Positions 1 through 64,000 of a DNA stretch of 64,000 nt are shown in pieces. A program made the translations under genes and the position numbers. Source of the DNA: Mycobacterium noviomagense (GTDB taxonomy: Bacteria > Actinomycetota > Actinomycetes > Mycobacteriales > Mycobacteriaceae); assembly GCF_010731635.1 (NCBI RefSeq), contig NZ_AP022583.1, forward strand, positions 2,046,001-2,110,000, written 5' to 3'. Position 1 is the stretch's first letter. The number at the start of each line of letters is the position of its first letter. The notes below the pieces were generated by a model. That model did not search any database. It saw only the letters and a program-made list of their open reading frames with translations, and was not told the origin of the DNA.

Positions 1-763
1 CTTGCGGACCCTGGTACCAGCCGACGTATGGCGGCATCTCCCAGATCGCCTCGGTGGTGAACAGCTCGACCAGCCGGTCGACGTCGTAGGCCTCGAACGC
101 TGAGATGTAGCGGGCCAGCCGATCCTGTGTGTCCGCCGAATCGGGCGCCGCCAGCCGGTCCTCGGCACAGGGACCGACCGCCTCCAATTGCGTGCGGGCC
201 CGTTGCAGCAGGCTGTTGACGGCCGCGGTGCTGGTGCCGATTGCCTCGGCCACTTCCGCGGCCTTCCACTGCAGCACGTCGCGCAGCACCAGCACTGCCC
301 GCTGCCGGGGCGACAGGTGTTGCAGGGCCGCGATGAACGCCAACCGCACCGACTCCCGCGATTCGACGATGTCCGAGGGATCGCTGGTGGTGTCCGGCAG
401 CGGCTCGAGCCAGGCAATCTCCGTTCGCTCAACCAGCTCTGCAGTGGGATCGGCGCTGGGCGCCCCCAGCCCGGTAGGCAACGGCCGGCGTTGCCGGCCC
501 TCCAGCGCGGTCAGGCAGGTGTTGGTGGCGATGCGGTGCAGCCACGTCCGCACCGAGGACTTGCCCTCGAAGCGGTCGTAGGCCTTCCAGGCCCGCAGAT
601 ACGTTTCCTGAACCAGGTCCTCGGCGTCGTGCAGCGAACCCGTCATCCGATAGCAGTGCGCGAGCAGTTCCCGCCGGTACAGCTCAGCCTGCGCGGAGAA
701 GTCGCCGTCGAGGCTTTCGGTGAGCAGACTCACGCGCACGAGCTTACGCAGGCAGCCTGACAT
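1..763 (-). CDS. sigG: ECF RNA polymerase sigma factor SigG (C-terminus cut by window edge)
   Basis: An extracytoplasmic-function sigma factor that directs RNA polymerase to stress promoters. Read on the minus strand, about 254 codons are visible. Region 2 is recognisable around residues 30-60 (HCYRMTGSLHDAEDLVQET) and region 4 around residues 135-185 (LSPRQRAVLVLRDVLQWKAA, then a helix-turn-helix ending in SLLQRAR). A SnoaL-like domain begins near residue 215 (LARYISAFEAYDVDRLVELF), as expected for the SigG/SigJ type of ECF factor. The ATG at 763 is the first in-frame start; GTG codons at 739 and 733 are alternatives. The M. tuberculosis protein is 370 residues, so about 100 are missing beyond base 1. 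It is divergent from the lipase gene. Confidence 0.9.
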   Translation of the reverse strand, partial: MSGCLRKLVRVSLLTESLDGDFSAQAELYRRELLAHCYRMTGSLHDAEDLVQETYLRAWKAYDRFEGKSSVRTWLHRIATNTCLTALEGRQRRPLPTGLGAPSADPTAELVERTEIAWLEPLPDTTSDPSDIVESRESVRLAFIAALQHLSPRQRAVLVLRDVLQWKAAEVAEAIGTSTAAVNSLLQRARTQLEAVGPCAEDRLAAPDSADTQDRLARYISAFEAYDVDRLVELFTTEAIWEMPPYVGWYQGPQ

Positions 764-776
764 CCGCGTCCGCTGA

Positions 777-1679
<903 letters not shown>

Positions 1680-1716
1680 ATGGCGGAACGGAAATGTCGG
1701 GCGTATCCCGTAATTT

Positions 1717-1782
1717 GGCGCTTATGACTCGCGCTGGCGACGATGCAGAGCGAAGCGATGAGGAAGAGCGGCGCTTATGACT
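1717..1782 (+). repeat. MIRU-like interspersed repeat with a 13-bp direct repeat
   Basis: The 13-mer GGCGCTTATGACT occurs at 1717-1729 and again at 1770-1782, bracketing 40 bp that contain GGCGACGATGCAGAGCGAAG and a GAGGAAGAG purine run. The second copy contains the start codon of the next gene. Short elements that carry a mini-ORF overlapping the next start codon are the hallmark of mycobacterial interspersed repetitive units. The assignment is by pattern, not by alignment to a MIRU consensus. Confidence 0.65.
1724..1780 (+). CDS. 18-codon mini-ORF inside the MIRU-like element
   Basis: An ATG at 1724 opens an 18-residue highly charged frame (MTRAGDDAERSDEEERRL) whose TGA overlaps the ATG of the DUF2786 gene as ATGA. 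Such terminally overlapping frames are typical of MIRU elements and could couple translation to the downstream gene. There is no evidence that the peptide itself has a function. It may be only the reading frame carried by the repeat. Confidence 0.35.
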   Translation: MTRAGDDAERSDEEERRL

Positions 1783-2523
1783 GACGACAAGATGCTGGCA
1801 CGCATCGCTGCCTTGCTGCGCCAGGCCGAAGGCACCGACAATCCGCATGAGGCCGAGGCGTTCATGGCGGCAGCGCAACGCTTGGCCACGGCGACGTCCA
1901 TCGACTTGGCGGTAGCCCGCTCGCACGCCGATAAGCGCACCCGCGCACAGACCCCGGTCCAACGCACCATCACCATCGGAGCGGCCGGCACAAAGGGGCT
2001 GCGCACGTATGTGCAGCTGTTCGTGGTCATCGCCCATGCCAACGACGTGCGCTGCGACGTGGCGTCGAATTCGACGTTCGTGTACGCCTACGGGTTCGCC
2101 GAGGACATCGACGTGAGCCACGCCCTGTACGCCAGCCTGGTGGTCCAGATGGTGCGGGCATCGGACGCCTACATCGCCTCAGGCGCGCATCGACCGACGC
2201 CGACGATAACCGCTCGGCTGAACTTTCAGCTGGCGTTCGGAGCGCGGGTGGGCCAGCGGTTGGCCGAGGCCCGCGAGCAGGCGCAGCAAGAGGCGAAAAG
2301 GGACCGTGGCCGTTCGCCCGGCACCGCTATTGCGCTGCGGGACAAGGAAATCGAGTTGCACGACTACTACCGCAGCGCGTCGAAGGCACGCGGCACGTGG
2401 CAGGCCTACCGGGCCTCGGCCGGCTATTCGTCGGCCGCGCGGCGGGCAGGGGACCGAGCCGGTCGGCGGGCCCGGCTCGGCAACAGCCCCGAGTTGTCGT
2501 CGGCGCGGCACGCACTGGAGTAA
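1777..2523 (+). CDS. DUF2786 protein, Rv0184-like
   Basis: Conserved hypothetical protein of 248 residues, close to Rv0184 (249). The DUF2786 signature is at the N-terminus (residues 1-50: KMLARIAALLRQAEGTDNPH, then EAEAFMAAAQRLATATSID). The remainder is mostly helical, with a charged, Arg/Ala-rich C-terminus. No catalytic motif is evident, and no signal peptide or membrane segment is present. Its stop overlaps the start of the metallohydrolase-like gene (TAATG), so the two are very likely co-translated and may act together. The ATG at 1777 lies in the second arm of the MIRU-like repeat. The function is unknown. Confidence 0.85.
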   Translation: MTDDKMLARIAALLRQAEGTDNPHEAEAFMAAAQRLATATSIDLAVARSHADKRTRAQTPVQRTITIGAAGTKGLRTYVQLFVVIAHANDVRCDVASNSTFVYAYGFAEDIDVSHALYASLVVQMVRASDAYIASGAHRPTPTITARLNFQLAFGARVGQRLAEAREQAQQEAKRDRGRSPGTAIALRDKEIELHDYYRSASKARGTWQAYRASAGYSSAARRAGDRAGRRARLGNSPELSSARHALE

Positions 2524-3026
2524 TGGGCACTGCCGAGCGAGACCAGCAGCGGTCGAAGGTTTACGCGGCGGAGGACTTCGTGCGGACGTTGTTCGACCGC
2601 GCGGCCCAGCATGGTTCGCCGGCCGTCGAATTTTTCGGCACACAGCTGACGCTCCCGCCGGAAGGGCGGTTCGGCTCGCTGGCGGCGGTGCAGCGTTACG
2701 TCGACGACGTGCTCGCGTTGCCCGCGGTGCGGCGCCGCTGGCCGGCGACACCGCCGCTGACGGTTCGCGCGCGGCGCGCCGCTAGCGCCGCGCACTACGA
2801 AAGCCACGACGGCTCAGGTGTTATCGCAGTTCCCGACCGCGACACCGCCGACTGGGCGATGCGTGAGTTGGTGGTCTTGCACGAAGTGGCACACCACCTC
2901 TGTCAAGCGGCGCCGCCGCACGGACCGGAATTCGTCGACACCATGTGTGCGCTGGCTGAGCTGGTGATGGGACCGGAGCTCGGGCATGTGCTGCGCGTCG
3001 TTTACGCCAAAGAGGGTGTGCGCTAA
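2523..3026 (+). CDS. TIGR04338-family putative metallohydrolase, Rv0185-like
   Basis: A 167-residue protein with a zinc-binding HExxH helix (LHEVAHHLCQ, near residue 120) followed by HGPEF, which could supply the third ligand; this matches the actinobacterial TIGR04338 metallohydrolase family. The substrate is unknown. The start overlaps the stop of the DUF2786 gene by one base (TAATG), which fixes the start and argues for a two-gene unit. No signal peptide is present, so it is probably cytosolic. An open frame continues upstream inside the DUF2786 gene, but it is not needed for the domain. Confidence 0.85.
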   Translation: MGTAERDQQRSKVYAAEDFVRTLFDRAAQHGSPAVEFFGTQLTLPPEGRFGSLAAVQRYVDDVLALPAVRRRWPATPPLTVRARRAASAAHYESHDGSGVIAVPDRDTADWAMRELVVLHEVAHHLCQAAPPHGPEFVDTMCALAELVMGPELGHVLRVVYAKEGVR

Positions 3027-3050
3027 TCGCCACGTCTTAACGTTGGCCAG

Positions 3051-5201
3051 GTGACCGAGGTAGGAGCCGCTCTGGGCGGCATCGACACCGAGGCCGACGT
3101 TCGGGCGCGCGAGGTCGAAGCGCAGATGACCGACGACGAGCGGTTCTCGCTGCTGATCAGCGTGATGGGCGCTAACGAGCTGCTGCCCGTGCGCGACGAG
3201 CGCATCCCCGCCGACGTTCCGATGAGCGCCGGGTACGTGCCCGGCATCCCACGCCTTGGCGTGCCGGCGCTGTTGATGACCGATGCCAGCCTCGGCGTCA
3301 CCAACCCCGGCTACCGCCCCGGCGACACCGCGACCGCGTTTCCCGCCGGGCTCGCCCTGGCCGCCAGCTTCAACCCGGCACTCGCACGCGCCTCGGGCGC
3401 GGGGATCGGGCGTGAAGCCCGCAGTCGGGGATTCAACGTGCTGCTCGCGGGCGGAATCAACCTCGCCCGCGACCCACGCAACGGTCGCAACTTCGAATAC
3501 GTCTCCGAAGACCCGCTTTTGAGCGCGACGATCGCTGCAGAGTCGATCACCGGCATCCAGCAACAGGGCGTCATCTCAACGATCAAGCACTATTCGCTGA
3601 ACTGTAACGAGACCAACCGCAACTGGCTCGACGCGGTCATCGACCCGGACGCCCATCGCGAATCCGACCTGCTGGCTTTCGAAATCGCGATCGGGCGAGC
3701 GCAGCCCGGCGCCGTGATGACCGCATACAACAAGGTCAATGGCGAATACGCCAGCGGCAACGACGTTTTGCTCAACGACATCCTGAAAGTCGCCTGGGGC
3801 TACCGAGGCTGGGCGATGTCGGACTGGGGCGCCACGCCGAGCTGGGAGTTCGCGCTCAAGGGACTCGACCAGGAATCCGGCGCACAAATAGACCGGTTGC
3901 TCTGGGGTGCGGAGGCGTTCACCGACCAGCTCAAAGCCGCGTATGCCGACGGTCAACTGCCCGGACAACGCCTGTCCGATATGGTGCGCCGGATCCTACG
4001 TTCGATATTCGCCGTCGGCGCCGATCGGTGGGACGCCACGCCGTCACCGGATATGGCCGCCCACAATGCAATTGCGCTGGATATCGCTCGGCAGGGACTC
4101 GTGCTGCTGCAAAACCGCGGGGTGCTGCCATTGGGGCCGGACTGCACGGCGCGCATCGCCGTCATCGGTGGCTACGCGCAGGTCGGTGTGCCGATCGGCT
4201 GCGGGTCGAGCGCCGTCGTTCCGCCTGGAGGCTATGCCGCGGTCATCCCGATCGGCGCGCCCGGGCTGATGGGCAGCGCGCGCAATCTCTATCTGCTGCC
4301 GACGAGCCCGCTCGCGGAGCTGCGAAACATGTTGCCCGGTACGGTCATTGAATTCGACCCGGGAATCAGCCCGGCTGAATCGGTACTCGCCGCGCGGCGG
4401 GCCGACATCGCGATCGTGTTTGCGGTGCGCGTCGAAGGAGAGGGCCTGGACAACGCCGACCTGTCGTTGCCATGGGGGCAGGACGCGGTGATCGCCGCGG
4501 TCGCCGAGGCCCAGCCCGATACGGTCGTGGTGCTGGAAACTGGCAACCCGGTTGCCATGCCATGGCGGGAGAAAGTGAACGCGATCCTGCAAGCCTGGTA
4601 TCCCGGGCAAGCCGGAGGCCGAGCGATCGCCGAGGTGCTACTCGGCACGGTCAATCCGTCCGGCCGGCTGCCCATCACGTTCCCGGCCGATCTCAGCCAG
4701 ACGCCGCGACCCGAGCTACCCGGGCTCGGTGATCCGTGGGGAACGCCGGTGACAATCCGCTACACCGAAGGAGCCGAGGTCGGCTACCGATGGTTCGCGC
4801 AGCAGGGGCACAGCCCGATGTTCGCGTTCGGTCACGGCCTGTCTTACACCATATTTGAGTACCGCGACCTCACAGTCAGCGGCGGCGACACCATCACGGC
4901 CGGCTTCACCGTCGTCAATACCGGCGAGCGCGCCGGCGCCGACGTTCCACAGCTTTATCTGACGGCCGGGCCAGAGGGGCAACGGTTGCGGCTACTGGGA
5001 TTCGAGCGTGTCGAGCTTGAGCCAGGCGAGTCGTGCACTGTCACCATCGAGGCGGATCCGCGGGTGCTTGCCCGCTACGACGGCAGTGCTGGCAGCTGGC
5101 GCATCGAAGAGGGCACTTACGCAGTGGCAGTAGGTGTTGCCGCGGTGAAGCCGGAGCTTAGCGCCGACGTCGACCTGGTCGGCCGGACGTTCGGGCGTTG
5201 A
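3051..5201 (+). CDS. bglS: Family 3 glycoside hydrolase (beta-glucosidase), BglS-like
   Basis: Hydrolyses terminal beta-linked glucose or xylose from oligosaccharides. The 716 residues show the full GH3 layout: an N-terminal barrel with the active-site approach KHYSLNCNETNR (about 180-190), the nucleophile Asp in GWAMSDWGA (about 257), an alpha/beta sandwich domain (about 340-560), and a C-terminal fibronectin-III-like domain (about 600-700, starting with FAFGHGLSYTIFEY). No signal peptide is visible, so a cytosolic enzyme is likely. The start is a GTG at 3051, 24 nt after the metallohydrolase stop. M. tuberculosis BglS (Rv0186) is 691 residues. Confidence 0.93.
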   Translation: MTEVGAALGGIDTEADVRAREVEAQMTDDERFSLLISVMGANELLPVRDERIPADVPMSAGYVPGIPRLGVPALLMTDASLGVTNPGYRPGDTATAFPAGLALAASFNPALARASGAGIGREARSRGFNVLLAGGINLARDPRNGRNFEYVSEDPLLSATIAAESITGIQQQGVISTIKHYSLNCNETNRNWLDAVIDPDAHRESDLLAFEIAIGRAQPGAVMTAYNKVNGEYASGNDVLLNDILKVAWGYRGWAMSDWGATPSWEFALKGLDQESGAQIDRLLWGAEAFTDQLKAAYADGQLPGQRLSDMVRRILRSIFAVGADRWDATPSPDMAAHNAIALDIARQGLVLLQNRGVLPLGPDCTARIAVIGGYAQVGVPIGCGSSAVVPPGGYAAVIPIGAPGLMGSARNLYLLPTSPLAELRNMLPGTVIEFDPGISPAESVLAARRADIAIVFAVRVEGEGLDNADLSLPWGQDAVIAAVAEAQPDTVVVLETGNPVAMPWREKVNAILQAWYPGQAGGRAIAEVLLGTVNPSGRLPITFPADLSQTPRPELPGLGDPWGTPVTIRYTEGAEVGYRWFAQQGHSPMFAFGHGLSYTIFEYRDLTVSGGDTITAGFTVVNTGERAGADVPQLYLTAGPEGQRLRLLGFERVELEPGESCTVTIEADPRVLARYDGSAGSWRIEEGTYAVAVGVAAVKPELSADVDLVGRTFGR

Positions 5202-5230
5202 TGTCGGGCCCCGGCTCCACCGCGCCAGGG

Positions 5231-5380
5231 TCAGTCGCTGACGGCGACCAATTCCTCGCCGCATGTGCAGCGGTACGGCTCGCCCGCCTCGTTGCAGTGG
5301 CATTCAACCTCGATGCGAACGCGGCACCCACAACCATCGTGGCTACAGGTCAGCACGGTGCCTTGGTCGTAGTTCGCCAT
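5231..5380 (-). CDS. mymT: Copper-binding mycobacterial metallothionein MymT
   Basis: A 49-residue cysteine-rich protein with seven Cys in the pattern C-x4-C-x-C-x7-C-x-C-x8-C-x-C ([19 protein letters not shown], then CTC). It matches M. tuberculosis MymT, which binds several Cu(I) ions and protects against copper toxicity. The ATG at 5380 gives the expected N-terminus MANYDQGT; a GTG at 5389 would add three residues. Upstream on the same strand lie a TAGGCT -10 (5442-5447) and a RicR operator (5448-5462), with a strong hairpin in the leader. It is convergent with bglS. The function is supported by family knowledge and by the RicR box. Confidence 0.95.
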
Positions 5381-5402
5381 TGGCCTCACCCCTATCTGAT
5401 CG

Positions 5403-5423
5403 GGATTCCGAAGCGCGGAATCC
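5403..5423 (-). promoter_or_regulatory. Hairpin in the predicted 5' leader of mymT
   Basis: Perfect 8-bp arms GGATTCCG and CGGAATCC flank a 5-nt loop (AAGCG). The structure lies between the predicted transcription start near 5435 and the mymT start at 5380. It could be an mRNA stability element or a leader control structure. It is not followed by a U-run, so it is not a canonical terminator. Confidence 0.45.
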
Positions 5424-5447
5424 AGCGGTACTCCGCTCTGGAGCCTA

Positions 5448-5462
5448 TACCCCATAGGGGTA
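5448..5462. promoter_or_regulatory. RicR operator box in the mymT/O-methyltransferase intergenic region
   Basis: TACCCCATAGGGGTA matches the published RicR motif TACCC-N5-GGGTA and sits in a perfect 7-bp inverted repeat (5447-5463). It abuts the TAGGCT -10 of mymT on the minus strand, so bound apo-RicR should repress mymT until Cu(I) releases it. The O-methyltransferase start lies 45 nt away on the other side. Confidence 0.88.
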
Positions 5463-5507
5463 TGGAGTAAAGAGCCTTTGCCGGCGATTCGACTAGCGTC
5501 GGAAGGC

Positions 5508-6167
5508 ATGAGTCAGGAACCGACCCCTCGAGACGTCGACGCGTTTCTGGACAGCACACTGGTCGGCGACGATCCGGCGCTGTCGGCGGCATTGGAAGCC
5601 AGCGCCGCGGCCGGATTGCCGTCCATCGCCGTGTCGGCGCAGCAGGGAAAGTTCTTGTGCTTACTGGCCGCCGCGATGGGGGCGCGCCGCATCCTCGAGA
5701 TCGGCACGCTGGGTGGCTACAGCACCATCTGGCTGGCGCGCGGCGCGGGCCCGGAGGGGCGGGTGGTGACGCTGGAATATGAGCCGAAGCATGCCGAGGT
5801 GGCACGGGCCAACCTGCAACGCGCCGGTGTCGCCGACCGCGTGGAGGTGATCGTCGGCGCCGCGCTGGACACGCTTCCGAGCGTGACCGGCGGGCCGTTC
5901 GATTTGGTGTTCGTCGATGCCGACAAGGAGAACAACCTCGCGTATGTGGAGTGGGCGGTGAGGCTGACACGGCCGGGCTCAATCATCGTCGTGGACAACG
6001 TCATACGGGACGGGCAGATTCTGGCGCCGGCACCGGACGACCGTCTGATGCAGGCAGTGCGCCAAACGATCGAGCTGATGGGTAAGCACCCACAGCTGGA
6101 TACCGCGGCGCTGCAGACGGTCGGCGCCAAGAACTGGGACGGCTTCGCCATGGCGTTGGTAAAGTGA
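5508..6167 (+). CDS. SAM-dependent O-methyltransferase, Rv0187-like
   Basis: A 219-residue class I methyltransferase of the catechol/caffeoyl-CoA O-methyltransferase type (Methyltransf_3). SAM-binding motif I is [17 protein letters not shown] (about 60-77), the acidic loop [14 protein letters not shown] binds the ribose (about 85-98), and the metal/catalytic region is [17 protein letters not shown] (about 132-148) followed by [12 protein letters not shown]. An AAGG ribosome-binding site at 5503-5506 supports the ATG at 5508. The RicR box upstream faces mymT, and whether it also controls this gene is unclear. The methyl acceptor is unknown. Confidence 0.93.
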
Positions 6168-6170
6168 CCG

Positions 6171-7151
6171 TCAGGGTGCCAGATCTGCGAGAGCTTGTTC
6201 GGCCGAAGTGATTTGGTTGATCCGCAGCGCTGTTTCACCGGCGTAGAGCGCCGCGCGATCGACCCAGGAATCCGGCATTCCCGCCAACGGCGCCAGCGGC
6301 GTGAACACCGGGCGCCCCGGTGACTGCAGTCGCATCAACGCCCCGGCATCGAGGTAGCCGAGCACGGCCAGCGCGCGGCTTCCGGCGTTGAGGGCAGTGG
6401 GGAGCGCTTTGGCGCTGCCGTCGCTGTGGCACCACCGGCGGGTAGCGGCGTTGGGAACGACACGGTGCCGCAGCGGCCAGCTCAACCCGAACAATGTGGT
6501 TTCGAGCGTCTTGTCCGCGTTGATCACGCGTCGCCGGTACTCGGGATGCGCGTTGGATTCGTGCGTCATCAGAAACCGGGTTCCGGCGATGACGCCGCTG
6601 GCCCCGGCGTCCAGGGCGGCACGGGTGTCGGCCCCGGTGGCAATCCCGCCGGCGAGAAACACCGGACGTTCACCGGCAACGGCGCACGCCTGCGGCAGGA
6701 AGTCGAGCGCCGGCATGGTCCCGACGAGATGACCGCCGGCCTCCTGCCCCTGGGCGATCAGACCGTCGACGCCCCAGCCGATAGCTTCGCGCGCCCGGGC
6801 TTCGGTGCCGACCATTACGAAGACGAAGATGCCGGCGTCGCGGAGATGCTCGACCAGTCTGCGGTCACCGCCGAAGGCCACGACTACGACGTCGACGTGG
6901 GCGTCGACGCATACCTGGACGTGGCGGCGACGGGTGAAGGACGACAACAGGTTCACTGCGACGGCGCGTCCGGGGGCCTCGGCGCGCACCTGATCGATCG
7001 ACGTACGCAACTGGCTCGGTGTCGTGAGCCCCAGTGTTCCCAGGCCGCCGGCCTTGGCGACCGCAGCGGCCAACGGTGCCCCGGCCAGTCCGCCGCCCAT
7101 TCCTGCTTGACCCACCGGAACGTCGAGCCGAAGCCGATCCAAGATATCCAT
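6171..7151 (-). CDS. Nitronate monooxygenase / 2-nitropropane dioxygenase-like flavoenzyme
   Basis: A 326-residue FMN-dependent TIM-barrel oxidoreductase. Family signatures seen: the N-terminal phosphate-binding region VGQAGMGGGLAGAPLAAAV (about 12-30), the catalytic-His segment QGQEAGGHLVG (about 134-144), and the FMN phosphate site VFLAGGIATGADTRAALDAG (about 164-183) with ASGVIAGTRFL. Members oxidise alkyl nitronates and related C-H acids; the natural substrate here is unknown. The stop lies 3 nt from the stop of the convergent O-methyltransferase gene. I do not recall this gene next to Rv0187 in M. tuberculosis, so it may be a lineage-specific insertion. Confidence 0.9.
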   Translation of the reverse strand: MDILDRLRLDVPVGQAGMGGGLAGAPLAAAVAKAGGLGTLGLTTPSQLRTSIDQVRAEAPGRAVAVNLLSSFTRRRHVQVCVDAHVDVVVVAFGGDRRLVEHLRDAGIFVFVMVGTEARAREAIGWGVDGLIAQGQEAGGHLVGTMPALDFLPQACAVAGERPVFLAGGIATGADTRAALDAGASGVIAGTRFLMTHESNAHPEYRRRVINADKTLETTLFGLSWPLRHRVVPNAATRRWCHSDGSAKALPTALNAGSRALAVLGYLDAGALMRLQSPGRPVFTPLAPLAGMPDSWVDRAALYAGETALRINQITSAEQALADLAP

Positions 7152-7320
7152 GTCTCACCTCGCTTCAGCTTGACGCTACGGGTAGCCACCAGTGCTCGTC
7201 TATGCAGGTGGGCCCGCCTGGTTTTCGTTGCTGGGGCGGCGCCGACCAGCGTAATCTTGGGACAGATGGATGGGTTGCGGAGAGCCCAAAAGGCTTGCCG
7301 CATAACAGAAAGGTCACAAA

Positions 7321-7767
7321 ATGAGCACAGTGCATCCATCAATCGAACAACACCCGGATTTGTTGGCTCTGCGCGCCAACTACGAGCGTGCCGCGGAGTC
7401 AATGACCGCGCAGTTCACCTTCGGTCTGGCACTGCTGGCCGGGATCTACGCGGCCGTGTCGCCGTGGGTGGTCGGCTTCAGCATGACGAGACCCTTGGCC
7501 CGCAACGATCTGATCTGCGGGATAGCGGTGGCAGTACTGGCGTTTTGCTTCGCGTCGGCGCTGGACCGCACGCACGGAATGACCTGGACGCTGCCGGTGT
7601 TCGGCGTGTGGCTGATCGTTTCGCCGTGGGTCGTCATGCACGGTGTCTCCCCGACCGCGGGCATGATCTGGTCGAATGTGGTCGCAGGCGCGGTGATCAC
7701 GGTGATGGGCCTGATCGCCGTGTACTTCGGTATGCGTGCGCGCAGCTACGTAGCAAAGCACGTGTAG
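7321..7767 (+). CDS. SPW-repeat integral membrane protein, Rv0188-like
   Basis: A 148-residue membrane protein with four hydrophobic segments and two SPW motifs (AAVSPWVVGF near residue 45 and VSPWVVMHG near 100), the signature of the SPW repeat family. Rv0188 of M. tuberculosis is similar in size. An N-terminal cytosolic stretch (HPDLLALRANYERAAE) precedes the first helix. A GAAAGG ribosome-binding site lies about 8 nt before the ATG. The function of the family is unknown. It is convergent with ilvD, with a strong hairpin terminator between them. Confidence 0.85.
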   Translation: MSTVHPSIEQHPDLLALRANYERAAESMTAQFTFGLALLAGIYAAVSPWVVGFSMTRPLARNDLICGIAVAVLAFCFASALDRTHGMTWTLPVFGVWLIVSPWVVMHGVSPTAGMIWSNVVAGAVITVMGLIAVYFGMRARSYVAKHV

Positions 7768-7786
7768 CCTGACGGAAAGTTCGACA

Positions 7787-7814
7787 ATCCCGGCCGGGAT
7801 CAGCCGGCCGGGAT
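7787..7814. terminator. Bidirectional hairpin between the SPW protein gene and ilvD
   Basis: Perfect 11-bp arms ATCCCGGCCGG and CCGGCCGGGAT flank a 6-nt loop in the 52-bp gap between two convergent genes. There is no U-run, as is common for mycobacterial terminators. Confidence 0.7.
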
Positions 7815-7819
7815 GCGGC

Positions 7820-9544
7820 TCAACCGCAGACTGCTCCGGTGGCGGCCGAACCCACCAGCTTGACGTACTTGGCCAGCACACCGCTGGTGTAACGCGGCGG
7901 CAGCGGAGTGAAACCCGCACGGCGCGAAGCGAATTCGTCTGGGTCGACCAAGACGTCTAAGGTCGCCCCGGCGACGTCGACCCGGATCCGGTCGCCGTCG
8001 CGCAGGAAAGCGATCGGCCCGCCGTCGGCCGCTTCGGGGGCGATGTGTCCCACGCACAGTCCGGTAGTGCCCCCGGAGAACCGGCCGTCGGTCAACAACA
8101 GCACGTCTTTACCCAAGCCGGCGCCCTTGATAGCGCCGGTGATGGCGAGCATTTCGCGCATTCCCGGGCCGCCTTTGGGGCCCTCGTACCGGATCACCAC
8201 GGCATCACCGGCCGTGATGGTCCCGTCCTCCAACGCATCCAACGCGGCCCGCTCACGGTCGAAAACCCTTGCGGTGCCTTCGAATACGTCGGTGTCGAAA
8301 CCTGCGGTCTTGACCACCGCGCCTTCCGGTGCCAGCGATCCATGCAAGATCGTGATCCCCCCGGTCGGATGGATCGGGTTGTCCAATGCCCGCAGTACCC
8401 TTCCGTCGGGATCGGGCGGGGCGATGCGCGCGAGGTTCTCGGCCACTGTCCGGCCGGTCACCGTCAGGCAGTCCCCGTGCAGCAGACCGGCATCCAGCAG
8501 CGCCTTCATGACCACCGGCACCCCGCCGATGCGGTCGACGTCGACCATCACGTGCTGCCCGAAGGGCTTCACATCGGCCAAGTGCGGCACCCGTGAACCG
8601 ATGCGGCTGAAATCCTCCAGCGACAGCTTGACGTTGGCCTCGTAGGCGATCGCCAACAGGTGCAGTACGGCGTTGGTGGAGCCCCCGAACGCCATCACCA
8701 CCGCGATCGCGTTCTCGAACGCCTCCTTGGTGAGAATGTCGCGTGCAGTGACGCCGCGGCGCAGCAACTCGACGACGGCCTCGCCGCTGCGGCGCGCGAA
8801 TCCGTCGCGGCGGCGATCAGTCGCCGGCGGCGCCGCGCTGCCCGGCAGCGACATACCCAGCGCCTCGGCAGCACTGGCCATCGTGTTGGCGGTGTACATA
8901 CCGGCGCATGCGCCTTCACCGGGACAGATGGCCCGTTCGATGGCGTCGACGTCTTCGCGCGGCATCAGGCCGCGCGTGCAGGCACCGACCGCCTCGAACG
9001 CATCGATGATCGTGACCTCGCGCTCGCTGCCGTCGGACAGCTTGGTGCGCCCGGGCAGAATCGTGCCCGCGTAGAGGAATACCGCGGCAAGGTCCAGCCG
9101 GGCGGCGGCCATCAGCATGCCCGGCAGTGACTTGTCGCATCCGGCGAGCAGGACCATCGCGTCGAAGCGTTCGGCCTGCATCACCGTCTCGACGCTGTCG
9201 GCGATCAGCTCCCGCGACACCAGCGAGAAGTGCATGCCCTCGTGGCCCATCGAAATGCCGTCGGACACCGAGATCGTGCAGAACTCAAGCGGATACCCGC
9301 CGGCGGCAAACACGCCGTCCTTGGCTCCCTTGGCCAACCGGTCCAGCGACAGGTTGCAGGGCGTGATCTCGTTCCACGACGACGCCACGCCAATCTGCGG
9401 CTTGGTGAAGTCGTCGTCGTCCATGCCGACCGCTCGGAGCATGCCCCGGGCAGCGGCTTTTTCCAGACCGTCGGTGACATCGCGGCTGCGGGGTTTGATA
9501 TCGACGGACTGCGACACGGACCTGCCCTCGATCGTTTCGGCCAT
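7820..9544 (-). CDS. ilvD: Dihydroxy-acid dehydratase IlvD
   Basis: Dehydrates 2,3-dihydroxyisovalerate and 2,3-dihydroxymethylvalerate to the oxo acids in valine and isoleucine synthesis. It is 574 residues, against 575 in M. tuberculosis. Cysteines that bind the Fe-S cluster are in [19 protein letters not shown] and [14 protein letters not shown]. The C-terminal active-site region includes GGPGMREML and [19 protein letters not shown]. The ATG at 9544 (MAETIEGRS) matches the usual start; an open frame continues upstream into the divergent regulatory region but is not needed. A TATATC-like -10 on this strand may share the intergenic region with the RicR-controlled promoter. Confidence 0.97.
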
Positions 9545-9589
9545 CGTCTCAGTATGCGCGTGGCGATATAGTCGCCAAAATTGCGCTGA

Positions 9590-9604
9590 TACCCACAGGG
9601 GGTA
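9590..9604. promoter_or_regulatory. RicR operator upstream of the DUF305 lipoprotein-ricR operon
   Basis: TACCCACAGGGGGTA fits the RicR motif TACCC-N5-GGGTA. It overlaps a TATATT -10 hexamer at 9603-9608 on the plus strand, so RicR binding should block transcription of the lipoprotein and of ricR itself, giving negative autoregulation relieved by Cu(I). The divergent ilvD start is 46 bp away. Confidence 0.85.
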
Positions 9605-9630
9605 TATTGCGAGTGGGTATGGTGGCTGGT

Positions 9631-10212
9631 ATGGCAACTCGTGTCGCTCGCATCGTGGCTGCTATGGCGCTGGTCGCCGCGGCGGGACTGTCCGCGTGCG
9701 GCGGATCTTCGACGCAAAAAGGCGCTGCCGGCAGCCAGGCTGATCAGTCGGCCAGTCACAACCGCGCCGATATCGCCTTCGCCGCCAACATGATTCCGCA
9801 CCACCAACAGGCCGTCGACCTGTCGGCGCCCGTGCCGAGCCATACAGGGAACGCCGAGTTGGTCAAGTTGGCCTCTGGTATCGGCAGCGCTCAGCATTCG
9901 GAGATTCAGAAACTTCAGGGATTTCTGGTGCAGTGGAGCACCCAGCCCGACGCTGATACGCGGGGGCCCGCCGACACGGCGATGACGGGGATGGTCGACC
10001 AAGCCACCATGGCCAAGCTGGGATCGTTGCAGGGCGCCGATTACGACAAGTTGTGGCTGCAGTCCATGATCAGTCACCATCAAGGGGCCATCGACATGGC
10101 AAACACCGAGATCACGAACGGGCGCAACAGCGACGCGATCGCGATGGCCAAGCGCATGGTCAGTACGCAGCAGGGGGAGATAGACCAGATGAAGAAGATG
10201 CTTGGAGGGTGA
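9631..10212 (+). CDS. DUF305 lipoprotein, probably copper-responsive
   Basis: An exported lipoprotein of about 193 residues. The N-terminus is a lipoprotein signal peptide with lipobox LSAC at about residues 21-24. The mature part has two DUF305 repeats with His/Met-rich helices: [12 protein letters not shown] (about 50) and [12 protein letters not shown] (about 147), suitable for Cu(I) binding at the envelope. The family is ferritin-like and often linked to copper loci. It is controlled by the RicR box at 9590-9604, and its stop directly precedes the ricR ATG (TGA-ATG). In-frame starts at 9607 (TTG), 9613 and 9619 are alternatives. A role in copper tolerance is inferred from context. Confidence 0.85.
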
Positions 10213-10503
10213 ATGGCATCGACACACGGCTATTCGCAGCAGAAGGACAACTACGCCAAGCGCCTGCGCCGCATCGAAGGCCAGGTGCGTGGCATCGCCA
10301 AGATGATCGAAGAGGATAAGTACTGCATCGACGTCCTCACCCAGATCAGCGCAGCCAACAGTGCCCTGCGGTCTGTGGCGCTGAACCTCCTTGACGAGCA
10401 CCTCGGCCACTGCGTCAGCCGCGCCATCGCCGCCGGCGGCGACGAAGCCGACGCGAAAATCGCGGAAGCCTCCGCCGCCATCGCCCGACTCGTTCGCTCT
10501 TGA
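10213..10503 (+). CDS. ricR: Copper-responsive repressor RicR (CsoR family)
   Basis: A 96-residue CsoR/RcnR-family helical repressor, matching Rv0190 RicR. The Cu(I) ligands are conserved: Cys in EEDKYCIDVL (about residue 36) and His plus Cys in DEHLGHCVSR (about 61 and 65). The N-terminal basic helix KRLRRIEGQVRGIAKMIE carries the DNA-contact residues. It starts immediately after the lipoprotein stop and is transcribed from the same RicR-boxed promoter, which gives autoregulation. Boxes upstream of this operon and of mymT are its local targets. Confidence 0.95.
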   Translation: MASTHGYSQQKDNYAKRLRRIEGQVRGIAKMIEEDKYCIDVLTQISAANSALRSVALNLLDEHLGHCVSRAIAAGGDEADAKIAEASAAIARLVRS

Positions 10504-10608
10504 TCGTTAACCCGTGGGGAAACCCATGGTTGAGTAGTGGCCGTGGGGCAGGTGCATACCGAGGGAGCGGCGCGATCGCGCCGTCGTCCACGCGACGCTT
10601 CAGCCCGC

Positions 10609-11835
10609 ATGATCGGCCCCGACACCGGCCGCGCCGGACCGTGGACGCCGCGGATCGCGGTGCAGTTGACGGTGCTGGCGGCCGCTGCCTTTATTTACGT
10701 CACTGCTGAAATCCTGCCGGTCGGTGCGCTGCCCGCGATCGCGCGCGACCTGCACGTCAGCGTGCCCTTGGTCGGTACCTTGCTGGCCTGGTATGCGCTG
10801 GTTGCCGCGGTGACCACCATTCCGCTGGTGCGCTGGACCGCGCACTGGCCGCGGCGCCGGACCTTGCTGGTGACCCTGGTGTGCCTGACCGCCTCCCAGG
10901 CCATCTCCGCGGTGGCGCCCACTTTCTCCATGCTTGCCGTCGGTCGGGTGTTGTGTGCAGTCACCCACGGCCTGATGTTGTCCGTGGTGGCGCCCATCGC
11001 CACCCGGTTAGTGCCGGCCAGCCACTCCGGTCGCGCGACGACGGTCGTCTACGTGGGCATCAGTCTGGCCGTCGTCGTCGGCAGCCCGGCGACGGCGGCG
11101 ATGAGCCTGCTGTGGGGCTGGCGGCTGGCGGTCGTGTGTATCACCGTGGCCGCGGCAGCCGTCACCGCGGCGGCCTGGGTGGTATTGCCGACGATGGTGC
11201 TCAGCGACGACCAGCTCGCCACCGTCGGCCCGCGGGCCCGCCACCACCGCAACGGGCGGCTCATCCGGGTCAGCCTGCTCACGCTGGTCGCCGTCACCGG
11301 CCACTACATCGCCTACACGTACATCGTGGTGATCATCCGCGATGTCGTCGGCGTGCGCGGGCCGAATCTGGCGTGGCTGCTGGCCGCCTACGGCATTGCC
11401 GGTCTGCTGGCGATGCCGGTGGTGGCCTGGCCCTCGGACCGTCGGCCCAAAGCCGCCGTGATCAGCTGCATGGTCGGGCTGTGGGCGGCGTTGTTCCTGC
11501 TGACCGCGTTGTCGTTCGGCTCGCCCACCACGGCGACCGCGCTGATCGGCACTGCGGCCATCGCGCTGTGGGGCGCGGCGGCCAACGCGGCGTCCCCGAT
11601 GCTGCAAGCCGCCGCGATGCGGGCCGGCGCCGACGATCCCGACGGGGCGTCGGGGCTGTACATGGCGGCCTTTCAGGTCGGCATCATGGCCGGCTCGCTG
11701 GCGGGTGGACTGCTCTACGAACGCAGCGTGCCGGTGATGCTGGCCGCCTCCGCGGTCCTGATGGGCGCCGCATTGGGTGGCATGGCGGCCAGCCGTCAGC
11801 TGTTCGACGTAGGTGAACTGGCCAAGCGGCCGTAA
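10609..11835 (+). CDS. MFS transporter, Rv0191-like (arabinose efflux permease type)
   Basis: A 12-helix major facilitator superfamily exporter of about 408 residues, matching Rv0191 (413), which has been linked to drug efflux. The MFS motif A region after helix 2 is recognisable as [14 protein letters not shown] (about 70-83), and helix 1 carries [16 protein letters not shown]. The ATG at 10609 is chosen because the aligned N-terminus ([13 protein letters not shown]) starts there; a GTG at 10537 would add 24 residues. It is downstream of ricR by about 100 bp, and no RicR box was found in that gap, so it may be expressed separately. Confidence 0.9.
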
Positions 11836-11977
11836 CGGTGGCCGCGTGGCGGCGATTAACACTGCAGGTCAGACAGCATGTTGGGGCTGTTCTCCGGCCG
11901 TTCACCGGTCGCTGCAGGCAAAGTCGGCTGCGTCGCTATGCGACACTGGGCTACGAACTGTGACTGGAGGTATGCAT

Positions 11978-13009
11978 ATGTCGCGATCGACGAGAGGCAC
12001 GCTTCTCGCCGCTCTCAGCACGGGCGCGTTGGCTGCTGTGGTGATGCTGGGCACCGGCCCGGCGCTGGCCGACCCCGACCAGCCGCCCGGTGATCCGGGC
12101 GTGGTCGACCCGGCCCCGGGTGACGCACCGCCGCCGCCCCCGCCCGCCGCGCCCGTGGCACCGCCCGCGGGTGATCCACTGGCAGCGCCACCGCCTCCCG
12201 GGGACCCGGCGGCCTCGCCGCCGGCGGCGCCCGCGCAGCCTGTTGCGACACCGTCCGGGCCCGCCGCGGGACAGGACCCCACACCGTTCGTCGGTGAGCC
12301 GCCGTTCCTGCCGCCCTCGTTCAACCCGGCCAACGGCGCGACCGTCGGTGTGGCCAAGCCGATCGTTATCAACTTCCAGCGGCCCATTGCCGACCCGGCG
12401 ATGGCCGAAAAAGCAATCCACATTTCCTCGGAGCCGCCGGTCCCCGGCAAGTTCTACTGGATGACTCCGACCCAGGTGCGGTGGCGTCCACTGAGCTTCT
12501 GGCCCGCCCACACCGCGGTCCACATCGACGCAGCCGGCACCACGTCGGACTTCCACACCGGTGACGCGCTGGTGGCCACGGCCGACGACGGCACCCACAC
12601 GATGACCGTCACCCGCAACGGGAAGGTGGAAAAGACCATCCCGATGTCGATGGGGATGTCGTCGGGTGGCCACCAGACCCCCAACGGCACGTACTACGTG
12701 CTCGACAAGAAGGCCTCGGTGGTGATGGACTCCTCCACCTACGGCGTGCCCGTCAACTCGACCTACGGCTACAAGGTCACGGTCAACGACGCCGTGCAGT
12801 TCGACAACAGCGGCGACTATGTGCACAGCGCGCCGTGGTCGGTGGCCGATCAGGGTGTGCGCGACGTCAGCCACGGATGCATCAACATCAGCCCGGCCAA
12901 CGCCAAGTGGTTCTTCGACAACTTCGGCAGCGGCGACCCCATCGTGGTGAAGAACTCCAGCGGTGGTACCTACAGCAAGAACGACGGCTCCAACGACTGG
13001 CAGATCTAG
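11978..13009 (+). CDS. L,D-transpeptidase, Rv0192 (LdtMt4)-like
   Basis: Cross-links peptidoglycan by 3-3 bonds in the periplasm. It has 343 residues: a signal peptide (about 1-30, ending ALA-DPD), a long Pro/Ala/Gly-rich linker (about 35-100), an Ig-like domain (about 105-190, [20 protein letters not shown]) and a YkuD catalytic domain (about 200-320) with the active site SHGCINIS, Cys near residue 300. The ATG at 11978 is 7 nt after GGAGG (11966-11970); an ATG two codons earlier is too close to it. A strong bidirectional terminator follows, facing zmp1. Confidence 0.93.
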
Positions 13010-13014
13010 TTCGC

Positions 13015-13072
13015 CGAGCAGACGCAAAAGCCCCCATTTCGCAAGGAAATTGGGGGCTTTTGCGTCTGCTCG
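13015..13072. terminator. Bidirectional terminator between the L,D-transpeptidase gene and zmp1
   Basis: A 25-bp near-perfect inverted repeat runs CGAGCAGACGCAAAAGCCCC (continuing CATTT) into its complement at 13047-13072, with one extra T. AAAA and TTTT runs in both arms allow termination from either side. The AGACG(C/T)AAAGnCCCC core recurs in the terminator after pckA. Confidence 0.88.
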
Positions 13073-13075
13073 CGG

Positions 13076-15061
13076 TTAGTTCCAGATGTGCACGCGGCGG
13101 TGGGGTACCAGGTATAACTGGTCGTCGGGCGTGACGTCGAACGCGTCGTAGAACGCGTCGATGTTGCGCACGACGCCGTTGCAGCGGAACTCGGGCGGCG
13201 AGTGCGGGTCGATCGCCAGCCGTCGGATCGCCTCGGCTTGGCGGGCTTTGGTGCGCCACACCTGAGCCCAGCCGAAGAACACCCGTTGCACGCCGGTGAG
13301 CCCGTCGATGACCGGCGCGGGTTTGCCGTTCAGCGACAGCTGATAGGCCAGCAGCGCGATCGACAGCCCGCCCAGATCGCCGATGTTCTCACCGACCGTG
13401 AACGCGCCGTTGACGTGGTGATCGTTGCCGAGATCCCTTGGCGTGTAAGCGTCGTACTGCTCGATCAGCGCTTTCGTGCGGGCGGCGAACTCGTCGCGGT
13501 CCTCGTCGGTCCACCAGTCGGCCAGATTGCCGTCGCCGTCGTATTTGGCGCCCTGGTCGTCGAAGCCGTGGCCGATCTCATGTCCGATCACCGCGCCGAT
13601 GCCACCGTAGTTGGCGGCGTCGTCAGCCTCGGGGTCGAAGAACGGCGGCTGCAGAATGGCTGCGGGAAAGACGATTTCGTTCATGCCCGGGTTGTAGTAG
13701 GCGTTGACCGTTTGCGGCGTCATGAACCACTCGTCGCGGTCGACGGGTCCACCCAGCTTGGCCAGTTCGCGGTCGTAGTTGACCGCGTACCCGCGTCGGT
13801 AGTTGCCGTACAGATCGCCGCGGTCGATCACTAGCGCGGAGTAGTCGCGCCACTTCTTCGGGTAGCCGACCTTCGGGGTGAACTTGTCCAGCTTGGCCAG
13901 GGCACGCTCGCGGGTCTGCGGCGTCATCCAGTCCAGGCCCTCGATGCTGATCCGATACGCCTCACGCAGATTGTCGACCAAGGCGTCGATGCGGGCCTTC
14001 GCGTCCGGCGGGAAATGGCGTTGCACGTAAAGCTTTCCGACCGCGTCACCCATCAGGCTTTGCACCAGCGATACGCCGCGCTTCCAGCGCTCGCGGATCT
14101 GCTCGGCGCCCGTCAGCGTGCGACCGTAGAACTCGAAATCCTCGCGCACCAGTGCGTCGGTGAGCATCCCCGCTCGCGAGTGGATCACCCGCCAACGGAC
14201 CCAACGCTTCCACTCGTCGAGAGGTTCGCTGCCCCACAGCTGCGCGAACGCGGTCAGGTAATCTGGTTGGCGCACAACGATTTCCGCTACCAGCTCCGGT
14301 GTGCTGCCCAGCGCGCCGACCCAGCCGGCCCAGTCGAACCCAGCGGCCTCGGCCTGCACCTCGGCGAAGGTCCGCAGGTTGTAGGTGAGCGCGACGTCGC
14401 GGCGTTTCACCACGTCCCAGTGCGCCGCTGCCAGCTTGGATTCCAGCGCCACGATGCGCGCCGCGGTCTCGGCGTGCTGTTGTGCATCACCGCCGTAGAC
14501 CAGCGCGAACATTCGCGCGATGTGGCCGGGGTAGCCGGCCAGGATCTGCGCGTGCTGCTCGTCGCGGTAGTACGACTCGTCGGGCAACCCGAGGCCGGAC
14601 TGCGTGACATGAAGCAGGTAGCGGGTGGAGTTTTTGGCGTCCGTGTCCACATATAGGCCGACGCCGCCGCCGACTCCGGTGCGTTGCAGCGCGCCGAGCA
14701 CAGCGGCCAGCGCGTCGGGATCGGCGGCGTCCTCGATTGCGGCCAGCTCCTCGAGCAGCGGGTGCACACCGCGCTGTTCGACGGTCTCTTCATCGAGGAA
14801 GCTGGCGTAGAGGTCGCCGATGCGCTGTTCGTCGGTGCCCGGCGCGGCAGCGGCGGCAGCCGTCTCGGCGATCAGGTCGCGGACCTGGGCCTCGGCCCGG
14901 TCGAACAACGACCGGAACGCGCCGTCGACCGCGCGATCCGGCGGAATGTCGTATTCGGCCAGCCAGCGGCCGTTCACGTGGCCGAATAGGTCGTCTTGGG
15001 GGCGGATACCGGCGTCGACATTGGTCAGGTCGATGCCGGAGTGCAGCGCTTCTACCGTCAC
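13076..15061 (-). CDS. zmp1: Zinc metalloprotease Zmp1 (M13/neprilysin family)
   Basis: A secreted or cytosolic M13 endopeptidase; the M. tuberculosis enzyme (Rv0198c) is linked to phagosome-maturation arrest and inflammasome control. The 661 residues include the zinc motif VIGHEIGHGFDDQG (about 490-505) and the third-ligand motif ENIGDLGG (about 555). The C-terminus ends in the M13 core CNGVVRNIDAFYDAFDVTP. No signal peptide is visible, as in the homologue. The start is GTG at 15061 after a GGCGGG purine run. Genes corresponding to Rv0193c-Rv0197 are absent between it and the L,D-transpeptidase. Confidence 0.96.
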   Translation of the reverse strand: MTVEALHSGIDLTNVDAGIRPQDDLFGHVNGRWLAEYDIPPDRAVDGAFRSLFDRAEAQVRDLIAETAAAAAAPGTDEQRIGDLYASFLDEETVEQRGVHPLLEELAAIEDAADPDALAAVLGALQRTGVGGGVGLYVDTDAKNSTRYLLHVTQSGLGLPDESYYRDEQHAQILAGYPGHIARMFALVYGGDAQQHAETAARIVALESKLAAAHWDVVKRRDVALTYNLRTFAEVQAEAAGFDWAGWVGALGSTPELVAEIVVRQPDYLTAFAQLWGSEPLDEWKRWVRWRVIHSRAGMLTDALVREDFEFYGRTLTGAEQIRERWKRGVSLVQSLMGDAVGKLYVQRHFPPDAKARIDALVDNLREAYRISIEGLDWMTPQTRERALAKLDKFTPKVGYPKKWRDYSALVIDRGDLYGNYRRGYAVNYDRELAKLGGPVDRDEWFMTPQTVNAYYNPGMNEIVFPAAILQPPFFDPEADDAANYGGIGAVIGHEIGHGFDDQGAKYDGDGNLADWWTDEDRDEFAARTKALIEQYDAYTPRDLGNDHHVNGAFTVGENIGDLGGLSIALLAYQLSLNGKPAPVIDGLTGVQRVFFGWAQVWRTKARQAEAIRRLAIDPHSPPEFRCNGVVRNIDAFYDAFDVTPDDQLYLVPHRRVHIWN

Positions 15062-15101
15062 CCCGCCATCCTTCCATCACCGGCCGGGTAGCCTCACGGC
15101 C

Positions 15102-15740
15102 ATGCCCGACGACGGCGAGCGGACGGGGTCACCGGCCGAGGATGACGACGCCGCGCCCGCTGCGGCGGCCCGCGACGCCGAACCATCGGACGGGGGGATC
15201 ATCACCGCGTACGGCGTCGCATCTGCCGTGCTGGGCGTGCTGTCGATCGCGGCGATCGCATTGGGCTTGACCATCTGGTCGGTGCACCGCGACGAGGTTG
15301 GCGAACGCGGCTACCAGAGCCGGGTCCTGCAAACCGCCGCCGACTGGACGGGCGTGCTGATCAACATGAACACCGACAACGTCGACGCCAGCTTGCAGCG
15401 GCTGCACGACGGAACCGTCGGTGAGCTCAACGTCGACTTCGACGCCACCGTGCAGCCGTATCGGGAAGTGGTGCAGCGGCTCAAGTCCCGCAGCGAGGGC
15501 CGGATCGAGGCGGTGGCGATCGAAGCTTTGCACCACGACCCCGACGCCCGACCGAACGTCGGCCCGCCCAACTCGCACCTTCCTCCGGTCGCCAGCCGCA
15601 CCGACACCGTCATGGTGGTCGCCACATCGGTCGCAGAAAGCGTCGGCGGCAAACCGCAAACCGTGCACTGGAACCTGCGACTTGACGTCTCCGATGTGGA
15701 CGGCAAGCTGCTTGTCTCACGGCTGGGGTCGATCAAATGA
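15102..15740 (+). CDS. Membrane-anchored protein, Rv0199-like (Mce-associated type)
   Basis: A 212-residue protein with an acidic cytosolic N-terminus (about 1-35), a single transmembrane helix (about 38-60, AYGVASAVLGVLSIAAIALG) and an extracytoplasmic NTF2-like domain with the pattern seen in Mce-associated proteins (VLQTAADWTGVLINMNTDN, VASRTDTVMVVATSVAES). Its stop overlaps the next ATG (ATGA). M. tuberculosis Rv0199 (219 residues) has the same layout and the same partner. It is divergent from zmp1, with a 40-bp gap. The partner or transport substrate is unknown. Confidence 0.85.
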   Translation: MPDDGERTGSPAEDDDAAPAAAARDAEPSDGGIITAYGVASAVLGVLSIAAIALGLTIWSVHRDEVGERGYQSRVLQTAADWTGVLINMNTDNVDASLQRLHDGTVGELNVDFDATVQPYREVVQRLKSRSEGRIEAVAIEALHHDPDARPNVGPPNSHLPPVASRTDTVMVVATSVAESVGGKPQTVHWNLRLDVSDVDGKLLVSRLGSIK

Positions 15741-16426
15741 GAAACCTCTGGCGGGTGTTGGCGTTCGACGTTGCGGCACCGCTGGGCGCGATCGGCGCGC
15801 TGGCGATGATCGGCATCGTGCTGGCCTGGCCGCTGTGGTGGGTGTCGCTGTGCTCGGTGCTGATGCTGCTGATCGTCGAAGGGGTCGTCGTCAATTTCGT
15901 GCTGGCCCGGCGTGATTCGGTGACGGTCGGTACCGATGACGACGCGCCCGCGCTGCGGCTGGCGGTGGTAGCGGTGTGCGCGATTGCTTTGGTGGCGGCC
16001 GTGATCACCGGTTACGCGCGCTGGTCCATGCCCGACCGCGACTTCGACCGCGACTCCCGGGACGTGGTACGGATCGCCTCCGGCATGGCGGAGGCGACGG
16101 CGACGTTCTCCCCGAGCGATCCGGCCGCGTCCGTCGACCGGGCCGCCGCGATGATGGTGCCCGAACACGCGACGGCATTCAAAGACCAATTCGCCAAGTC
16201 GACAAAGGATTTGGCGCAGCACAATGTGACCGCGCAGGCTTCGACGTTATCGGCCGGCGTGGAGGCCCAAGGTCCGTCGGCGGCCAGTGTGGCGGTCGTG
16301 CTCCGCGCGATCCAGAACACACCCGGGCAGCCGCCGAGCCGTGCCGTGCTCGCGCTGCGGGTGACGCTGACCAAGAAGAGCGGTCACTGGCTGGTGTTCG
16401 ACGTGTCGCCGATCAACTCGCGGTAG
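15737..16426 (+). CDS. Membrane protein, Rv0200-like (Mce-associated type)
   Basis: A 229-residue protein with three hydrophobic segments: two near the N-terminus (about 8-50, FDVAAPLGAIGALAMIGIVL and WWVSLCSVLMLLIVEGVVV) and one at about 74-95. An extracytoplasmic NTF2-like domain follows, resembling Rv0199 (DFDRDSRDVVRIASGMAEAT, then SAASVAVVLRAIQNTPGQPP). It overlaps the upstream gene by ATGA, so the two are co-translated and probably form a complex. Its stop is 4 bp from the convergent CoA-binding gene. The function is unknown. Confidence 0.85.
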   Translation: MRNLWRVLAFDVAAPLGAIGALAMIGIVLAWPLWWVSLCSVLMLLIVEGVVVNFVLARRDSVTVGTDDDAPALRLAVVAVCAIALVAAVITGYARWSMPDRDFDRDSRDVVRIASGMAEATATFSPSDPAASVDRAAAMMVPEHATAFKDQFAKSTKDLAQHNVTAQASTLSAGVEAQGPSAASVAVVLRAIQNTPGQPPSRAVLALRVTLTKKSGHWLVFDVSPINSR

Positions 16427-16430
16427 TTGC

Positions 16431-16856
16431 TCAGCGTCGGCACAGGCGGGAGTGGTCGACCTTCAGGCAACGGTCCATCACGACTTGCAGGCCGGCGGCC
16501 TCGGCCTCGCGGGCCACCTCCTCATGCCACAGGCCTTGCTGCAACCACAGATATTTGGGCCGCGGCTGTAAGGCAAGCGTGTCGGCCAACACCGACGGCA
16601 GCTCGTCGTAGCGGCGGAATACGTCGACCATGTCAGGAACGACGGGAAGGTCCGCCAGGCTCGGATAGACTGGCGCGCCGTCGATTCCAGTGATGGTCGG
16701 GTTGACCGGATACACCTCGTAGTCGCCGGTCGACACCAGATACGAGTAGACGCCGTGACTCGGCCGGCCCGGCTTGTCCGACGCGCCGACCACCGCAATG
16801 CTGCGCGTTTGGCGCAGGATCTCTTGCAGCGCGGCGGCGTCGGGTTGGCCGGTCAT
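16431..16856 (-). CDS. CoA-binding domain protein (COG1832/YccU type)
   Basis: A 141-residue single-domain Rossmann protein. The nucleotide-binding strand-loop IAVVGASDKPGRPSHGVYSY (about 19-38) and the downstream YEVYPVNPTI and KYLWLQQGLWHEEVA segments are typical of CoA-binding-2 proteins. These bind CoA or CoA disulphide in some bacteria, but their role is not established. It is the last gene of a minus-strand operon: its ATG overlaps the stop of the Rv0201c-like gene (ATGA), which itself overlaps mmpL11. A link to MmpL11 lipid export is inferred from context only. Confidence 0.88.
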   Translation of the reverse strand: MTGQPDAAALQEILRQTRSIAVVGASDKPGRPSHGVYSYLVSTGDYEVYPVNPTITGIDGAPVYPSLADLPVVPDMVDVFRRYDELPSVLADTLALQPRPKYLWLQQGLWHEEVAREAEAAGLQVVMDRCLKVDHSRLCRR

Positions 16857-17356
16857 GAATTACCGGCCGGACGCTGCGACCTCAATTTGGCGAACCGGTC
16901 GGACAGGCGGCGCATGCGGATCATCAGAGAGGCCGACGGGCTGACCCTGGCGTCGAGGTAGGCGGCGAGGTCCTCGGCGGGAACTCCGATGCGGGAGGCG
17001 AATTCCTGCTCCCGCAAACCGGACCGTTCGATCAGCAGCCGCACGTGGCGGGCCACCTCTGCGCGTTCGTCGGCTTCCAAGTGTGCGCGGGCGCGTTCCA
17101 GCACCTCTGCCATCGCTTTGGAGATGCCGTATGGCCGTGAGCCCGCGAGAACCTCTTCGACCTGGCGGGCGGTCCGCCCGTACGGGTCGCGTTTGAGCGC
17201 GACTGCGATCTGCTTCCAGGTGCCGATGTCCCCGCTCTCCAGCGCCGAGTGGATAGCGGCGGTCGGCCAGAACTCGACCGGGCGGTCGGTGTACCGCGGC
17301 TGGGTGGGGGGCCGACGCGGCATCGGTCCAGGCCGTCGGTCCGCTGCCAACGTCAC
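16853..17356 (-). CDS. Putative HTH DNA-binding protein, Rv0201c-like
   Basis: A 167-residue protein, against 166 in M. tuberculosis Rv0201c. The C-terminal part (about 115-160) looks like an XRE-type helix-turn-helix: LREQEFASRIGVPAEDLAAY, then SASLMIRMRRLSDRF. The N-terminal part (IGTWKQIAVALKRDPYGRTA) is basic and helical. The start is a GTG at 17356 that overlaps the mmpL11 stop by four bases (GTGA), which gives the expected length; earlier starts lie inside mmpL11. The stop overlaps the next gene. It may regulate mmpL11 or a stress response, but this is inferred. Confidence 0.8.
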   Translation of the reverse strand: MTLAADRRPGPMPRRPPTQPRYTDRPVEFWPTAAIHSALESGDIGTWKQIAVALKRDPYGRTARQVEEVLAGSRPYGISKAMAEVLERARAHLEADERAEVARHVRLLIERSGLREQEFASRIGVPAEDLAAYLDARVSPSASLMIRMRRLSDRFAKLRSQRPAGNS

Positions 17357-20301
17357 CTCGCCTCCTCCAGCATCGCTACGGCCACCGATAGGCAGCGCTG
17401 CCTGACCTCTTCCCACTCGGCCCGGGCACCCGGGTCCGACAAGTCCTCGTCGTCGATGTCGGACGGGTGCGGATCCGCAAGCCGACGGACCAACTGGCTG
17501 GCGACCCATTGTCGCCTCGGTTGTTGACAACAGTAATACCTGTCCATCCCCGCCAGGACCACAGCAGCGGTTTCCGGTTCCATTGCGTCGACGAGTTCAG
17601 CAAACTCGGCGTAGTCGCGGCTGCTGTTGCGGCACATGATCAAGTAACCCTTCATGCGCAGGGTTTCTGCGCCGGTCGGGATCTGCAGCCGGTCGCCGGT
17701 GGGCAATTGGACGTTGGTGGTCTCCACCGGACTGCGCCGCTCGAACGTCGGGTCAACCGCATCGGCCTGGGCTTCCAGTGCGTCGAGGGCCACGGAAAGC
17801 CGGCCGCGCCACAGGGTGACCGGATGCACCGGTCGTGCCGTGCTCCGGCCGGTGCCGTTGCGGTACGGCAAGCCGCCGAACTTTCTCGCCACCGCCGACC
17901 CGTTGGCCGCGACAGTGGTGCCTGCCATCGCGGTGCGACGGGTGGTGGCCTCTTCACCGCCGTTATCCCGGCCGCCGCACCCGGTAAACGCCAGCGGATC
18001 CGTCACCGAGATCGCGTCGGGAACCAGGCGCTTAAGCCGTGCCGCCGACTTGATCACCACGCGCAGATCGGCGCTGGGCACCACCGGCGCGGAGATGTCG
18101 TCGGGAATCATCACCACGTCGCCGAGCTCCACCTTGGGCAGCGGCTTTTCGAAGTCGACCGACGGCAGTATGCGGTGCAGCCACCGCGGCAGCCACCAGT
18201 TCCACTGCTCGAACATCGCCATCAGCGCCGGCACCAGGACCAGCCTCACCACCGTGGCGTCGACGGCGATCGCCACGGCGCAGGCCACCCCGATCTCGGC
18301 GACCAGCGGCATACCGGCGAACGCGAAGCCGATGAACACTGCGATCATGATCAGCGCTGCGCTGGTGATCGTGCGCGCACTGGTGCTCACACCGTAGGCG
18401 ACAGCGTCGCGGGTATGCCCGGACTGCAGGAAACGTTCCCTAATCCGGGTCAGCAGAAAGATCTCGTAGTCCATCGACAGCCCGAAGGTCATCGCCAACA
18501 CCAGGGGCGGCACGGTGGAATCGATGGAACTGATGCGCTCGAAACCAAGCTTTTCCAGCCAGCCCCACTGGAAGACCATCACCAGGCTGCCGTAGGCGGC
18601 GGCGACCGACAGCATCGTCATCAGCACGCCCTTGAACGCCAAGAACACCGACTGGATCGAGATCAGCAGCATCACAAAAGCGATCGTCGCGACGAAAACC
18701 AATACCAGCGGCTCGGTTTCGGCCACGCGATCGTCGAAGTCTTTGATGAGCGCGGTGGGTCCGCCGACATCGACGCGCAGCGAGCCGGCGCCCGGGACGT
18801 CGGGCAGGTGGGCGCGCATCCAGTCCACGCTGTGCCGTGCGCTCATATCCTCGGGATCCACCGACAGCACCGCATTGAGCAGCGCGCTGGTGTTGTCGTC
18901 AGCGAATACCGGCGCTGTCACCGACACGATGTCGGGAGCGCTCGCCAGTTCGCGACCGATCGCCGCGAGGGTGTCCTGGTGCTCGGGTGAGGATGCATCG
19001 GCGTCGGGGAAGGTGACCAGCACCTGCACCGGGCCCAGCGCCCCGGGCCCGAGCGCCTGGGCCGCCGCGGCCACCCCTGAGCGGATCTCGTGCGTGGAGT
19101 CGAACTGGCGCAGCAGGCTGTTGCCCAGCACCATCGATACCGACGGTGCCGCCATCGCGATGAGGATTGCCGCCGCGCCCAATGCCGACGCCCACGGGCG
19201 GCGCATGACCCACCCGATCCAGCGGGTCCAAAACCGCGACTGGGTGGACTCAGGCCGCCGCGACCAGTGCAGCACCGCTGAGCGCTTGGCGGCGGCGCGC
19301 CCGAAGGTCGCCAGCACCGCCGGCGTCATCGTCGCCGACGTCAGCATCGCGACCGCGACAGCGAGGATCGCGCCGGTGGCCATCGACGCCAGCGCCGGAG
19401 TGCCGATCAGATAAATCCCGGTCAGCGAGGCGACGACGGTCATGCCGGACAACACCACCGCCAGGCCCGAGGTGCCCATCGCCGCGTCGATGGCTTCCTG
19501 CGGTTGGCGACCGGCGCGCAGCTCCTCGCGGAAGCGCATCAGGATGAACAGGGAGTAGTCGACGGCCAGCGCAATGCCGAACATCGACACCGTAGAGGTG
19601 ACGAACACCGACATCGTGGTGTACGCCGACAGCAGGTACACCAGGCCCATGGTGATCGCGACGGTGCAGATGCCCAGCGCCAGCGGGATCGCGGCCGCGG
19701 CCAGCGAACCGAACACCGCGAGCAAGACGATCAGAATGATCGGCAGGTTCCACCGTTCGGCGGCGGCGATGTCGTGTTTGGTGTTTCCCGCCGCGGCTGT
19801 AGACAGCGCGCCCTGACCGATGACATAGAGCCGGACCCGGCCGTTGTTGATGCTGCCCGCTTTGTCGCCGTGCACGCCGACCTTGTCCCGCAGCTTTTTG
19901 GCGACATCGCTGGCGCCGCTGTTGTTGAAGTCCAGCCGCAGCGACACCACATAGGGGCGGTCCGGCTGCGGGGCCGGCTGGCGTGGGTCGGTAACCACCG
20001 ACACGTTGGGAACCTCGCGGGCCACTCGGTTGAGCAGCGCGACGGCGTCGTTCATGTCCGCGTAGGTGGCGTCGGCGCGGGGGGATGCCACCAACGCCAG
20101 CGGAGAAGCGCCCTGATCGGGGTAGTGGTCCTCGAGCTGATCGTGAACAAGCAGCGACTGTGAGCCCGAAACTTCGAAACCGCCGCCGGTCAAATGACCC
20201 GACTGGGTCATCGTCAGATAAATCGCGGGAATTAGTGCCAGCAGCCAACCCGTGAACACAAGCCAGCGATATCTGCGCAGGTTGCTGCTCAGACGCATCA
20301 T
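17353..20301 (-). CDS. mmpL11: RND lipid exporter MmpL11
   Basis: Inner-membrane proton-driven RND transporter that exports mycolate wax esters and long-chain triacylglycerols to the cell surface and has been linked to haem uptake. The 982 residues show 12 predicted helices in two halves, with two periplasmic loops. TM4 and TM10 proton-relay motifs are ALAVDYSLFILMRFREEL (about 240) and FGLSMDYEIFLLTRIRERF (about 605). A cytosolic C-terminal region (about 700-980) is Arg/Thr-rich. M. tuberculosis MmpL11 is 966 residues. A possible -10 on this strand, TAGGCT (20350-20355), lies 49 nt upstream. It is divergent from the Rv0203-like gene. Confidence 0.96.
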   Translation of the reverse strand: MMRLSSNLRRYRWLVFTGWLLALIPAIYLTMTQSGHLTGGGFEVSGSQSLLVHDQLEDHYPDQGASPLALVASPRADATYADMNDAVALLNRVAREVPNVSVVTDPRQPAPQPDRPYVVSLRLDFNNSGASDVAKKLRDKVGVHGDKAGSINNGRVRLYVIGQGALSTAAAGNTKHDIAAAERWNLPIILIVLLAVFGSLAAAAIPLALGICTVAITMGLVYLLSAYTTMSVFVTSTVSMFGIALAVDYSLFILMRFREELRAGRQPQEAIDAAMGTSGLAVVLSGMTVVASLTGIYLIGTPALASMATGAILAVAVAMLTSATMTPAVLATFGRAAAKRSAVLHWSRRPESTQSRFWTRWIGWVMRRPWASALGAAAILIAMAAPSVSMVLGNSLLRQFDSTHEIRSGVAAAAQALGPGALGPVQVLVTFPDADASSPEHQDTLAAIGRELASAPDIVSVTAPVFADDNTSALLNAVLSVDPEDMSARHSVDWMRAHLPDVPGAGSLRVDVGGPTALIKDFDDRVAETEPLVLVFVATIAFVMLLISIQSVFLAFKGVLMTMLSVAAAYGSLVMVFQWGWLEKLGFERISSIDSTVPPLVLAMTFGLSMDYEIFLLTRIRERFLQSGHTRDAVAYGVSTSARTITSAALIMIAVFIGFAFAGMPLVAEIGVACAVAIAVDATVVRLVLVPALMAMFEQWNWWLPRWLHRILPSVDFEKPLPKVELGDVVMIPDDISAPVVPSADLRVVIKSAARLKRLVPDAISVTDPLAFTGCGGRDNGGEEATTRRTAMAGTTVAANGSAVARKFGGLPYRNGTGRSTARPVHPVTLWRGRLSVALDALEAQADAVDPTFERRSPVETTNVQLPTGDRLQIPTGAETLRMKGYLIMCRNSSRDYAEFAELVDAMEPETAAVVLAGMDRYYCCQQPRRQWVASQLVRRLADPHPSDIDDEDLSDPGARAEWEEVRQRCLSVAVAMLEEAR

Positions 20302-20598
20302 GAACTGCTGGATTTCTTTCCCCGCCTTCTACCCCGTTGCGTGGACGCGAGCCTACCGCAGCTTGCTGTAAAGTAACTCGACTTATCGGCTCTGAGCTGC
20401 GGTGACTCCAAATCGTGATGGTCTTGATGCCCCGATCCCGACGCTGGACCGTGAGCGGATTCTCAGCGTCCTCAATTGGCGGCGTCCTTGCAGTAGATGG
20501 CACGATGTCAGGTGGCCGTCACCGGGTCGGGCCAAAGACCCTGGGCCTCAGCCCGTTTGCGAGACATGTGGATATTCGCAAACCGTAAGGAGTTATCC
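20302..20598. promoter_or_regulatory. 297-bp divergent region between mmpL11 and the Rv0203-like gene
   Basis: No convincing gene is present. On the minus strand a TAGGCT -10 (20350-20355) may serve mmpL11. On the plus strand an inverted repeat, GTTTGCGA (20555-20562) and TCGCAAAC (20576-20583), ends 16 nt before the Rv0203-like ATG, and a TAAGGAG ribosome-binding site follows at 20586-20592. The repeat could be an operator or a leader hairpin. Confidence 0.5.
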
Positions 20599-21174
20599 AT
20601 GAAACCGACTGCTGCGACCTTGCGTCACGGGCTTTTCGGGGTGTTGACGGCTGCGGCGTTGGGTGGCGTCGCCACCGCTGTGCTTGCTGTGCCCTCGGCA
20701 ACGGGTGCACAGGATCCGTGCGCGGCAAGCGAGATGGCCAGGACGGTCGGTTCGGTGGCCAAGTCGGCAGGCGACTACCTGGACTCGCACCCTGAGACCA
20801 ACCAGGCGATGACGTCGATCTTGCAGCAGCCGGCGGGGCCCCAGTCGGTCACGTCGCTGAAAAGCTATTTCGAAGCCAATCCCAAGGTGGCTAGCGATCT
20901 GCAGACGATCTCGGCGCCGCTGACCGGGCTGGGAACAAAGTGCAAGCTGCCGATCACGCTTCCGCAGATGCTCGGGCTCGTGCAGGGCGCCCAGAACGGG
21001 CTCCCGGGTGGTCTGCCCGGCGGCATTCCGCCGGCCCAGCCGGTTGCCGGGACGCCCGGCGGCGCGCCGGCCGCACCAGCGGCCCCACCGGCCGGGACCG
21101 GACCTCAGCCGGGTCCCGCGACCGGACTCCAGCCGGGTGCGCCGGCCGCATCGCCGATAACCGCTGTCAGGTAA
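20599..21174 (+). CDS. Exported haem-binding protein, Rv0203-like, with Pro/Ala-rich tail
   Basis: A secreted haem carrier of the Rv0203 family, which passes haem toward MmpL3/MmpL11 in M. tuberculosis. It has 191 residues: a signal peptide (about 1-36, cleaved near ATGA-QDPC), a small helical domain (about 37-125) with two Cys (DPCAAS and GTKCKLP) likely to form a disulphide, and a C-terminal tail of about 50 residues rich in Pro, Gly and Ala. M. tuberculosis Rv0203 is 136 residues, so the tail is extra. TAAGGAG at 20586-20592 fixes the ATG at 20599. It is divergent from mmpL11. Confidence 0.87.
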   Translation: MKPTAATLRHGLFGVLTAAALGGVATAVLAVPSATGAQDPCAASEMARTVGSVAKSAGDYLDSHPETNQAMTSILQQPAGPQSVTSLKSYFEANPKVASDLQTISAPLTGLGTKCKLPITLPQMLGLVQGAQNGLPGGLPGGIPPAQPVAGTPGGAPAAPAAPPAGTGPQPGPATGLQPGAPAASPITAVR

Positions 21175-21197
21175 TCACTAACCGCGTCGTGCCGTAG

Positions 21198-22442
21198 CTA
21201 CGGGCTGCCGAGCGGGTTGCGCGGAGTGCTGCGCCGGTCGGCGGATGCGGCGTCTGGATTGGCCGGTAGTAGCGGGCCCGGCAACGCGGCGTCGGGCGGT
21301 GTGGGGTGCGGCAGCTCGACTTGGCTGTTCGACTCGGCGACCGGGCCTGAGCCAGCTGCCTGTGGCGCGGCGGCTTCGGCGTCGGCGACGACGGCGTCGG
21401 GTTCTGCCTTGTTTTCGGTGCGGAACATGAAGAAGAACACCACCCACCCGATGGCGGCGATGAGCAACCAGCTGATCGCCCGGTAGATCAGCATGGCCGA
21501 AATTGCGCCCGGCAGCGACATGCCGCTCGAAACGAGGCCGGGCACCAGGACCGCCTCAACGACCAGCAGGCCGCCCGGCATCAGCGGGATCGTGCCGACC
21601 GCACGCGCAGCCGCACAGGCGACCGTCAAACCCGCGAGCGACGCCGTGCCGCCCGTGGCATAAGCGGCACAGCCGAGGCAAGCGACGTCGGTGATGCGGT
21701 TAGCAAGCGACCAACTGAACGCCACGGTCAAGTCGCGGCGGCTCAGACTGACCGACTCCAGTTGCGTCAGAATCTCGCGCCACTTCTGCACACCGGTGCC
21801 GGCGGGTTTGCCGCGAATCGAGTTCACCCACGACAGAACGCGAAGCCCGATCCCGTCGATCAGCTCCGGACGCGATGCCACCGCCTGCGCCAGTAGCAAC
21901 AAGGTAAGGAAGCCGCCGAGCGTGAAAAGCAACGAAAACGGATTGTTCTTCGCGCCCAGCAAGAACGCGCCGCCCAGACCGAGCAGCGCCAACCCGACCG
22001 CCTGCAGGACGCCCGCCATCACCAGCTGCCAGGACGCCACCAGCGTCGAAGCACCCCAAAGGCGTTGCTGCCGAAGCAGAAACGTGGCCGCGAGCACGGG
22101 CCCGCCCGGCAGCGTGGTGCTCAACGAGTTGGCCGCATAGTAGGCGGCTTCAGAGCGCAGTTGCCTGACTTGTACCCCGGCCGATCTCAGCAGCGTGCGC
22201 TGGATCTGCGCAAAGCTGTGCATCGATGCGATTGCCGCCACCGTGGCCGCCACCAACCACCACCACTTGGCCGACAGCACCGTCGTCCAGGCCTTGGCCA
22301 ACTGATCCCACACCAGCCCCACTTCGACCGCGAGCACGGTCGCCACGACGGCCAGAACGACCCAGCGCAACCACCAGTATTTGCCCCGGGAAGGTCCTTC
22401 CTGCTGAGGGCGAAGGGGGCCAGCCTGTGCGTCATACGGCAC
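21198..22442 (-). CDS. Polytopic membrane protein, Rv0204c-like (YbhN/LPG-synthase TM family)
   Basis: A 414-residue inner-membrane protein with about eight hydrophobic segments between residues 25 and 345 and a low-complexity C-terminus ([20 protein letters not shown]). The pattern [35 protein letters not shown] and [15 protein letters not shown] resembles the UPF0104/YbhN membrane domain found in lysylphosphatidylglycerol synthases without the soluble catalytic domain, so it may be a flippase-like or lipid-interacting protein. It is convergent with the haem-protein gene with a 23-bp gap; a 12-bp palindrome overlaps its stop (21192-21203). It is divergent from the AI-2E-type gene. Confidence 0.85.
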
Positions 22443-22559
22443 TGCTTAAGGGTAGCGGTGCACGTCGCGGCGTCAGCGTCGCGCGGCTTCGCCGGGGTGT
22501 CGGCTTGTGGCGCAGGGTTTCGGCCGTTTCAGCGCGGACAAGGTGGATACGCTACCGGG

Positions 22560-23732
22560 ATGTCTGTGCTGGAAGACGAATCCGTCCACCCGCTTGTGCG
22601 CAAGGCGGCCGCGTGGTCATGGCGACTGTTGGTGATGTTCGCCGCCCTGGTGGTGGTGCTGTGGCTGATCAAGCGGCTGGAGGTCGTCACCGTTCCGCTG
22701 GCGCTGGCGCTGATCCTCTCGGCACTGCTGTTGCCCGGCGTCGACTGGCTGGACCGGCACGGGGTGCAGCGTGGGCTCGCGGTGTTTTTGCTGTTGCTCA
22801 CCGGGTTCGCCGCGATCGGCGGAGTTCTGGCTTTCGTCGTCACCCAGTTCATCGACGGTCTGCCGGGGCTGGTCAATCAGGTGACGCACTTAATCGACTC
22901 GACCCGTAAGTGGCTCGTCGAAGGCCCGATCCACATGAGCCGGGACCAGGTCAACAACATCGGCAACACCGTGACCGACATGCTGCAAAAGAATCAGTCC
23001 AAGCTGACGAGCGGCGCACTGTCGACAGCGACCACCATCACCGAGATCGTCACCGGCGCGTTCGTGGTGCTGTTCACGCTGATCTTCTTCTTGTACGGCG
23101 GCCGCAACATCTGGCAGTTCGTGGTCAAGATCTTCCCGAGCGACGTACGCGAGAAGGTCCACAAAGCCGGCATCGCTGGGTTCCAGTCGTTGATCGGTTA
23201 CGTGCGGGCGACTTTCCTTGTGGCGCTGGTCGACGCAGCCGGTGTCGGTACCGGTCTGGCGATCATGAGTGTGCCGCTGGCTTTGCCGCTCGCCTCGCTG
23301 GTGTTTCTCGGCGCCTTCATCCCGTTGGTCGGGGCGGTGGTCAGCGGATTGGTGGCGGTGATAGTGGCGCTGATCGCAAAAGGATGGATTTATGCCTTGA
23401 TCACGCTGGGGGTGATCATCGGGGTCAACCAATTGGAGGGGCACGTGCTGCAGCCGCTGGTCATGGGGCGCGCGGTGTCAATCCATCCGTTAGGCGTAGT
23501 GGTGGGTATTTCAACCGGCGGCATCCTCGCGGGCATCGTCGGCGCTTTGCTGGCCGTCCCGACCATCGCGTTCTTCGACCGTGCGGTACGGGCGCTGATG
23601 GCATCCGGTCCCGCCCCGGAGGTGGAGGCGACAGCCGACAGCGGCCCGGCGCTCGTCCATGCCGAACCGGACAGCGTCGAATCGGATTCGTCACCGCATG
23701 GTGGCGAGTCCAAGCAACATACCGCGGACTAG
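22560..23732 (+). CDS. AI-2E family (COG0628) transporter, Rv0205-like
   Basis: A 390-residue membrane protein of the AI-2 exporter superfamily. Several helices are evident: a first pair after [19 protein letters not shown] (about 22-40), [20 protein letters not shown] (about 78-98), [14 protein letters not shown] (about 172-186), then a cluster at about 215-340. The conserved motif [20 protein letters not shown] lies at about 310-330. The C-terminus is a charged, disordered tail (about 355-390). The substrate is not AI-2 in most members, and here it is unknown. The ATG at 22560 is the first after the divergent Rv0204c-like gene. Its stop abuts the stop of mmpL3. Confidence 0.88.
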
Positions 23733-26700
23733 TTAGAACCGGCCTTCGCGGCGCAGCAGATCTTGGGCGCTGACGCTGCCGCGCTGGCGGGGCTGCTCGC
23801 CGCTGTTGCCTCGCCGGCCGCGCGAGTTCAGCTTCTCGGTAGCCACGTCTGAGTCGCTTTCCTCCGATGGCGGAGTAGGGATCGCGGTGGTGGCGTCAGC
23901 GTCGCTGGCCGGCGCGTCGGAATGGTTGTCCGGAACGGGCAGACCGGGGGTCTGCTCGGCCGACGGCGTGGGCGTCGCGGCCTGTGCTGCGCCGTGCAGA
24001 TCCGCCGGACGGTCACCTTGGCGGTCGCGAGCCGGTGGACGCTCCTCGCGTTCACGGCGTGGTTGGTTATCCCGCTCACCCGGCCGCGGCGGCGCTGGGG
24101 GCACGTCCCGGTCGTGGGGCGGCCGGTCCCGGGGCACGTCCAGACCGTCGCGCAATTCGCTGAGCCACGACTCGATTTCGCGGTCATGCGGCGCAGCCGG
24201 CTGCTGCGGGCGCCGGTTGGTCGGCGCCGCATTCGTGACAGTGCTCTTCGGTGTGGACAAGCGGGTCGTCGGCGGCTCCGCTGGCTCACCACCCCCAGCT
24301 GGCATCCGCGTGGTGGCGGCACCGGAGGGGGTCGGTTGAGCGGGCGGCCGGGACGGGGGCCGCCCAGCCGTGCGAGGACGCGACGGTCCCTCTATGCCGG
24401 GATGGGTTGGATCGTGCGGCGGACGCGGCGGCCGGCCAGCTGAGGCCATCGCCGCGGCCGGTGTCCGCTCGGCCGGAGGACGTTCGGCCCTGCGGCGGGG
24501 GACCGGCAGCTTACGTTCGTCGGGCAGGTGGATCTCGCCCAGCCCGATGCGGTTTTGCAGGCGTTTCATCCACGCCGGCGCCCACCAGCAGTCGTCGCCG
24601 AGCAGTTTCATCACCGACGGCACCAGGAACATCCGCACCACGGTGGCGTCAAGCAACAGCGCCGCCATCAACCCGAACGCCAGGTACTTCATCATCACGA
24701 GGTCGGAGAACACGAAGGAGCCGGCGACCACGGCAAGCACGGTCGCCGCCGCGGTAATGATGCGACCGGTGGTCGCTGTGCCGATCCGGATCGCTTCCGC
24801 GGTGGACATGCCGCGTTCCCGCGCCTCGACCATCCGGGAGACCAGGAACACCTCGTAGTCGGTCGACAACCCGAAGACGACCGCGATGATCAAGCCGATC
24901 ACCGGCGCGGTCAGCGGTGTCGGCGTGAAATTCAGCCACTTGGAGAAGTGACCGTCGACGAAGATCCACGTCAAAATGCCCATCGTCGAGCCGAGTGTCA
25001 GCGCGCTCATCACCGTTGCCTTCAGCGGCAGCACCAGCGACCCGAATGCCAGGAACATCAGCAGCGTGGTGGTGGTCAGCAGGATCACCAACATCAGCGG
25101 CAGCTTGGCGAAGATGCCGTGGATGCTGTCCTGCACGAGGGCCTGGGTACCGCCGACCATGATGTTGAGGCCCTTGGGTGGGGTGATCTCCCGCAGCTCG
25201 GCGATCTTCTTCTTTGCATCGTTGGGGTTGACCAAGCCGTTCTGGATGACCCGGACCGTGTCGTCCTTCGGATGGGTGGTGCCGTTAGGTCCCGGGACGC
25301 ACGGATTACCCGCGATATTCGGGCATGGACGTTCGTCCCACGTCTTGGCGGTGAACCCGTTGATCGGCGCCTTGCTGCGGATGTCAGCGACCTGCTGATC
25401 GGTCACCTTGCTGTGGTTGGTGCTCTGGATGACCAGGGTCACCTGCTCGGTGCGGTAGCCGGGGAACAGCTTGTCGAAGTGCTCCTGGGCTTGGCGCACC
25501 GGATTGCTGGGCGGCAGGTACTTCTCGCTGAAGCCGCCGAGCTCCAGCTTGAACAGCGGCATGATCAGCAAGATCATCGCGACGACGATCGGAAGGGCGA
25601 ACAGCAACGGGCGCTTCATCACCCGGTTGACCAGCTTGCCCCAGAACTCGTGCTCGACCTCTTCGCGGGTCTTGGTCTTCTGCAGCAAATCCGCCAGCCA
25701 GTTCAGGTATGCCCGGGACACTTTCCAGTTCGCGAGGAACGGAACCCGGAACAGCGTCCGCACGCCCAGGGCGTCGACGTGGTGGCCCAGGATGCCGAGC
25801 ACGGCCGGCAGGATGGTGATCGACAGAATCGCCGAGAGCATGACCGCCGCGATCGTGGCGTAGGTCAACGACTTCAGGAAGCCCTGCGGGAACACCAGCA
25901 TGCTGGCCGCTGATACCGCGATCAGCACTGCCGAGAACGTGACGGTGCGCCCGGCCGTCATCATGGTTCGGCGAACCGCGACCTCGCTGTCGTAGCCCTC
26001 GGCGATCTCTTCTCGGAACCGGCTCACCACGAACAACCCGTAGTCGACGGCGATACCGAGGCCGATCATGGTCACGACGGGTTGGGCGAAGAAGTGAACC
26101 GGCCCGAAGATCGCGATGAAGCGCATGATGCCCAGCGCCCCGGCGATGGCCAGACCACCGACGATCGCCGGCAGACAGGCGGCGACCACGCCACCGAACA
26201 CCAGGAACAGCACCACCGCCACCAGCGGCAGCGCCAGCACTTCCATACGGCGCTGGTCGGTTTCGATGGTTCCGGTCAGCGCGTTGGCTACCGGTTCGAG
26301 CCCGGCCAGTTCGATCTTTCCGCCGTCAAGTTTTTGCAGGTCGGGCGCGATCGCCTTGTAATTGTTGAGGATGGTGTCGTCGTCGTCGCCCTTGAGCGGG
26401 ATCGACACGAACGTGTGCTTCTTGTCCGCGGTTGCCATCCCCTTGACCACCGGATCGGTGGTGTTGGGCGCGGCCAGGTAACCGACCCAGCCCAGAACCT
26501 GCTTGGGATGGTCGGCCTTGAACTTGTTGAGCTGGTCCTTGATCTGTTTCGACCAGACCGGGTCGTCGACCGTTTTGCCCGGCGGTGCGGGGAACGTCGC
26601 GACGATGTGGCTGGTGCGGTCGCGCCCGTAAACCTGGTCGCCCAGCACCGATGCCTTCACCGACTGGCTGCTGTCGTCGTAGAAACCGCTCTGCGTGACG

Positions 26701-26810
26701 TGCTTGCCGAGCGTCAGCCCGAAGATGCCGCCGCAGAGGCAAAGCGCCACCATGACTCCGATTACGATGAACCGGTAGCGGTAGACCATTCGGCCCCACC
26801 AGGCGAACAC
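23733..26810 (-). CDS. mmpL3: Trehalose monomycolate exporter MmpL3
   Basis: Essential RND transporter that moves trehalose monomycolate across the inner membrane for mycolic-acid wall building. The 1025 residues show two six-helix halves. Proton-relay Asp-Tyr pairs are in GIAVDYGLFVVSRFREE (about residue 256) and FGLSTDYEVFLVSRMVE (about 645), the sites hit by many MmpL3 inhibitors. A cytosolic tail from about 750 to the end is Pro/Arg-rich and disordered (RPPRPPHDPTHPG, then RPPARDRQGDRP). M. tuberculosis MmpL3 is 944 residues; most of the extra length is in this tail. It follows the NYN gene on the same strand with a 61-bp gap that includes an A/T-rich run. Confidence 0.97.
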   Translation of the reverse strand: MFAWWGRMVYRYRFIVIGVMVALCLCGGIFGLTLGKHVTQSGFYDDSSQSVKASVLGDQVYGRDRTSHIVATFPAPPGKTVDDPVWSKQIKDQLNKFKADHPKQVLGWVGYLAAPNTTDPVVKGMATADKKHTFVSIPLKGDDDDTILNNYKAIAPDLQKLDGGKIELAGLEPVANALTGTIETDQRRMEVLALPLVAVVLFLVFGGVVAACLPAIVGGLAIAGALGIMRFIAIFGPVHFFAQPVVTMIGLGIAVDYGLFVVSRFREEIAEGYDSEVAVRRTMMTAGRTVTFSAVLIAVSAASMLVFPQGFLKSLTYATIAAVMLSAILSITILPAVLGILGHHVDALGVRTLFRVPFLANWKVSRAYLNWLADLLQKTKTREEVEHEFWGKLVNRVMKRPLLFALPIVVAMILLIMPLFKLELGGFSEKYLPPSNPVRQAQEHFDKLFPGYRTEQVTLVIQSTNHSKVTDQQVADIRSKAPINGFTAKTWDERPCPNIAGNPCVPGPNGTTHPKDDTVRVIQNGLVNPNDAKKKIAELREITPPKGLNIMVGGTQALVQDSIHGIFAKLPLMLVILLTTTTLLMFLAFGSLVLPLKATVMSALTLGSTMGILTWIFVDGHFSKWLNFTPTPLTAPVIGLIIAVVFGLSTDYEVFLVSRMVEARERGMSTAEAIRIGTATTGRIITAAATVLAVVAGSFVFSDLVMMKYLAFGLMAALLLDATVVRMFLVPSVMKLLGDDCWWAPAWMKRLQNRIGLGEIHLPDERKLPVPRRRAERPPAERTPAAAMASAGRPPRPPHDPTHPGIEGPSRPRTAGRPPSRPPAQPTPSGAATTRMPAGGGEPAEPPTTRLSTPKSTVTNAAPTNRRPQQPAAPHDREIESWLSELRDGLDVPRDRPPHDRDVPPAPPRPGERDNQPRREREERPPARDRQGDRPADLHGAAQAATPTPSAEQTPGLPVPDNHSDAPASDADATTAIPTPPSEESDSDVATEKLNSRGRRGNSGEQPRQRGSVSAQDLLRREGRF

Positions 26811-26871
26811 GTAATCTCCTTACTGGATCTGCTGAAAAACCCCGTGACCCGCGGCGTTTTATCTAGTTTTT

Positions 26872-27591
26872 TTACACACGCGAGGCCAGTAGCGAGGACA
26901 GCGGCCGGAACGGCTGCAGCCACGCCCCTTCTTCAGGCAGCGAATCCAAACCGATCCGCGGCAGCGGCTCCCGGAAAACGCCTGCAATGTCCTCCAGGTC
27001 GACGAACTCCAAGCTATCCGACGCTAGCGCCCAACTCGCATGTTCGCGAAATCCGAGCACTTGGACGGGTACCCCGCCGCGCGCAATGTCTTCCAGCGGT
27101 TGCCGGAAGGCCTGACCATCAGCGGAGGCCACCACCAGCGCGGCAAGACCCTCATTGCACCGTAGCGCGATGTGCCGCAGCATGTCGCCGTCGACGTCGC
27201 TGTTGTCGTCGACCTTCGGTTTGGCGAAGACGGCGAAGCCCACGTTACGCAACGCGTCCACCCACGGGCGCACGACATCGGCGCTTCCTGCGGCGATGTT
27301 GGTGAACACGGTGGCCTCAGGTTCGACGGACACATCGGAGCGACCCGCGGCCAATTCGGCGGTGCGGGCGAGCAGCCAGCGGCCCAGCGCGTCGAACCGC
27401 GGACGCTCCAGCGCCGTCGGGCGCCGGCCCAGGATGGAGCCCAGGCCCATGTCGAGGTTGGGGGCGTCCCACACCAACAGCACACGGCGAACCGGCTGAG
27501 CGAATCCGCCGACGCCGTTCCCATAGGAGTCGGTCGAGGCCGCCGGGGGAGGGAAAGGTTCGGGTGTGTGTGTTTCTTGCGTCAGGCTCAT
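26872..27591 (-). CDS. NYN-domain (PIN-like) putative ribonuclease, Rv0207c-like
   Basis: A 239-residue protein, against 242 in Rv0207c. The NYN/PIN-like fold is shown by acidic clusters: LLVWDAPNLDMGLG (about 38-51), KPKVDDNSDVDGDMLRHIAL (about 122-141) and ALVVASADGQAFRQPLEDI (about 150-168). NYN proteins are RNA-processing nucleases in other systems, but the substrate here is unknown. The N-terminus (EPFPPPAASTDSYGNG) is disordered. Its ATG overlaps the trmB stop (ATGA), so it is co-translated with a tRNA methyltransferase, which fits a role in tRNA or RNA handling. mmpL3 follows. Confidence 0.85.
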   Translation of the reverse strand: MSLTQETHTPEPFPPPAASTDSYGNGVGGFAQPVRRVLLVWDAPNLDMGLGSILGRRPTALERPRFDALGRWLLARTAELAAGRSDVSVEPEATVFTNIAAGSADVVRPWVDALRNVGFAVFAKPKVDDNSDVDGDMLRHIALRCNEGLAALVVASADGQAFRQPLEDIARGGVPVQVLGFREHASWALASDSLEFVDLEDIAGVFREPLPRIGLDSLPEEGAWLQPFRPLSSLLASRV

Positions 27592-28379
27592 GGCTGTCTT
27601 TCCCAGAGCAACTCCGTTACGGCACTGCCCGCGTGCCGGGCTTTCGTTTCATATTTAGTCGTCGGGCGCTCGACCGAGATGGCCAGCGACCGCGTACCGG
27701 GATCAACCCGGACAAGGCGCGGCTCACCGTCACCGGCCTGAGCGATCTGCTCGGCGTAGCCGGCGTGGTCGGTCGCCACATGCAGCACGCCGCCGGGTCG
27801 CAGCCGCTCGGCGATCAACGCGAACGTCGCCGGTTGCAGCAACCGGCGCTTATGGTGGCGAGCTTTGGGCCACGGGTCGGGAAAGAAGACGCGGACCCCG
27901 GCCAGCGAACCGGGCGCGATCAGGTGTTGGAGCACGTCGACGGCGTCGCCGCGGATCAGCCGGATATTGCCGACGTCTTCACGCGCGACGGCACAGAGCA
28001 GCTGCGCCAACCCGCGCCGGTACACATCCACCGCGATGACGTCGACATGCGGCTCGCCCTGAGCCATCGCCAGCGTGGAAGTGCCTGCGCCGCAGCCGAT
28101 CTCGAGCACTACCGGCGCCTCGCGGCCGAACCAGGCGGCGGTGTCCACCGGGCTGGTGTCGACGGTCGCGGTCGGATGGCCCCCGGAGCGGGGGGCATCG
28201 AGGCCGTACACCGGCCAGAGCCGTTCCCATGTCTGTTGCTGTGCGCTGGAGAGCGCGGAACGCCGGGACCGAAAGCTGGTGACCCGGGGATAGCGCGGCG
28301 CAGACAGATCGGTGTCGGGCAGCTCCGCCGATGTCGCTGCTGCCCCGCGCTGCGCATGCATCCGTCCATCGTGGCCCAT
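27588..28379 (-). CDS. trmB: tRNA (guanine-N7-)-methyltransferase TrmB
   Basis: Transfers methyl from SAM to N7 of G46 in tRNA. It is 263 residues, the same length as Rv0208c. SAM-binding motif VVLEIGCGAGTSTLAMAQ (about 90-107), VIAVDVYRRGLAQLL (about 115-129) and the TrmB signature FFPDPWPKARHHKRRL (about 168-183) are all present. The ATG at 28379 (MGHDGRMHAQ) aligns with the M. tuberculosis start; the second Met at 28361 is an alternative. Its stop overlaps the NYN gene start. It is divergent from the GTPase-like pair with a 66-bp gap. Confidence 0.93.
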   Translation of the reverse strand: MGHDGRMHAQRGAAATSAELPDTDLSAPRYPRVTSFRSRRSALSSAQQQTWERLWPVYGLDAPRSGGHPTATVDTSPVDTAAWFGREAPVVLEIGCGAGTSTLAMAQGEPHVDVIAVDVYRRGLAQLLCAVAREDVGNIRLIRGDAVDVLQHLIAPGSLAGVRVFFPDPWPKARHHKRRLLQPATFALIAERLRPGGVLHVATDHAGYAEQIAQAGDGEPRLVRVDPGTRSLAISVERPTTKYETKARHAGSAVTELLWERQP

Positions 28380-28445
28380 GAACCCATGGTGCAGCCGCCC
28401 CGTGGTGCAGATTGATACCCAACAGTTGCCTTCTGCTGCTATGGC

Positions 28446-29462
28446 GTGGCTCGCGTCACGGCGGCGCAGATGCCACCATTCGTGGGCATGAGCGAGCAGG
28501 GGCACCAGTTCTTCGTCGATGAGCTGGCACGATTCGCGGACGAGGTCGACGATCCTGCGCTGAGCGATGTCGCGCGGCGGGTAGCGGCGCCGCTGCGCGT
28601 GGCGGTCCACGGGCGGCGCGGGGTTGGCCGCGGTACGGTCGCGCGGGCGTTGGCCGGCGCGGGTGTGCACATCACCACATGGGAAGCCGACGTCGACGTC
28701 TACGTGGTCGCCGAGGTGGTCAAGCCCGAGGACCGCGACGCCATCGCCGCGGCGCGCCAGCCGGCGGTGGGGGTGCTGACCAAGGCGGATCTGATGGGAC
28801 CGACGGCGGCGGCGCACTGTGCACTCCTGTCCGAGGTCACCGGAATCGCGGTCGAGCCGATGATCGGGTTGCTCGCCGCCGCCGCGATCGAGTGTGATGA
28901 CGCGCTGTGGCCGCCGCTACAGCTGCTGGCCGCCCAGCCCGCCGATCTGACCTCGGCAGATGCGTTTCTGGCCGCCGCGCACCGACTGCCGCGCACTACC
29001 CGGCAGCGGCTGGTGGAGACTTTCGACATGTTCGGCATCTCGCTGGCGGTCGCGGCGGCGCGGCAGGGGAGATCTTTTGGGCAGGTCCGCGCCTGGTTGC
29101 GGCGCGCCAGCTGCGTCGACGTCGTCGTCGACCGGATCAACGCGGCCGGCGCCGAGGTGCGCTACCGGCGCATCCTCGACGCGCTCGACGAACTGGAGAC
29201 GTTGGCTGTGTGCGACCAGCGGATCAGCGGCTTCTTGTCCCGCGACGACACGGTGATCGCCCGGATGGCCGCCGCGGTGGACGTCGTCGAAGCCGCTGGT
29301 CTAAGCGTCGACCCGGGTGACGGCCGGGCTGCCCACCTGCGGCGGGCCGTGACGTGGCAGCGCTACAGCCGCGGACCGGTGTCAGCCGTGCACCGCAGTT
29401 GCGGCGCGGACATCGCCAGGGGATCGCTGCGGCTGTGGTCGCACGCTGGGGGGTCGCCGTGA
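28446..29462 (+). CDS. P-loop GTPase-like protein, Rv0209-like
   Basis: About 338 residues. A P-loop GRRGVGRGTVARAL lies at about 56-69, with Gly-Thr in place of the usual Lys-Ser/Thr, and a G4-type VLTKADLMGPT at about 111-121 supports a GTPase fold related to small or dynamin-like GTPases. The rest is helical, and no membrane segment is seen. Its TGA overlaps the GTG start of the next, similar gene, so the two are translationally coupled. The start is uncertain: GTG 28446, ATG 28470 and ATG 28488 are all in frame. Rv0209 is 361 residues. The function is unknown. Confidence 0.75.
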   Translation: MARVTAAQMPPFVGMSEQGHQFFVDELARFADEVDDPALSDVARRVAAPLRVAVHGRRGVGRGTVARALAGAGVHITTWEADVDVYVVAEVVKPEDRDAIAAARQPAVGVLTKADLMGPTAAAHCALLSEVTGIAVEPMIGLLAAAAIECDDALWPPLQLLAAQPADLTSADAFLAAAHRLPRTTRQRLVETFDMFGISLAVAAARQGRSFGQVRAWLRRASCVDVVVDRINAAGAEVRYRRILDALDELETLAVCDQRISGFLSRDDTVIARMAAAVDVVEAAGLSVDPGDGRAAHLRRAVTWQRYSRGPVSAVHRSCGADIARGSLRLWSHAGGSP

Positions 29463-31006
29463 TCGAGACGGACCGCCAGGATCCGGCCGCCGAAGTCGAC
29501 GCCTTGGTCGCCGCGATCGGGCCCCGGTTGGCAGCGCCGAGCGTGCAGCGCCGAGATGCCGTCCTGGTGATGGGCCCGTGGCTGGCCGGCGTCAGCGCTG
29601 TGGCATCGGCGCTGCGTGAACGGCTGCCTGAGCACACCTTCATCGAATCGGCCGACTTGGCGCCGGGCGAGGTGCCGACCGCGGTGGTGTTCGTGGTGTC
29701 GGCGGCGGCCGAGCTGACCAGCTCCGACTGCGCGCTGCTCGACGCCGCGGCCGCCGACACCGACGTGGTGATCGGCGCGGTGTCGAAGATCGACGTGCAC
29801 CACAAGTGGTGTGACATGCTGGCGATCGACCGTGACCTGCTGGCCGCCCATGCGCCGCACTACCGCAACGTGACGTGGGTGGGAGTGGCCGCCGCACCCC
29901 AGACCGGCGAGCCACGCGTCGACGACCTGGTCGCCGAAGTCGGCAAGCAACTGGCCGACCCGGACGTCGCGCGGCGAAATCGGTTGCGCGCGTGGGAATC
30001 TCGCCTGCAGATGATTGCCCGCCGATACGAACGCGATGCCGAGGGCGCCGGCCGGCAGGCCCGGGTGGCCGCATTGCGCGACGAGCGCAGCACCGCCCTG
30101 CGGCAGCGACGGCTGTCGAAATCCGAGCGCACCATCGCGCTGCGCAGCCAAACCCAGCAGGCGCGCGTCCAGCTGTCCTACTTCGCCCGCAACCGGTGTG
30201 CTTCCGTGCGCAGCGAGTTGCAGGAGGACGTGGCTGGGTTGACCCGGCGCAAGCTGGCGGGCTTCGAACCCTATGCCCGTGACCGGATCACCGAGGTTGT
30301 GGCCGACGTGAACGACGGCAGCAGCCAGCACCTGGCCGACATGGCCCAAAGCCTGGGTTTGTCTGTCGAGCTGCCGGCCGCGCCGCAGCCGCCCGTGGCC
30401 GAGGTGCCAGCGCCGCCGCTGAAATCCCGACGGCTGGAGACCCGGCTGATGATGGCGCTGGGCGCCGGTTTCGGCTTGGGCGTGGCCCTGACGCTGAGCC
30501 GGCTACTGGCGAACCTGGCCCCGGGCCTGACTGCGGCGGGGATCGTCGCGTGTGTGGCGATCGGGCTTGCGGTCACCGTGTGGGTGGTGGGCACACGAGG
30601 ATTGCTGCATGACCGCGCGGTGCTCGACCGCTGGGTGGGTGAGGCGACCGCGTCGCTGCGAGCAGCGGTCGAGCAGCTGGTTGCGACCCGGGTGCTCGCC
30701 GCCGACACCGTGCTGAGCGCCGCTCTGGGCGAGCAGGACGAACTCGACCATGCAAGGGTCGCCGCTCGGGTGAAAGCGATTGACAGCGAACTGCGCGAGC
30801 ACGCCGTGGCCACGGCGCGGGCGACTGCGGTGCGCGACCGCGAGATGCCGACGCTGCACGCCGCGCTGGCAGCGGTTCGACGCGAGCTGGGCGAACTGGA
30901 CGAGCCGGAAATTGACGAGCCTGACGTCGACGACGAAACGGCGCCGCTGGCTGGCGCCACAACCAGCGCAGACGATTCGGCCGCACCCGAGGAGAACCGC
31001 GAGTGA
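29459..31006 (+). CDS. Dynamin-like/GTPase-related membrane protein, Rv0210-like
   Basis: A 515-residue protein starting at GTG 29459, which overlaps the preceding stop. The N-terminal domain resembles the preceding gene but its P-loop is degenerate (VLVMGPWLAGVSAVASAL, about 38-55), while a G4-type AVSKIDVHHKW (about 111-121) remains. A long helical, basic middle (about 170-300, RQRRLSKSERTIALRSQTQQ) leads to two hydrophobic segments (about 325-380, MMALGAGFGLGVALTLSRLL). The C-terminus is acidic. Such paired GTPases with membrane segments recall bacterial dynamin-like proteins. The function is unknown. Rv0210 (492 residues) has the same layout. Confidence 0.75.
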   Translation: MIETDRQDPAAEVDALVAAIGPRLAAPSVQRRDAVLVMGPWLAGVSAVASALRERLPEHTFIESADLAPGEVPTAVVFVVSAAAELTSSDCALLDAAAADTDVVIGAVSKIDVHHKWCDMLAIDRDLLAAHAPHYRNVTWVGVAAAPQTGEPRVDDLVAEVGKQLADPDVARRNRLRAWESRLQMIARRYERDAEGAGRQARVAALRDERSTALRQRRLSKSERTIALRSQTQQARVQLSYFARNRCASVRSELQEDVAGLTRRKLAGFEPYARDRITEVVADVNDGSSQHLADMAQSLGLSVELPAAPQPPVAEVPAPPLKSRRLETRLMMALGAGFGLGVALTLSRLLANLAPGLTAAGIVACVAIGLAVTVWVVGTRGLLHDRAVLDRWVGEATASLRAAVEQLVATRVLAADTVLSAALGEQDELDHARVAARVKAIDSELREHAVATARATAVRDREMPTLHAALAAVRRELGELDEPEIDEPDVDDETAPLAGATTSADDSAAPEENRE

Positions 31007-31150
31007 CGCTCATCTGAATCGTTCCTGTGAGTGAGCTGATACACGCCCGAGCCATCCTGGGTATATCACCCGCGATAACCTGTTCTTAGAGCCACAGCGA
31101 ATCCCAGGGACGAAACACGTCCGAGATTGATACGTACGCAGGAGAAGCTA

Positions 31151-32974
31151 ATGACCTCAGCGACCGTTCCCGGTCTCGATACCGCGCCGACGAACCATCA
31201 GGGTCTTTTGGCCTGGGTGGAGGAGGTCGCCGAGCTGACCCAGCCGGACCGGGTGGTCTTTGCTGACGGCTCCGACGAAGAGTGGCAGCGGCTGTGCGAT
31301 CACCTGGTTGAGGCGGGCACCTTCAAGAAGCTGAACGAGAAGAAGCGCCCCAACTCCTACTTGGCGCTGTCCGATCCGTCCGATGTGGCGCGAGTGGAGT
31401 CTCGGACCTTCATCTGCTCGGAGCGCAAGGAAGACGCCGGCCCGACCAACAACTGGATGGACCCCGCGGAGATGCGGGCGACCATGACCGAGCTCTACCG
31501 CGGCTGTATGCGCGGCCGCACCATGTGGGTGGTGCCGTTCTGCATGGGCCCGCTGGGCGCCGACGACCCCAAGCTGGGCGTCGAGATCACCGACTCCGAG
31601 TACGTCGTCGTCTCGATGAAAGTGATGACCCGGATGGGCAAGGCTGCCCTGGAGAAGATGGGTGACGACGGCTTCTTCGTCAAGGCGTTGCATTCGGTCG
31701 GGGCGCCGCTGGAGCCCGGCCAAAAAGACGTGCCGTGGCCGTGCAACGACACCAAGTACATCACCCACTTCCCGGAGACCCGCGAAATCTGGAGCTACGG
31801 CTCCGGTTACGGCGGCAACGCGCTACTGGGCAAGAAGTGCTACTCGCTGCGCATCGCGTCGGTGATGGCCCGCGACGAGGGCTGGCTGGCCGAGCACATG
31901 CTGATCCTCAAGCTGATCTCGCCGGAAAACAAGGCCTACTACTTCGCTGCGGCGTTCCCGTCGGCCTGTGGCAAGACGAACCTGGCGATGATCCAGCCGA
32001 CCATCCCGGGGTGGCGCGCCGAAACGCTCGGCGACGACATCGCCTGGATGCGGTTCGGCAAGGACGGCCGGCTCTACGCGGTCAACCCGGAGGCCGGCTT
32101 CTTCGGCGTCGCGCCCGGCACCAACTGGAAGTCCAACCCCAACGCGATGCGCACCATCGCCGCCGGCAACACCGTGTTCACCAACGTCGCACTCACCGAC
32201 GACGGCGACGTGTGGTGGGAAGGTCTGGAAGGCGAGCCGGACCACCTGATCGACTGGAAGGGCAACGACTGGGTTATCCGCGAGACGGAAACCAAAGCCG
32301 CTCACCCGAACTCGCGCTACTGCACCCCAATGTCGCAGTGCCCGATCCTGGCGCCGGAGTGGGACGACCCGCAGGGCGTGCCGATCTCCGGCATTCTGTT
32401 CGGCGCCCGCCGCAAGACCACGGTTCCGCTGGTGACCGAGGCCCGCGACTGGCAGCACGGGGTGTTCATGGGCGCCACCATGGGCAGCGAGCAGACGGCC
32501 GCCGCCGAGGGCAAGGTCGGCACGGTGCGCCGCGACCCGATGGCGATGCTGCCGTTCTGTGGCTACCACGTCGGCGACTACTTCCAGCACTGGCTGGACC
32601 TCGGTAAGAACCATGACGAGTCCAAGCTGCCCAAGGTGTTCTTCGTCAACTGGTTCCGCCGCGGCGACGACGGCAAGTTCCTGTGGCCGGGCTTCGGCGA
32701 GAACAGCCGGGTGCTCAAGTGGATCGTCGACCGCATCGAAGGCAGGGCCGGCGGTCGGGAGACCCCGATCGGCATCGTGCCCAACGTCGACGACCTCGAC
32801 TTGGATGGCCTCGACGTCGACGGCGACGATGTGGCGAAGGCGCTTGCCGTCGACGCCTCCGAATGGCGCCGCGAACTGCCAATGATCGAGGATTGGTTCG
32901 AGTTCGTCGGTGAAAAACTGCCCACCGGCGTCAAAGACGAGTTCGAGGCACTCAAGCAGCGACTCGCCGAATAA
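31151..32974 (+). CDS. pckA: Phosphoenolpyruvate carboxykinase (GTP)
   Basis: Converts oxaloacetate and GTP to PEP and CO2 in gluconeogenesis, which mycobacteria need for growth on fatty acids and cholesterol. It is 607 residues, against 606 in M. tuberculosis. The nucleotide P-loop is [13 protein letters not shown] (about 274-286), and the metal/substrate loop is [12 protein letters not shown] (about 297-308). The active-site lid and GTP-class signature [19 protein letters not shown] is at about 466-484. The ATG at 31151 follows an AGGAGAA ribosome-binding site by 5 nt. A strong terminator follows, overlapping the convergent soxR end. Confidence 0.98.
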
Positions 32975-32982
32975 GCGCGAAC

Positions 32983-33030
32983 AGACGTAAAGGCCCCCAA
33001 CACGCCTGGCGTGTTGGGGCCTTTACGTCT
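32983..33030. terminator. Bidirectional terminator after pckA / soxR
   Basis: A stem of about 21 bp, with left arm AGACGTAAAGGCCCCC then AACACG, pairs with CGTGTTGGGGCCTTTACGTCT at 33010-33030 around a 5-nt loop, with one bulged C. The soxR stop codon lies inside the right arm. The AGACGTAAAGGCCCC core matches the terminator at 13015-13072. Confidence 0.88.
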
Positions 33031-33493
33031 TCTCGGCAGGCATGCGTCGCAAGGACTTCGGTAAGTAGACCGCACCTGGGCCGGCTCCCGCTGCGGAGTC
33101 GGCGGGATTGGAGATCGCGCACCGCTTCAGCGACAGACAACCACACCCTATGCAGGAGTCCAGGTTGTCGCGCAGTGCCATCAGACCGGCGATCTGGTCG
33201 TCGAGTCGCGCCCGCCAATCCTTCGACAACCGGTTCCAGTCGGCGCGAGTCGGCGTGCGGCCGTCGGGCAGCTTCGCCAGCGCGGCGGCGATCTCGTCGA
33301 GGCTGAGCCCCACATTGCGGGCCGCACGGATAAATGCCAAGCGGCGCAGCATGTTTCGTTCGAATCGACGCTGGCCGCCAGACGTCCGTGACGCGGTGAT
33401 CAGCCCGGCATTCTCGTAGAAGCGGATTGCCGACACCGCGAATCCGCTGCGCTGCGCAAGTTCGCCGACGGTCAGTAGATCTCGACTGTCCAT
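33023..33493 (-). CDS. soxR: Redox-sensing transcriptional activator SoxR
   Basis: A 156-residue MerR-family regulator with a [2Fe-2S] cluster that is oxidised by redox-cycling compounds, which activates transcription. An N-terminal winged helix-turn-helix (LTVGELAQRSGFAVSAIRFY, about 7-26) is followed by a dimerisation helix and the SoxR cysteine motif CIGCGCLSLKRC (C-x2-C-x-C-x5-C, about 120-131). The ATG at 33493 is the only sensible start. It is divergent from the SDR gene across a 57-bp region that holds a MerR-type operator, so it probably controls itself and the SDR/queA-like pair. Confidence 0.93.
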   Translation of the reverse strand: MDSRDLLTVGELAQRSGFAVSAIRFYENAGLITASRTSGGQRRFERNMLRRLAFIRAARNVGLSLDEIAAALAKLPDGRTPTRADWNRLSKDWRARLDDQIAGLMALRDNLDSCIGCGCLSLKRCAISNPADSAAGAGPGAVYLPKSLRRMPAEKT

Positions 33494-33513
33494 GTGACCT
33501 ACCTCACTCCACG

Positions 33514-33544
33514 TTGACTTAAAGTTAACTTCAACTACCAGTAT
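33514..33544 (+). promoter_or_regulatory. SoxR-type operator and promoter of the SDR gene
   Basis: TTGACT (33514-33519, -35) and CAGTAT (33539-33544, -10) are separated by 19 bp, the long spacer typical of MerR-activated promoters. The palindrome AAGTTAACTT (33522-33531), close to the core of known SoxR boxes, is centred in the spacer. The ATG is 7 nt after the -10, so the transcript is probably leaderless. Confidence 0.65.
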
Positions 33545-33550
33545 GCCGGT

Positions 33551-34264
33551 ATGACGCAAACTCAGAACACCAGACCCGTTGCCATCGTCACCGGCGCCGC
33601 ACGCGGCTTCGGTCAAGCGCTGACCGCGGCCTTGCTGGACCGCGGCTGGACTGTCGTCGGTGACGGCCGCCGCGGCAACGAACTAGAAGTACTTGCCCAC
33701 CAACTGAACTCACCCCAGTTCATCCCATTGCCCGGTGACGTCACGGACGCCGCGCATCGCGCCGGACTGCTCGCCGCCGCCGTCGACGCCGGACCGCTCA
33801 CCCTGCTGGTGAACAATGCCAGCCGGCTGGGCCCCAGCCCGCAGCCTGCGCTGGCCGACTACCCGCCCGCCGAACTGCGCGCGGTCTACAACACGAACGT
33901 CTTTGCCCCGCTTGACCTGATCCAGGCGGCACTGCCGGCGCTGGTCGCCAACCGCGGCGCGATCGTCAACCTGACGTCCGATGCGGCCGTCGAGCCCTAC
34001 CCGGGCTGGGGTGGATACGGGTCGTCCAAGGCTGCGCTCGACCAGCTCACCGCGATCCTGGCCGCCGAGACTCCCGGTGTTCCGGTCTACGCCTTCGACC
34101 CCGGCGACATGCGCACCGAGATGCACCAAGCCGCGTTCCCCGGCGAGGACATCTCGGATCGTGCCGAGCCGGCATCGGTGGTGCCGGCACTGCTGCGGCT
34201 GCTCGACACCCGTCCGCCAGCCGGGCGCTACCGCGCCGCCGACCTCAAGGTGGCGCGCTCATGA
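33551..34264 (+). CDS. Short-chain dehydrogenase/reductase in the SoxR module
   Basis: A 237-residue classical SDR. The cofactor loop is AIVTGAARGFGQAL (about 12-25), the structural motif LLVNNASRLG lies at about 86-95, the catalytic Ser is in VNLTSDAA (about 140), and the Tyr-Lys pair is in GYGSSKAALDQL (Y about 156). Arg in the DGRRGNE loop suggests NADP(H) preference. The substrate is unknown. It is preceded by a SoxR-type promoter and overlaps the next gene by ATGA, so it is co-expressed with the QueA-like protein. The context suggests defence against quinones or redox-cycling metabolites. Confidence 0.9.
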   Translation: MTQTQNTRPVAIVTGAARGFGQALTAALLDRGWTVVGDGRRGNELEVLAHQLNSPQFIPLPGDVTDAAHRAGLLAAAVDAGPLTLLVNNASRLGPSPQPALADYPPAELRAVYNTNVFAPLDLIQAALPALVANRGAIVNLTSDAAVEPYPGWGGYGSSKAALDQLTAILAAETPGVPVYAFDPGDMRTEMHQAAFPGEDISDRAEPASVVPALLRLLDTRPPAGRYRAADLKVARS

Positions 34265-35319
34265 ACCTTCCCAGCCCACTGACCGCTTTTCAGCGCCCGC
34301 CGGGCTCCGATGCCACCGGCCCGCCCGAAGCACGCGGCGTCGCCCGCGACGCGGTCAAACTGCTCGTCGCCCAGCCGAGCGGCATCAGCCACGCCCGCTT
34401 CACCGACCTCGGCGACTATCTGCGCCCCGGCGACCTGCTGGTGGTGAACAACTCGGCCACACTGCCGGCCGCTGTCGACGGCCGCCGGCGTGGACAGCCC
34501 GTCACCGTCCACTTCTCCACCGCGCGTACCGCCAACACCTGGGTGGTCGAAGTGCGACCGGCTGGCACCGCGACCGCGCATCTGCCCGACATCCGCCCCG
34601 GCGAGCGCATCGACCTGCCCCACGGCGCTGCACTAGACGTCCGCTCGTCCTACCCCGTAGCGGGCGTCGAAGGGGCACGACTGTGGACGGCGCGCGTGGC
34701 GGTCGAGGGTGGCGTCCCGTCGTACCTGGGCCGGCATGGCCGACCGATCCGCTACGCCTATGTGCCGCGGCAATGGCCGCTCAGCTACTACCAAACCGTC
34801 TTCGCCCGCCGCCCCGGCAGCGCTGAAATGCCGAGCGCAGCAAGGCCATTCAGCACCGAACTCGTCACGGCGCTGGTGGCCGCCGGTGTCGTTATCGCGC
34901 CGATCACCCTGCACGCCGGGGTCTCGTCAGCGGAGGCGGGAGAGCCGCCCGCACCCGAACCGTTCGAGGTCCCGGCAGCCACCGCGCGCCTGGTGAACCT
35001 GGCGCACGCCATGGGCCGCCGGGTGATTGCGGTGGGCACCACGGTGACCCGTGCTCTCGAGTCTGCCGCCGACGGCAGGGGCATGGTTATTCCGAGGGTG
35101 GGGTGGACCAACCTCGTCCTCGGGCCGGACCATCCGGCTCGTGTGGTCGACGGCCTGATCACCGGATGGCACGACGCCGGCGTCTCGCACCTGTTGCTGC
35201 TCGAGGCCGTCGCCGGCCCCGACATGGTGGCCGCTGCCTACCGGGAAGCCGTCGACCACGGTTATCTCTGGCATGAATTCGGAGACAGCGCCCTGTTGTT
35301 CCCTGCACCGACCACTTGA
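34261..35319 (+). CDS. QueA-like S-adenosylmethionine:tRNA ribosyltransferase-isomerase homologue
   Basis: A 352-residue protein with QueA-family features across its length: the early conserved segment YLRPGDLLVVNNSATLPA (about 58-75), the central RYAYVPRQWPLSYYQTVFAR region (about 164-183), ITLHAGVSSAEAG (about 217-229), VIAVGTTVTRALES (about 257-270) and TNLVLGPDHPARVVDGLITG (about 281-300). True QueA adds epoxycyclopentanediol to preQ1-tRNA, but mycobacteria are not known to make queuosine and no tgt or queG is nearby. It overlaps the SoxR-linked SDR gene. A SAM-dependent reaction on another acceptor is plausible. Confidence 0.8.
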   Translation: MNLPSPLTAFQRPPGSDATGPPEARGVARDAVKLLVAQPSGISHARFTDLGDYLRPGDLLVVNNSATLPAAVDGRRRGQPVTVHFSTARTANTWVVEVRPAGTATAHLPDIRPGERIDLPHGAALDVRSSYPVAGVEGARLWTARVAVEGGVPSYLGRHGRPIRYAYVPRQWPLSYYQTVFARRPGSAEMPSAARPFSTELVTALVAAGVVIAPITLHAGVSSAEAGEPPAPEPFEVPAATARLVNLAHAMGRRVIAVGTTVTRALESAADGRGMVIPRVGWTNLVLGPDHPARVVDGLITGWHDAGVSHLLLLEAVAGPDMVAAAYREAVDHGYLWHEFGDSALLFPAPTT

Positions 35320-35347
35320 CACCTGTCAACTTTCGCAGCGGTACAGT
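35316..35347 (+). promoter_or_regulatory. fadD4 promoter with a TTGACA/TGTCAA palindrome
   Basis: TTGACACCTGTCAA (35316-35329) is a perfect 6-bp palindrome with a 2-nt centre and overlaps the previous stop. TACAGT (35342-35347) is a good -10, 6 nt before the fadD4 ATG, so the mRNA is probably leaderless. The gap from TTGACA to TACAGT is 20 nt, longer than usual, so the palindrome may be an operator rather than a -35. Confidence 0.5.
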
Positions 35348-35353
35348 CTGCGC

Positions 35354-36871
35354 ATGCAGATCCGCGAACATCTGGGCGCCGACAAGCCCGCCGTCATCCT
35401 GCATCCGTCCGGCACCGTCGTGACCTTCGACGACCTGGAAGCCCGCGCCAACCGGCTGGCGCACTACTTCCGGCGCGCCGGCCTGCGGGAGGGCGACACC
35501 GTTGCGATCCTCATGGAGAACAACGAGCACATCCATGCGGCCATGTGGGCGGCCCGGCGCAGCGGTCTGTACTACGTGCCGATCAACACCCACCTCACTG
35601 CCGCGGAGGCGGCCTACATCGTCGACAACAGCAGCGCCCAGGCGATCATCGGCTCGGCTGCGCTGCGCAAGACTTGCGAGAACCTGGCCGAGCATCTTCC
35701 GAGAGGCTTGCCGGCCCTGTTGTTGATCGCCGACGACGACCTCGACGGTTGGCTGCGCTACCCCGAATGCGTTGCCGACCAACCCGATACGCCGATCGAC
35801 GACGAAGTCGAAGGCGATCTGCTGCAGTACTCGTCGGGCACCACCGGGCGGCCGAAAGGCATCAAACGCGAACTGCCGCACGTCTCCCCGGCCGAGGCGC
35901 CCGGCATGATGTCGGCCTTGGTCGGCTTCTGGATGGACCCCGATGCGGTCTATCTGAGCCCCGCCCCGCTATATCACACCGCGCCGTCGGTGTGGTCGAT
36001 GAGCGTGCAAGCCGGAGGGATCACGACGGTCGTCCTGGAGAAGTTCGATCCCGAGAGCTGCCTGGACGCCATCCAGCGCTACCGGGTCACCCACGCGCAG
36101 TTCGTGCCGGCCATGTTCACCCGCATGCTGAAACTGCCTGAATCTGTTCGCAATTCATACAACGTGTCCAGCCTGAAGCGGGTGATGCACGCGGCGGCGC
36201 CCTGCCCCGTAGAAATCAAAAAGCAGATGATGCAGTGGTGGGGTCCGATCATCGACGAGTACTACGCATCCTCGGAGGCGATCGGGTCGACGTTGATCAG
36301 CGCCGAGGAGTGGCTGGCGCACCCCGGTTCGGTCGGCAAGCCGATGCTCGGCGCGGTGCACATCTCGGACGAAAACGGTGACGAGCTGCCCCCAGGGCAG
36401 CCGGGCGAGATCTACTTCGAAGGCGGCTATTCCTTCGAATACCTCAACGACCCGGAGAAAACCGCCGCATCGAAAGACAAGCACGGCTGGGTCACCGTCG
36501 GCGACGTCGGCTATCTCGACGACGAGGGCTACCTCTATCTGACCGACCGACGTCACCACATGATCATCTCCGGCGGAGTCAACATCTATCCCCAGGAAAC
36601 CGAGAACCTGCTCGTCACCCACCCGAAAGTGCTCGACGCGGCGGTCTTCGGCATACCCGACGCGGAGATGGGCCAAAGCGTCAAGGCGGTAGTGCAGACC
36701 GTCGACCCCGCCGATGCGACCGACCAGTTCGCCGACGAGCTGCTGGCCTGGTTGCGAGATCGGTTGGCGCATTACAAATGTCCACGGTCGATCTCGTTCG
36801 AGGCGCAGCTGCCGCGCACCGAGACGGGCAAGCTGTTCAAACGCGAACTGGTCGAGAAGTATTCGGCGTAA
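35354..36871 (+). CDS. fadD4: Fatty acyl-CoA/AMP ligase FadD4
   Basis: Activates a carboxylic acid with ATP and CoA (ANL superfamily). It is 505 residues. AMP-binding motif YSSGTTGRPKGIKRE (about 157-171), the adenylate-binding YYASSEAIGS (about 302-311), the hinge LTDRRHHMIISGGVNIYP (about 395-412) and the C-terminal catalytic Lys in PRTETGKLFKREL (about 490) are all present. The ATG at 35354 gives MQIREHLGADKPAVIL, matching the mycobacterial family. The start lies 6 nt after a TACAGT -10. A crotonase gene follows 3 nt after its stop, so the acid is probably taken into beta-oxidation. Confidence 0.94.
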   Translation: MQIREHLGADKPAVILHPSGTVVTFDDLEARANRLAHYFRRAGLREGDTVAILMENNEHIHAAMWAARRSGLYYVPINTHLTAAEAAYIVDNSSAQAIIGSAALRKTCENLAEHLPRGLPALLLIADDDLDGWLRYPECVADQPDTPIDDEVEGDLLQYSSGTTGRPKGIKRELPHVSPAEAPGMMSALVGFWMDPDAVYLSPAPLYHTAPSVWSMSVQAGGITTVVLEKFDPESCLDAIQRYRVTHAQFVPAMFTRMLKLPESVRNSYNVSSLKRVMHAAAPCPVEIKKQMMQWWGPIIDEYYASSEAIGSTLISAEEWLAHPGSVGKPMLGAVHISDENGDELPPGQPGEIYFEGGYSFEYLNDPEKTAASKDKHGWVTVGDVGYLDDEGYLYLTDRRHHMIISGGVNIYPQETENLLVTHPKVLDAAVFGIPDAEMGQSVKAVVQTVDPADATDQFADELLAWLRDRLAHYKCPRSISFEAQLPRTETGKLFKRELVEKYSA

Positions 36872-36874
36872 ACC

Positions 36875-37825
36875 ATGCTTCGGGTGGTCGACCTGTCGGC
36901 GGCGCCGGACGCCGACGTCGCACCGCCGCCCGGGGTAATCGTGGCATTCGGTTCAGCTGCTGAACTTGCCGCGCCTGACGCTGAGCCATGGCTTGCCACA
37001 GCAACTTTCACCCTGACCGAAGATCCCAGCAGCGACCTGCGGGTGATCACGGTCGACTCGGTGCCCGACGCCCTGGCCACGTTGCGCGAACGCTGCACCC
37101 GATGGCCGCATGCCAGCGCCGTCTGCGACGACGTGCTGCGCAGTATCGATCCGCTTGGGCCCGCCCTGGCCGGGGTGGTGACCGAGTCGCTGGCCTACTC
37201 CACCCTGCAGGCCGGCCCGGAGTTCGCCCGCTGGCTTGCCGAGCGCGGCCCGGCCCAGTTGCCCGAGATGCCCGACCCGGTACTGAGCGTGCGCGACGGC
37301 AATACGCTGCGGATCACGTTCAACCGGCCGCAGCGCCACAACGCGTTTTCCACCGATGCGCGCTCCGCGCTGCTGGAAGCATTGACGGTCGCGCAGCTCG
37401 ACACGTCGGTGCAGGAGGTGGTGCTGACAGGCAACGGGCCGTCGTTTTGCAGCGGCGGAGACCTCGCTGAATTTGGTACATTCGACGACCCGGCCAGCGC
37501 GCATCTGGCCCGCACCCGGCACAGCCCGGCCCTGGTGCTCGACGCGATCGCCGCCCGGCTCGGGTCGGCCTGCCGCGCCGAGGTGCATGGCCGGGTGCTG
37601 GGCAGCGGACTGGAGATGGCGGCGTTTTGCGGCCGGGTGGTGTGCCGACCCGACGCTGTCTTCGGCTTACCCGAGCTGAGTCTGGGACTGATCCCCGGGG
37701 CCGGCGGCACCGTCAGCGTGACACGACGCATCGGTCGTTGGCGCACCGCGTATTTGGTGCTCTCGGGCACGAACATCGACCCGGACACCGCGCTGCAGTG
37801 GGGGCTGGTCGATGCGATCGCCTAG
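36875..37825 (+). CDS. Crotonase-family enoyl-CoA hydratase/isomerase with N-terminal extension
   Basis: A 316-residue protein. The crotonase core starts near residue 133 (LSVRDGNTLRITFNRPQRHN) with the oxyanion-hole segments GNGPSFCSGGDLAEFG (about 188-203) and EVHGRVLGSGLEMAAFC (about 235-251), then GLPELSLGLIPGAGG (about 263-277). The usual second catalytic Glu lies in PELSLG. About 130 residues before the core (APDADVAPPPGVIVAFGSAA) are unlike ordinary crotonases and I do not recognise them. The C-terminus ends early, shortly after LQWGLVDAIA, so the last helices are shortened. It follows fadD4 by 3 nt and is convergent with the hydrolase gene. Confidence 0.82.
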   Translation: MLRVVDLSAAPDADVAPPPGVIVAFGSAAELAAPDAEPWLATATFTLTEDPSSDLRVITVDSVPDALATLRERCTRWPHASAVCDDVLRSIDPLGPALAGVVTESLAYSTLQAGPEFARWLAERGPAQLPEMPDPVLSVRDGNTLRITFNRPQRHNAFSTDARSALLEALTVAQLDTSVQEVVLTGNGPSFCSGGDLAEFGTFDDPASAHLARTRHSPALVLDAIAARLGSACRAEVHGRVLGSGLEMAAFCGRVVCRPDAVFGLPELSLGLIPGAGGTVSVTRRIGRWRTAYLVLSGTNIDPDTALQWGLVDAIA

Positions 37826-38616
37826 CCGCCGAGCACGCCGTGCTCACGCAAGAACCGCACGATCGCGTCGATCATCACCGGGCCGTCGAGCAGCTCCATG
37901 CTGTTGTGGTCGGCGCCCGGCACCAAGACGAATTCCTTTGGCTGGCGGGCTTTGTCGTAGAGCCGCCGGCTGAGCTGCGCCGGCACCAGCGTGTCGCGAT
38001 CACCGGCGATCACCAGCAACGGTGCAGCCACCCGCGAGATTCGGTCGATCGACGGGTAGCGGTCGGCCAGCACTGCGGCGACCGGGAGCCACGGGTAATG
38101 CAACCGGCCGACGTCGATCAGCGACGTGAACGGTGAACGCAACACCAGCGCAGCCGGTGGCGACTCGAGCGCGAGGCGAACCGCGACCGCCGCGCCCAGC
38201 GACTCACCGAAGTAGGCGACTCGCGCGGGATCGACTTGCGGCCGGGCGACCAGGAAAGCTCGCGCCGCGCGGGCGTCGGCGGCCAATCCGTCTTCCGACG
38301 GGCGACCCGAATTGCCGCCGTAGCCACGGTAGTCGAACAGCAGCACCGACAAGCCTGCACGACACAGCGCAGCGGCCAGCGGCGCGCGCAGCGTGCGGTC
38401 ACCCCCGTTGCCATTGCAGATCAGCACCGCAGGCCCACGGGCCGGCGCCGGCAAGAACCATGCGCTCAGCTGCAGTCCGTCATCGGTGTCGAGCACCACG
38501 TCTTCACCGCCGGGCAGCAGGGTGCGGACAGACGGCAGCGGCCCGGGCGTCGGGAAGTAGATCAACCGCCGCTGCACTGACGCCAGCAGCGGTATGTCCA
38601 CAGGGAAGCGCGGCAT
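37822..38616 (-). CDS. Alpha/beta hydrolase, BEM46/Wis2-like
   Basis: A hydrolase of about 264 residues with a short N-terminal hydrophobic stretch (RFPVDIPLLASVQRRLIYFP). The nucleophile elbow is GESLGAAVAVRL (Ser at about residue 145), the acid is in VIAGDRDTLVPAQL (about 205), and the His is in PGADHNSMELL (about 235). The NGNGGDRTLR loop is typical of the BEM46 (ABHD13-like) family. The substrate is unknown. A GTG at 38625, three codons earlier, is an alternative start. Its stop overlaps the crotonase stop on the opposite strand. Confidence 0.85.
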   Translation of the reverse strand: MPRFPVDIPLLASVQRRLIYFPTPGPLPSVRTLLPGGEDVVLDTDDGLQLSAWFLPAPARGPAVLICNGNGGDRTLRAPLAAALCRAGLSVLLFDYRGYGGNSGRPSEDGLAADARAARAFLVARPQVDPARVAYFGESLGAAVAVRLALESPPAALVLRSPFTSLIDVGRLHYPWLPVAAVLADRYPSIDRISRVAAPLLVIAGDRDTLVPAQLSRRLYDKARQPKEFVLVPGADHNSMELLDGPVMIDAIVRFLREHGVLGG

Positions 38617-38648
38617 CAGCAACACTTAACACGGCCCGGCCGCCGGTT

Positions 38649-38696
38649 GGCCAGTTACCGCACGCGACGCGGCGAAACACCCTGCCGTAACTGGCC
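38649..38696. terminator. Hairpin downstream of the first Hsp20 gene (copy A)
   Basis: Perfect 10-bp arms GGCCAGTTAC and GTAACTGGCC surround a 28-nt loop. It lies between the hsp20 stop (38717) and the hydrolase start (38616), both on the minus strand. About 52 bp of this element are similar to the hairpin at 39846-39896. Confidence 0.6.
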
Positions 38697-38716
38697 ACTC
38701 GGCGCGCTGAGCCTGC

Positions 38717-39205
38717 TCAGTGGCGGACGATGGGCCGCAGCCAGCGACGCGCCCAGTGCAGATGCTGACGGTCTCCGGTGCGACCATTGTCGCGCCGGCC
38801 GGCCTCGATGGCGATCTTGCGCGCTTTGGCAGCAGTGTCCAGCGGAATCGTCAGCCGCAGAACCCCATTGGTGTAGTCGGCGCTGATCCTGTCGCTGTCC
38901 AGCTGCTCGTTGAGGTAGAACTGGCGGATGAACACGCCGTGTGGACGCTCGGACGTTACCCAGACGCGGTCGCCGTCAGCGGGCTCCTCGCGTTCGGCGC
39001 GCACCGTCAGCACACCTCTTTCGACGGTGACGTCAAGCGAGTTTGCGTTGATGCCAGGCACGTCGAGCTCCGCAATCATGGTGTCGCCGTCGCGCCAGGC
39101 ATCCATCCGCATCAACGCGGGGTGGGCGGCGGTGCCGAGGATTCGTGGAAGTCGTGCGGATAGCCGGTCGAGGTCGTCAACGAATGGATCGAGCAAGCTG
39201 GTCAT
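38717..39205 (-). CDS. Small heat-shock protein Hsp20 (first of two)
   Basis: A 162-residue alpha-crystallin-type chaperone that binds unfolding proteins. The alpha-crystallin domain covers about residues 35-125: MRMDAWRDGDTMIAELDVPG, VTVERGVLTVRAEREE and the C-terminal GVLRLTIPLD. The tail is basic and Trp-rich (HWARRWLRPIVRH) and lacks a clear I-x-I motif. The ATG at 39205 is 9 nt from GGAGG; a GTG one codon earlier is possible. It is 40-50% identical by eye to the neighbouring Hsp20, so the pair looks like a tandem duplication. A hairpin and a leader of about 120 bp separate the two. Confidence 0.88.
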   Translation of the reverse strand: MTSLLDPFVDDLDRLSARLPRILGTAAHPALMRMDAWRDGDTMIAELDVPGINANSLDVTVERGVLTVRAEREEPADGDRVWVTSERPHGVFIRQFYLNEQLDSDRISADYTNGVLRLTIPLDTAAKARKIAIEAGRRDNGRTGDRQHLHWARRWLRPIVRH

Positions 39206-39262
39206 CACCTTTCACCTCCTTCAAGAGTACGTCGCCGGATACCTGCGATTGGTGAGCGAAGA

Positions 39263-39291
39263 CCGCCCTGGCGCAGGCGGTTCCAGGGCGG
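39263..39291. promoter_or_regulatory. Hairpin between the two Hsp20 genes
   Basis: Perfect 9-bp arms CCGCCCTGG and CCAGGGCGG flank an 11-nt loop in the 124-bp spacer. On the minus strand it lies after one hsp20 and before the next. It may be a partial terminator that sets relative expression, or an RNA-processing site. Confidence 0.5.
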
Positions 39292-39329
39292 CCCTCGCTG
39301 TGGACTTACTCCGGTTCAGCCAGGCCGCC

Positions 39330-39758
39330 TCAGGCGTCGATGGCCTTGTGGGCGCCGGTCTCGATGGCGATCTTGCGGGGTTTGGCCGCCTCGGCCACCG
39401 GAATGCTCAGCCGCAACACGCCGTCGCTGTAGTTGGCGCTGATCTTGTCGGCGTCCAGGCTGTTGCCCAGGAATAGCTGCCGGCTGAACACGCCGTACGG
39501 GCGTTCGGCGACAACCCAGTTGCGCTCTTCCGTGGCGGCGGGGCGTTCGGCTTTCACCGTTACCGTGTCGTGCTCGACACTGACGTCGATGGAGTCCGGC
39601 TTGATGCCTGGAAGGTCAAGTTCCACGACGTAGTGGTCGCCCTCGCGCCAGGCGTCGATCGGCATCACCACGGGACGGGTGGCGGTGCCCAGCGTGGTGC
39701 CTAACAGCTGCTTGGTGAGTCGATCGAAGTCACGCAGGAACGGATCAAACGTCAGCAT
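39330..39758 (-). CDS. Small heat-shock protein Hsp20 (second of two, promoter-proximal)
   Basis: A 142-residue Hsp20. The alpha-crystallin domain spans about 30-125 (MPIDAWREGDHYVVELDLPG, VSVEHDTVTVKAERP and GVLRLSIPVAEAAKPRKIAI). The N-terminus MLTFDPFLRDFDRLTKQLLG is amphipathic, as in oligomer-forming family members. The ATG at 39758 is 9 nt from AGGGA; the ATG at 39764 is an alternative. It is transcribed first, probably from a SigE/SigH-like promoter at 39807-39832. It is not M. tuberculosis Hsp16.3 (HspX) or Rv0251c by sequence. Confidence 0.9.
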   Translation of the reverse strand: MLTFDPFLRDFDRLTKQLLGTTLGTATRPVVMPIDAWREGDHYVVELDLPGIKPDSIDVSVEHDTVTVKAERPAATEERNWVVAERPYGVFSRQLFLGNSLDADKISANYSDGVLRLSIPVAEAAKPRKIAIETGAHKAIDA

Positions 39759-39806
39759 CGTCATCACTCCCTTCTGCGACATCGATGTGCTGGTTTCGGC
39801 ACAGAT

Positions 39807-39832
39807 AACCTCTGTCTGCGGCCGCATATTCC
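39807..39832 (-). promoter_or_regulatory. Putative SigE/SigH-type promoter of the Hsp20 pair
   Basis: On the minus strand, GGAATA (39827-39832) and GTT (39807-39809) are 17 nt apart, fitting the GGAA(C/T)-N16-20-GTT pattern of mycobacterial SigE and SigH promoters. The predicted start near 39800 gives a leader of about 40 nt. The pattern is short, so chance cannot be excluded. Confidence 0.5.
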
Positions 39833-39845
39833 TGGCCTCCGCCGA

Positions 39846-39896
39846 GCGGCCACTAAATGCACGCCGGCGGCGAGAAACCGTGCCATAAGTGGCCGC
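39846..39896. terminator. Hairpin downstream of fadE3 (copy B)
   Basis: Perfect 9-bp arms GCGGCCACT and AGTGGCCGC, with inner GCACG/CGTGC pairing, lie between the fadE3 stop (39911) and the Hsp20 promoter. The element is similar over its length to 38649-38696. Confidence 0.6.
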
Positions 39897-39910
39897 TCGG
39901 CGGCGAGGAC

Positions 39911-41071
39911 CTAAATCCCGCCGCGCGCGACCAGCTGCCCGGCGATGACGTTGCGCTGGATTTCGTTGGTGCCTTCACCGACGATCATCAGCGGTGCATC
40001 GCGGAAGTAGCGTTCGACGTCGTATTCGGTCGAATAGCCGTAGCCGCCGTGGATGCGCACGGCGTCGAGGGCGATCTGCATCGCCACCTCGGAGGCGAAC
40101 AGCTTGGCCATCCCGGCCTCCATGTCGCAGCGCTCGCCGCTGTCGTAGCGCTCGGCGGCATAGCGGGTGAGCTGGCGAGCGGCGGTGAGCTTGGTCGCCA
40201 TGTCGGCCAGATAGTTGCCGACGGCCTGGTGCTTCCAGATCGGCTTGCCGAAGCTTTCCCGCTGCTGGGCGTACGCCAGCGCGTCGTCCAACGCTGCCGT
40301 GGCCACTCCCAGCGCACGAGCGGCCACTTGAATACGGCCGGTCTCAAGGCCTTTCATCATCTGCGCGAAGCCTTTTCCGGGCACCGCGCCCAGGATCGCC
40401 GACGCCGGCACGCGGCAGTTGTCGAAGGACAGCTCGCAGGCCTCCACCCCCTTGTAGCCCAGCTTGGGCAGATCCCGCGACACCGAGAGCCCGGCGCAAG
40501 GATTCTCCACCAGCAATACCGAAATCCCTTGGTGCCGCGGCGTCGCGTCCGGGTCGGTCTTGCACAGCAAGGCGATCAGCCCGGAACGCCGGGCATTGGA
40601 AATCCAGGTCTTGGATCCGTTGACCACCAGGTCCTGGGAATGGGGGCTGTCGGGCAGGGCCGTGGTCGACATGTTCTGCAGATCCGAGCCGCCGCCGGGC
40701 TCGGTCAGCGCCATGGTCGCCCGCAGCTCACCGCTGGCCATCGGCGGCAGATAGCGGCGCTTCTGCTCCTCGGTGCCGAACAGCGACAGCAGCTTCGCAA
40801 CCACGGTGTGCCCACCCATCGCGCCGGCCAGGCTCATCCACCCCCGCGCCAGCTCCTGGGTGACCTGCACGTAGCACGGCATCGACACCGGCGACCCGCC
40901 GTACTCGTCGGGAATAGCCAAGCCGTAGATCCCGATCCGCTTCATCTGCTCGATCCACGCCTCGGGGTAGGCGTTGGCGTGCTCGACCTCGCGCACCGTG
41001 GGCTTCACGTCGCGGTCGATGAACTCTCGCACCGTGGCGACCAGCATGGCTTCTTCGTCGTTGAGACCCAT
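39911..41071 (-). CDS. fadE3: Acyl-CoA dehydrogenase FadE3
   Basis: FAD-dependent dehydrogenation of an acyl-CoA, the first step of beta-oxidation. It is 386 residues, a full-length ACAD. Seen: MALTEPGGGSDLQ (FAD/acyl contact, about 124-136), the strand GSKTWISNARRSGL (about 152-165), RESFGKPIWKHQAV (about 277-290) and the C-terminal HGGYGYSTEYDVERYFRD followed by VGEGTNEIQ; the Glu here is the usual catalytic base position. M. tuberculosis FadE3 (Rv0215c) is annotated as 357 residues, so its start may differ. It is divergent from the Rv0216-like gene. Confidence 0.94.
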   Translation of the reverse strand: MGLNDEEAMLVATVREFIDRDVKPTVREVEHANAYPEAWIEQMKRIGIYGLAIPDEYGGSPVSMPCYVQVTQELARGWMSLAGAMGGHTVVAKLLSLFGTEEQKRRYLPPMASGELRATMALTEPGGGSDLQNMSTTALPDSPHSQDLVVNGSKTWISNARRSGLIALLCKTDPDATPRHQGISVLLVENPCAGLSVSRDLPKLGYKGVEACELSFDNCRVPASAILGAVPGKGFAQMMKGLETGRIQVAARALGVATAALDDALAYAQQRESFGKPIWKHQAVGNYLADMATKLTAARQLTRYAAERYDSGERCDMEAGMAKLFASEVAMQIALDAVRIHGGYGYSTEYDVERYFRDAPLMIVGEGTNEIQRNVIAGQLVARGGI

Positions 41072-41129
41072 CGATCACCTTCCGCGTGTGCCAGGATCTG
41101 TACCGCCATACTGACGCACGGGAGGTGCG

Positions 41130-42119
41130 ATGAGAGGCGGGCCCTATTTCGACGACCTCGTGGTGGGCCAGGTGTTCGACTGGGCGCCGTCGGTGACGCT
41201 GACTGTCGGGATGGCCGCGGTTCACCAGGCGATCGTGGGTGATCGGTTGCGGCTGCCGCTGGACGCCGACCTGTCGGCCGCGGTCACTGGCGCGCCCGCC
41301 GCGCTGGCGCATCCGGGACTGGTCTGCGATGTCGCGATCGGGCAGACGACGCTGGCCACCCAGCGCGTCAAAGCCAACCTGTTCTACCGCGGGCTGGTGT
41401 TTCACCGGTTCTCGGTCATCGGCGACACCCTTTACACCCGCACCGAAGTGCTGGGGCTGCGGGCCAACTCGGTCAAGCCGGGGCGCGCGCCGACCGGGCT
41501 GGCGGCGCTGCGGATGACCACCATCGACCAGGCCGACCGGTTGGTGCTCGACTTCTACCGCTGCGCCATGCTGCCCGCCAGTCCCGACTGGCGGCCCGAC
41601 GGTCAGCCCGGCGACGACCTCTCCACCATTGGCGCCGACGCGGTGGCACCTGCGCATGACCCGACCGCCGAGTGGGACGCCGCCGCGTTTCGCCGACGGG
41701 TGCCGGGCCCGCATTTCGACGCCGGTCTCGCCGGTACGGTGTTGCACAGCAGCGCCGACGTGGTGAGCAGCGCACCCGAGTTGGCGAGGCTCACGCTGAA
41801 CATCGCTGCCACCCATCATGATTCACGGGTGAGCGGACGCCGGCTGGTGTACGGTGGCCACACCATCGGCTTGGCACTCGCGCAGGCCACCCGGCTGCTG
41901 CCCAACCTGGTGACCGTGCTGGGCTGGCAGTCGTGCGACCACACCGGTCCGGTGCACGAGGGCGACACGCTCTACAGCGACCTGCATGTCGAATCCGCCG
42001 AGCCGGTCGCGAACGGCGGTGTGCTGGGCTTGCGGTCGCTGGTCTACGCGGTCAGCAGTTCTCCCACAGAGCCCGACCAACAGGTGCTGGATTGGCGGTT
42101 CACCGCGCTGCACTTCTAG
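41130..42119 (+). CDS. Double-hotdog (MaoC-like) protein, Rv0216-like
   Basis: A 329-residue tandem hotdog protein, similar to Rv0216 (337), whose structure shows a double hotdog fold without the full hydratase active site. The first hotdog (about 5-140) begins MRGGPYFDDLVVGQVFDWAP. The second (about 185-325) carries HHDSRVSGRRLVYGGHTIGL, where hydratase-2 enzymes have their catalytic Asp/His motif, followed by LGWQSCDHTGPVHEGDTLYS. Enzymatic activity is not proven for the family. It is divergent from fadE3, which suggests an acyl-CoA substrate. GGGAGG lies 6 nt before the start. Confidence 0.87.
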   Translation: MRGGPYFDDLVVGQVFDWAPSVTLTVGMAAVHQAIVGDRLRLPLDADLSAAVTGAPAALAHPGLVCDVAIGQTTLATQRVKANLFYRGLVFHRFSVIGDTLYTRTEVLGLRANSVKPGRAPTGLAALRMTTIDQADRLVLDFYRCAMLPASPDWRPDGQPGDDLSTIGADAVAPAHDPTAEWDAAAFRRRVPGPHFDAGLAGTVLHSSADVVSSAPELARLTLNIAATHHDSRVSGRRLVYGGHTIGLALAQATRLLPNLVTVLGWQSCDHTGPVHEGDTLYSDLHVESAEPVANGGVLGLRSLVYAVSSSPTEPDQQVLDWRFTALHF

Positions 42120-42224
42120 ACGCGTCCGGTTGGTGCATCCGGGTGACGCCGTTGCTGCCACGTAAACGTTCTCCGTAAGGGTGGCGAAGGGTCTTGCAAT
42201 CGCCTTAATTAGCGCCGCTGCGGC

Positions 42225-42244
42225 AGTACGCTGCGCAGCGTACT
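42225..42244. promoter_or_regulatory. 20-bp perfect palindrome, putative operator of the ferredoxin/P450 operon
   Basis: AGTACGCTGCGCAGCGTACT is identical to its reverse complement and lies 31 bp upstream of the ferredoxin ATG in a 155-bp intergenic region. Size and symmetry fit a TetR-family operator. No regulator gene lies next to it. A TACGCT -10-like hexamer (42227-42232) falls inside it, so a bound protein would block initiation. Confidence 0.65.
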
Positions 42245-42274
42245 AGGTCTTCAGCCACGAGGATCGGAGTGCTG

Positions 42275-42472
42275 ATGCGCATCGTCATCGATCTGAATCG
42301 CTGTTTGGGGTATGCGCAGTGTGTGCCGCTGGCACCGGAGGTGCTCAAGCTCAGCGGCGAAGAAGCCCTCACCTACGACCCCAACCCGGATGACACGCAG
42401 CATTTGCGGGTATTGCGTGCCGCGGCATCGTGCCCAGTGCAGGCGATCATCGTCGAACAGCTCGATCAATGA
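42275..42472 (+). CDS. Small [3Fe-4S]-type ferredoxin
   Basis: A 65-residue electron carrier for the adjacent P450. Cluster ligands fit the mycobacterial P450-ferredoxin pattern C-x2-(variable)-x2-C...C-P: CLGYAQC (Cys about 11 and 17, Tyr at the variable position) and ASCPVQAI (Cys about 53). The variable position is Cys in [4Fe-4S] relatives, so three cysteines imply [3Fe-4S]. The ATG at 42275 follows GGATCGGAG; a GTG two codons earlier is possible. The stop overlaps the reductase ATG (ATGA), and a 20-bp palindrome lies upstream. Confidence 0.92.
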   Translation: MRIVIDLNRCLGYAQCVPLAPEVLKLSGEEALTYDPNPDDTQHLRVLRAAASCPVQAIIVEQLDQ

Positions 42473-43848
42473 ACGGCAATGGCTTCAAAGAAAAGGGCCG
42501 CATCGTCATCGTCGGTGCCTCGCTCGCCGGGCTTCGGGCAGCCGAAGCGCTACGGGAAGAGGGTTTTCGGGGGCATCTGACCATCATCGGCGACGAGCCG
42601 GGCGAACCCTATGACCGGCCCCCACTGTCCAAACAGGTCCTCAAGGGATGGGTGGCAGCCGATCACACAAAGCTGCCGCGCCTGCGCGCGGTAGATGCCG
42701 AGTGGCGACTCGGCGTGGCCGCCACCGGGCTGGATCGAGTCAACCGGCTGGTGCGCCTGGCTGACGGCAGCGAGGTGCCGGGCGATCGGCTGCTGATCGC
42801 CACCGGTGTGCGGGCCCGACGATGGCCCAACGCGGAGGAAGCCGCACTTGAGGGCGTCTACACCCTGCGCACGAGCGGCGATGCCGCGCGACTGCAGGCC
42901 GCCTTGGCCGCTCGACCGCGGCGGGTGCTGATCATCGGCTCGGGGTTCATCGGCTCGGAGGTGGCCTCGGTGTGCCGCGAACTTGGTCTGGACGTCACCG
43001 TCACCGAGCGCGGCCCGGCCCCGCTGTCCGGAGCGCTCGGCGGGGTGATCGGCGCGATCGCTGCCCAGATGCAGCGCGAGGCCGGGGTGGATCTTCGTAC
43101 CGGTGTCGCGGTGCTGGGCTTGGAGGGCGATGCGGGCGGGCACGTACGCCGCGCGCGGCTATCCGACGGCAGCGTGCTCGACGTCGATGTGGTGGTGACA
43201 TCGTTAGGGTCGATCCGCAATGTCGAATGGCTCGACGGCTCCGGGCTAGCGGCCGGGTTCTGGGGGGTGGGTTGCGATGCGGGCTGCCGCGCGTTCGATA
43301 TCAACGGCCTGATCACCATCAATATCTTCGTCGCCGGCGACATTGCGCGTGCCCCGCATGTGCTCTACGACTACCAGTTCCTGGCGATGGAACACTGGGA
43401 CAATGCCGTGCTGGGTGCTCAGGTCGCCGCACACAACATGGTCTGCGAAGAGGTCGATCGCTGGCCACACTTGCTGATTCCCCAGTTCTGGTCGGGCCAG
43501 TTCGGTGTGAACGTGAAATCCGTTGGCGTGCCATCCTTTGGCGACGAGATCGCCTTCACCCAGGGCTCGGTGAAGCAGCGACGGTTCGCCGCCGCTTATG
43601 GTTGCCGCGGCCGCATCGTTGGCGCCGTTACCTTCAACCACGGCAAGTGGATCAACTACTACCGGGACCAGATCGCGCGGTCGGGACCGTTTCCACCGCA
43701 TCCGCCGGGTTTCGATTTCCCTGAGGACATGCGCGTCATGCCCGCCGACTTCCCGCCGCGCGGCGTGCCGACGGAGGCCCCGGACGTGGTGTTGACGGGG
43801 CACGACCCCAGCCAACGCCGCGCCGAGTTCCGCCCACGGCGGCGATGA
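42469..43848 (+). CDS. NAD(P)H-dependent ferredoxin reductase (FAD, P450 partner)
   Basis: A 459-residue FAD/NAD-linked reductase of the putidaredoxin reductase type that feeds electrons from NAD(P)H to the ferredoxin. The FAD Rossmann motif is IVIVGASLAGLRAAEAL (about 13-29), the substrate segment EPYDRPPLSKQVLKGW lies at about 45-60, the NAD motif VLIIGSGFIGSEVASVC at about 150-166, and the second FAD contact FVAGDIARAPHVL at about 288-300. At about 459 residues it is some 50 longer than typical relatives, with an extended Pro-rich C-terminus (PPHPPGFDFPEDMRVMPADF). It overlaps the ferredoxin stop (ATGA) and precedes the P450 by 13 nt. Confidence 0.92.
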   Translation: MNGNGFKEKGRIVIVGASLAGLRAAEALREEGFRGHLTIIGDEPGEPYDRPPLSKQVLKGWVAADHTKLPRLRAVDAEWRLGVAATGLDRVNRLVRLADGSEVPGDRLLIATGVRARRWPNAEEAALEGVYTLRTSGDAARLQAALAARPRRVLIIGSGFIGSEVASVCRELGLDVTVTERGPAPLSGALGGVIGAIAAQMQREAGVDLRTGVAVLGLEGDAGGHVRRARLSDGSVLDVDVVVTSLGSIRNVEWLDGSGLAAGFWGVGCDAGCRAFDINGLITINIFVAGDIARAPHVLYDYQFLAMEHWDNAVLGAQVAAHNMVCEEVDRWPHLLIPQFWSGQFGVNVKSVGVPSFGDEIAFTQGSVKQRRFAAAYGCRGRIVGAVTFNHGKWINYYRDQIARSGPFPPHPPGFDFPEDMRVMPADFPPRGVPTEAPDVVLTGHDPSQRRAEFRPRRR

Positions 43849-43861
43849 GTGAGGAATTCGA

Positions 43862-45157
43862 ATGACACCCGAAGAAGCCTTCGACGCCGCAATGCGGCAT
43901 GAAAACCGCGCCAATCCCTATCCGTTTTTCGACGAGCTGCGCAAGACGCCGGTCGCGCGAGTGACGAACGGCATCTACGCCGTAACCGGATACGAGGAGC
44001 TCATCGCGCTCGCCCACGACCCGCGGGTGAGTTCCGACCGTCGCAAAGGTCGCCCTCCCGTCACCGGCCACCGGCAGGTGGCCGAGGAGTCCGTGATGGA
44101 GTTGATGGAGGCCTACGATCACCAGCCGAGCTTTATCGCGTCAGACCCGCCCGACCACGACCGTGCGCGGCGGCAGTGTATGCGCTTTTTCGGGCCGCCG
44201 CATTCGCCGGATGTGATTCCCAGCCAGGAGCCGCTGTGCAAGCTGATCGTCAACCAGCTGCTCGACAAGGCCTCTGAAAAGGGCGGGGCCAAAACCCACA
44301 TGAATGTTGTCGACGAGTTCGCCTATCCGCTGCCGGTCAACGTGATGTGCCGGATCATCGGCGTGCCGATCGAAGACGAGCCGCAGTTTCACACCTGGAT
44401 CGCCGACGCGATAACCGGCCTCTTCGATCTCGGCCCCGAGATCGCCACCGAGGAGGGCCAGGCTCGCCGGGCCAAAGGGGAAGCGAGCAACCTTGCGTTC
44501 AAGAAATACATCATCGGCTTGGTCGAGAAAGCCGAGAAATCCCCCGGTCCGGGCATGATTTCGCAGTTTGTGCACGACGACGGACCGGATGGAAGGATGT
44601 CCCCCAGTGAGATCGTCAACAACACCATGCTGCTGTTTGCCGCAGGTCATGACTCGACGGTCAACCTGATCTCACACTGCGTGCTCACCGTGCTGCGCAA
44701 CCCCTGGGCGATCGAGTTGTTGCGCAGCCGACCGGATTTGATTCCCGCCGCCATCGAGGAAGTGCTGCGGCTGCAGTCGTCGGTGCAGTTCTTCCCGACT
44801 CGTTCGGCGCTGGCCGACATCGAAATCGCCGGCACAACGATCCCCAAGGGTTCACCCATCTATCTGATATACGCGGCAGCCAACCGAGATCCGCGACGCT
44901 TCCGCGACCCCAACACTTTCGACCCCCAACGCGTCGACAACGAGCACGTGGGCTGGGGACGCGGTATTCACGTCTGTTTCGGCGGTCCGCTGGCCCGGCT
45001 GGAAGTCAATACTGCGTTCGAGGCCTTCCTTCGCCGGGTGGAAAACCCGCGGCTCGTCGAGGATCCGCCGCCCTACCGGATCAGCCAAGTCTTCCGCGGC
45101 CCACGGCATCTACTCGTCGATTACAACCAGATCCGGCCCGACGGCGAGCAGGCGTAA
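43862..45157 (+). CDS. Cytochrome P450
   Basis: A 431-residue class I P450 monooxygenase. The haem-ligand loop is GWGRGIHVCFGGPLARLEV (Cys near residue 379), the ExxR motif is in IEEVLRLQSSVQ (about 300), and the I-helix oxygen-activation motif is LLFAAGHDSTVNLI (about 257-270), with Asp-Ser where Asp/Glu-Thr is usual. It is encoded directly after its own ferredoxin and reductase, a self-sufficient electron chain. The arrangement resembles that of CYP147 in other mycobacteria, but I cannot assign the subfamily. The substrate is unknown; fatty acids or lipids are plausible. Confidence 0.93.
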   Translation: MTPEEAFDAAMRHENRANPYPFFDELRKTPVARVTNGIYAVTGYEELIALAHDPRVSSDRRKGRPPVTGHRQVAEESVMELMEAYDHQPSFIASDPPDHDRARRQCMRFFGPPHSPDVIPSQEPLCKLIVNQLLDKASEKGGAKTHMNVVDEFAYPLPVNVMCRIIGVPIEDEPQFHTWIADAITGLFDLGPEIATEEGQARRAKGEASNLAFKKYIIGLVEKAEKSPGPGMISQFVHDDGPDGRMSPSEIVNNTMLLFAAGHDSTVNLISHCVLTVLRNPWAIELLRSRPDLIPAAIEEVLRLQSSVQFFPTRSALADIEIAGTTIPKGSPIYLIYAAANRDPRRFRDPNTFDPQRVDNEHVGWGRGIHVCFGGPLARLEVNTAFEAFLRRVENPRLVEDPPPYRISQVFRGPRHLLVDYNQIRPDGEQA

Positions 45158-45181
45158 AAGCCGGACAGTTCGTCCGCTAAG

Positions 45182-46438
45182 GTGAGCCCGTGCCGACTGC
45201 GGGAGATCCCCAGCGCGCGGTCGAGGATGTGCCACAAGCACAATGGGAGCGTGGACTCGGCCGCGGCTGACTGGGCCGCTAGCGGGCTGGCCCACTTGAC
45301 CGGGCCCGCCGACGGGCCGCCGGACTTCTCGCGCGCCGGCGTGCTGGCCGAGGCGCGGCGGCTGACCGCCGACATCGGCCAACTGCTCGGCGTCGAAACC
45401 GACGCCGCCACAATCTTGGCCGGCCGGGCCGCGCTGCTCGGCCTGACGCGGCAGGGCCGCGTCTCCGCCGGTCGCGCGACGCGGCTGCTGGCCACCGCTG
45501 ACGGGTGGTGCGCGATAGCGCTGCCGCGCGCCGACGACGTTGCCGCACTGCCGGCGCTGCTGGAAGCCGACACCATTCCGGCGGACCCGTGGCCGGCGCT
45601 AACGGACTGGGCGGCAACGCATTCCAGCGAAGCGGTTGTCGCCCGCGCGCAGCTGCTCGACATCGCCGCCGCGGCGCTGGGCGAGACGGCGGCGGCGCCA
45701 CCCGTCGTACGACGCGCCGGCACCGCGACCGAGACGCGGGAGGCCGACGGGCTGCTGGTGGCCGACCTGTCGCCGCTGTGGGCGGGCCCGTTGTGTGCTC
45801 AGCTGCTCGCCCGGGCAGGCGCAGTCGTGGTCAAGGTGGAAAGCCCGGCCCGCCCCGACGGCACGCGCCGCGGGGAGCCGGCGTTTTTCGATTGGATGAA
45901 CTTCGGAAAGCTCTCCTACGCAGTCGATTTCGACAACGACGTCGACGAGCTGCGGCGGCTGCTGTCAGCCGCCGATGTCGTCATCGAAGCCTCGCGCCCA
46001 GCTGGGCTGCAGCGGCGCCGCTTGAGCGCCGACGACGTGCCGGCCCGACCGGGGCGGGTGTGGCTGCGCATCAACGGTTACCGCGATCAGCCCGACCGCG
46101 CAGCGTTCGGTGACGACGCCGCGGTGGCAGGCGGGCTCGTCGGCTCCGACAGCGACGGACCTGTGTTCTGCGGCGACGCCATCGCCGACCCGCTCAGCGG
46201 CCTGGAAGCCGCGCGCGCAGTCGCGCAGTCGCTGCACCGCGGCGGCGGTGAGGTGATCGAGGTGTCGATGGCGGCGGTCGCCGCCAGGTATGCCGGGCTG
46301 CCGCGCGAATCGTCGATCTCGGATTCACCTGTCGCGGCGCCGCAGCCGCCGCCACCGAGCCCGTCGGCGCCGCCGCTGGGCGCCGACAACGCCGCAGTGC
46401 GGCACATCGTCGCCGAACGGCTCTGCACCCCATGCTGA
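45182..46438 (+). CDS. Family III CoA-transferase-like protein with apparently permuted halves
   Basis: About 418 residues. The conserved CaiB/BaiF N-terminal strand-helix (VADLSPLWAGPLCAQLLARA, then VVVKVESP) appears only at about residue 195. The segment GRVWLRINGYRDQPDRAAF lies at about 286, and FCGDAIADPLSGLEAARAVA at about 332; the Asp in IADPLSG matches the catalytic Asp of the family. The first 190 residues (ATADGWCAIALPRADDVAAL, then WPALTDWAATHSSEAVVARA) look like the usual C-terminal part, so the order seems circularly permuted. The start is uncertain (GTG 45182 or 45251, ATG 45227). Its stop overlaps the amidohydrolase ATG. The C-terminal tail is Pro-rich. Confidence 0.7.
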   Translation: MSPCRLREIPSARSRMCHKHNGSVDSAAADWAASGLAHLTGPADGPPDFSRAGVLAEARRLTADIGQLLGVETDAATILAGRAALLGLTRQGRVSAGRATRLLATADGWCAIALPRADDVAALPALLEADTIPADPWPALTDWAATHSSEAVVARAQLLDIAAAALGETAAAPPVVRRAGTATETREADGLLVADLSPLWAGPLCAQLLARAGAVVVKVESPARPDGTRRGEPAFFDWMNFGKLSYAVDFDNDVDELRRLLSAADVVIEASRPAGLQRRRLSADDVPARPGRVWLRINGYRDQPDRAAFGDDAAVAGGLVGSDSDGPVFCGDAIADPLSGLEAARAVAQSLHRGGGEVIEVSMAAVAARYAGLPRESSISDSPVAAPQPPPPSPSAPPLGADNAAVRHIVAERLCTPC

Positions 46439-47736
46439 TCCAGCGCGCCACCACGCTGGACGGCACGGCGGTCGACGTCCGGGTAGGGACGCAGATCGAG
46501 GAGGTCGACGTCCACCTAACGCCACGGCACGGCGAGGCGGTGTTCGACGCCGCCGGCGGGACCGTGCTGCCCGGGCTGCACGACCACCACGTGCATCTGT
46601 ATTCGGCTGCGGCCGCGGAGGATTCGGTGCGGGTCGGGCCGCCGCAGGTGCGCAACCGCGAGGAGCTGACCCTCGCGTTGGCCACCGCCGAAGTCGGCGG
46701 CGACGGCTGGATCCGCGCCGTCGGTTACCACGATTCGGTCGCCGGCCCGCTGGATCGCGCAGTGCTCGACGCCATCTCTCCGCCGGTGCCGGTGCGCGTC
46801 CAGCACCGCAGTGGGGTGCTGTGGATCCTTAACTCGCCGGCCCTGGACAGGGTCGGGTTGTCCGATCACCCCGACGGCAGGTTGCGCAGTTCGGACCCCG
46901 ATTGGTCAGACGCGCTGGGGCGCCGCGAAACCAACCTGGCCCCGGTCAGCCGCAGACTGGCTCGCTACGGCGTCACCGGCGTCACCGACGCCACACCGGA
47001 TCTCGGGGTCGGCGACATCGTGACACTGACCGAACTGCACCGGCGCGGGACATTGCTGCAACACGTGCGCTGTCTGTCGCCGGGCAAGCGCATCCTGCAT
47101 GACGACAGCCTGGACCTCGACGCGCTGGCGGGCTGGATCGCCGAGCGCCACCGTGCCGGCGGCTCGGTCGCCATCCATTGTGTGACCGCCGCGCAGCTGG
47201 TAGTGGCCATCGCGGCGCTGCGCCAGGCCGGCGCACGCCCGGGCGACCGGATCGAGCATGCCGCCGTGGCGCCGCCCGACTCGCTTGCCGACCTTGCCGA
47301 GCTCCGCGTCATCGTGGTCACCCAACCCAACTTCGTCGCCGAACGCGGCGATCAGTACCTCGCCGAAGTCCCGGTTGGTGAGCATGACCAGCTGTGGCGG
47401 GTGGCATCGCTGGTCAACGCCGGCGTTCCGGTCGCACTGTCCACCGATATGCCGTTCGGCGGCGACGATCCGTGGGCGGCGATGCGCGCAGCAGTGCGCC
47501 GCGCCACGCCCAGCGGCGCTGTCCTCAATCAGAGCGAATGCATCACGGCGCGAACGGCTTTGTCGATGTTCTTCGGTCGGGCCGGCGAGCCCGACCGACC
47601 ACGTGCCGTCGAACCGGGACAGCCCGGGGATCTGTGCATTCTGAGCGTGCCGGCGCACACGGCGCTGGGCGAACTCGATGCCGAGATGGTCGCCGCGACC
47701 ATCGTCAGCGGGGAGGTGGTGCATCCTTCGGGGTGA
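46432..47736 (+). CDS. Metal-dependent amidohydrolase (YtcJ-like)
   Basis: A 434-residue amidohydrolase-superfamily enzyme. The metal-binding HxH is in GLHDHHVHLYSAAAAEDS (about 44-61), further ligands are in VAIHCVTAAQ (about 245) and GDRIEHAAV (about 270), and the last Asp is in VALSTDMPFGGDDPWAAM (about 337-354). The layout is closest to the COG1574/YtcJ exo-amidase-like group, whose substrates are mostly unknown. It overlaps the CoA-transferase-like gene by 7 bp, so the two are co-translated, and overlaps lipW tail-to-tail by 32 bp. The combination with the P450 module suggests breakdown of an amide or cyclic compound. Confidence 0.85.
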   Translation: MLIQRATTLDGTAVDVRVGTQIEEVDVHLTPRHGEAVFDAAGGTVLPGLHDHHVHLYSAAAAEDSVRVGPPQVRNREELTLALATAEVGGDGWIRAVGYHDSVAGPLDRAVLDAISPPVPVRVQHRSGVLWILNSPALDRVGLSDHPDGRLRSSDPDWSDALGRRETNLAPVSRRLARYGVTGVTDATPDLGVGDIVTLTELHRRGTLLQHVRCLSPGKRILHDDSLDLDALAGWIAERHRAGGSVAIHCVTAAQLVVAIAALRQAGARPGDRIEHAAVAPPDSLADLAELRVIVVTQPNFVAERGDQYLAEVPVGEHDQLWRVASLVNAGVPVALSTDMPFGGDDPWAAMRAAVRRATPSGAVLNQSECITARTALSMFFGRAGEPDRPRAVEPGQPGDLCILSVPAHTALGELDAEMVAATIVSGEVVHPSG

Positions 47737-48616
47737 GAAGCGCTGCCCGCAAACTGGCGCACTGGCTAGCGAAAAACGCCTGCGACACTGAAGCTTTGCG
47801 TGCCACACGATCGAAACCGTGGAACGCGCCCGGAATGACCTCGACCGAGCACGGTACCCCGGCCCGGTTGAGCCGCTCGGCGTAGGCGAGATCTTCGTCG
47901 TAGAAGAGGTCGTGTGTTCCGACGCCGATCCACGCGGGCGGCAGCCCGCTCAGGTCGTCGCGACGGGCGGGCACCGCCACCTGCGGATCGGCGTCAGCGA
48001 GATATGCACTCCAGCCGAACCGATTGCAAGCGGGGTCCCATAGCCGGTAATTCGGGTTTGTCGGGTTTGCCGCGCTGCGGTCGTCGAGCATCGGGTAGGC
48101 CAGCAGCTGTAGAACCGGAGCGACCTCGCCGCGGTCCCGGGCCAAGAACGCCAGCGCCGCGGCCATACCACCACCGGCGCTGGCGCCGCCAATCGCCACT
48201 CGCGTTGGGTCCACCGCAGGAAGCTCCGCCACCCAGGTCAACGCCGAATAGCAGTCCTCCAGCCCTGCCGGATAGGGGAATTCGGGTGCCAGCCGGTATT
48301 CCACCGACGCGACCGTAATAGCGAGCGTGTCGGCCACCCGGCGACACCAGGCGTCGTCCATCCGAGCGCGGCCCAGCACGTACCCACCGCCGTGGATCCA
48401 TAGCAGCGCGGGGGCGGGCTCGATAACCCCGGCGGGCCGGAACAGCCGGACACCGGCACCGGAGCCCAAGGTCAGCACCTCCACATCGCTCGGCCCGCGA
48501 ATCCCCATCACAAAGTGAAGTGCACGCATCAGCCCCAGCGTGCGGCCGAGCCCTAGGCCTCGCGGCAGGACGCGGGCGATAGTGCGAAGGTCAGGGTGAA
48601 AGTCTGTGCCGGACAT
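47705..48616 (-). CDS. lipW: Alpha/beta-hydrolase esterase LipW (HSL family)
   Basis: A 303-residue carboxylesterase/lipase, against 302 in Rv0217c. The hormone-sensitive-lipase oxyanion motif LLWIHGGGYVLG lies at about 70-81, the nucleophile elbow IGGASAGGGMAAAL at about 141-154 (Ser about 145), and the Asp and His of the triad in GVGTHDLFYDEDLAYA (about 243) and GAFHGFD (about 273). No signal peptide is seen. It is convergent with the amidohydrolase gene, with a 32-bp overlap of coding ends. A 14-bp palindrome lies about 41-54 nt upstream of its start. Confidence 0.92.
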   Translation of the reverse strand: MSGTDFHPDLRTIARVLPRGLGLGRTLGLMRALHFVMGIRGPSDVEVLTLGSGAGVRLFRPAGVIEPAPALLWIHGGGYVLGRARMDDAWCRRVADTLAITVASVEYRLAPEFPYPAGLEDCYSALTWVAELPAVDPTRVAIGGASAGGGMAAALAFLARDRGEVAPVLQLLAYPMLDDRSAANPTNPNYRLWDPACNRFGWSAYLADADPQVAVPARRDDLSGLPPAWIGVGTHDLFYDEDLAYAERLNRAGVPCSVEVIPGAFHGFDRVARKASVSQAFFASQCASLRAALLTPKDAPPPR

Positions 48617-48656
48617 CGGTTCAGTATCGCGTGTCTTGGTCGCGCCGCAGGACCGA

Positions 48657-48670
48657 TACCGAAATCGGTA
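48657..48670. promoter_or_regulatory. 14-bp palindrome between lipW and the amidoligase operon
   Basis: TACCGAAATCGGTA is an inverted repeat with a 2-nt centre. It lies upstream of lipW and downstream of the SnoaL-like gene, both on the minus strand. The tiny loop argues for an operator rather than a terminator. Confidence 0.4.
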
Positions 48671-48678
48671 CCGGGCAA

Positions 48679-49125
48679 TCAGACCGGAGCTTGGCCGAGC
48701 AGCTCAGCACGACCGATCTGGGTCACCAGACTTGCCGAATCGAAATAGATTCGCTCGTTGACGATGCGGTCAGCGTCGAAGAAAAACACCGCAACGACCG
48801 GTACCCGAAACGCCTTGCCCGTCGGCGGAAGGCCGTAGAATTCGCCGAGATTGGTGCCCAGTAGGTCGAATTCGACGATCACCGCGTCATCGGCGATGTG
48901 GTAACGGACGTTGTCGTGGCGCTGATCGGGAAACGCCGCCCGGGTGGTTCGGTAGTAACCCATGACCTCGTCGTCGCCGTCGAAAACCTGGCCCGTCGCC
49001 ATGATCTCGTAGTGCGGGTGCCCATTGAACGTGGCTAGCGTGCGGTCGAAGTCCTGGGTTACTTCGGTGTCCAGGTGCTCGCGGATGACTTCCAGCCGGC
49101 GCCGCCGCAGATCATTACTGAGCAT
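48679..49125 (-). CDS. SnoaL-like protein, last gene of the amidoligase operon
   Basis: A 148-residue NTF2/SnoaL-fold protein of the ester-cyclase-like type: RTLATFNGHPHYEIMATGQV (about 28-47), GYYRTTRAAFPDQRHDNVRY (about 56-75) and a C-terminal VVAVFFFDADRIVNERIYFD (about 108-127). SnoaL-like proteins act in polyketide aldol cyclisation, hydration or as isomerases, but many are uncharacterised. It overlaps the S9 peptidase stop by 11 bp, so it is co-translated with it. In this context it may act on the peptide product or be a binding protein. No membrane segment is present. Confidence 0.85.
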   Translation of the reverse strand: MLSNDLRRRRLEVIREHLDTEVTQDFDRTLATFNGHPHYEIMATGQVFDGDDEVMGYYRTTRAAFPDQRHDNVRYHIADDAVIVEFDLLGTNLGEFYGLPPTGKAFRVPVVAVFFFDADRIVNERIYFDSASLVTQIGRAELLGQAPV

Positions 49126-51046
49126 CGGTTACTCCTATTCGGTGAATGCCGGCACCTGGTGCCCCAGGAGTTGTCTGGGCGCTCGCGAATGCGGTGGCGA
49201 GCCACTCGCCAAGGACGGTGGCCAGTGTCTCGCGGTTTTCCCGTTTAGCGATGTCATGACCGTCGTCTTCGAATAGCAGGAAGCGCACATCTCGGCCCCG
49301 CTCACGCAGCGCCTCGACGATCTGCTCGGATTCGCTCGGCGGCACATTGGTGTCGTTGGCGCCGTGCACGACCAGCAGCGGCGCCGTCAACGCGTCGACG
49401 CGGCGCAGCGGCGACAGTTGCTCGAACAATGCGCGGTCGTGGACTGGGTGGCCGTACTCAGAAAATGCAGCCTCGGCGATCCACGGTTCGGTATTGCGGT
49501 AGAACGTGGACAGGTCGCTCATCCCGCAGATGCTGACCCCGGCGGCGAAAAGCTCCGGATGAAACGTGAGCGCAGCCAGCGTCAGAAAACCGCCGTACGA
49601 CCGGCCAGCACATGCGATCCGGTTCTCCTCGGCGAAGCCCCCCTCAATCAAAAACCGGACACAGTCGGCAACGTCATCGATCGCGGCGAAGCGTTTCTCC
49701 TTGTCGTCGGCGTGCAGAAACGACCTCCCGAATCCCCCAGAGCCCCGGACATTCGGAGTAAACACCGTGACGCCCGCATTGAGCAGGTCCGGGAAAAACT
49801 CGTCATAGCCAGGCCTGGCCTGTCCCTCCGGGCCGCCATGTAGATACACCAGCGCCCCGGCGTGCGCCACCCAGGCCGGCGGCCGGTACAGCCAACCGGT
49901 AAACGTCAGACCGTCGCGCGCGGTGATCGTCTCCAGCGTGGGCCCAGTGCTGTGTCCGGCCACCACCGGTCCGCGGCTGGGTTCGCGCTCGATGCGCACC
50001 CATTCGCGAGATCGCGGATCCACCAGTTCCACTGTCCGCGGCATCGACGGGCCCTCGACGGTGAGCGCGACCATCGAGCCCGTGGCGCTGATGGACAGTT
50101 CGCTTGCCACCGGTCCCGGCAGCGGAATCGGTTCCTGCAGCGTGTAGTCGAGGAACGACATCATCTGTAGTTCACTGACGCCGTGGAGGTTCCACAACAG
50201 TGCAACTGTGCTGAGGTCGTCGCTGACGATGAACTCGTCAAGCTCGCAGTCAGGGCGTTCGGCCACCACGTGATAGACGACGCCGTCCTCGGTGGCGGTG
50301 GCCTCCAAGAGGCGGGCACGGTCGCAGCCGTTGTCGCTGCGGACCAGACAACGCACATAACCCTGCGGACTGTTGATGTCGTAGAACTTGTGTGGGTAGA
50401 AGCGTCTGGTCTGCTCACCCGTCGGGCCACAACGTATCCGGCGTGGATGATGGTCGTCGAGGATGATGCCTGCTTCGGTATTAGATCCAGGATCCGATGG
50501 CAGCAGCGCTGTTTCAGTCAGCCCGTGCAGCAAGATCAGCTCGTGGTAGCCGCGGGGGCCGACCCGCACCAGCGACGCGCCGGCCCATGCGTCGACCAGG
50601 TGGCCACCCGAACGTTTGTCAAGCACAATACAATTGCCGTCAGACGGGTCGATCAGGCAGGACGAGCCGATACCGTTTTCTTCGGTCAGGATCGCCGCTA
50701 CCCGGGCGCCGTCCCAACCGACCAACTCGGCGGTACCATTCTCCTCCCGGTCGATTCGCCAAGCCGACGGATCGTCGGGATCGGTCGTAACCATCCAGAT
50801 CTGGGTGCAGGTGCCGCCACCGGGCGCCACCTCGCAGGCCAGCCAGCGGTCGTTGGGGGAGTGGATCACCCGAGTGACCGGACCGTCGACCGGCAGCACG
50901 ACATCACGTGAAGAGCTGGCTCGCCAGCCGCGCAAAAAGCGCTGTACCGCTCGTGGATAGCCGACGTCGTCGACGATGTGCGCGAAGACCCTCGCGTCAG
51001 GGGACAGTGACGCGCCGTAGTTCGCGCGTACGTGCCGTGTGACCAC
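49115..51046 (-). CDS. S9-family (prolyl oligopeptidase-like) serine peptidase
   Basis: A 643-residue two-domain peptidase: an N-terminal beta-propeller-like region (about 1-380) and a C-terminal alpha/beta hydrolase (about 390-640). The catalytic Ser is in ACAGRSYGGFLTLAALT (about residue 490), the Asp in LLVVHGANDTNVPP (about 575) and the His in FEDDGHDIAKREN (about 610). YLHGGPEGQARPGYDEFFP (about 430) is a typical oxyanion segment. The GTG at 51046 lies one base after the amidotransferase stop (TGA-C-GTG). An upstream frame exists but overlaps that gene. It probably cleaves or recycles the small peptide made by the operon. No signal peptide was seen. Confidence 0.88.
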   Translation of the reverse strand: MVTRHVRANYGASLSPDARVFAHIVDDVGYPRAVQRFLRGWRASSSRDVVLPVDGPVTRVIHSPNDRWLACEVAPGGGTCTQIWMVTTDPDDPSAWRIDREENGTAELVGWDGARVAAILTEENGIGSSCLIDPSDGNCIVLDKRSGGHLVDAWAGASLVRVGPRGYHELILLHGLTETALLPSDPGSNTEAGIILDDHHPRRIRCGPTGEQTRRFYPHKFYDINSPQGYVRCLVRSDNGCDRARLLEATATEDGVVYHVVAERPDCELDEFIVSDDLSTVALLWNLHGVSELQMMSFLDYTLQEPIPLPGPVASELSISATGSMVALTVEGPSMPRTVELVDPRSREWVRIEREPSRGPVVAGHSTGPTLETITARDGLTFTGWLYRPPAWVAHAGALVYLHGGPEGQARPGYDEFFPDLLNAGVTVFTPNVRGSGGFGRSFLHADDKEKRFAAIDDVADCVRFLIEGGFAEENRIACAGRSYGGFLTLAALTFHPELFAAGVSICGMSDLSTFYRNTEPWIAEAAFSEYGHPVHDRALFEQLSPLRRVDALTAPLLVVHGANDTNVPPSESEQIVEALRERGRDVRFLLFEDDGHDIAKRENRETLATVLGEWLATAFASAQTTPGAPGAGIHRIGVTDAQ

Positions 51047-51047
51047 G

Positions 51048-52829
51048 TCAGCCCGCCATGCCCTGCAGCCACATCTCCAACACCGCAAGCTGCCAGAGCG
51101 CGTTGGCATCCAGCGTGGTGCGCGTCTTGTTGGGTTCGGCCAGCAGCGCATTCACCGTTTCGGCGCGGTACAGACCCCGCGCGCGAGCAGCGTTGTCGCT
51201 CAATGCCTCCCGAACCATGTCCAGCACCGGCCCATTCAAGTGCCGAATACCCGGCACCGGGAAATAGCCTTTGGTGCGGTCGATCACCTGCGACGGCAGC
51301 AGGGCCCGCGACGCGTCCTTGAGCACACCCTTGCCGTCCGAAGCCAACTTCAATTCCGGAGGACAGGTGGCGGCCAGCTCGACGAAGTCGTGGTCCAAAA
51401 ACGGCACCCGGGCCTCCAGCCCCCACGCCATGGTCATCGTGTCGACGCGCTTGACGGGGTCTTCGACCAGCATCACCTGTGTGTCGAGCCGCAGCGCGGC
51501 GTCCACGGCGGTTTCGGCGCCGGGCGCAGACTGGTGCGCGGTCGCGAACTGACGGCTGACATCGACGTCGATTCCGTACTCGGGTGCAAAGATTTTCATC
51601 ACGTCGCTATGACTGCGGTCGAAAAATACCTTGGCGTATGCCTCGGTGGTCTGCTCGCGTGCGACGTTGGCCAGCGGCGGGTACCAGTTGTATCCGCCCA
51701 AGATCTCGTCGGCGCCCTGGCCGGACTGCACCACCTTGACCGATTTGCTCACTTCCTCCGACAGCAGATAGAACGCCACGCAGTCGTGGCTGACCATCGG
51801 TTCGCTCATGGCGGCAATGGTTTTCGGAACCGCGGGCAGCAGCCGCGAGCTGTCGATATGGATCTTGTGGTGATCGGTCTCGAAGGTCTTGGCGATCAGA
51901 TCCGAGTAGGCGTACTCGTCGCCGGATTCGCCGCCGGCAGAGTCGAACCCGATGGAGAAGGTGGCCAGCCCGTGCTGGCCCTGCTCAGCCAGCAGCGCCA
52001 CCACAATCGAGGAGTCGATGCCGCCGGAAAGCAACACTCCGACCGGCACGTCGGCGACCATCCGTCTGTGTACGGCCGTGCGCAGCGCGTCCATCAGGGC
52101 GTCCTGCCAGTCCCGTTCGGACCAGGATGCGCGATCGGGATCGCGCTCGAAGGCGGGGTTCCAGTAGACGGTGTCGGTGTGGGTGCCGTCGGGCTGGATC
52201 ACCCGGACGGTGGCTGGCGGCAGTTTGCGTACTCCCCGGTAGATCGTGCGGGGCGCGGGCACCACCGAGTGAAAGGTCATGTAGTGGTGCAGCGCGTGAC
52301 GGTCCAGTTCGGTATCCACTTCGCCGGCGTCCAGCAGCGCGCGCACCGCCGAGGCGAACCGCAACCGGCCCGGGGTTTGGGCGAGATACAGCGGCTTGAT
52401 GCCCAGCCGGTCACGGGCCAGGGTCACCACCCCGGAGTCGCGGTCGGCGATCGCGAACGCGAACATCCCTTTGAAGCGTTCCACACAGCGGGTTCCCCAG
52501 CGGTGGAACGCTTTGATCACGACCTCGCTGTCGGCGGTCGAAAAGAATTGGTAGCCAAACTTTTCCAGTTCACGGCGGAGGTCTTGGTAGTTGTAGATGC
52601 AGCCGTTGAAGACCAGCGTCAGCCCCAGGGCGCTGTCCACCATCGGTTGGGCGCCACGCGTGGACAGGTCGATGATCGACAGCCGGCGGTGTCCCAGCGC
52701 GACCGGCCCGTGTGCCACCAGGCCGTCGGAGTCCGGGCCGCGCGACCGCATCGCGTCGGCCATCCGGGCCACCGCAGCAACGTCCGCGGATCGCCCGTCG
52801 AACCGGATCTCACCGCCGATACCGCACAT
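51048..52829 (-). CDS. Asparagine-synthetase-type amidotransferase (AsnO/NAGGN-like)
   Basis: A 593-residue glutamine-dependent amidotransferase. An N-terminal class II glutaminase domain starts at Cys2 (MCGIGGEIRFDGRSADVAAV) and includes SRGPDSDGL, RRLSIIDLST and FNGCIYNYQDLR; a C-terminal PP-loop synthetase domain carries GVLLSGGIDSSIVVALLAE (about 265-283) and VVQSGQGADEILGGYNWYPP (about 365-384). The sequence style is that of TIGR03104, the amidotransferase that caps N-acetylglutaminylglutamine, rather than housekeeping AsnB. It lies 14 bp after the ligase fusion and one base before the S9 peptidase gene, so it probably amidates the ligase product. Confidence 0.92.
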   Translation of the reverse strand: MCGIGGEIRFDGRSADVAAVARMADAMRSRGPDSDGLVAHGPVALGHRRLSIIDLSTRGAQPMVDSALGLTLVFNGCIYNYQDLRRELEKFGYQFFSTADSEVVIKAFHRWGTRCVERFKGMFAFAIADRDSGVVTLARDRLGIKPLYLAQTPGRLRFASAVRALLDAGEVDTELDRHALHHYMTFHSVVPAPRTIYRGVRKLPPATVRVIQPDGTHTDTVYWNPAFERDPDRASWSERDWQDALMDALRTAVHRRMVADVPVGVLLSGGIDSSIVVALLAEQGQHGLATFSIGFDSAGGESGDEYAYSDLIAKTFETDHHKIHIDSSRLLPAVPKTIAAMSEPMVSHDCVAFYLLSEEVSKSVKVVQSGQGADEILGGYNWYPPLANVAREQTTEAYAKVFFDRSHSDVMKIFAPEYGIDVDVSRQFATAHQSAPGAETAVDAALRLDTQVMLVEDPVKRVDTMTMAWGLEARVPFLDHDFVELAATCPPELKLASDGKGVLKDASRALLPSQVIDRTKGYFPVPGIRHLNGPVLDMVREALSDNAARARGLYRAETVNALLAEPNKTRTTLDANALWQLAVLEMWLQGMAG

Positions 52830-52843
52830 TCGTGGCCGCTCCC

Positions 52844-55492
52844 TCAGGCCGGTATCGTCTGGCGGTCGCGGTGTTCCGACGCACCGGTTATCGGTTGAGT
52901 CAAAATCCAGGTGTCCTTACTGCCGCCGCCGGCTGACGAGTTGACGATCCGTGACCCCCTGCTCGCCACCCGCGTCAGCGCGGCGGGCGCGACATGGGCC
53001 GATACCGACCCACTGGGGCGTGCGCGCAAGTGTACGAATGCGCGCAGGTCGACGTGATGCGGGTACATGCCTTCCCCGTCGAAAGTCGGGTGCGTCGACA
53101 GCGCGATCAACTCCTGGGCGATGAAACGCTCTGGCTGCAGCGTCATTTCGCGGCGGCGCGCCTCCAGCGCCGCGTCGCTGGCGTCCGGACCGATCAGCAC
53201 GCCGCTGCCGCCGAGCCCGTCGATCGGCTTGACCACCAACTCGGAGAGGTGGCCCAGCACATAGTCGCGCTGGTCGCGTTCGGCGCAGATCCACGTCCGC
53301 ACTTGCGGCAGCAGCGGCTTCTCGCCGAGGTAGTACTCGATCATCGCGGGCACATACGCGTAGATCGCCTTGTCGTCGGCAACCCCGTTGCCGAGCGCGT
53401 TCACGATGCTCAGATTGCCGCCGATGACCGCGTTGAGCAATCCGGCCCGCAGCGGCCCGCCGTCGTAACCCGTCGAGGACAACAGCATGTCTTCGTCCAT
53501 CCGCGCGTAGACGACGTCGACGGGCCGGGTGCCGGTGCCGATATGACGCACCAGCCTGCGATCGCGCACCGACAGGTCGGACGGCTGCACCAACGGCACG
53601 CCCATCTCGTCCGCGAGGAACCTGTGCTCGAACCAGGCGGAGTCCTTCCAGCCGGCGGACAGCAGCGCGACGGCCGGTGCGCCGGTTGCGTGCGGCGGAC
53701 CCGCCGCGGAGAGGGTTTCCAGCAGCATCTGGGGGACGCGGTCGAGGTCGGCGATCTCCTCTGGGGGCCGCAGTTCGGGCAGGTACTTGCGCATTAACCG
53801 GCGGTTGGCAACCGCGTATGCCACTCCCGACGGCACCCGCAGGTTGTCTTCGAGCACCAGCCAGTGGCCGTCGCCGTCGCAGGCCAGATCGGTTCCGCTG
53901 ATGTGCGCGTGCACGGTGTCACCGGCCAGTCGGCCAGTCGAACGGAACCCGGGTGCGCGGTCCAGGGTCTCCATGCCGATGACCCCGTCGGCGAGAATCT
54001 GCTGAGCCGAATAGATGTCGCGCAGGAATGCGTCCAGCGCGCGGGCGCGCTGCCCGAGGCCGGTGGCCAACCGGTCCCATTCGTCGGCCGCCACCACGCG
54101 AGGCACCAGATCCAGCGGGAACACCTGGGCGCGGCTTTGACCGGTGACGCGGAACGTGATGTCCTCGGCGCGCTGCTCTTGCTCGATAGCGCCCTCCCGC
54201 GAGCGCAAGGCGGCCGCGCCGAGACTCGCCATCGTCTCAAGCACTTTGACGTAAGGGCGCCGCGGACGACCGCCGCCCACCGCTTCGTCATAACTGGCGA
54301 ACACGTCGGCGGCAAGGCCTTGGGCGGAGCGGGCGGTGGGCTGATAACCGAAGAGCAGGCTGGGATCGTCGCCGAGCGCCACACCGGCGCTGCGCCAGCC
54401 TTCGGCGGTCTCGGCGATCAGCTGGTCGACAACGTCGGTGAGCCGGCCGCGGCGGCGCAGGGCGCGGCGCTGGCGCGCCGAGGAAGTACCGGCAACGAGT
54501 GCCTGCTGCGCCAGCTCGTCCAGGATCTCCCAGTCACCGGTCGCCTCGAGCTGTGGCCGCAACGAGCACACCAGGTCGCGCACCACGTCAGCCGCGGGGC
54601 GGGCCCGCGGCCGGCTGACGTCGACCAGCACACCTTCCAGGCCGGAGCGCGCCGCACGCCACAGTGCGGCCCGCTCCAGCGTCGGGGCAATCCGCGTCGG
54701 CGCCGCACCGGCCCGCAAGCCCTCGACCTCGCGCTGCACCAGCCCGCGAAACAGCCCGGCTATCAACACGATTGTGTCCACCAGCGGGCAGCTGTCGCAC
54801 ACCCGAAGTTCCAGTGTGGGCGCCACATTCGACGGGCGGACATCGAAGTAGACCATCCCGGGGTCGCTGATCACTCCGCTGGCGATCAGGTCCGACACCA
54901 GCTTGTCGTAGTCAGCAGCGGAATCCACCGGTGGCGCCGGGCCGGTGGTCGGCCACCGCTGCCAGACCAGGGTGCGCACGCTGGAGTAGCCGGTGTCGGC
55001 GCCGTCGGCCCAAAACGGCGAGCTGACCGAAAGCGCCAGCAGCGTTGGCAGGTGCGGGGCGATCCGGTTGGCTACCTTGACGGCAACATCGCGGTCCTCG
55101 ACGCCGACATGCACCTGGGTGCCGCAGATCAGCTGTTCGCGCGCCAACAGCTGGTAGTCGGCCAGCATCTGCCGATACCTGGCGGTCTGGGTGACTTGCA
55201 TTTCGGCCGGCACCGACAACGGCATCGTGCCGGCCGCCACTATCCCGATGCCGAGTTCGGTTGCGGTCTCGACCAGCACGCGCCGGTGGCGCACCAAGTC
55301 GTCGCGCAAGCCGTCCAGGGTGTCGAAAACCCCGCTACTGACCTCGACGACGCAGCACTGCAACTCGGCGACGAAGTCGTCGGACAATTCGTCCAGCAAC
55401 TCGGGCGCGCGGGCGGTCAGGCGCCTCGTCTTCAGATCGACGAGGTGAAACTCCTCTTCGACACCCATGGTTCGCGGCGGCTCGCGTTGCAC
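52844..55492 (-). CDS. GCS2 carboxylate-amine ligase fused to circularly permuted ATP-grasp
   Basis: An 882-residue two-ligase fusion. Domain 1 (about 8-370) is a YbdK/EgtA-like glutamate-cysteine-ligase-2 fold with TMGVEEEFHLVDLKTRR at the start, CGTQVHVGVEDRDVA (about 125) and NVAPTLELRVCDSCPLVDT (about 225). Domain 2 (about 395-850) is a circularly permuted ATP-grasp with GHWLVLEDNLRVPSGVAYAV (about 540), VVKPIDGLGGSGVLIGP (about 755) and ERFIAQELIALSTHP (about 795). Each domain can join a carboxylate to an amine with ATP. The GTG at 55492 is 7 nt after a TAACAT -10, so the mRNA is probably leaderless. It is the first gene of a four-gene operon. Confidence 0.9.
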   Translation of the reverse strand: MQREPPRTMGVEEEFHLVDLKTRRLTARAPELLDELSDDFVAELQCCVVEVSSGVFDTLDGLRDDLVRHRRVLVETATELGIGIVAAGTMPLSVPAEMQVTQTARYRQMLADYQLLAREQLICGTQVHVGVEDRDVAVKVANRIAPHLPTLLALSVSSPFWADGADTGYSSVRTLVWQRWPTTGPAPPVDSAADYDKLVSDLIASGVISDPGMVYFDVRPSNVAPTLELRVCDSCPLVDTIVLIAGLFRGLVQREVEGLRAGAAPTRIAPTLERAALWRAARSGLEGVLVDVSRPRARPAADVVRDLVCSLRPQLEATGDWEILDELAQQALVAGTSSARQRRALRRRGRLTDVVDQLIAETAEGWRSAGVALGDDPSLLFGYQPTARSAQGLAADVFASYDEAVGGGRPRRPYVKVLETMASLGAAALRSREGAIEQEQRAEDITFRVTGQSRAQVFPLDLVPRVVAADEWDRLATGLGQRARALDAFLRDIYSAQQILADGVIGMETLDRAPGFRSTGRLAGDTVHAHISGTDLACDGDGHWLVLEDNLRVPSGVAYAVANRRLMRKYLPELRPPEEIADLDRVPQMLLETLSAAGPPHATGAPAVALLSAGWKDSAWFEHRFLADEMGVPLVQPSDLSVRDRRLVRHIGTGTRPVDVVYARMDEDMLLSSTGYDGGPLRAGLLNAVIGGNLSIVNALGNGVADDKAIYAYVPAMIEYYLGEKPLLPQVRTWICAERDQRDYVLGHLSELVVKPIDGLGGSGVLIGPDASDAALEARRREMTLQPERFIAQELIALSTHPTFDGEGMYPHHVDLRAFVHLRARPSGSVSAHVAPAALTRVASRGSRIVNSSAGGGSKDTWILTQPITGASEHRDRQTIPA

Positions 55493-56081
55493 TCAGCAAT
55501 GTTAAGCACAAGCGGACCTTTCCGCTTCGTAAACGGACACCAAACCGCCTGCCGGACCCGCGGACCTTTAGGCACGCCAAGGGTGTTACTCAGCGGAAAC
55601 AGCGCGGAAACAATTGCGGCGTCAACGGAGAGATTGGATGAACCATCACAACTGATGCGTCGAGAACCATTGTCTGCCAATAGGATACAAGTTCCGAGCA
55701 TCGCGGTTGTGGGCTGGCTATCCGAATACCCTGTGCCCCTGTATATTTCGGAAGCTTGGACTGGCGACAGGGGCGTTGGTCCGTCGCCGATCCCGTCGTC
55801 CGCAACCGCATGGCGTGGGATGGCTTATGTTGCAGCGATCGTCGGCTACCGCCGCATCGGATCCTTCCCGGTGGTGGCCGGGCAAATCGCGGCCGCTGAT
55901 TTTGGACAGGTTGACCGGGCTACCACCGCGATATTGAAGAAGCGCGGCGCCCGACAATATCGACCGCTTTCCCGGCCCTAACGAGCCGGTCGCCGCCCCG
56001 CTGACCTGCGCAAACGATGTTGTTACCGAACAACTGGCTTGTTCACCGTTTGCTGCGGCACTGGCGGGGTACAGTCCGGGC
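55493..56081. other. 589-bp intergenic region between the amidoligase operon and lipC
   Basis: No convincing gene was found; open frames here have poor codon bias and no recognisable motif. On the minus strand a TAACAT -10 (55499-55504) lies just before the ligase start. GCGGAAACA is repeated at 55595-55603 and near 55604-55612. On the plus strand interlocked inverted repeats at 56019-56044 and a TACAGT -10 (56070-56075) precede lipC. The sequence is less GC-rich than its neighbours. Confidence 0.6.
56019..56044. promoter_or_regulatory. Interlocked inverted repeats upstream of lipC
   Basis: GTTGTT-accg-AACAAC (56019-56034) overlaps GAACAA-ctggc-TTGTTC (56028-56044). The pair lies 38 bp or more before the lipC ATG and just upstream of the TACAGT -10 at 56070-56075. 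It has the look of a tandem operator for a dimeric repressor. Confidence 0.45.
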
Positions 56082-57305
56082 ATGACGGTACGACCGGCGA
56101 CCCGCTATCCCGGCCCTACGATGGCCAGCCGCGTCAAATGGTTGCTGCGGGCGCGTCCCGGCGACTACATGCTCGCGCTAAGCGTTGCGTCAGCTTCGCT
56201 GCCTGTGGTGGGCAAGCATCTGGAGCCGCTGGGCGGCGTCACCGCGATGGGTGTCTGGGGCTGCCGGATATTGCCGGAATTCGCCTCCACCACCGCCAAG
56301 GCGTGGCTGACGCCCGGTATCACCGAGATCCGTCGCCGCGACCGTGACAAGACCCAAGCGGTCTCCGAAGCAGCGCTGCGTGGCATCATCCCCAGCGACG
56401 ACCTGGCCATCGACTGGCCCGCGCCGCACCGAACGCCGCCGATTTGGCGAGCGCTGCAACATCGCCGACACCTGTACCGCGGCTCCGTGCGGTACGGCGA
56501 GCACCCCGCCCAGCTGCTGGACGTGTGGCGCTGCAAGGACCTGCCCACTCAGCCCGCGCCGGTCCTGATCTTCGTGCCGGGTGGCGCCTGGATCCAGGGC
56601 AGCCGCTCCCTGCAGGGCTATTCGCTGATGTCACACCTGGCCGAACTGGGCTGGGTGTGCCTGTCAGTGGGCTACCGGGTCTCGCCGCACCACCGCTGGC
56701 CGGCCCACATCGTGGACGTCAAAACCGCGATCGCGTGGGCGCGGGCGAACGTGGACAAATTCGGCGGCGACCGCAATTTCATTGCGGTGGCAGGATGTTC
56801 TGCCGGCGGGCACCTCGCCGCGCTGGCCGGGCTGACCGGCAATGACCCGGAGTTGCGGGCCGCGCTTCCCGAAGGTTCCGACACAGCGGTCGACGCCGTC
56901 GTCGGGATCTACGGCCGCTACGACTGGGAAGATCGCTCCACGGCTGAGCGGGTCCGCTTCGTGGACTTCCTGGAGCGCGTGGTGGTCAAGCAACGGATCG
57001 CGCGTCACCCCGATGTGTTCCGCAAGGCTTCCCCGATCGCGCGGGTGCACCCGAAAGCGCCGCCCTTCTTGGTGATTCACGGCAGCAAGGACACCGTCAT
57101 CCCCGTGGAGCAAGCACGCAGCTTCGTCGAGCGGCTGCGCTCGGTCTCGCATTCCCCGGTCAGCTACATGGAGCTTCCCGGGGCGGGGCACGGGTTCGAT
57201 TTGACCGACGGTGCCCGCACCGGCGCGATGGCCACGGCTGTCGGGCTGTTCCTCAACCAGGTCCACCGCAACCGGCCGCCGATTGGGGCCAAAGAGGTTA
57301 TTTGA
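56082..57305 (+). CDS. lipC: Cell-surface esterase/lipase LipC
   Basis: A 407-residue alpha/beta hydrolase, against 403 in Rv0220 LipC, a short-chain esterase found at the cell surface. The oxyanion motif is FVPGGAWIQGSRS (about 168-180), the nucleophile elbow VAGCSAGGHLAALAG (Ser about 245), the Asp VIHGSKDTVIPVEQ (about 335) and the His GAGHGFDLTDG (about 370). An amphipathic hydrophobic N-terminus (YMLALSVASASLPVVG) may tether it to the membrane. TACAGT at 56070-56075 lies 6 nt before the ATG, so the mRNA is probably leaderless. The wax ester synthase follows within about 45 bp. Confidence 0.94.
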   Translation: MTVRPATRYPGPTMASRVKWLLRARPGDYMLALSVASASLPVVGKHLEPLGGVTAMGVWGCRILPEFASTTAKAWLTPGITEIRRRDRDKTQAVSEAALRGIIPSDDLAIDWPAPHRTPPIWRALQHRRHLYRGSVRYGEHPAQLLDVWRCKDLPTQPAPVLIFVPGGAWIQGSRSLQGYSLMSHLAELGWVCLSVGYRVSPHHRWPAHIVDVKTAIAWARANVDKFGGDRNFIAVAGCSAGGHLAALAGLTGNDPELRAALPEGSDTAVDAVVGIYGRYDWEDRSTAERVRFVDFLERVVVKQRIARHPDVFRKASPIARVHPKAPPFLVIHGSKDTVIPVEQARSFVERLRSVSHSPVSYMELPGAGHGFDLTDGARTGAMATAVGLFLNQVHRNRPPIGAKEVI

Positions 57306-57348
57306 CCGCGGCCCGAATGTAAGGTCCGTGCATGAGGAAGGCGCGACC

Positions 57349-58767
57349 GTGAAACGGCTGAGCGGGTGGGACGCGGTACTGCTGTACAGCGAAACGCCGA
57401 ACGTCCACATGCACACGATCAAGGTCGGGGTGATCGAGCTGGACCCGGACCGGCGTGACTTCGGCATCGACGAATTCCGGCGGGTCATCCATAGTCGGCT
57501 CTACAAGCTCGAGCCGTTCTGCTACGAGCTGGTGGAGATCCCGTACAAGTTGCACCACCCGATGTGGCGGGAGAACTGCGACGTCGACCTGACCTACCAC
57601 ATCCGCCCGTGGCGGCTGCCGGCCCCGGGAGGGCGCCGCGAGCTCGACGAGGCCATCGGCCAGATCGCCAGCACCCCGCTGGACCGCAGTCGCCCGCTGT
57701 GGGAGATGTACTTCGTCGAGGGCCTGGCCAACAACCGGATAGCGGTGGTGGGCAAGATCCACCACGCGCTCGCCGACGGCGTGGCCTCGGCCAACCTGTT
57801 GGCCCGCGGGATGGACCTCCAGCCGAACTTCGAGCCCTCTCGCCGCTCGTATGAGGCGGACCCCGCACCGACCAGGGGGCAGCTGTTGCGCTCGGCATTC
57901 GGCGATCATCTGCGACATGTCGGCCGGCTTCCGCGCACCATCGGCTACACCACGCAGGGGTTGGCCCGGGTGCGCCGCAGCTCCCGCAAACTGTCGCCGG
58001 AACTCACTCGGCCGTTCACGCCGCCACCGACGTTCATCAACCACATGCTCACTCCCGAGCGCAAATTCGCCAGCGCGACTTTGGCGTTGGCTGATGTCAA
58101 GGAGACCGGCAAGTCGCTCGGCGCCACGATCAACGACATGGTGCTGGCCATGTCAGCCGGGGCGCTGCGCACCCTGCTGCTGCGCTATGACGGCAACGCT
58201 GACCATCCGTTGCTGGCGTCGGTGCCGGTGAGCTTCGACTTCTCCCCGGAGCGGGTTTCCGGCAACTACTTCACCGGGATGCTGGTGGCGCTGCCCGTCG
58301 ACCTCGAGGACCCGTTGGAGCGGACGCGGCTGTGCCATGAAAACGCTGTGTCCGCCAAGGAAAGTCACCAGCTGATGGGACCAGAGCTGGTCAGCCGCTG
58401 GGCCGCCTACTTCCCGCCGGCACCGACCGAGGCTTTCTTCCGGTGGCTGGCCGGCCGCGACGGGCAGAACAAAATCCTGAACCTGAACATCTCCAATGTT
58501 CCCGGTCCGCGCGAGCGCGGCCGGGTCGGCGGTGCGCTGGTCACCGAAATCTATTCGGTGGGACCGCTGACTGCCGGCAGCGGGCTGAACATCACCGTGT
58601 GGAGTTATGTCGATCAGCTCAACATCTCGGTGCTGACCGATGGTGCCACCCTCAAGGACCCTCACGAGGTGACCGACGCGATGATCGATACCTTCGTGGA
58701 AATACGCAGGGCTGCAGGGCTTTCCGAAAAGCTGACCGTTGTCGAGACCGCGATGGCGCAGGCCTAG
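57349..58767 (+). CDS. Wax ester synthase/diacylglycerol acyltransferase (WS/DGAT), Rv0221-like
   Basis: Makes triacylglycerol or wax esters from acyl-CoA and diacylglycerol or a fatty alcohol, at the membrane. It is 472 residues, against 469 in Rv0221. The catalytic motif HHALADG is in GKIHHALADGVASANLL (about residue 137). NDMVLAMSAGALRTLLLRYD (about 265) and the C-terminal NLNISNVPGPRERGRVGGAL (about 380) are family hallmarks. The GTG at 57349 (VKRLSGWDAVLL) is 7 nt after AGGAAGG and matches the homologue start. Its stop overlaps the convergent lipO-like gene by four bases (CTAG). Confidence 0.95.
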   Translation: MKRLSGWDAVLLYSETPNVHMHTIKVGVIELDPDRRDFGIDEFRRVIHSRLYKLEPFCYELVEIPYKLHHPMWRENCDVDLTYHIRPWRLPAPGGRRELDEAIGQIASTPLDRSRPLWEMYFVEGLANNRIAVVGKIHHALADGVASANLLARGMDLQPNFEPSRRSYEADPAPTRGQLLRSAFGDHLRHVGRLPRTIGYTTQGLARVRRSSRKLSPELTRPFTPPPTFINHMLTPERKFASATLALADVKETGKSLGATINDMVLAMSAGALRTLLLRYDGNADHPLLASVPVSFDFSPERVSGNYFTGMLVALPVDLEDPLERTRLCHENAVSAKESHQLMGPELVSRWAAYFPPAPTEAFFRWLAGRDGQNKILNLNISNVPGPRERGRVGGALVTEIYSVGPLTAGSGLNITVWSYVDQLNISVLTDGATLKDPHEVTDAMIDTFVEIRRAAGLSEKLTVVETAMAQA

Positions 58768-59999
58768 CGGCGCGACGTCGCGTAGACCCACGACAGAAAA
58801 CGCCCAATCGCCGTAGCGCTGTGGCGGGCGCGGGGGGACCCGAAAATGTCGAAAGCGTGCTGGGCGCCCGGCAATTCCGCATAGGCGACGGGCGAGGTCG
58901 ACACCTCGCGCAGTGCACTGACGAAATCACGCGCCTCGGACACCGGAATCAGCGAGTCATCGCGCCCGTGCAGCACGAAAAACGGTGGCGCACCCGAGGA
59001 TAAGCGTTTGATCGGCGACGCGTCGAGAAATATCTGCGGATCATCGGCTCGTCGGCGCTTGACGACGAACCGCTCCAGAAACGCGATGAACTCGGCTCGT
59101 CCCGCGCCGTCCGTGGAGAACCAGTCATAGCGCCCGTACACCGGCACCGCAGCCACCACCGAGATGTCGACGTCGGCGAACCCGGGCTGGAACCGCGGAT
59201 CGTTGGGCGTCAGCGCTGCCAGCGCTGCCAGGTGTCCGCCCGCCGACTCGCCGGTGAGCACCACGAAGTTCGGATCGCCGCCGGCGTCGGCGATGTTCTG
59301 CTTGACCCAGGCCAATGCCCGCTTGACGTCGACGATGTGATCCGGCCAGGTGTGCGCCGGGCTGACCCGGTAGTCGATCGACACGCATACCCAGCCGCTC
59401 GCGGCGAGATATCCCAACAGCGGGTAGCCCTGCCCGCGCCGCCAGCCCAACACCCACGCCCCGCCCGGGATGTGCACCAGCACCGGTGCGTGTCCGTCGC
59501 GCGGCAGGTCGCGGCGGCGCCAGATGTCGAGCGTGTTCGCGCGGCCATGCGGACCATAGCGGACAGTGGCCGTTTTCTCCACATATGTGCGGCGGGCCAA
59601 GCCGGTGCGCAACACACCTGTCGGGCGCGCTATGCGCGTGGCCGTATTCGATTGGACCGCACGGTAATCCGGGCCTAGCGCGTCACGCAGTGCCGCGTCG
59701 AGATACGGTGCCGACCGGACACCGCGGCGGTGGATGACCCACAACATCACCCATGCGACCACGGTCAGGCACAAGGCCAGACGACCCGGCACGCCGGCGA
59801 AGTCGCCGCGGCGGGCGCGGCGCAGCGCGTCGAGCAGCGAGCCGCCCAGCAGCCACGGCGCCAGCTCGGTGGTGGGCCAGCCCACCGCGAACACCGGAAT
59901 CGTGACGTAGCCCTGGCGTGCCAGCGGCCGTAATCCGTTGGCGGCGTTGGCCAGTTCGGCGGCCGCGCGAAGCACGGTGCGGCTCGGATGGGTTGTCAC
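58764..59999 (-). CDS. Alpha/beta-hydrolase lipase, LipO (Rv1426c)-like
   Basis: A 411-residue esterase related to LipC. One transmembrane helix (about 75-95, LALCLTVVAWVMLWVIHR) anchors it, and the hydrolase domain follows. The oxyanion motif is HIPGGAWVLGWRRG (about 178-191), the nucleophile elbow LTGESAGGHLAALAAL (Ser about 252), the Asp VLHGRDDSLIPVSEA (about 345) and the His GAQHAFDIFG (about 380). The GTG at 59999 is 7 nt after the fadD12-like stop; frames further upstream overlap that gene. Gene order with the FadD12-like ligase and the acyltransferase matches Rv1426c-Rv1428c. Confidence 0.88.
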   Translation of the reverse strand: MTTHPSRTVLRAAAELANAANGLRPLARQGYVTIPVFAVGWPTTELAPWLLGGSLLDALRRARRGDFAGVPGRLALCLTVVAWVMLWVIHRRGVRSAPYLDAALRDALGPDYRAVQSNTATRIARPTGVLRTGLARRTYVEKTATVRYGPHGRANTLDIWRRRDLPRDGHAPVLVHIPGGAWVLGWRRGQGYPLLGYLAASGWVCVSIDYRVSPAHTWPDHIVDVKRALAWVKQNIADAGGDPNFVVLTGESAGGHLAALAALTPNDPRFQPGFADVDISVVAAVPVYGRYDWFSTDGAGRAEFIAFLERFVVKRRRADDPQIFLDASPIKRLSSGAPPFFVLHGRDDSLIPVSEARDFVSALREVSTSPVAYAELPGAQHAFDIFGSPRARHSATAIGRFLSWVYATSRR

Positions 60000-60006
60000 G
60001 AAGCCG

Positions 60007-61656
60007 CTAGCCGGCGTTTCCGATCCGGGCAAGCAGCTCGCCGCGATGGATCTTGCCGGTGCTGCTGCGGGGCAGCTCGTCGAGGACCACGATCTCGCGG
60101 GGCACCTTGTAGTTGGCGAGGTTGTCGCGCACGTGCTGCTTGAGGTCATCCGGGGTGGCCGAGGCGCCGCTGGTCAGCACGACGAACGCCGCCAACCGTT
60201 GGCCGTATTGGTCGTCGTCGACCCCGAGCACCGCGGCCTCGTCGACCTCGGGATGGGCGGTCAGGGTCTTCTCCACCTCGATCGGATAGACGTTTTCCCC
60301 GCCGGAGACGATCATCTCGTCGTCGCGGCCCACGACGTAGAGCCGTCCGGCTTCGTCGAGGCGGCCGACGTCGCCGGAGGCCATGAATCCGTCGTGGAAG
60401 TCTTTGGTGGAGCACGTCGTATAGCCGTCGAACAGACTGGTGTTGCGCACGAAGATCTGACCGACCTCGCCGGTGGGCACCGGGCGGAACTCCGAATCCA
60501 GAATGCGAATCTCGGTCCCGGGCGCGGGCTTTCCCGCGGTGTCGGGTGCTGCCCGCAGATCCTCGGGAGTCGCCGTGGCGATCATGCCGGCCTCGGTTGC
60601 GTTGTAGTTGTTGTAGATCACGTCGCCGAACTCGTCCATGAACTTAGTGACGACGTCGGGGCGCATCCGCGAACCCGACGCGGTGGCGAACCGCAACGAT
60701 CGTCCGCTGTACTTGCGGCGCACCTCGTCGGGCAGTTCCATGATCCGGTCGAACATCACCGGCACCACGCACAGTCCGGTGGCCTGGTAGCGGTCGATGA
60801 GCTCGAGGGTGGCTTCCGGGTCGAACTTGCGTCGGGTTACCACGGTGCAACCCAGCGATGCGGCGAACACGAGCTGCGAGAACCCCCAGGCGTGAAACAT
60901 CGGCGCCACCACTACCGTCGTCTCCTCAGCGCGCCACGGCACCCGGTCTAGGATCGCTTTGAGTTCGCTGGTCCCACCGCCGGAACGCTTGGCGCCCTTG
61001 GGGCTTCCGGTAGTTCCCGACGTCAGCAGGATCAGTTTCCCCTTCTGCTGCGGCCTGGCCGGCCGCTCGCCGCTGTGCGCGGCAATGAGCTTTTCGACGG
61101 TCAGCTCGTGGTTGTCCGGATCATCCGTCCACGCAACGACGCGTGTGGTGTCCGGCCGGTCGGTCAGCGCGCGATCCACCGAGCCGGTGAACTCCTCGTC
61201 ATAGATGATCGCGTCGGCGCCTTCCCGCTCGACGACCTCCGCCAGCGCGGGCCCGGCGAACGAGGTATTGAGCAACAGCACGTCGGCGCCGAGCCGGTTG
61301 GCGGCAACCAACGCCTCGACGAACCCGCGATGGTTGCGGCACATGATCGCGATGACCGGAGGGCTGCCGCCCGGTAATGCCTGCAGCGCCGCCGCCAACG
61401 CGTCGCAGCGCTGGTCGAGTTCGCGGTAGGTGAGCGTGCCCAGCTCGTCGATCAGCGCCGGGCGGTCGGGGCAGCGCTGCGCCGACATCGCGACGCCGCT
61501 TGTCATCGACATGCGCTCGCGGCGTCCTGCCGCGGCGATCCGAAGATACTTGTCCGGCCGCAGGGGTGCGATGATCCGCGCCCGGGCCAAAGTGCTGAGC
61601 AGACCGCCGATTTCGGTGAAGCGGGTCAGCGCGCTCGGGCCTGCCATCGCAGCCAC
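60007..61656 (-). CDS. fadD12: Fatty acyl-CoA ligase, FadD12-like
   Basis: A 549-residue ANL-superfamily acyl-CoA synthetase; remembered order and size (Rv1427c, 535) support the name. AMP-binding motif LLTSGTTGSPKGAKRSGGG (about 210-228), YNNYNATEAGMIATATPEDL (about 345-364), the hinge DEAGRLYVVGRDDEMIVSGG (about 430-449) and the C-terminal Lys in LPRSSTGKIHRGEL (about 530) are present. It supplies acyl-CoA, plausibly to the neighbouring acyltransferase and WS/DGAT. The GTG at 61656 and the ATG at 61647 are both possible starts. The acyltransferase stop is 4 nt upstream, so they are one operon. Confidence 0.9.
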   Translation of the reverse strand: MAAMAGPSALTRFTEIGGLLSTLARARIIAPLRPDKYLRIAAAGRRERMSMTSGVAMSAQRCPDRPALIDELGTLTYRELDQRCDALAAALQALPGGSPPVIAIMCRNHRGFVEALVAANRLGADVLLLNTSFAGPALAEVVEREGADAIIYDEEFTGSVDRALTDRPDTTRVVAWTDDPDNHELTVEKLIAAHSGERPARPQQKGKLILLTSGTTGSPKGAKRSGGGTSELKAILDRVPWRAEETTVVVAPMFHAWGFSQLVFAASLGCTVVTRRKFDPEATLELIDRYQATGLCVVPVMFDRIMELPDEVRRKYSGRSLRFATASGSRMRPDVVTKFMDEFGDVIYNNYNATEAGMIATATPEDLRAAPDTAGKPAPGTEIRILDSEFRPVPTGEVGQIFVRNTSLFDGYTTCSTKDFHDGFMASGDVGRLDEAGRLYVVGRDDEMIVSGGENVYPIEVEKTLTAHPEVDEAAVLGVDDDQYGQRLAAFVVLTSGASATPDDLKQHVRDNLANYKVPREIVVLDELPRSSTGKIHRGELLARIGNAG

Positions 61657-61660
61657 CCGC

Positions 61661-62488
61661 TTAGCCGATCACCGGGAGGCGGCGTTCTTTGGCTAACGTG
61701 TCGAGCGCCTTTTGCATCACCCGGCGGACGTGCGCGTCGACCGCGTCGACGTCAGGTTCCGGGCCGAACTCGGCCGTGATGTCGATCGGCTCGAGCACCT
61801 GCATGACGATCTTGGTCGGCAGCGGGATATTGACCGGCAGCACCACCGAAGGTCCGAACGGGAAGCCAATGGAAATCGGCAAGATCTTGGACCGCATCAA
61901 TTTGTCGAGCCGCAGCAGGCGCGCCAGACCCATACCGCGGGACAGGTAGAGCTGGTTTTCCTGACCGCCGATGCCCACGGCCGGCACGATCGGAACCCCG
62001 GCGTTCAGAGCCGCCCGCACATAACCGGTACGACCATCGAAATCGATCTTGTTCTCCGACAACGTCGGCCGGTACACGTCGTAGTCGCCGCCGGGGAACA
62101 CCACGACCACCCCACCGGAGCGCAACGCCTGCTCGGCGTTTTCGTGGCTGGCGCGGATAAAGCCGGTGCGAATCAGAAAGTCGGCCGTCGGACCGTTGAA
62201 CAGCAGGTCGTGACTCAACGTGTAGACGGGACGGTCATAGCCGAACTTCTCGTAGAAGCCGGTGGCGAAGACCGGAACGTCCATCGGGAACAGCCCGCCG
62301 GAGTGGTTCGACACCACCAGCGCACCGCCCGGTGGGAAGCTGTCGAGGCCGCGCACCTCCGCGCGGTGATAGCCCTTGATCAGCGGCCGGATCAAGCCGA
62401 TGACGCGTTCGGTCAGGCCGGGATCCCACTTGGAGATCTCTGTGGGCTCCGTATCGATGGCAGTCAACGCGTCCCCCTGACCTAGCAC
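61661..62488 (-). CDS. Lysophospholipid/diacylglycerol acyltransferase-like protein, Rv1428c-like
   Basis: A 275-residue PlsC-related acyltransferase, the same length as Rv1428c. The acceptor motif is VVSNHSGGLFPMDVPVF (about 57-73), with His and Asp seven residues apart rather than the usual four, and VVVVFPGGDYDVYRPT (about 126-141) stands where FPEGTR is expected; both are seen in DGAT-like/TMEM68-type members. FDGRTGYVRAALNAGVPIVP (about 150-169) follows. It heads the fadD12-like and lipO-like operon, consistent with glycerolipid acylation for triacylglycerol storage. No long membrane helix is seen; it is probably membrane-associated. Confidence 0.88.
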   Translation of the reverse strand: MLGQGDALTAIDTEPTEISKWDPGLTERVIGLIRPLIKGYHRAEVRGLDSFPPGGALVVSNHSGGLFPMDVPVFATGFYEKFGYDRPVYTLSHDLLFNGPTADFLIRTGFIRASHENAEQALRSGGVVVVFPGGDYDVYRPTLSENKIDFDGRTGYVRAALNAGVPIVPAVGIGGQENQLYLSRGMGLARLLRLDKLMRSKILPISIGFPFGPSVVLPVNIPLPTKIVMQVLEPIDITAEFGPEPDVDAVDAHVRRVMQKALDTLAKERRLPVIG

Positions 62489-62506
62489 GGATTTGCTGTG
62501 ATGTTA

Positions 62507-62602
62507 GCCCGGCGACGATGCGGGCTGGGCGGCAGCCCGAGGAGGAGCCGGGCAATCGAATCGAGCCCGGCAACGATGCGGGCTGGGCGGCAGCCCGAGG
62601 AG
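62507..62602 (+). repeat. Tandem 38-bp hairpin repeat (two copies, 58-bp period) upstream of echA1
   Basis: GCCCGGCGACGATGCGGGCT followed by GGGCGGCAGCCCGAGGAG occurs at 62507-62544 and again at 62565-62602 with one mismatch (G to A). Each copy forms a CGGGCT...AGCCCG hairpin followed by a GAGGAG purine run. The GCGACGATGC start and purine end match the layout of the MIRU-like element at 1717-1782. Confidence 0.75.
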
Positions 62603-62682
62603 CCGCACCCTCCGCGAGCGACGACCGCGGATACGATCGCCTGGTCATCTGTCCCTGAGTTGGAAGGGAGCGTCACAGCGTC

Positions 62683-63465
62683 GTGAGCGCAGAAGCCGAA
62701 AACAGCCAGCCCGTAGTCCTAACCGAACAGCGCGACCGCATCCTGATCATCACGATCAACCGCCCGGAGGCGAAGAACGCGGTCAACGCCGCGGTCAGCC
62801 AGGGCCTTGCCGATGCGATGGACCACCTCGACGGCGATACCGGGCTTTCGGTGGGGATTTTGACCGGGGCAGGTGGCTCGTTTTGTGCGGGCATGGATCT
62901 CAAGGCGTTCGCGCGTGGCGAGAACGTCATCGTCGAGGGCCGCGGCATGGGCTTCACCGAGCGTCCGCCCGCCAAACCGGTGATCGCCGCGGTCGAGGGC
63001 TACGCGCTGGCCGGCGGCACGGAACTGGCGTTGGCCACCGACCTGATCGTGGCGTCGACGGATTCGGCGTTCGGAATCCCCGAGGTCAAACGCGGGCTGG
63101 TCGCCGGCGGGGGAGGGTTGCTGCGGCTGCCGCAGCGCATCCCATACGCGATCGCCATGGAGCTGGCGCTCACCGGCGACAACCTGCCCGCGGAACGGGC
63201 GCATGCGCTGGGGCTGGTCAACGTGTTGGCCGAGCCCGGCAACGCACTGGACGAGGCGATCAAGCTCGCGGAGAAGATCACCGCCAACGGTCCACTTGCA
63301 GTGGCGGCCACCAAGCGGATCATCGTCGAGTCGCGCGGTTGGAGCCCGCAGACGATGTTCGCCGAGCAGATGAAAATCCTGATGCCGGTGTTCGCGTCCA
63401 ACGACGCCAAGGAAGGGGCGATCGCGTTCGCCGAGAAGCGGGCGCCGCGCTGGACCGGGACGTGA
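62683..63465 (+). CDS. echA1: Enoyl-CoA hydratase EchA1
   Basis: Hydrates trans-2-enoyl-CoA in beta-oxidation. It is 260 residues, against 262 in Rv0222. Crotonase motifs: ITINRPEAKNAVNAAVSQGL (about 23-42), the oxyanion loop TGAGGSFCAGMDLKAF (about 61-76), AVEGYALAGGTELALATDL (about 104-122) and the catalytic-Glu region GIPEVKRGLVAGGGG (about 131-145). The C-terminus AFAEKRAPRWTG is typical. The start is a GTG at 62683; GAAGGGAG lies 12 nt before it. A tandem hairpin repeat fills the upstream gap. The nat-like gene begins 12 nt downstream and may be co-transcribed. Confidence 0.93.
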   Translation: MSAEAENSQPVVLTEQRDRILIITINRPEAKNAVNAAVSQGLADAMDHLDGDTGLSVGILTGAGGSFCAGMDLKAFARGENVIVEGRGMGFTERPPAKPVIAAVEGYALAGGTELALATDLIVASTDSAFGIPEVKRGLVAGGGGLLRLPQRIPYAIAMELALTGDNLPAERAHALGLVNVLAEPGNALDEAIKLAEKITANGPLAVAATKRIIVESRGWSPQTMFAEQMKILMPVFASNDAKEGAIAFAEKRAPRWTGT

Positions 63466-63477
63466 GTTCGGCGCGCG

Positions 63478-64000
63478 ATGGCTGAGCACGACATCGATGT
63501 GGCGGCCTATTTCGCGCGCATCGGGTATTCGGGGCCGCCCGACGCCACGTTGGAGACATTGACCGAGTTGGTGGCTGCCCACGGACGCTGTATCCCGTTC
63601 GAGAATCTCGATCCGTTGCTCGGAGTCCCGGTAGTCGATCTCGGGCCAACAGCGCTGGGCGACAAGCTGATCCGCCGCCGACGCGGTGGCTACTGCTACG
63701 AGCACAACAATCTCATGCGATATGTGCTGCAGCACTTGGGTTTCGAAGTCGATGCGCTGGTCGCGCGGGTGGTGTGGATGAGCACCCACGGATTAGACGG
63801 GCCGCCCACTGCAGAGGACCATCAGGCGCTTGCCGTACGTATCCCTGATGTCGACGACGTGTTCCTGGTGGACATCGGCTTCGGCGGCCAAACCCTGTCT
63901 TCGCCGATCCGCTTGGTAGCCGGGGTGATCCAGCAAACCAGACACGAGCCGTACCGGCTGCAGACCTATGGTCGAGGCTATGTGTTGGAGGCGCTGGTGC
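63478..64000 (+). CDS. Arylamine N-acetyltransferase-like protein (3' end beyond window)
   Basis: The first 174 residues of a NAT-family enzyme that moves acetyl from acetyl-CoA to an arylamine or hydrazide. Seen: PFENLDPLLGVPVVDL (about 40-55), the catalytic Cys in RRRGGYCYEHNNLM (about residue 69), the His in AEDHQALAV (about 110) and the Asp in FLVDIGFGGQTLSSP (about 127). The residue before the catalytic His is Asp, where the Thr of the common TH motif stands in M. tuberculosis Nat (Rv3566c). That gene lies in the cholesterol cluster, so this copy by echA1 is likely a paralogue. A full-length NAT would need about 100 more residues. Confidence 0.9.
   Translation, partial: MAEHDIDVAAYFARIGYSGPPDATLETLTELVAAHGRCIPFENLDPLLGVPVVDLGPTALGDKLIRRRRGGYCYEHNNLMRYVLQHLGFEVDALVARVVWMSTHGLDGPPTAEDHQALAVRIPDVDDVFLVDIGFGGQTLSSPIRLVAGVIQQTRHEPYRLQTYGRGYVLEALV

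Follow-up and report, generated by a model that had tools for sequence, protein, structure and literature searches.

Which compound does an operon make when its middle core gene, AsnO, carries a name from the N-acetylglutaminylglutamine amide (NAGGN) pathway and the gene beside it is a fusion of two ligases? NAGGN is a dipeptide osmolyte of salt stress, and its genes are Ngg (TIGR03103), AsnO (TIGR03104) and an M42 peptidase (TIGR03106). In the window, i.e. the whole 64,000-nucleotide stretch of Mycobacterium noviomagense DNA that was analysed, the amidoligase operon on the minus strand is real: all four ORFs are present where an earlier, sequence-only reading had placed them, with gaps of 14 bp and 1 bp and an 11-bp overlap, and Pfam matches confirm the domain make-up given there for each gene (GCS2 and CP_ATPgrasp_2, GATase_7 and Asn_synthase, Peptidase_S9, SnoaL).

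52844..55492, minus strand: two-ligase fusion, 882 aa, N-terminal GCS2 (YbdK-like carboxylate-amine ligase) and C-terminal circularly permuted ATP-grasp type 2 (CPAG)
54638..55465, minus strand: GCS2 domain, fusion residues 10-285 (Pfam PF04107, 184 bits)
52964..54103, minus strand: CP_ATPgrasp_2 domain, fusion residues 464-843 (Pfam PF14403, 413 bits, cut-off 32)
51048..52829, minus strand: AsnO-type glutamine amidotransferase, 593 aa, GATase_7 and Asn_synthase, TIGR03104
49115..51046, minus strand: S9 alpha/beta-hydrolase peptidase (Peptidase_S9 PF00326, 163 bits)
48679..49125, minus strand: SnoaL-like protein, accessory (SnoaL, 61 bits)

The fusion starts at GTG 55492 or at an ATG at Met9, and the likely start of the S9 gene is GTG 51046, after the TGA of AsnO; its longest ORF (678 aa) opens at 51151. 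The site is presumably the one where Rv0218-Rv0219 lie in M. tuberculosis. A fixed chromosomal position of the operon was rejected, since the esterase genes (lipW/lipC-like) that flank it were seen in this genome only: the pair is seen neither at nine further loci of the genus that carry all or part of the fusion operon nor at seven mycobacterial loci (L006-L012), several of all these loci stopping at contig ends.

AsnO passes the NAGGN amidotransferase model TIGR03104 with 966 bits (cut-off 570), as compared with 442 bits for TIGR01536, and shows a Cys2 glutaminase, an SGGIDSS PP-loop, SGQGADE and K520. A housekeeping AsnB was considered and rejected, as an AsnB-like ORF of the same genome (L002, the outgroup) lies far away in the tree and the TIGR03104 score is much the higher; the assignment as AsnO-type thus holds. 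The other NAGGN genes are missing from this genome: the best TIGR03103 match reaches 33.5 bits (cut-off 569), and TIGR03106 finds no match at E 0.001, a model which does detect the M42 gene beside Ngg in two other loci (L122 and L214). The claim that AsnO here lacks the Ngg synthetase and adjoins a two-ligase fusion is therefore borne out.

Both halves of this fusion look like intact ligase domains. Among 31 aligned fusions, E12-E14, E50, H128, R219, E228 and R230 of the GCS2 half and D535, E548, N550, K755, G759/761/762/764, Q793 and R817 of the CPAG half are invariant, so that both domains keep conserved residues of active-site type and intact motifs, as the sequence-only reading requires. 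The TIGR02050 score (269 bits, cut-off 176), the match to 1r8g (TM 0.85 by target length) and the invariant residues place the first half among GCS2/YbdK ligases, and the domain score together with the ATP-grasp motifs (D535, E548, N550, K755, glycine loop) places the second in circularly permuted ATP-grasp type 2. The GCS2 half resembles in fold YbdK and plant glutamate-cysteine ligase, and the CPAG half resembles glutathione synthetases and PDB 3n6x (333 bits by sequence; 40% identity in the fold match). The nine NCBIfam families matched by the fusion protein include no model of bifunctional glutathione synthase (GshA/GshB fusion). In a loosely resolved GCS2 domain tree, stand-alone mycobacterial GCS2s nest among mycobacterial fusions with moderate support. 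Such ligases were reportedly surveyed by Iyer et al. in 2009, and the GCS2-CPAG fusion is possibly listed there. The S9 protein resembles acylaminoacyl peptidases, with 5l8s (amino acyl peptidase), 7c72 and 2qzp as best PDB sequence matches, and carries GRSYGG (serine 518), GAND (597-600) and DDGHD (from 629; numbering of the 678-aa ORF).

The core of fusion, AsnO and S9, in this order, recurs in Mycobacterium, Nocardiaceae, Frankia, Pseudonocardia and Actinomycetospora; Rhodococcus aetherivorans DSM 44752 (L016) is one strain that has it in full. At 76 of 80 fusion loci from other genomes, an AsnO homologue follows downstream in the same orientation, either immediately or no more than about 2.5 kb away, and the remaining 4/80 have the fusion without AsnO. 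Conservation of all four genes together, which had been expected, is found for these three but not for SnoaL, which exceeds 40 bits at a single one of the 80 loci (L051, where it lies upstream in the opposite orientation) and is found at none of a second set of 20 loci; we thus rejected it as a core member and regard it as a local addition. The association of AsnO with the fusion is beyond chance: of 246 class genomes, 205 lack Ngg, and of these 22 hold both, 12 AsnO only, 5 the fusion only and 166 neither (Fisher p = 1.6e-16, counting genomes as independent although they are not). The partners of 153 classified AsnO-type loci, which include some genomes twice, are the fusion (96), Ngg (39), GCS2 alone (10), S9 only (4) and none (3, one of them the AsnB outgroup), while one locus ends at a contig end. 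S9 is present in 85 of the 96 fusion loci; four loci (L179, L181-L183) have fusion and S9 without AsnO. At none of the 39 Ngg loci does a same-strand GCS2, CPAG or S9 gene occur within 3.5 kb.

The history of AsnO mirrors this division. In the tree, the 33 sampled enzymes linked to GCS2, the fusion or S9 make up a single clade (100/99) nested within the Ngg-linked enzymes, which indicates a single switch of partner, and a 93-row tree agrees with one change of partner label. Along with the switch go residues close to the synthetase motifs that are specific to each group: Ngg-linked enzymes carry H381 and L-T-P-L-R-G, the other group R-T-x-L-G-[AS]. In the alignment, H381 occurs in 39/39 Ngg-linked enzymes versus 7/108 others (it is kept in 6 of the 10 GCS2-only ones), R570 in none of the 39 versus all 108, and P572 and G575 in 39/39 but rarely elsewhere. 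The AsnO of the window is of the fusion type (I528 R529 R570 T571 x L573), with N381, T572 and A575 instead of the H381, P572 and G575 of all 39 aligned Ngg-linked enzymes, a criterion that is a feature of the present alignment rather than an established mark of NAGGN synthesis.

Has the fusion, then, merely taken the place of Ngg? By such a non-orthologous displacement the product would still be NAGGN, acetylated by a GNAT encoded nearby (in Frankia) or elsewhere. AsnO shares about 60-66% identity with its Ngg-linked counterparts and clears the TIGR03104 cut-off by a wide margin, both systems are accompanied by a hydrolase gene, a GNAT gene stands at 25 of the 96 fusion operons (Frankia group), and no AsnO genome of the class sample has both Ngg and fusion (both, Ngg only, fusion only, neither: 0/40/22/12), a mutual exclusion that fits replacement as well. 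Yet five of the eight same-genus genomes with a full fusion (8/148) hold both systems, and each system has a separate AsnO; the pairs are 60-62% identical, and each member bears the residues typical of the partner it is linked to. Hence, the earlier statement that the fusion replaces Ngg agrees with the absence of Ngg here but does not extend to these five, the fusion is unlikely to be only an Ngg substitute, and simple replacement was rejected as the whole story. The partner-dependent residues of AsnO speak against displacement too, as does the Frankia GNAT, which shows no significant BLASTP similarity to Ngg (one pair, E 0.18), though both match Pfam Acetyltransf_1, and has no relatives in the same-genus mycobacterial loci in a search aimed at kin of that GNAT. 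We therefore consider displacement with an unchanged product unlikely; that the product differs from NAGGN, as previously suggested, stands as probable, judging from sequence.

One AsnO lineage is thus linked to a GCS2 ligase, fused to CPAG in most lineages, and to S9, not to Ngg and M42. On balance, we favor a core that encodes another pathway for short peptides capped by AsnO, a relative of the NAGGN pathway but not identical with it. The GCS2 domain would activate a carboxylate, most likely the gamma-carboxylate of glutamate, and couple an amino acid to it; the product may be extended by the CPAG domain with another residue or an amine, comparable to the action of glutathione synthetase on gamma-Glu-Cys. 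Next, AsnO would transfer ammonia from glutamine to the terminal carboxylate of the peptide, a separate GNAT gene perhaps adds an acetyl cap in Frankia-type loci, and the S9 hydrolase might degrade the peptide once it is unneeded, as suggested for the peptidase of NAGGN clusters. The fusion product is probably a short gamma-glutamyl peptide that most likely stays in the cell, as a compatible solute or protectant distinct from NAGGN. Some mycobacterial loci have an MFS-type gene upstream of the fusion, so export is conceivable. No single product fits all loci, since there are variants with GCS2 only, with the fusion but no AsnO, and with fusion and AsnO but no S9 (L213, in the dual genome G247).

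The same activities could make a redox compound: with the fusion acting like glutamate-cysteine ligase and then glutathione synthetase, whose order and folds its halves resemble, AsnO would yield a glutathione-amide-like thiol. Among 70 loci with a called fusion, 10 have upstream a LysR regulator reading towards the fusion (Frankia) and 9 a divergent AhpC/TSA (AhpC-type) peroxiredoxin, in some with a CMD (AhpD-like) gene. These neighbors are not predicted by the peptide-solute reading, and the peroxiredoxin genes upstream in Frankia make a redox role conceivable. We nevertheless rate it as distinctly improbable: the peroxiredoxins were seen only at Frankia-group loci, GCS2-only variants exist, the amidotransferase descends from a NAGGN-type enzyme, and the thiol of actinomycetes is mycothiol. 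Glutathione amide itself occurs in purple sulfur bacteria according to the part of PMC8877833 available, and was not found in A. vinosum according to an excerpt of PMC4213376.

It is very improbable that the ligases modify proteins and S9 strips the tag. Actinomycetes commonly carry CPAG homologues elsewhere than in this operon, and protein side chains have been proposed as targets of other CPAG systems. The conserved core, with neighbors partly annotated, contains no small carrier protein, and characterised AsnO relatives act on a free dipeptide in the accessible portion of PMC8070244.

Altogether, many actinomycetes, including some mycobacteria, seem to possess in this gene set a second and still unnamed pathway to a small peptide with an amide cap. 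A bolder version of the pathway reading, tentative and more doubtful than the pathway itself, is that gamma-glutamyl peptide amides of a class not yet described are formed inside actinomycete cells: gamma-Glu-X-NH2 by GCS2 alone and gamma-Glu-X-Y-NH2 or similarly extended forms by the fusion, N-acetylated in Frankia. An AsnO reserved for them would make them, in some genomes alongside NAGGN, and an S9 hydrolase reserved for them would remove them. An AsnO that passes the NAGGN amidotransferase model is present in 74 genomes of the class sample, and 34 of these have no Ngg, which makes osmolyte predictions from an AsnO annotation unreliable for the 34. With its three defined genes, the set provides a way to test for a new small peptide, and the presence of two AsnO paralogues in one cell, with few residues that follow the partner, opens AsnO acceptor specificity to direct testing.

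The odd Frankia 'Ngg' also gains a possible re-reading. In Frankia alni, FRAAL1888 and FRAAL2171 were named NAGGN genes in a PEG study (PMC5768760, seen in excerpt); no match of these two to the present loci was obtained, and their induction carries no weight here. The 'asnO-ngg' cluster of Casuarina Frankia has, in the available part of PMC5563000, the order asnO - dipeptidase - 'ngg', with an 'ngg' less than 15% identical to known Ngg. AsnO there adjoins a peptidase, an order that fits AsnO - S9 - GNAT of the Frankia loci here; by analogy with these, the 'ngg' may be the separate GNAT gene, and the ligase would be an upstream fusion, not named in the cluster as that part reports it. CPAG proteins such as 3n6x are like the C-terminal half of the fusion, which differs from them in being joined to GCS2 and in its link with AsnO and S9. 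Glutathione-type synthesis, with bifunctional glutathione synthetase (PDB 3ln7) among its enzymes, likewise has in one chain a domain of glutamate-cysteine-ligase fold ahead of an ATP-grasp-type ligase, whereas the present fusion is GCS2/YbdK-like plus circularly permuted ATP-grasp type 2, with an amidotransferase next in the operon. Like the NAGGN system, the operon groups an amidotransferase of AsnO type with a peptide ligase and a peptidase; in place of Ngg and the M42 peptidase of TIGR03106, however, it has a GCS2-CPAG fusion and an S9 hydrolase, and its AsnO differs in residues.

The sequence-only reading had proposed an operon of four minus-strand genes, and its ORFs, intergenic gaps and overlap were all borne out in the window:

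52844-55492, minus: fusion of GCS2 and circularly permuted ATP-grasp (CPAG) ligases
51048-52829, minus: AsnO, a TIGR03104-type amidotransferase
49115-51046, minus: S9 peptidase/hydrolase
48679-49125, minus: SnoaL-like protein

Pfam likewise matched the claimed domain make-up of all four genes: a single 882-aa ORF holds both GCS2 (184 bits) and CP_ATPgrasp_2 (413 bits), the second carries GATase_7 and Asn_synthase domains, and the third and fourth are Peptidase_S9 and SnoaL, respectively. The AsnO-like assignment of the amidotransferase also held: its TIGR03104 score is 966 bits (cut-off 570), compared with 442 bits for the general asparagine synthase model. By sequence, the solved structure nearest to the S9 protein is 5l8s (amino acyl peptidase), followed by 7c72 (prolyl oligopeptidase) and then by acylamino-acid-releasing enzymes. 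Separately, ARAGORN called a tRNA-Ala (ggc) at 59172-59253 (minus), within a long hydrolase ORF (58764-60149, minus); this is probably a false call.

Scanning a collection of one genome per species (84,980 species) with the fusion yielded 137 confirmed stretches. Among the best 80 of these 137, used for neighbourhood counts, an AsnO homologue lies downstream on the same strand, adjoining or within about 2.5 kb, in 76 loci, and none was found downstream in four (L010, L022, L023 and L037). A SnoaL relative above 40 bits occurs in only one of the 80 loci (L051), upstream and on the opposite strand. AsnO is thus conserved with the fusion, and SnoaL is not.

We then classified 153 AsnO-type loci from the fusion scan, the class survey and plasmids, some genomes being entered twice, by ligase partner, including Ngg (TIGR03103), which with AsnO and an M42 peptidase (TIGR03106) forms the system for the osmolyte N-acetylglutaminylglutamine amide (NAGGN). 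The partner is the fusion in 96 loci, Ngg in 39 and a stand-alone GCS2 with S9 in 10; four have S9 only, three have no partner (an AsnB-like outgroup, L123 and L194) and one is cut by a contig end. Of the 96 fusion loci, 85 have a same-strand S9 gene at a distance of up to 3.5 kb; no Ngg locus does (0/39), and one of these (L131) shows a weak S9 match about 5 kb away. Fusion loci also contain a GNAT acetyltransferase gene (25/96, Frankia group) or an M20 amidohydrolase gene (5/96). In four loci of one actinomycete family (L179, L181, L182 and L183; f29), S9 directly follows the fusion and AsnO is absent; genome G064, besides a fusion and S9 without AsnO, has Ngg but no TIGR03104 match. On a Streptomyces plasmid (L193, 5001-9091), AsnO is followed by an S9 peptidase in a stretch without an annotated ligase. 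A Polaromonas plasmid (L194, 4001-5833) carries an annotated N-acetylglutaminylglutamine amidotransferase beside transaldolase, phosphoglucomutase and phosphoketolase genes, with no gene named ngg within the stretch.

In the class sample of 246 genomes, TIGR03104 scored above cut-off in 74, TIGR03103 in 41 and both in 40. The 34 genomes with AsnO and without Ngg comprise 22 with the fusion (three split or cut), nine with stand-alone GCS2 and S9, and three with only S9 near AsnO; no AsnO genome of this sample combined Ngg and fusion. This picture changed with the 148 same-genus genomes, because some of them hold both systems. There, TIGR03103 matched in 114 (113 above cut-off) and TIGR03104 in 103, and a full fusion was present in eight, one further genome having the CPAG half at the edge of a contig. 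Five of the eight (G247, G294, G343, G363 and G375) contain both systems, each with an Ngg-side and a fusion-side AsnO, and four of these five also have S9. The fragmented G249 has Ngg, the fusion and a single, fusion-type AsnO, and the fusion system stands alone in G374 and in the window's own genome (GCF_010731635.1), where TIGR03106 had no match. In 13 of the 148 genomes, Ngg matched and TIGR03104 did not at E 1e-200, a threshold that may miss broken or cut AsnOs; AsnO is absent near Ngg in L228, L229 and L230 (G309, G250 and G351). Such mycobacteria may make unamidated N-acetylglutaminylglutamine. Stand-alone GCS2 genes (L190, 5998-7137, on an M. branderi plasmid; L225, L226 and L227) share 68-71% identity with the GCS2 half of the fusion and, in a tree, nest among mycobacterial fusions with moderate support; CsbD and DUF6131/DUF5994 genes lie near the plasmid copy.

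AsnO residues follow the partner, as seen in a comparison of 39 Ngg-linked with 108 other AsnOs, S. meliloti-type sequences among them. H381, six residues past the invariant E375 of SGQGADE, is present in 39/39 Ngg-linked AsnOs versus 7/108 others, which mostly have D, S or N. Positions 528 and 529, eight to nine residues past the invariant K520, which we take from AsnB and beta-lactam synthetase to be the catalytic lysine, change from L to I and from K or T to R. Further on, L or I570 is replaced by R in 108/108 others, P572 (39/39) mostly by T or N, R574 by G (D in the window AsnO) and G575 (39/39) by A or S. In the five dual genomes, the residues of every AsnO match the type of partner beside it, and AsnOs linked to GCS2 only have R570 in 10/10 and keep H381 in 6/10. 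The SGQGADE Gln (residue 371; window 51717-51719, minus) occurs in 146/146 AsnOs counted, the AsnB-like ORF of the window's own genome having Glu.

We rooted a 58-sequence AsnO tree on four sequences from proteobacteria. All 33 of its AsnOs linked to the fusion, GCS2 or S9 group in a single clade (support 100/99) nested within the Ngg-linked enzymes; support is lower (83-88) on some inner branches that place this clade among actinobacterial Ngg-linked lineages. A larger tree (93 rows), with an AsnB-like sequence as outgroup, gives the same picture, requires a single change between Ngg and non-Ngg, and places L123 inside and L194 outside the non-Ngg clade. The single clade and single label change therefore point to one partner switch: as far as this sample shows, an Ngg-partnered AsnO appears to have changed partner once.

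Active-site-type residues are present in both halves of the fusion, those invariant in 31 fusions including E12-E14, E50, H128, R219, E228 and R230 of GCS2 and D535, E548, N550, K755, the glycine loop and R817 of CPAG. The AlphaFold2 model of the fusion (mean pLDDT 84.7, pTM 0.77) matches 3n6x, YbdK, glutathione synthetases and plant glutamate-cysteine ligase; these fold matches suggest, without proving, two ligations in glutathione-like order. The AsnO model (85.7) best matches the hydroxyamidotransferase TsnB9 and AsnB.

Within 3 kb upstream of the fusion at the 70 loci where this gene was called (representatives annotated), the commonest families are LysR regulators (10/70) and AhpC/TSA peroxiredoxins (9/70), both of the Frankia group, and a CMD (AhpD-like) gene lies near the fusion in 4/70. 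At L026 (928-3097), as in other Frankia-group loci, a LysR regulator and a divergent peroxiredoxin stand immediately upstream of the fusion, joined in some by the CMD gene. Other neighbours are a TENA-like gene (five Pseudonocardia loci), DUF4442 (four Gordonia/Williamsia-type loci) and an MFS/ATG22-type gene (three mycobacterial loci); beyond the three core genes, no neighbour in this count is common to several lineages.

Annotated records give AsnO, ngg and M42 peptidase in that order in Azospirillum, the M42 gene placed first in Haematobacter and a mechanosensitive channel gene after ngg in Shinella. Published work describes a Pseudomonas aeruginosa NAGGN operon whose deletion causes an osmotic growth defect (PMC8070244) and NAGGN production in a Micromonospora for which asnO and ngg were predicted (PMC8146288). 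For Casuarina Frankia, a study reports the order asnO, dipeptidase and "ngg", the latter less than 15% identical to other Ngg proteins, and suggests a role for the peptidase in keeping the amount of NAGGN in balance (PMC5563000); this order fits AsnO, S9 and GNAT in the Frankia loci here, which come from other strains. Among the matches listed from open-licence literature (titles and abstract starts), none describes the fusion-AsnO-S9 unit. We do not class the window unit as a NAGGN system, because it fails the Ngg and M42 tests and the residues that Ngg-linked AsnOs have in common are missing from its AsnO. Like the NAGGN system, however, it would follow a scheme of ligase, amidation and hydrolase, and it is a predicted new form of AsnO-dependent amide-capped peptide synthesis.
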